This document shows, piece after piece, positions 1 to 5,431 of a stretch of 5,431 nt of DNA (positions are counted from its first letter, which is position 1; the number at the start of each line of letters is the position of its first letter). The position numbers and the translations under genes are program-made. Source of the stretch: Bacteroidota bacterium (GTDB lineage: Bacteria > Bacteroidota > Bacteroidia > Bacteroidales > JADFUO01); NCBI GenBank assembly GCA_015222115.1, contig JADFUO010000274.1:1-5431 (forward strand), read 5' to 3'. The notes beneath the pieces are model-generated. The model saw only the letters and a list, made by a program, of their open reading frames with translations. It made no database searches and was not told the DNA's origin.

Positions 1-21
1 CATAAATCAAAAATCAAAAAT

Positions 22-999
22 ATGTCAATATTAGTATATACCGAAAATTGGGATGGAAAATTTAAGAAATTAAATTTTGAGCAGGTATCCTATGCAAGTG
101 AAATAGCTAAAAATATTAATACTTCAGTAGTTGTCGTATCAATTGGTAATGTTGGAGAAACGGAATTGAAAAAACTTGGGGATTATGGAGCTACAAAAGT
201 AATTTCAGTAAATGAAATAAAATTAAACAAGCTTGCTAACCAAGCTTATGCAAAAATTATTTCACAAGTTGCCGAAAAAGAAAAAACAACTATTCTTGTG
301 TTTGCAAATAATTATACCGGAAAAGCTGTTGCACCGCGGGTTTCAGTTAAATTAAAAGCTGGCTTGGTATCAGGGGTTACTGCGTTGCCTTCAAATTATG
401 AACCTTTTACAGTCAGAAAAAAAGTTTTTACCGGTAAAGCATTTGCAGATGTTGTGATAAAAAGCCCGGTTAAAGTATTAACACTTGCTCAAAATTCATT
501 TGGACTGATTGAAACAGAAAATAAAGCACAAATTGAAAATTTTGTTCCGGAGTTGTCTGATGAAGATTTCAGAACCAAAGTAGAAGATGTACATAAAATT
601 ACAGGAAAAGTGTTGTTAAACGATGCAGAAATTGTTGTTTCCGGCGGAAGGGGAATGAAAGGTCCTGAAAACTGGGGTCCTCTTGAAGAATTAGCTGATG
701 TGTTGGGTGCTGCAATTGCCTGTTCACGACCTGTAGCTGATGAAGAATGGCGCCCTCACGAAGAGCATGTCGGGCAAACCGGAAAAATTATTGCTCCCAA
801 TTTATACTTTGCACTGGGAATTTCCGGGGCAATTCAACATCTTGGTGGAGTAAGCTCTTCTAAATATATTGTTGCAATTAATAAAGATAATGATGCCCCT
901 ATCTTTGAAGCTGCCGATTATGGAATTATTGGAGATGTGCATAAAATACTTCCTGAATTAATAAGTGCTGTAAAAGAAATGAAAGCAGCCGAAAATTAG
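22..999 (+). CDS. etfA: Electron transfer flavoprotein subunit alpha (EtfA)
   Basis: EtfA pairs with EtfB to form a soluble FAD-containing heterodimer that carries electrons from flavin dehydrogenases (for example acyl-CoA dehydrogenases) to an acceptor. The 325-residue length is normal for the family. The N-terminal half (about 1-190) is the Rossmann-like ETF domain. The C-terminal half holds the FAD site: VVSGGRGMKGPENW at 205-218, ACSRPVADEEWRPHEEHVGQ at 233-252, and the family signature from L261 to N287, which includes GISGAIQHLGG. The start at 22 gives the usual N-terminus MSILVYTENWDGKFKK and is preceded by an A-rich stretch with no Shine-Dalgarno, as expected in Bacteroidota. Only 21 bases precede it in the window, so etfB is probably immediately upstream and co-transcribed (inference). 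Whether this ETF is of the electron-bifurcating type cannot be decided from the alpha subunit alone. The identification itself is secure. Confidence 0.97.
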   Translation: MSILVYTENWDGKFKKLNFEQVSYASEIAKNINTSVVVVSIGNVGETELKKLGDYGATKVISVNEIKLNKLANQAYAKIISQVAEKEKTTILVFANNYTGKAVAPRVSVKLKAGLVSGVTALPSNYEPFTVRKKVFTGKAFADVVIKSPVKVLTLAQNSFGLIETENKAQIENFVPELSDEDFRTKVEDVHKITGKVLLNDAEIVVSGGRGMKGPENWGPLEELADVLGAAIACSRPVADEEWRPHEEHVGQTGKIIAPNLYFALGISGAIQHLGGVSSSKYIVAINKDNDAPIFEAADYGIIGDVHKILPELISAVKEMKAAEN

Positions 1000-1008
1000 A
1001 AGTTAATT

Positions 1009-1090
1009 GGGGAAATAGGGGAAAGACCACCGAAATATCCCTTATACCTTTATACCATTATTTCCCTTATACCCTTATTTCCCTTATACC
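1009..1090. repeat. Intergenic CCCTTATACC repeat with inverted G-rich partner
   Basis: CCCTTATACC occurs at 1039-1048, 1064-1073 and 1081-1090. The last two lie in identical 16-mers, TTATTTCCCTTATACC at 1058-1073 and 1075-1090, giving a 17-bp period. The plus strand has no G between 1033 and 1102. Upstream, GGGAAATAGGG at 1010-1020 is complementary to CCCTTATTTCCC at 1072-1083 apart from one bulged T, so the transcript between etfA and the next gene could fold into a long hairpin. No T-run follows, so it is not a standard terminator. It may be a dispersed intergenic repeat; copy number cannot be seen here. Confidence 0.6.
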
Positions 1091-1142
1091 TTTTAATATA
1101 CTGAATATTAAAAGTTGTGAAAAAATAAAATAATTTCGAAAT

Positions 1143-2975
1143 ATGAGAATACCTTTTTTAGAATTCCTTAAAGACAACATTGTTTTATTTGACGGTGCAA
1201 TGGGAACAGAGATTTACAGCAAAGGAATTTTTATTAATACTTGTTATGACGAGTTAAATTTATCAAAACCTGAGCTCATAAAAGAGATTCACCGTTCGTA
1301 TGTTGAAGCAGGAGCTGATGTTATTGAAACTAATACATTTGGGGCGAATCGTTTATTGCTTCAAAAATTTGGTTTAGAAGATAAAACATATCTGATTAAT
1401 TACCAGGGAGCAAAAATTGCAAGAGAAGTTGCAGATGAAGACGTCTATGTTGCCGGATCAATTGGTCCTTTAAATGAACGTTTGGAACCGTGGGGGTCGC
1501 TTTCTGAGGATGAAGCACGAGCAATTTATGTTGAACAAGCTAAAGCTCTTATTGACGGCGGAGTGGATTTATTAATATTAGAAACCTTCTCGGATATACA
1601 TTTTATACAACAAGTAATTCTTGGAATTAAAGAAAAATTTAACATTCCAATAATTGCCAATATGACAATAGGCGATGATGGAAATACCTCATTTGGAACA
1701 CCTTCGGAGATATTTGCAAAAAAAATAGAACTATGGGGTGCAAATGCTGTTGGACTTAATTGCAGTGTTGGTCCAAAAGTTATGCTTGATGAAGTTGAAA
1801 AAATGATACATGCTGTTAATATTCCGATTTGTGTCATTCCCAATGCCGGAGTTCCACAGAATATTGACGGAAGAAATATTTATCTGGCTTCACCTGAATA
1901 TTTTGGTGAATATGCAAAACATTTTACACAAGCAGGTGTGAGGATTATCGGTGGTTGCTGCGGTACGAATCCTGATTTCATTAAAGCTATGAGAAAAGCT
2001 ATTAAAGCTGTCCAACCCAAAAAACAATTAAAAAAACGAATTGAGATTATTAAGGAAGAAGAACAATGTAGTGCGATTCCCAGCTGTGAAAAATCTGAAT
2101 TTGCAAGAAAAATTTGTGAAAAACAATTTGTTACAACTGTTGAAATCGTTCCTCCTAAAGGCTCGGACCCTTCCAAAGCAATAGAGCAGGCAAAAATCCT
2201 GAAAGAAGCCGGTATTGACGCAATTAATATTCCCGATGGTCCGCGTGCACTTTCAAGGATGGGAGCAAGTTATCTTTCACTTCTTATACAGCAAAATTCA
2301 AAAATTGATGTAATACAACATTATACTTGCCGTGATAGGAATCTTTTGGGAATGGTCGGCGACCTTTTAGGTGCGTATGGAGCAGGTATTAGAAACATTT
2401 TACTTGTTACGGGTGACCCACCAAAAATGGGTTCCTTCCCTGATGCAACTGCTGTTTTCGATATTGACTCTATCGGACTGACAAACCTTACATATACTTT
2501 AAACTGTGGGAAAGACCTTGGCGGAAATCAGTTAACAAATCCGACCGGCTTTTTTATTGGTGTCGGAGTTAATCCGGGAGCAATTGATTTAGACTATGAA
2601 ATTCGCCGGTTTGAATGGAAAGTTAAAGCCGGAGCTGAATTTGCCATCACTCAGCCGGTATTTGACAGTAAAATATTCTTTAATTTTATTAAACGAATAG
2701 AGCATCTAAAAATTCCGATAATTGCAGGAATATGGCCATTAGTTAGTATTAGAAATGCTGAGTTTATGAATAATGAAGTTCCGGGTGCTTCTGTACCTGA
2801 CAGTATAATGAAAAGAATGTATGCCACTAAAACCAAAGAAAAAGCAAGAATATTAGGATTGCAAATTGCACGTGAAACAGTAGCAGAATTAAAACCATAT
2901 ATAGTTGGTGTGCAAGTTTCAATGCCTTTTGGCAATGTAAATTATCCAATTGAGGTTCTGAAAGATGTTTTATGA
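1143..2975 (+). CDS. Bifunctional homocysteine S-methyltransferase / 5,10-methylenetetrahydrofolate reductase (YitJ-like)
   Basis: The 610-residue protein joins two enzymes of methionine synthesis and is close in length and layout to Bacillus YitJ. Residues about 1-290 are a homocysteine S-methyltransferase barrel, with DGAMGTE at 17-23, ETNTFGAN at 62-69, and the zinc/homocysteine ligands C207 (GLNCSVGP) and C272-C273 (GGCCGTNP). A charged linker at about 290-325 follows. Residues about 326-610 are a MetF-type flavin barrel that reduces 5,10-methylene-THF to 5-methyl-THF. E334 (VEIVPPKG), D425 (VTGDPP) and Q504 (TQPVFD) align by motif with E. coli MetF E28, D120 and Q183. There are no MetH cobalamin-binding or activation domains, so the methyl donor for the first domain (methyl-THF directly, S-methylmethionine or a corrinoid protein) is not settled by sequence. 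The start at 1143 leaves six residues before the barrel begins and has an A-rich leader. No S-box or THF riboswitch is recognisable upstream. Confidence 0.93.
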   Translation: MRIPFLEFLKDNIVLFDGAMGTEIYSKGIFINTCYDELNLSKPELIKEIHRSYVEAGADVIETNTFGANRLLLQKFGLEDKTYLINYQGAKIAREVADEDVYVAGSIGPLNERLEPWGSLSEDEARAIYVEQAKALIDGGVDLLILETFSDIHFIQQVILGIKEKFNIPIIANMTIGDDGNTSFGTPSEIFAKKIELWGANAVGLNCSVGPKVMLDEVEKMIHAVNIPICVIPNAGVPQNIDGRNIYLASPEYFGEYAKHFTQAGVRIIGGCCGTNPDFIKAMRKAIKAVQPKKQLKKRIEIIKEEEQCSAIPSCEKSEFARKICEKQFVTTVEIVPPKGSDPSKAIEQAKILKEAGIDAINIPDGPRALSRMGASYLSLLIQQNSKIDVIQHYTCRDRNLLGMVGDLLGAYGAGIRNILLVTGDPPKMGSFPDATAVFDIDSIGLTNLTYTLNCGKDLGGNQLTNPTGFFIGVGVNPGAIDLDYEIRRFEWKVKAGAEFAITQPVFDSKIFFNFIKRIEHLKIPIIAGIWPLVSIRNAEFMNNEVPGASVPDSIMKRMYATKTKEKARILGLQIARETVAELKPYIVGVQVSMPFGNVNYPIEVLKDVL

Positions 2976-2997
2976 TTTTTTTAATTGTTCTTTTGGC

Positions 2998-3028
2998 TTG
3001 CAATCCCTTGTAAAATTTTGTATATTTG
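2998..3028 (+). promoter_or_regulatory. Bacteroidetes-type sigma-ABfr promoter
   Basis: TATATTTG at 3021-3028 is an exact match to the Bacteroidetes -7 consensus TAnnTTTG. A TTG at 2998-3000 lies 20 bases upstream, a suitable -33 element. The expected transcription start, a few bases after the -7 box, falls at about 3034-3036, which is exactly the first base of the folded leader (3035). No other TAnnTTTG lies between here and the start codon at 3224, so this should drive the secreted-protein gene. The consensus is established for the phylum; use of this site is inferred. Confidence 0.65.
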
Positions 3029-3034
3029 TCAATA

Positions 3035-3205
3035 TTAACCCGTTTTATTCATACAAGAACATAGTGAAGTGTATGAATGTGCGATGGATATAGGAAAGCA
3101 AAACGGGAAACCCCGATTTAGAAATACTCAAATTTGGGGATTGAAAAGAAAACAAATTTGTTGGTATTTCTTAATCGCAGAAAATTCGTGAATTTTCCGG
3201 GTTAA
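3035..3205 (+). ncRNA. Structured leader RNA or small RNA upstream of the secreted-protein gene (unrecognised family)
   Basis: About 171 nt can fold almost completely. The outer helix TTAACCCG (3035-3042) pairs with CGGGTTAA (3198-3205). Arm 1 pairs CCCGTTTT (3039-3046) with AAAACGGG (3100-3107), continues with ATTCATACA (3047-3055) against TGTATGAAT (3070-3078), and leaves a 14-nt loop and a 21-nt one-sided bulge (3079-3099). Arm 2 pairs 3114-3128 with 3163-3177 (one U-U mismatch, one G-U) and stacks on CAAATTTG (3129-3136) against CAAATTTG (3153-3160), with a 16-nt loop. Arm 3 pairs 3180-3186 with 3191-3197. The outer helix and arm 1 compete for CCCG 3039-3042. No poly-U terminator follows, and the closing helix ends 18 nt before the ATG, which favours a cis-acting leader over a free RNA. 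It does not match the SAM-I, THF, cobalamin, c-di-GMP, SRP, tmRNA or RNase P cores that I know. Pairings are seen directly; function is inferred. Confidence 0.6.
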
Positions 3206-3223
3206 CCTTAAAAACCAAATATT

Positions 3224-4297
3224 ATGAAAAAAATTTTACTATCAATTTTTACAGTTTTATTGAGCATTACATTATCGGCTCAAATCAGCATTACAAGTGA
3301 TGATATAGTAGGTGCAGGAGCAATTGTTCTGGAAGCAACCGATACATTACCATCATCCTCTATTACACCAGGACCGGCAGGACCTGATCAAACATGGGAT
3401 TTTTCAGCTCTGTCAGTAGATTATGTTGATACTATGTGGTTTGCGAATCCCGATTGGACCCCGTATTATGAGCATTTTCCTGCAGCAAATCTGGCAGCGT
3501 TGAGAATTTTTGACAGCGCATTAGACAGCGCAGACATGTATTTCTATTTAGAAAAAAATGAAGATGAATTTGCGATGGTTGGAATTGTATTCGAAATTGA
3601 ACAGCTTGGCTATGTTATTATGCCATGTATTCCAAAGGAAACTATTGCAGAATTCCCTGTTGATTATCTGAACAGCAGCACAGAAGATTTTGTACTATTA
3701 ATTGAGATTGAAAGTCCTACTCCTCCTGCTGATTCAATTAGAATAAAAATGTCAATAACAAAATCGCTTGAAGTAGATGCATGGGGTGATATAACCATTC
3801 CTCTTGGAACTTTTAATTCTTTAAGGATAAGCGAAACAAGAATTGAAATAGATAGCATTTGGATACAATTATCTGGATCGTGGATGTTTGTTGAAGAAAC
3901 GATTGATACAATGTACAGTTATTCCTGGTGGACAGATGATGATGCAGCAGGTTTTATTTTAGCTACACTTAGTTATGAACCTGATACAAAAACAGTTACT
4001 GAAGCCACGTTTTTAAAGGCAAGCCCTTATTATAGTATAGAAGAAAATCAAAATAAAGTATTTGTTAATGTTTATCCAAATCCTGTTTCTTCAAATATAA
4101 AATTTTCATTTAAAGATAAAACAGAAGGCTTTATTGAGATTTTTGATTTTACAGGAAGGAATATTGAAGAAATTCAACTGAATAATGTTCACGAAGTTAT
4201 TATAAATATGAGTGAATATCCCGCAGGTATCTATTTATACAGCATTATCGGGGAAAATGGGAATATAATCCACTCGGGAAAGATCTGTAAAGATTAG
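3224..4297 (+). CDS. Secreted hypothetical protein with C-terminal T9SS type A sorting domain
   Basis: I do not recognise a catalytic family in this 357-residue protein. Residues 1-19 are a Sec signal peptide (MKK, hydrophobic ILLSIFTVLLSITL, likely cleavage near LSA|Q). The middle, about 20-275, is acidic, rich in aromatic residues and probably beta-structured. It includes DQTWDF at 55-60, AWGDITIPLGTFNSLRI at 186-202 and a tryptophan-rich patch, YSYSWWTDDD, at 231-240; the GTF/GTY-N-LR pattern recurs in other T9SS cargo of unknown role. Residues about 280-356 are a type A sorting domain: VYPNPVSS at 283-290, IEIFDFTGR at 304-312 and YPAGIYLYSI at 332-341. The protein should therefore be exported, cross the outer membrane by T9SS and be released or anchored through A-LPS after the domain is removed (known for the family). 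C135 and C355 are its only cysteines. The ATG at 3224 follows an A-rich leader and the structured RNA. The next gene converges on it. Confidence 0.9.
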   Translation: MKKILLSIFTVLLSITLSAQISITSDDIVGAGAIVLEATDTLPSSSITPGPAGPDQTWDFSALSVDYVDTMWFANPDWTPYYEHFPAANLAALRIFDSALDSADMYFYLEKNEDEFAMVGIVFEIEQLGYVIMPCIPKETIAEFPVDYLNSSTEDFVLLIEIESPTPPADSIRIKMSITKSLEVDAWGDITIPLGTFNSLRISETRIEIDSIWIQLSGSWMFVEETIDTMYSYSWWTDDDAAGFILATLSYEPDTKTVTEATFLKASPYYSIEENQNKVFVNVYPNPVSSNIKFSFKDKTEGFIEIFDFTGRNIEEIQLNNVHEVIINMSEYPAGIYLYSIIGENGNIIHSGKICKD

Positions 4298-4309
4298 ATT
4301 AATTAGAGT

Positions 4310-4455
4310 CTGTCTATAAAGTCACGTTCTAATAATTTAAGATTTTAGAATTCAGATTTAAAATTTAAAATTTTGTTGATTATCAGCGGATTAAAAAATA
4401 AAGATCTAAAATCATAAATCTAAAATTATATCAACATAATTGACTTTATGGACAG
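4310..4455. mobile_element. MITE-like palindromic element with 15-bp terminal inverted repeats
   Basis: CTGTCTATAAAGTCA at 4310-4324 and TGACTTTATGGACAG at 4441-4455 are inverted copies with one mismatch, which would be a G-U pair in RNA. Inside them, 4332-4345 is complementary to 4416-4429 at 13 of 14 positions, and GTTGAT (4375-4380) to ATCAAC (4430-4435). The interior is almost pure A/T with no coding capacity. TAATT occurs just outside both ends (4300-4304 and 4460-4464) and might be a target duplication, but the ends are not exact enough to be sure. It could be a non-autonomous transposon remnant or a dispersed palindromic repeat. It lies between two converging genes. Confidence 0.55.
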
Positions 4456-4472
4456 GTACTAATTTACCTGTC
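4451..4472. terminator. Hairpin between convergent genes, possible bidirectional terminator
   Basis: GACAGGTA (4451-4458) and TACCTGTC (4465-4472) form a perfect 8-bp stem with a 6-nt loop, 11 bases beyond the stop codon of the minus-strand gene. Neither side has a clean run of T (plus side: AGGTTGATTTCTT), so intrinsic termination would be weak; protection of the 3' end is an alternative. GACAG is also the outer end of the right terminal repeat of the palindromic element, so the two folds exclude each other. Confidence 0.35.
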
Positions 4473-4483
4473 AGGTTGATTTC

Positions 4484-5284
4484 TTACAACCCCAAAGCTA
4501 TAGAAACCAGTTCTGCAATATCATAATTCTTCATCTCTTCTTCCTTGTTCTTGTATTTAATTCCGTCGGTCATCATTACCATACAGTAAGGACAGGCAGT
4601 TGCAACAATGTCAGCACCTGTTTCAATAGCTTCTTCAATGCGTTCAATAAAAATTTCTTTATCGCCCTTTTCGGCTTCCTTGAACATTTGTCCACCTCCG
4701 CCTCCACAACAGAGAGCAAATTCTTTATGTTGTTTCATCTCAATTTTTTTTGAAGGAATTGTGTTTAAAACATCTCTTGGAGCTTCGTATTCATCATTTC
4801 CTCTTCCTAAATAGCAAGGGTCCTGGTATGTTATTTTTTTATCTTTGAAAATATCGGAATCTATTTTCAGTTTACCTTCTTCTATTAAATCCCTTAAAAA
4901 TTGTGTGTGGTGTATAACTTCATAATTTCCACCATATTCGGGATACTCATTTTTTAAAGTATTGTAATCGTGGGGGCAGCAAGTGATGATTTTTTTTACT
5001 CCATAGCCGTTCAATATTTCAATATTGGTCATTGCCTGCATCTGGAAAAGCATTTCATTGCCTGTACGGCGGGCAATATCACCGCTGTCTGATTCTTCTG
5101 TTCCCAAAACAGCATAATCAATATTCAGATATGTAAGAATTTTTACAAATTCGCGTGTAACTTTTTTATACCTGTCGTCAAACGCACCTGCTGAACCAAC
5201 CCAAAAAAGCCATTCGGGTTTTTTGCCTTCGGCAGCCAAGTCAGCCATGATAGGGACTTGTATTTTTATTTTATTTTCTGACAT
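4484..5284 (-). CDS. (Fe-S)-binding CCG-domain protein (HdrB/GlpC-like), N-terminal module degenerate
   Basis: This 266-residue protein belongs to the CCG-domain family (heterodisulfide reductase HdrB, GlpC, LutA), whose modules bind Fe-S clusters in electron-transfer complexes. The C-terminal module is intact: C157 (DPCYLGRG), C192-C193 (LCCGGGGGQMFKEAEKGDKE), and C231 and C234 (CPYC). The N-terminal module keeps the fold motifs WVGSAGAFDDR (28-38), LGTEESDSGD (60-69) and CCPHDYNTLKNEYP (102-115). The positions where related proteins, as I recall them, carry Cys are S31, D66 and D106, so only C103 (beside C102) remains. It should bind one cluster, not two. Such proteins usually work with a membrane or ferredoxin-type subunit, here probably encoded to the right of the window, and may pass electrons between ETF and menaquinone (inference). 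The start at 5284 gives MSENKIKIQVPIMADLAAEG; the leader is A-rich without Shine-Dalgarno. No promoter of TAnnTTTG type is seen upstream within the window. Confidence 0.88.
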   Translation of the reverse strand: MSENKIKIQVPIMADLAAEGKKPEWLFWVGSAGAFDDRYKKVTREFVKILTYLNIDYAVLGTEESDSGDIARRTGNEMLFQMQAMTNIEILNGYGVKKIITCCPHDYNTLKNEYPEYGGNYEVIHHTQFLRDLIEEGKLKIDSDIFKDKKITYQDPCYLGRGNDEYEAPRDVLNTIPSKKIEMKQHKEFALCCGGGGGQMFKEAEKGDKEIFIERIEEAIETGADIVATACPYCMVMMTDGIKYKNKEEEMKNYDIAELVSIALGL

Positions 5285-5291
5285 TTTTTGT

Positions 5292-5347
5292 GTGTTAATG
5301 TGTTATCGTGCTAAGGTGTTTATGTGTTTGTGTGTTAATGTAGTTAG
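5292..5347. repeat. 8-bp tandem repeat in the leader of the Fe-S protein gene
   Basis: On the plus strand the units are GTGTTAAT, GTGTTATC, GTGCTAAG, GTGTTTAT, GTGTTTGT, GTGTTAAT and GTAGTTAG, seven in register with consensus GTGTTWAT. A 15-bp direct copy, TTTGTGTGTTAATGT, occurs at 5287-5301 and 5327-5341. On the coding (minus) strand this reads as an A/C-rich leader (ATWAACAC units) ending 7 bases before the ATG. The transcript from about 5385 to 5285 contains only two Gs and is therefore nearly unstructured. Confidence 0.65.
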
Positions 5348-5380
5348 TGAATTTGTGATTTTTAATGTGATTTTGTTTTA

Positions 5381-5431
5381 TATTTCGCTCCTACGGAGCT
5401 TAAAATTGTGGTTATTACTATGTTCTATAAA
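5381..5431. repeat. Small palindrome of dispersed-repeat type at the right edge
   Basis: GCTCC (5387-5391) and GGAGC (5395-5399) form a 5-bp stem around TAC within TATTTCGCTCCTACGGAGCT (5381-5400), followed by an AT-rich stretch ending TTCTATAAA at the window edge. From memory, the string TTCGCTCCTACGGAGCT with nearby TTCTATAAA recurs in intergenic DNA of Bacteroidota genomes, which suggests a partial dispersed repeat cut by the window end. Only one copy is visible here. Confidence 0.4.

Follow-up and report, generated by a model that had tools for sequence, protein, structure and literature searches.

Correia/NEMIS, ERIC and RUP repeats are short, palindromic, intergenic and mobile, and become part of transcripts. 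Among transposons, the piggyBac elements of eukaryotes target TTAA. IS1380 transposases are placed as a distant outgroup of piggyBac in the accessible part of one report (PMC10140906), and the accessible part of another lists IS1247, a published IS1380 member, with a 5-bp duplication (PMC3281130). In Porphyromonas gingivalis, a non-autonomous mobile element (MITE) has been described that, according to the available portion of the paper, contains a minisatellite (PMC4596501). Here we analysed a stretch of 5,431 nucleotides (the window) from a Bacteroidota bacterium. Positions 3039–3201 (plus strand, CCCG...CGGG) hold one copy of a dispersed repeat of 163 bp, whose insertion duplicated a TTAA that lies between a likely promoter and the start codon of a gene for a secreted protein. 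We consider it highly probable that the repeat is a MITE and that IS1380-family transposases move it in trans by cut and paste.

The window is contig C158 of genome G000 (2.31 Mb in 534 contigs, 83% complete) and encodes ETF alpha, a homocysteine methyltransferase/MTHFR fusion, a T9SS-secreted protein with a Por_Secre_tail domain (3224–4297, plus strand; PF18962, 41.9 bits) and, on the minus strand, a CCG-domain protein. The folded stretch, which lies between the fusion gene and the secreted-protein gene, had been read in a first-pass annotation as a possible structured RNA. All of the arms named there are present: an outer helix (TTAACCCG at 3035–3042 with CGGGTTAA at 3198–3205), a 9-bp helix (ATTCATACA at 3047–3055 with TGTATGAAT at 3070–3078), an 8-bp helix (3039–3046 with 3100–3107), a long arm (3114–3136 with 3153–3177) that has mismatches and a hairpin near the closing helix (3180–3187 with 3190–3197). 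The remark that the stretch resembles no familiar riboswitch class or housekeeping RNA core was also borne out, as the best Rfam match reaches 22.3 bits (E = 0.75) against a gathering score of 80. Upstream, TTG at 2998 and the −7 box TATATTTG at 3021–3028 form a likely promoter of the Bacteroidota type (2998–3028, plus strand). This promoter is older than the insertion; at the corresponding place the congener G001 has TATATTTG and the congener G002 has TACATTTG.

Other repeats lie close by. Window positions 4298–4465 hold another dispersed repeat, different from the first and bounded by GTCTGTCTATAAAGTCA and TGACTTTATGGACAGGTAC, which has dozens of matches (69–98%) in G000, G001 and G002 and is probably another MITE. 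A 27-nt piece just 5′ of the promoter (2974–3000) recurs exactly at several other places, and most of the recurrences that were read fall inside a third repeat containing CCTGTTTTCCGCATTGGGACACC.

The site of the insertion is preserved without the element in two congeners. Both G001 and G002 carry the same secreted-protein gene and a similar promoter region, with flanking DNA 90–98% identical to that of the window and a single TTAA in place of the element; the empty sites read ...TATATTTGCTGATATTAATCATTAAAATCAAATATTATG and ...TACATTTGTCGATATTAATCATTAAAACCAAATATTATG, respectively. In the window this TTAA is found twice, immediately before CCCG (3035–3038) and immediately after CGGG (3202–3205). 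Among 85 distinct full-length copies (collected as described below), the 4-bp flanks are identical in 76, namely TTAA in 63, TTAG in 5, TTAT in 4, CTAA in 2, TGAA in 1 and TAAG in 1, and unequal in 9. Because the 13 non-TTAA variants are mirrored on the two sides, the four bases are target sequence and not element sequence, and the flank is a true target-site duplication. The coincidence of the predicted transcription start with the first outer-helix base, which had been taken as a sign that the pairing is not due to chance, is accounted for by the insertion, because the target TTAA lies just 3′ of the −7 box and does so in G001 and G002 as well, where there is no element. At a second site (L022), G001 lacks the element but has about 130 bp of other DNA there and thus no clean empty site, and a search for a second empty site for L002 found a single flank in G001. 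In G002, about 330 bp of other DNA lies further upstream, ahead of the promoter (C179, L326), and the element is absent at the window's site.

Both ends of the element read CCCGNNNNATTCAY and form imperfect terminal inverted repeats, the left being CCCGTTTTATTCATAC (3039–3054, plus strand) and the right, read on the minus strand, CCCGGAAAATTCAC (3188–3201). The two ends of the MITE match each other only at CCCG and ATTCAY, which tells somewhat against the reading as an IS1380-moved element. No transposase gene was found in the 163 bp, as no listed open reading frame (ORF) of at least 60 amino acids lies within. Near-identical dispersed copies, a target-site duplication, terminal inverted repeats and the lack of a transposase gene are together what defines a MITE. 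The hairpins beside both ends and the strongly palindromic sequence would also suit a single-strand-transposed element of the IS200/IS605 or REP type, or an integron attC site. To our knowledge these systems make no target duplication, and the mirrored 4-bp duplications rule them out; the end motif is moreover common to IS1380-family DDE transposons (below), and we regard this reading as extremely improbable.

Copies of the MITE are dispersed within its own genome and beyond. A search of G000 with window 3000–3223 returned a copy at 98% identity in C175 that ends at the element borders, pieces at 97% and 95% on two contig ends (C29 and C92), and fragments besides; by their flanks, the two pieces are halves of one copy, which is also found in G002. 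Among 60 relatives, full copies occur in the congener G002 (92–97%) and in G053, a member of another family (71–83%); the congener G001 is without the element and G003 has only a 26-nt piece. An 18-base left-end pattern matches at least 118 stretches in the GTDB contig collection, largely from Bacteroidota MAGs, at least 11 of which lack the element by sequence, and there are 143 left-end matches in a single cave MAG (DYQV01). Across the order, 20 of 393 genomes match this pattern with at most one mismatch, and fetched loci show the element in 8 of the 393 (G000, G002, G053, G116, G192, G226, G279 and G343). G056 has a different element of about 210 bp (L198 and L334), with similar ends (CCCGCATTATTCATAC and CCCACATTATTCATG) and TTAA flanks; the other 11 pattern-matching genomes look like chance matches. 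The element had no match in the phage and plasmid collections, nor did its left-end pattern in the viral contigs searched.

Searching with a 36-seed profile produced 249 matches, including 132 full-length ones; removal of duplicates and of copies with fewer than 10 flanking bases left 85 distinct copies. Outside the genus, identity to the window copy is 65–92% (copies of up to 180 bp). Thirty of the 85 copies are longer than 180 bp, and many of these (L131, L080, L140, L159 and others) contain hairpin modules (GAACYGA..GAAGTGAGCTCACGAAGTAA type, about 20–36 nt) that recur at internal positions corresponding to window 3062–3078 and 3102–3117. Shorter forms also occur. One, CCCGCTTTATTCATACC...GGTATGAATAAAGCGGG (L100, 4775–4822, and L124), is a mini-palindrome of some 48 bp set between a TTAA and a CTAA and is apparently a deletion derivative of the first hairpin domain, and two copies in G053 (L038 and L040) are without the long-arm loop, as if it had been deleted between two CAAATTTG repeats. 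One MAG labelled Chlorobiota (G403, C523, L227) has the same copy and flank as C90 of G002, which suggests cross-binning.

To place the copies relative to genes, we considered the 43 of the 85 with at least 700 bases on each side. When their flanks were joined, a stop-free stretch of at least 120 amino acids crossed the junction in 2 copies and one of at least 90 amino acids in 6; the figure for random points in the same flanks was 180 of 200. With few exceptions (41 of 43), copies lie between genes. The right-hand ORF runs in the same direction as the element in 19 copies and in the opposite direction in 23, with none in 1. Neighbour orientations from a simple ORF caller are ++ in 14, +− in 14, −− in 9 and −+ in 5, with one undecided, a count that alone cannot separate intergenic copies from gene-interrupting ones, as the joined-flank test does. 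Convergent sites therefore outnumber divergent sites, the opposite of what a leader element would show.

These observations bear directly on the proposal that the stretch is a cis-regulatory, riboswitch-like leader RNA of the T9SS-secreted protein gene. Its strong fold, its location between promoter and start codon and the compensatory changes seen in relatives (below) are all as such a leader would have them. However, G001 and G002 keep the gene and a similar promoter region without the element, the direction of the right-hand ORF is mixed, and there is no constant association with a gene or position. As copies lie at many unrelated sites, empty sites exist, four bases are duplicated and no orientation suited to a leader is preferred, we abandoned this proposal, to which we assign next to no probability. 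The folded stretch is a copy of mobile DNA and no dedicated leader RNA of this gene. Because the insertion left in place the promoter box and, ahead of the ATG, a short A-rich stretch (22 bases including TTAA, slightly unlike the congeners in sequence), it would mainly lengthen the mRNA leader of the secreted protein by 167 nt. For this gene, a bystander 3′ of the insertion, the likely effect, judging from the sequence, is a longer and structured leader.

The interior of the MITE is nevertheless highly structured. The plus strand folds at −46.5 kcal/mol (z = −4.29; none of 200 shuffles as low), and the fold of the minus strand is no weaker (z = −5.71; better than all 200 shuffles), which inverted repeats in DNA would lead one to expect. 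Copies of 138–178 bp without N (54 of the 85) were reduced to 31 representatives at less than 96% identity, 27 of which were aligned after the exclusion of four with larger indels. The RNAalifold consensus of these 27 copies has two domains; the outer helix and the right-end hairpin are both absent from it. Domain 1 (3039–3107) pairs CCCGTTTT (3039–3046) with AAAACGGG (3100–3107) around the hairpin 3047–3055/3070–3078, and domain 2 (3114–3177) is the long arm with a CAAATTTG/CAAATTTG tip. In a six-helix structure, which adds the right-end hairpin GAAAATTC/GAATTTTC (3180–3197), 92.5% of the alignment cells pair.

Double (compensatory) changes occur at 17 of the 46 pairs of this structure, and to this extent the first-pass annotation is supported; the shuffled mean is 6.2 with none of 500 as high, and versions of the six helices shifted by 1–3 columns have 2–8 such pairs. 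The 8-bp helix and inner hairpin of domain 1 contribute 4 of 8 and 1 of 9 pairs, the three helices of domain 2 contribute 2 of 5, 6 of 8 and 2 of 8, and the right-end hairpin, where the alignment is least certain, contributes 2 of 8; a TGCGAT/ATCGCA helix has none at its 6 pairs. The outer 8-bp helix that was thought to enclose the arms fares less well: its arms exist, but its CCCG/CGGG portion (TTAA not counted) has double changes at none of 4 pairs, and it cannot form fully together with the 8-bp internal helix because CCCG at 3039–3042 is common to both.

Such changes, the two-domain consensus fold and the identity retained outside the genus could indicate that the element is also a functional noncoding RNA, its transcript being under selection. 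Selection on plus-strand RNA predicts that G–U pairs exceed A–C, whereas helices 1–5 have 13 G–U cells (9 kinds) and 29 A–C cells (13 kinds) on that strand, and 31 and 41, respectively, with helix 6 included, counts in which the alignment cells are not independent of one another. In a set of 78 distinct sequences, three helices lean to A–C and two to G–U, the latter being 3047–3078 (17 to 8) and 3180–3197 (50 to 32), as an RNA role would have it. Because G–U pairs do not exceed A–C on the plus strand overall, this role is unsupported; that both strands fold well also speaks against it, and palindrome-directed template switching could yield paired changes without selection. We consider a mobile structured RNA unlikely, and infer from the sequences that the hairpins of the MITE matter for the element as DNA.

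The candidate source of mobility came from the ends. Eleven genomes with the left-end pattern were screened for DDE_Tnp_1 (the families screened being DDE_Tnp_1 and IS1380 only), and 8 of these genomes yielded 24 loci in all. When up to two mismatches are allowed, the end motif is present at all 5 IS1380-like loci and at none of the 19 other DDE_Tnp_1 loci, and the five motif-bearing loci are exactly those that tblastn relates to the transposase of locus L247; both ends were seen at only 2 of the 5. The link is weakened by this and by chance matches, as a lax version of the end pattern, seen 7 times, is already expected 2.45 times per shuffled set of 24 loci. Three ORFs tested against the NCBIfam IS1380 transposase model score 309–338 bits (cut-off 180), and the motif bounds those of 309 and 338 bits in L247 and L250. 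L247 holds a complete IS1380 copy of 1609 bp with ends at 995 and 2603, whose flanks, CTAA and TTAA, are contrary to expectation not an exact duplication; L250 holds a more distant complete copy of 1795 bp with CCTGAATTATGCAT ends. The right end of the L247 copy, CCCGCATTATTCATAC, agrees with the common left end of the MITE, CCCGCTTTATTCATAC, at 15 of 16 bases and with the left end of the window copy, CCCGTTTTATTCATAC, at 14 of 16. Transposase fragments in G394 and G395 adjoin the end motif at the L247 spacing (95 and about 217 bp). A sequence search with the L247 transposase matched no solved structure.

As both of its ends are like those that bound IS1380-family transposase genes in related MAGs, the MITE is likely to be mobilized in trans by IS1380. 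Another transposase that shares the TTAA target and has similar ends by chance could instead be responsible, and many carriers are indeed without an IS1380 gene: neither the IS1380 model nor a search with the L247 transposase found one in G000, none was found in G001, G002, G003 or G053 either, 12 of the 19 genomes tested (G000 among them) have no match to that transposase and 3 of the 19 have only fragments (G226, G394 and G395). A copy may possibly have been missed in the incomplete G000 assembly. Given that the motif stands at the IS1380-like loci and is absent from the other DDE_Tnp_1 loci of the same genomes, we think a different transposase quite improbable. An IS1380 transposase would thus be predicted to recognize CCCGNNNNATTCAY ends and to insert the element at TTAA, more rarely at TTAG, TTAT or CTAA, with the internal hairpins presumably kept because they help the element as DNA. 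More speculatively, and as a rather doubtful suggestion, the interior of this TTAA-targeting family may be a selected two-hairpin core and not degenerate filler, maintained by compensatory change among Bacteroidota families, with hairpin modules added at recurrent positions. Folded as a single strand, of DNA or of minus-strand RNA, such a core would make the element a better substrate of the IS1380 transposase or would let it regulate that enzyme.

A riboswitch candidate is thus replaced by a family of mobile elements. Repeats of this kind break MAG assemblies and, when they land in leaders, can mimic covarying structured RNAs; comparative RNA searches should therefore check for target duplications and empty sites. 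For TTAA insertion in bacteria, the analysis also supplies a definite IS1380 end sequence that can be put to the test. The literature searches made here found no description of this repeat.

Among known repeats, the Correia/NEMIS, ERIC and RUP families are alike in general character and differ in sequence, target and hosts. Eukaryotic piggyBac transposons have the same TTAA target, whereas the element described here is bacterial and also uses TTAG, TTAT and CTAA. It resembles the P. gingivalis MITE, compared by description only, in being small, dispersed and non-autonomous with inverted repeats, but TTAA, the target of the element described here, does not occur as a word in that paper according to a text count (PMC4596501). 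The IS1380 family (NF033539; DDE_Tnp_1_4, PF13701) shares with it the terminal motif CCCGNNNNATTCAT and TTAA or CTAA flanks and is, on sequence grounds, the likely source of its transposase. Unlike IS1380, the element has no transposase gene, and by eye its interior shares nothing with that family beyond the ends; its duplication is 4 bp, compared with the 5 bp given for IS1247 in the accessible part of the source (PMC3281130). MITEs are a known kind of element and IS1380 is a known family; what is new here is best called a further MITE family with an unusually conserved structured interior.
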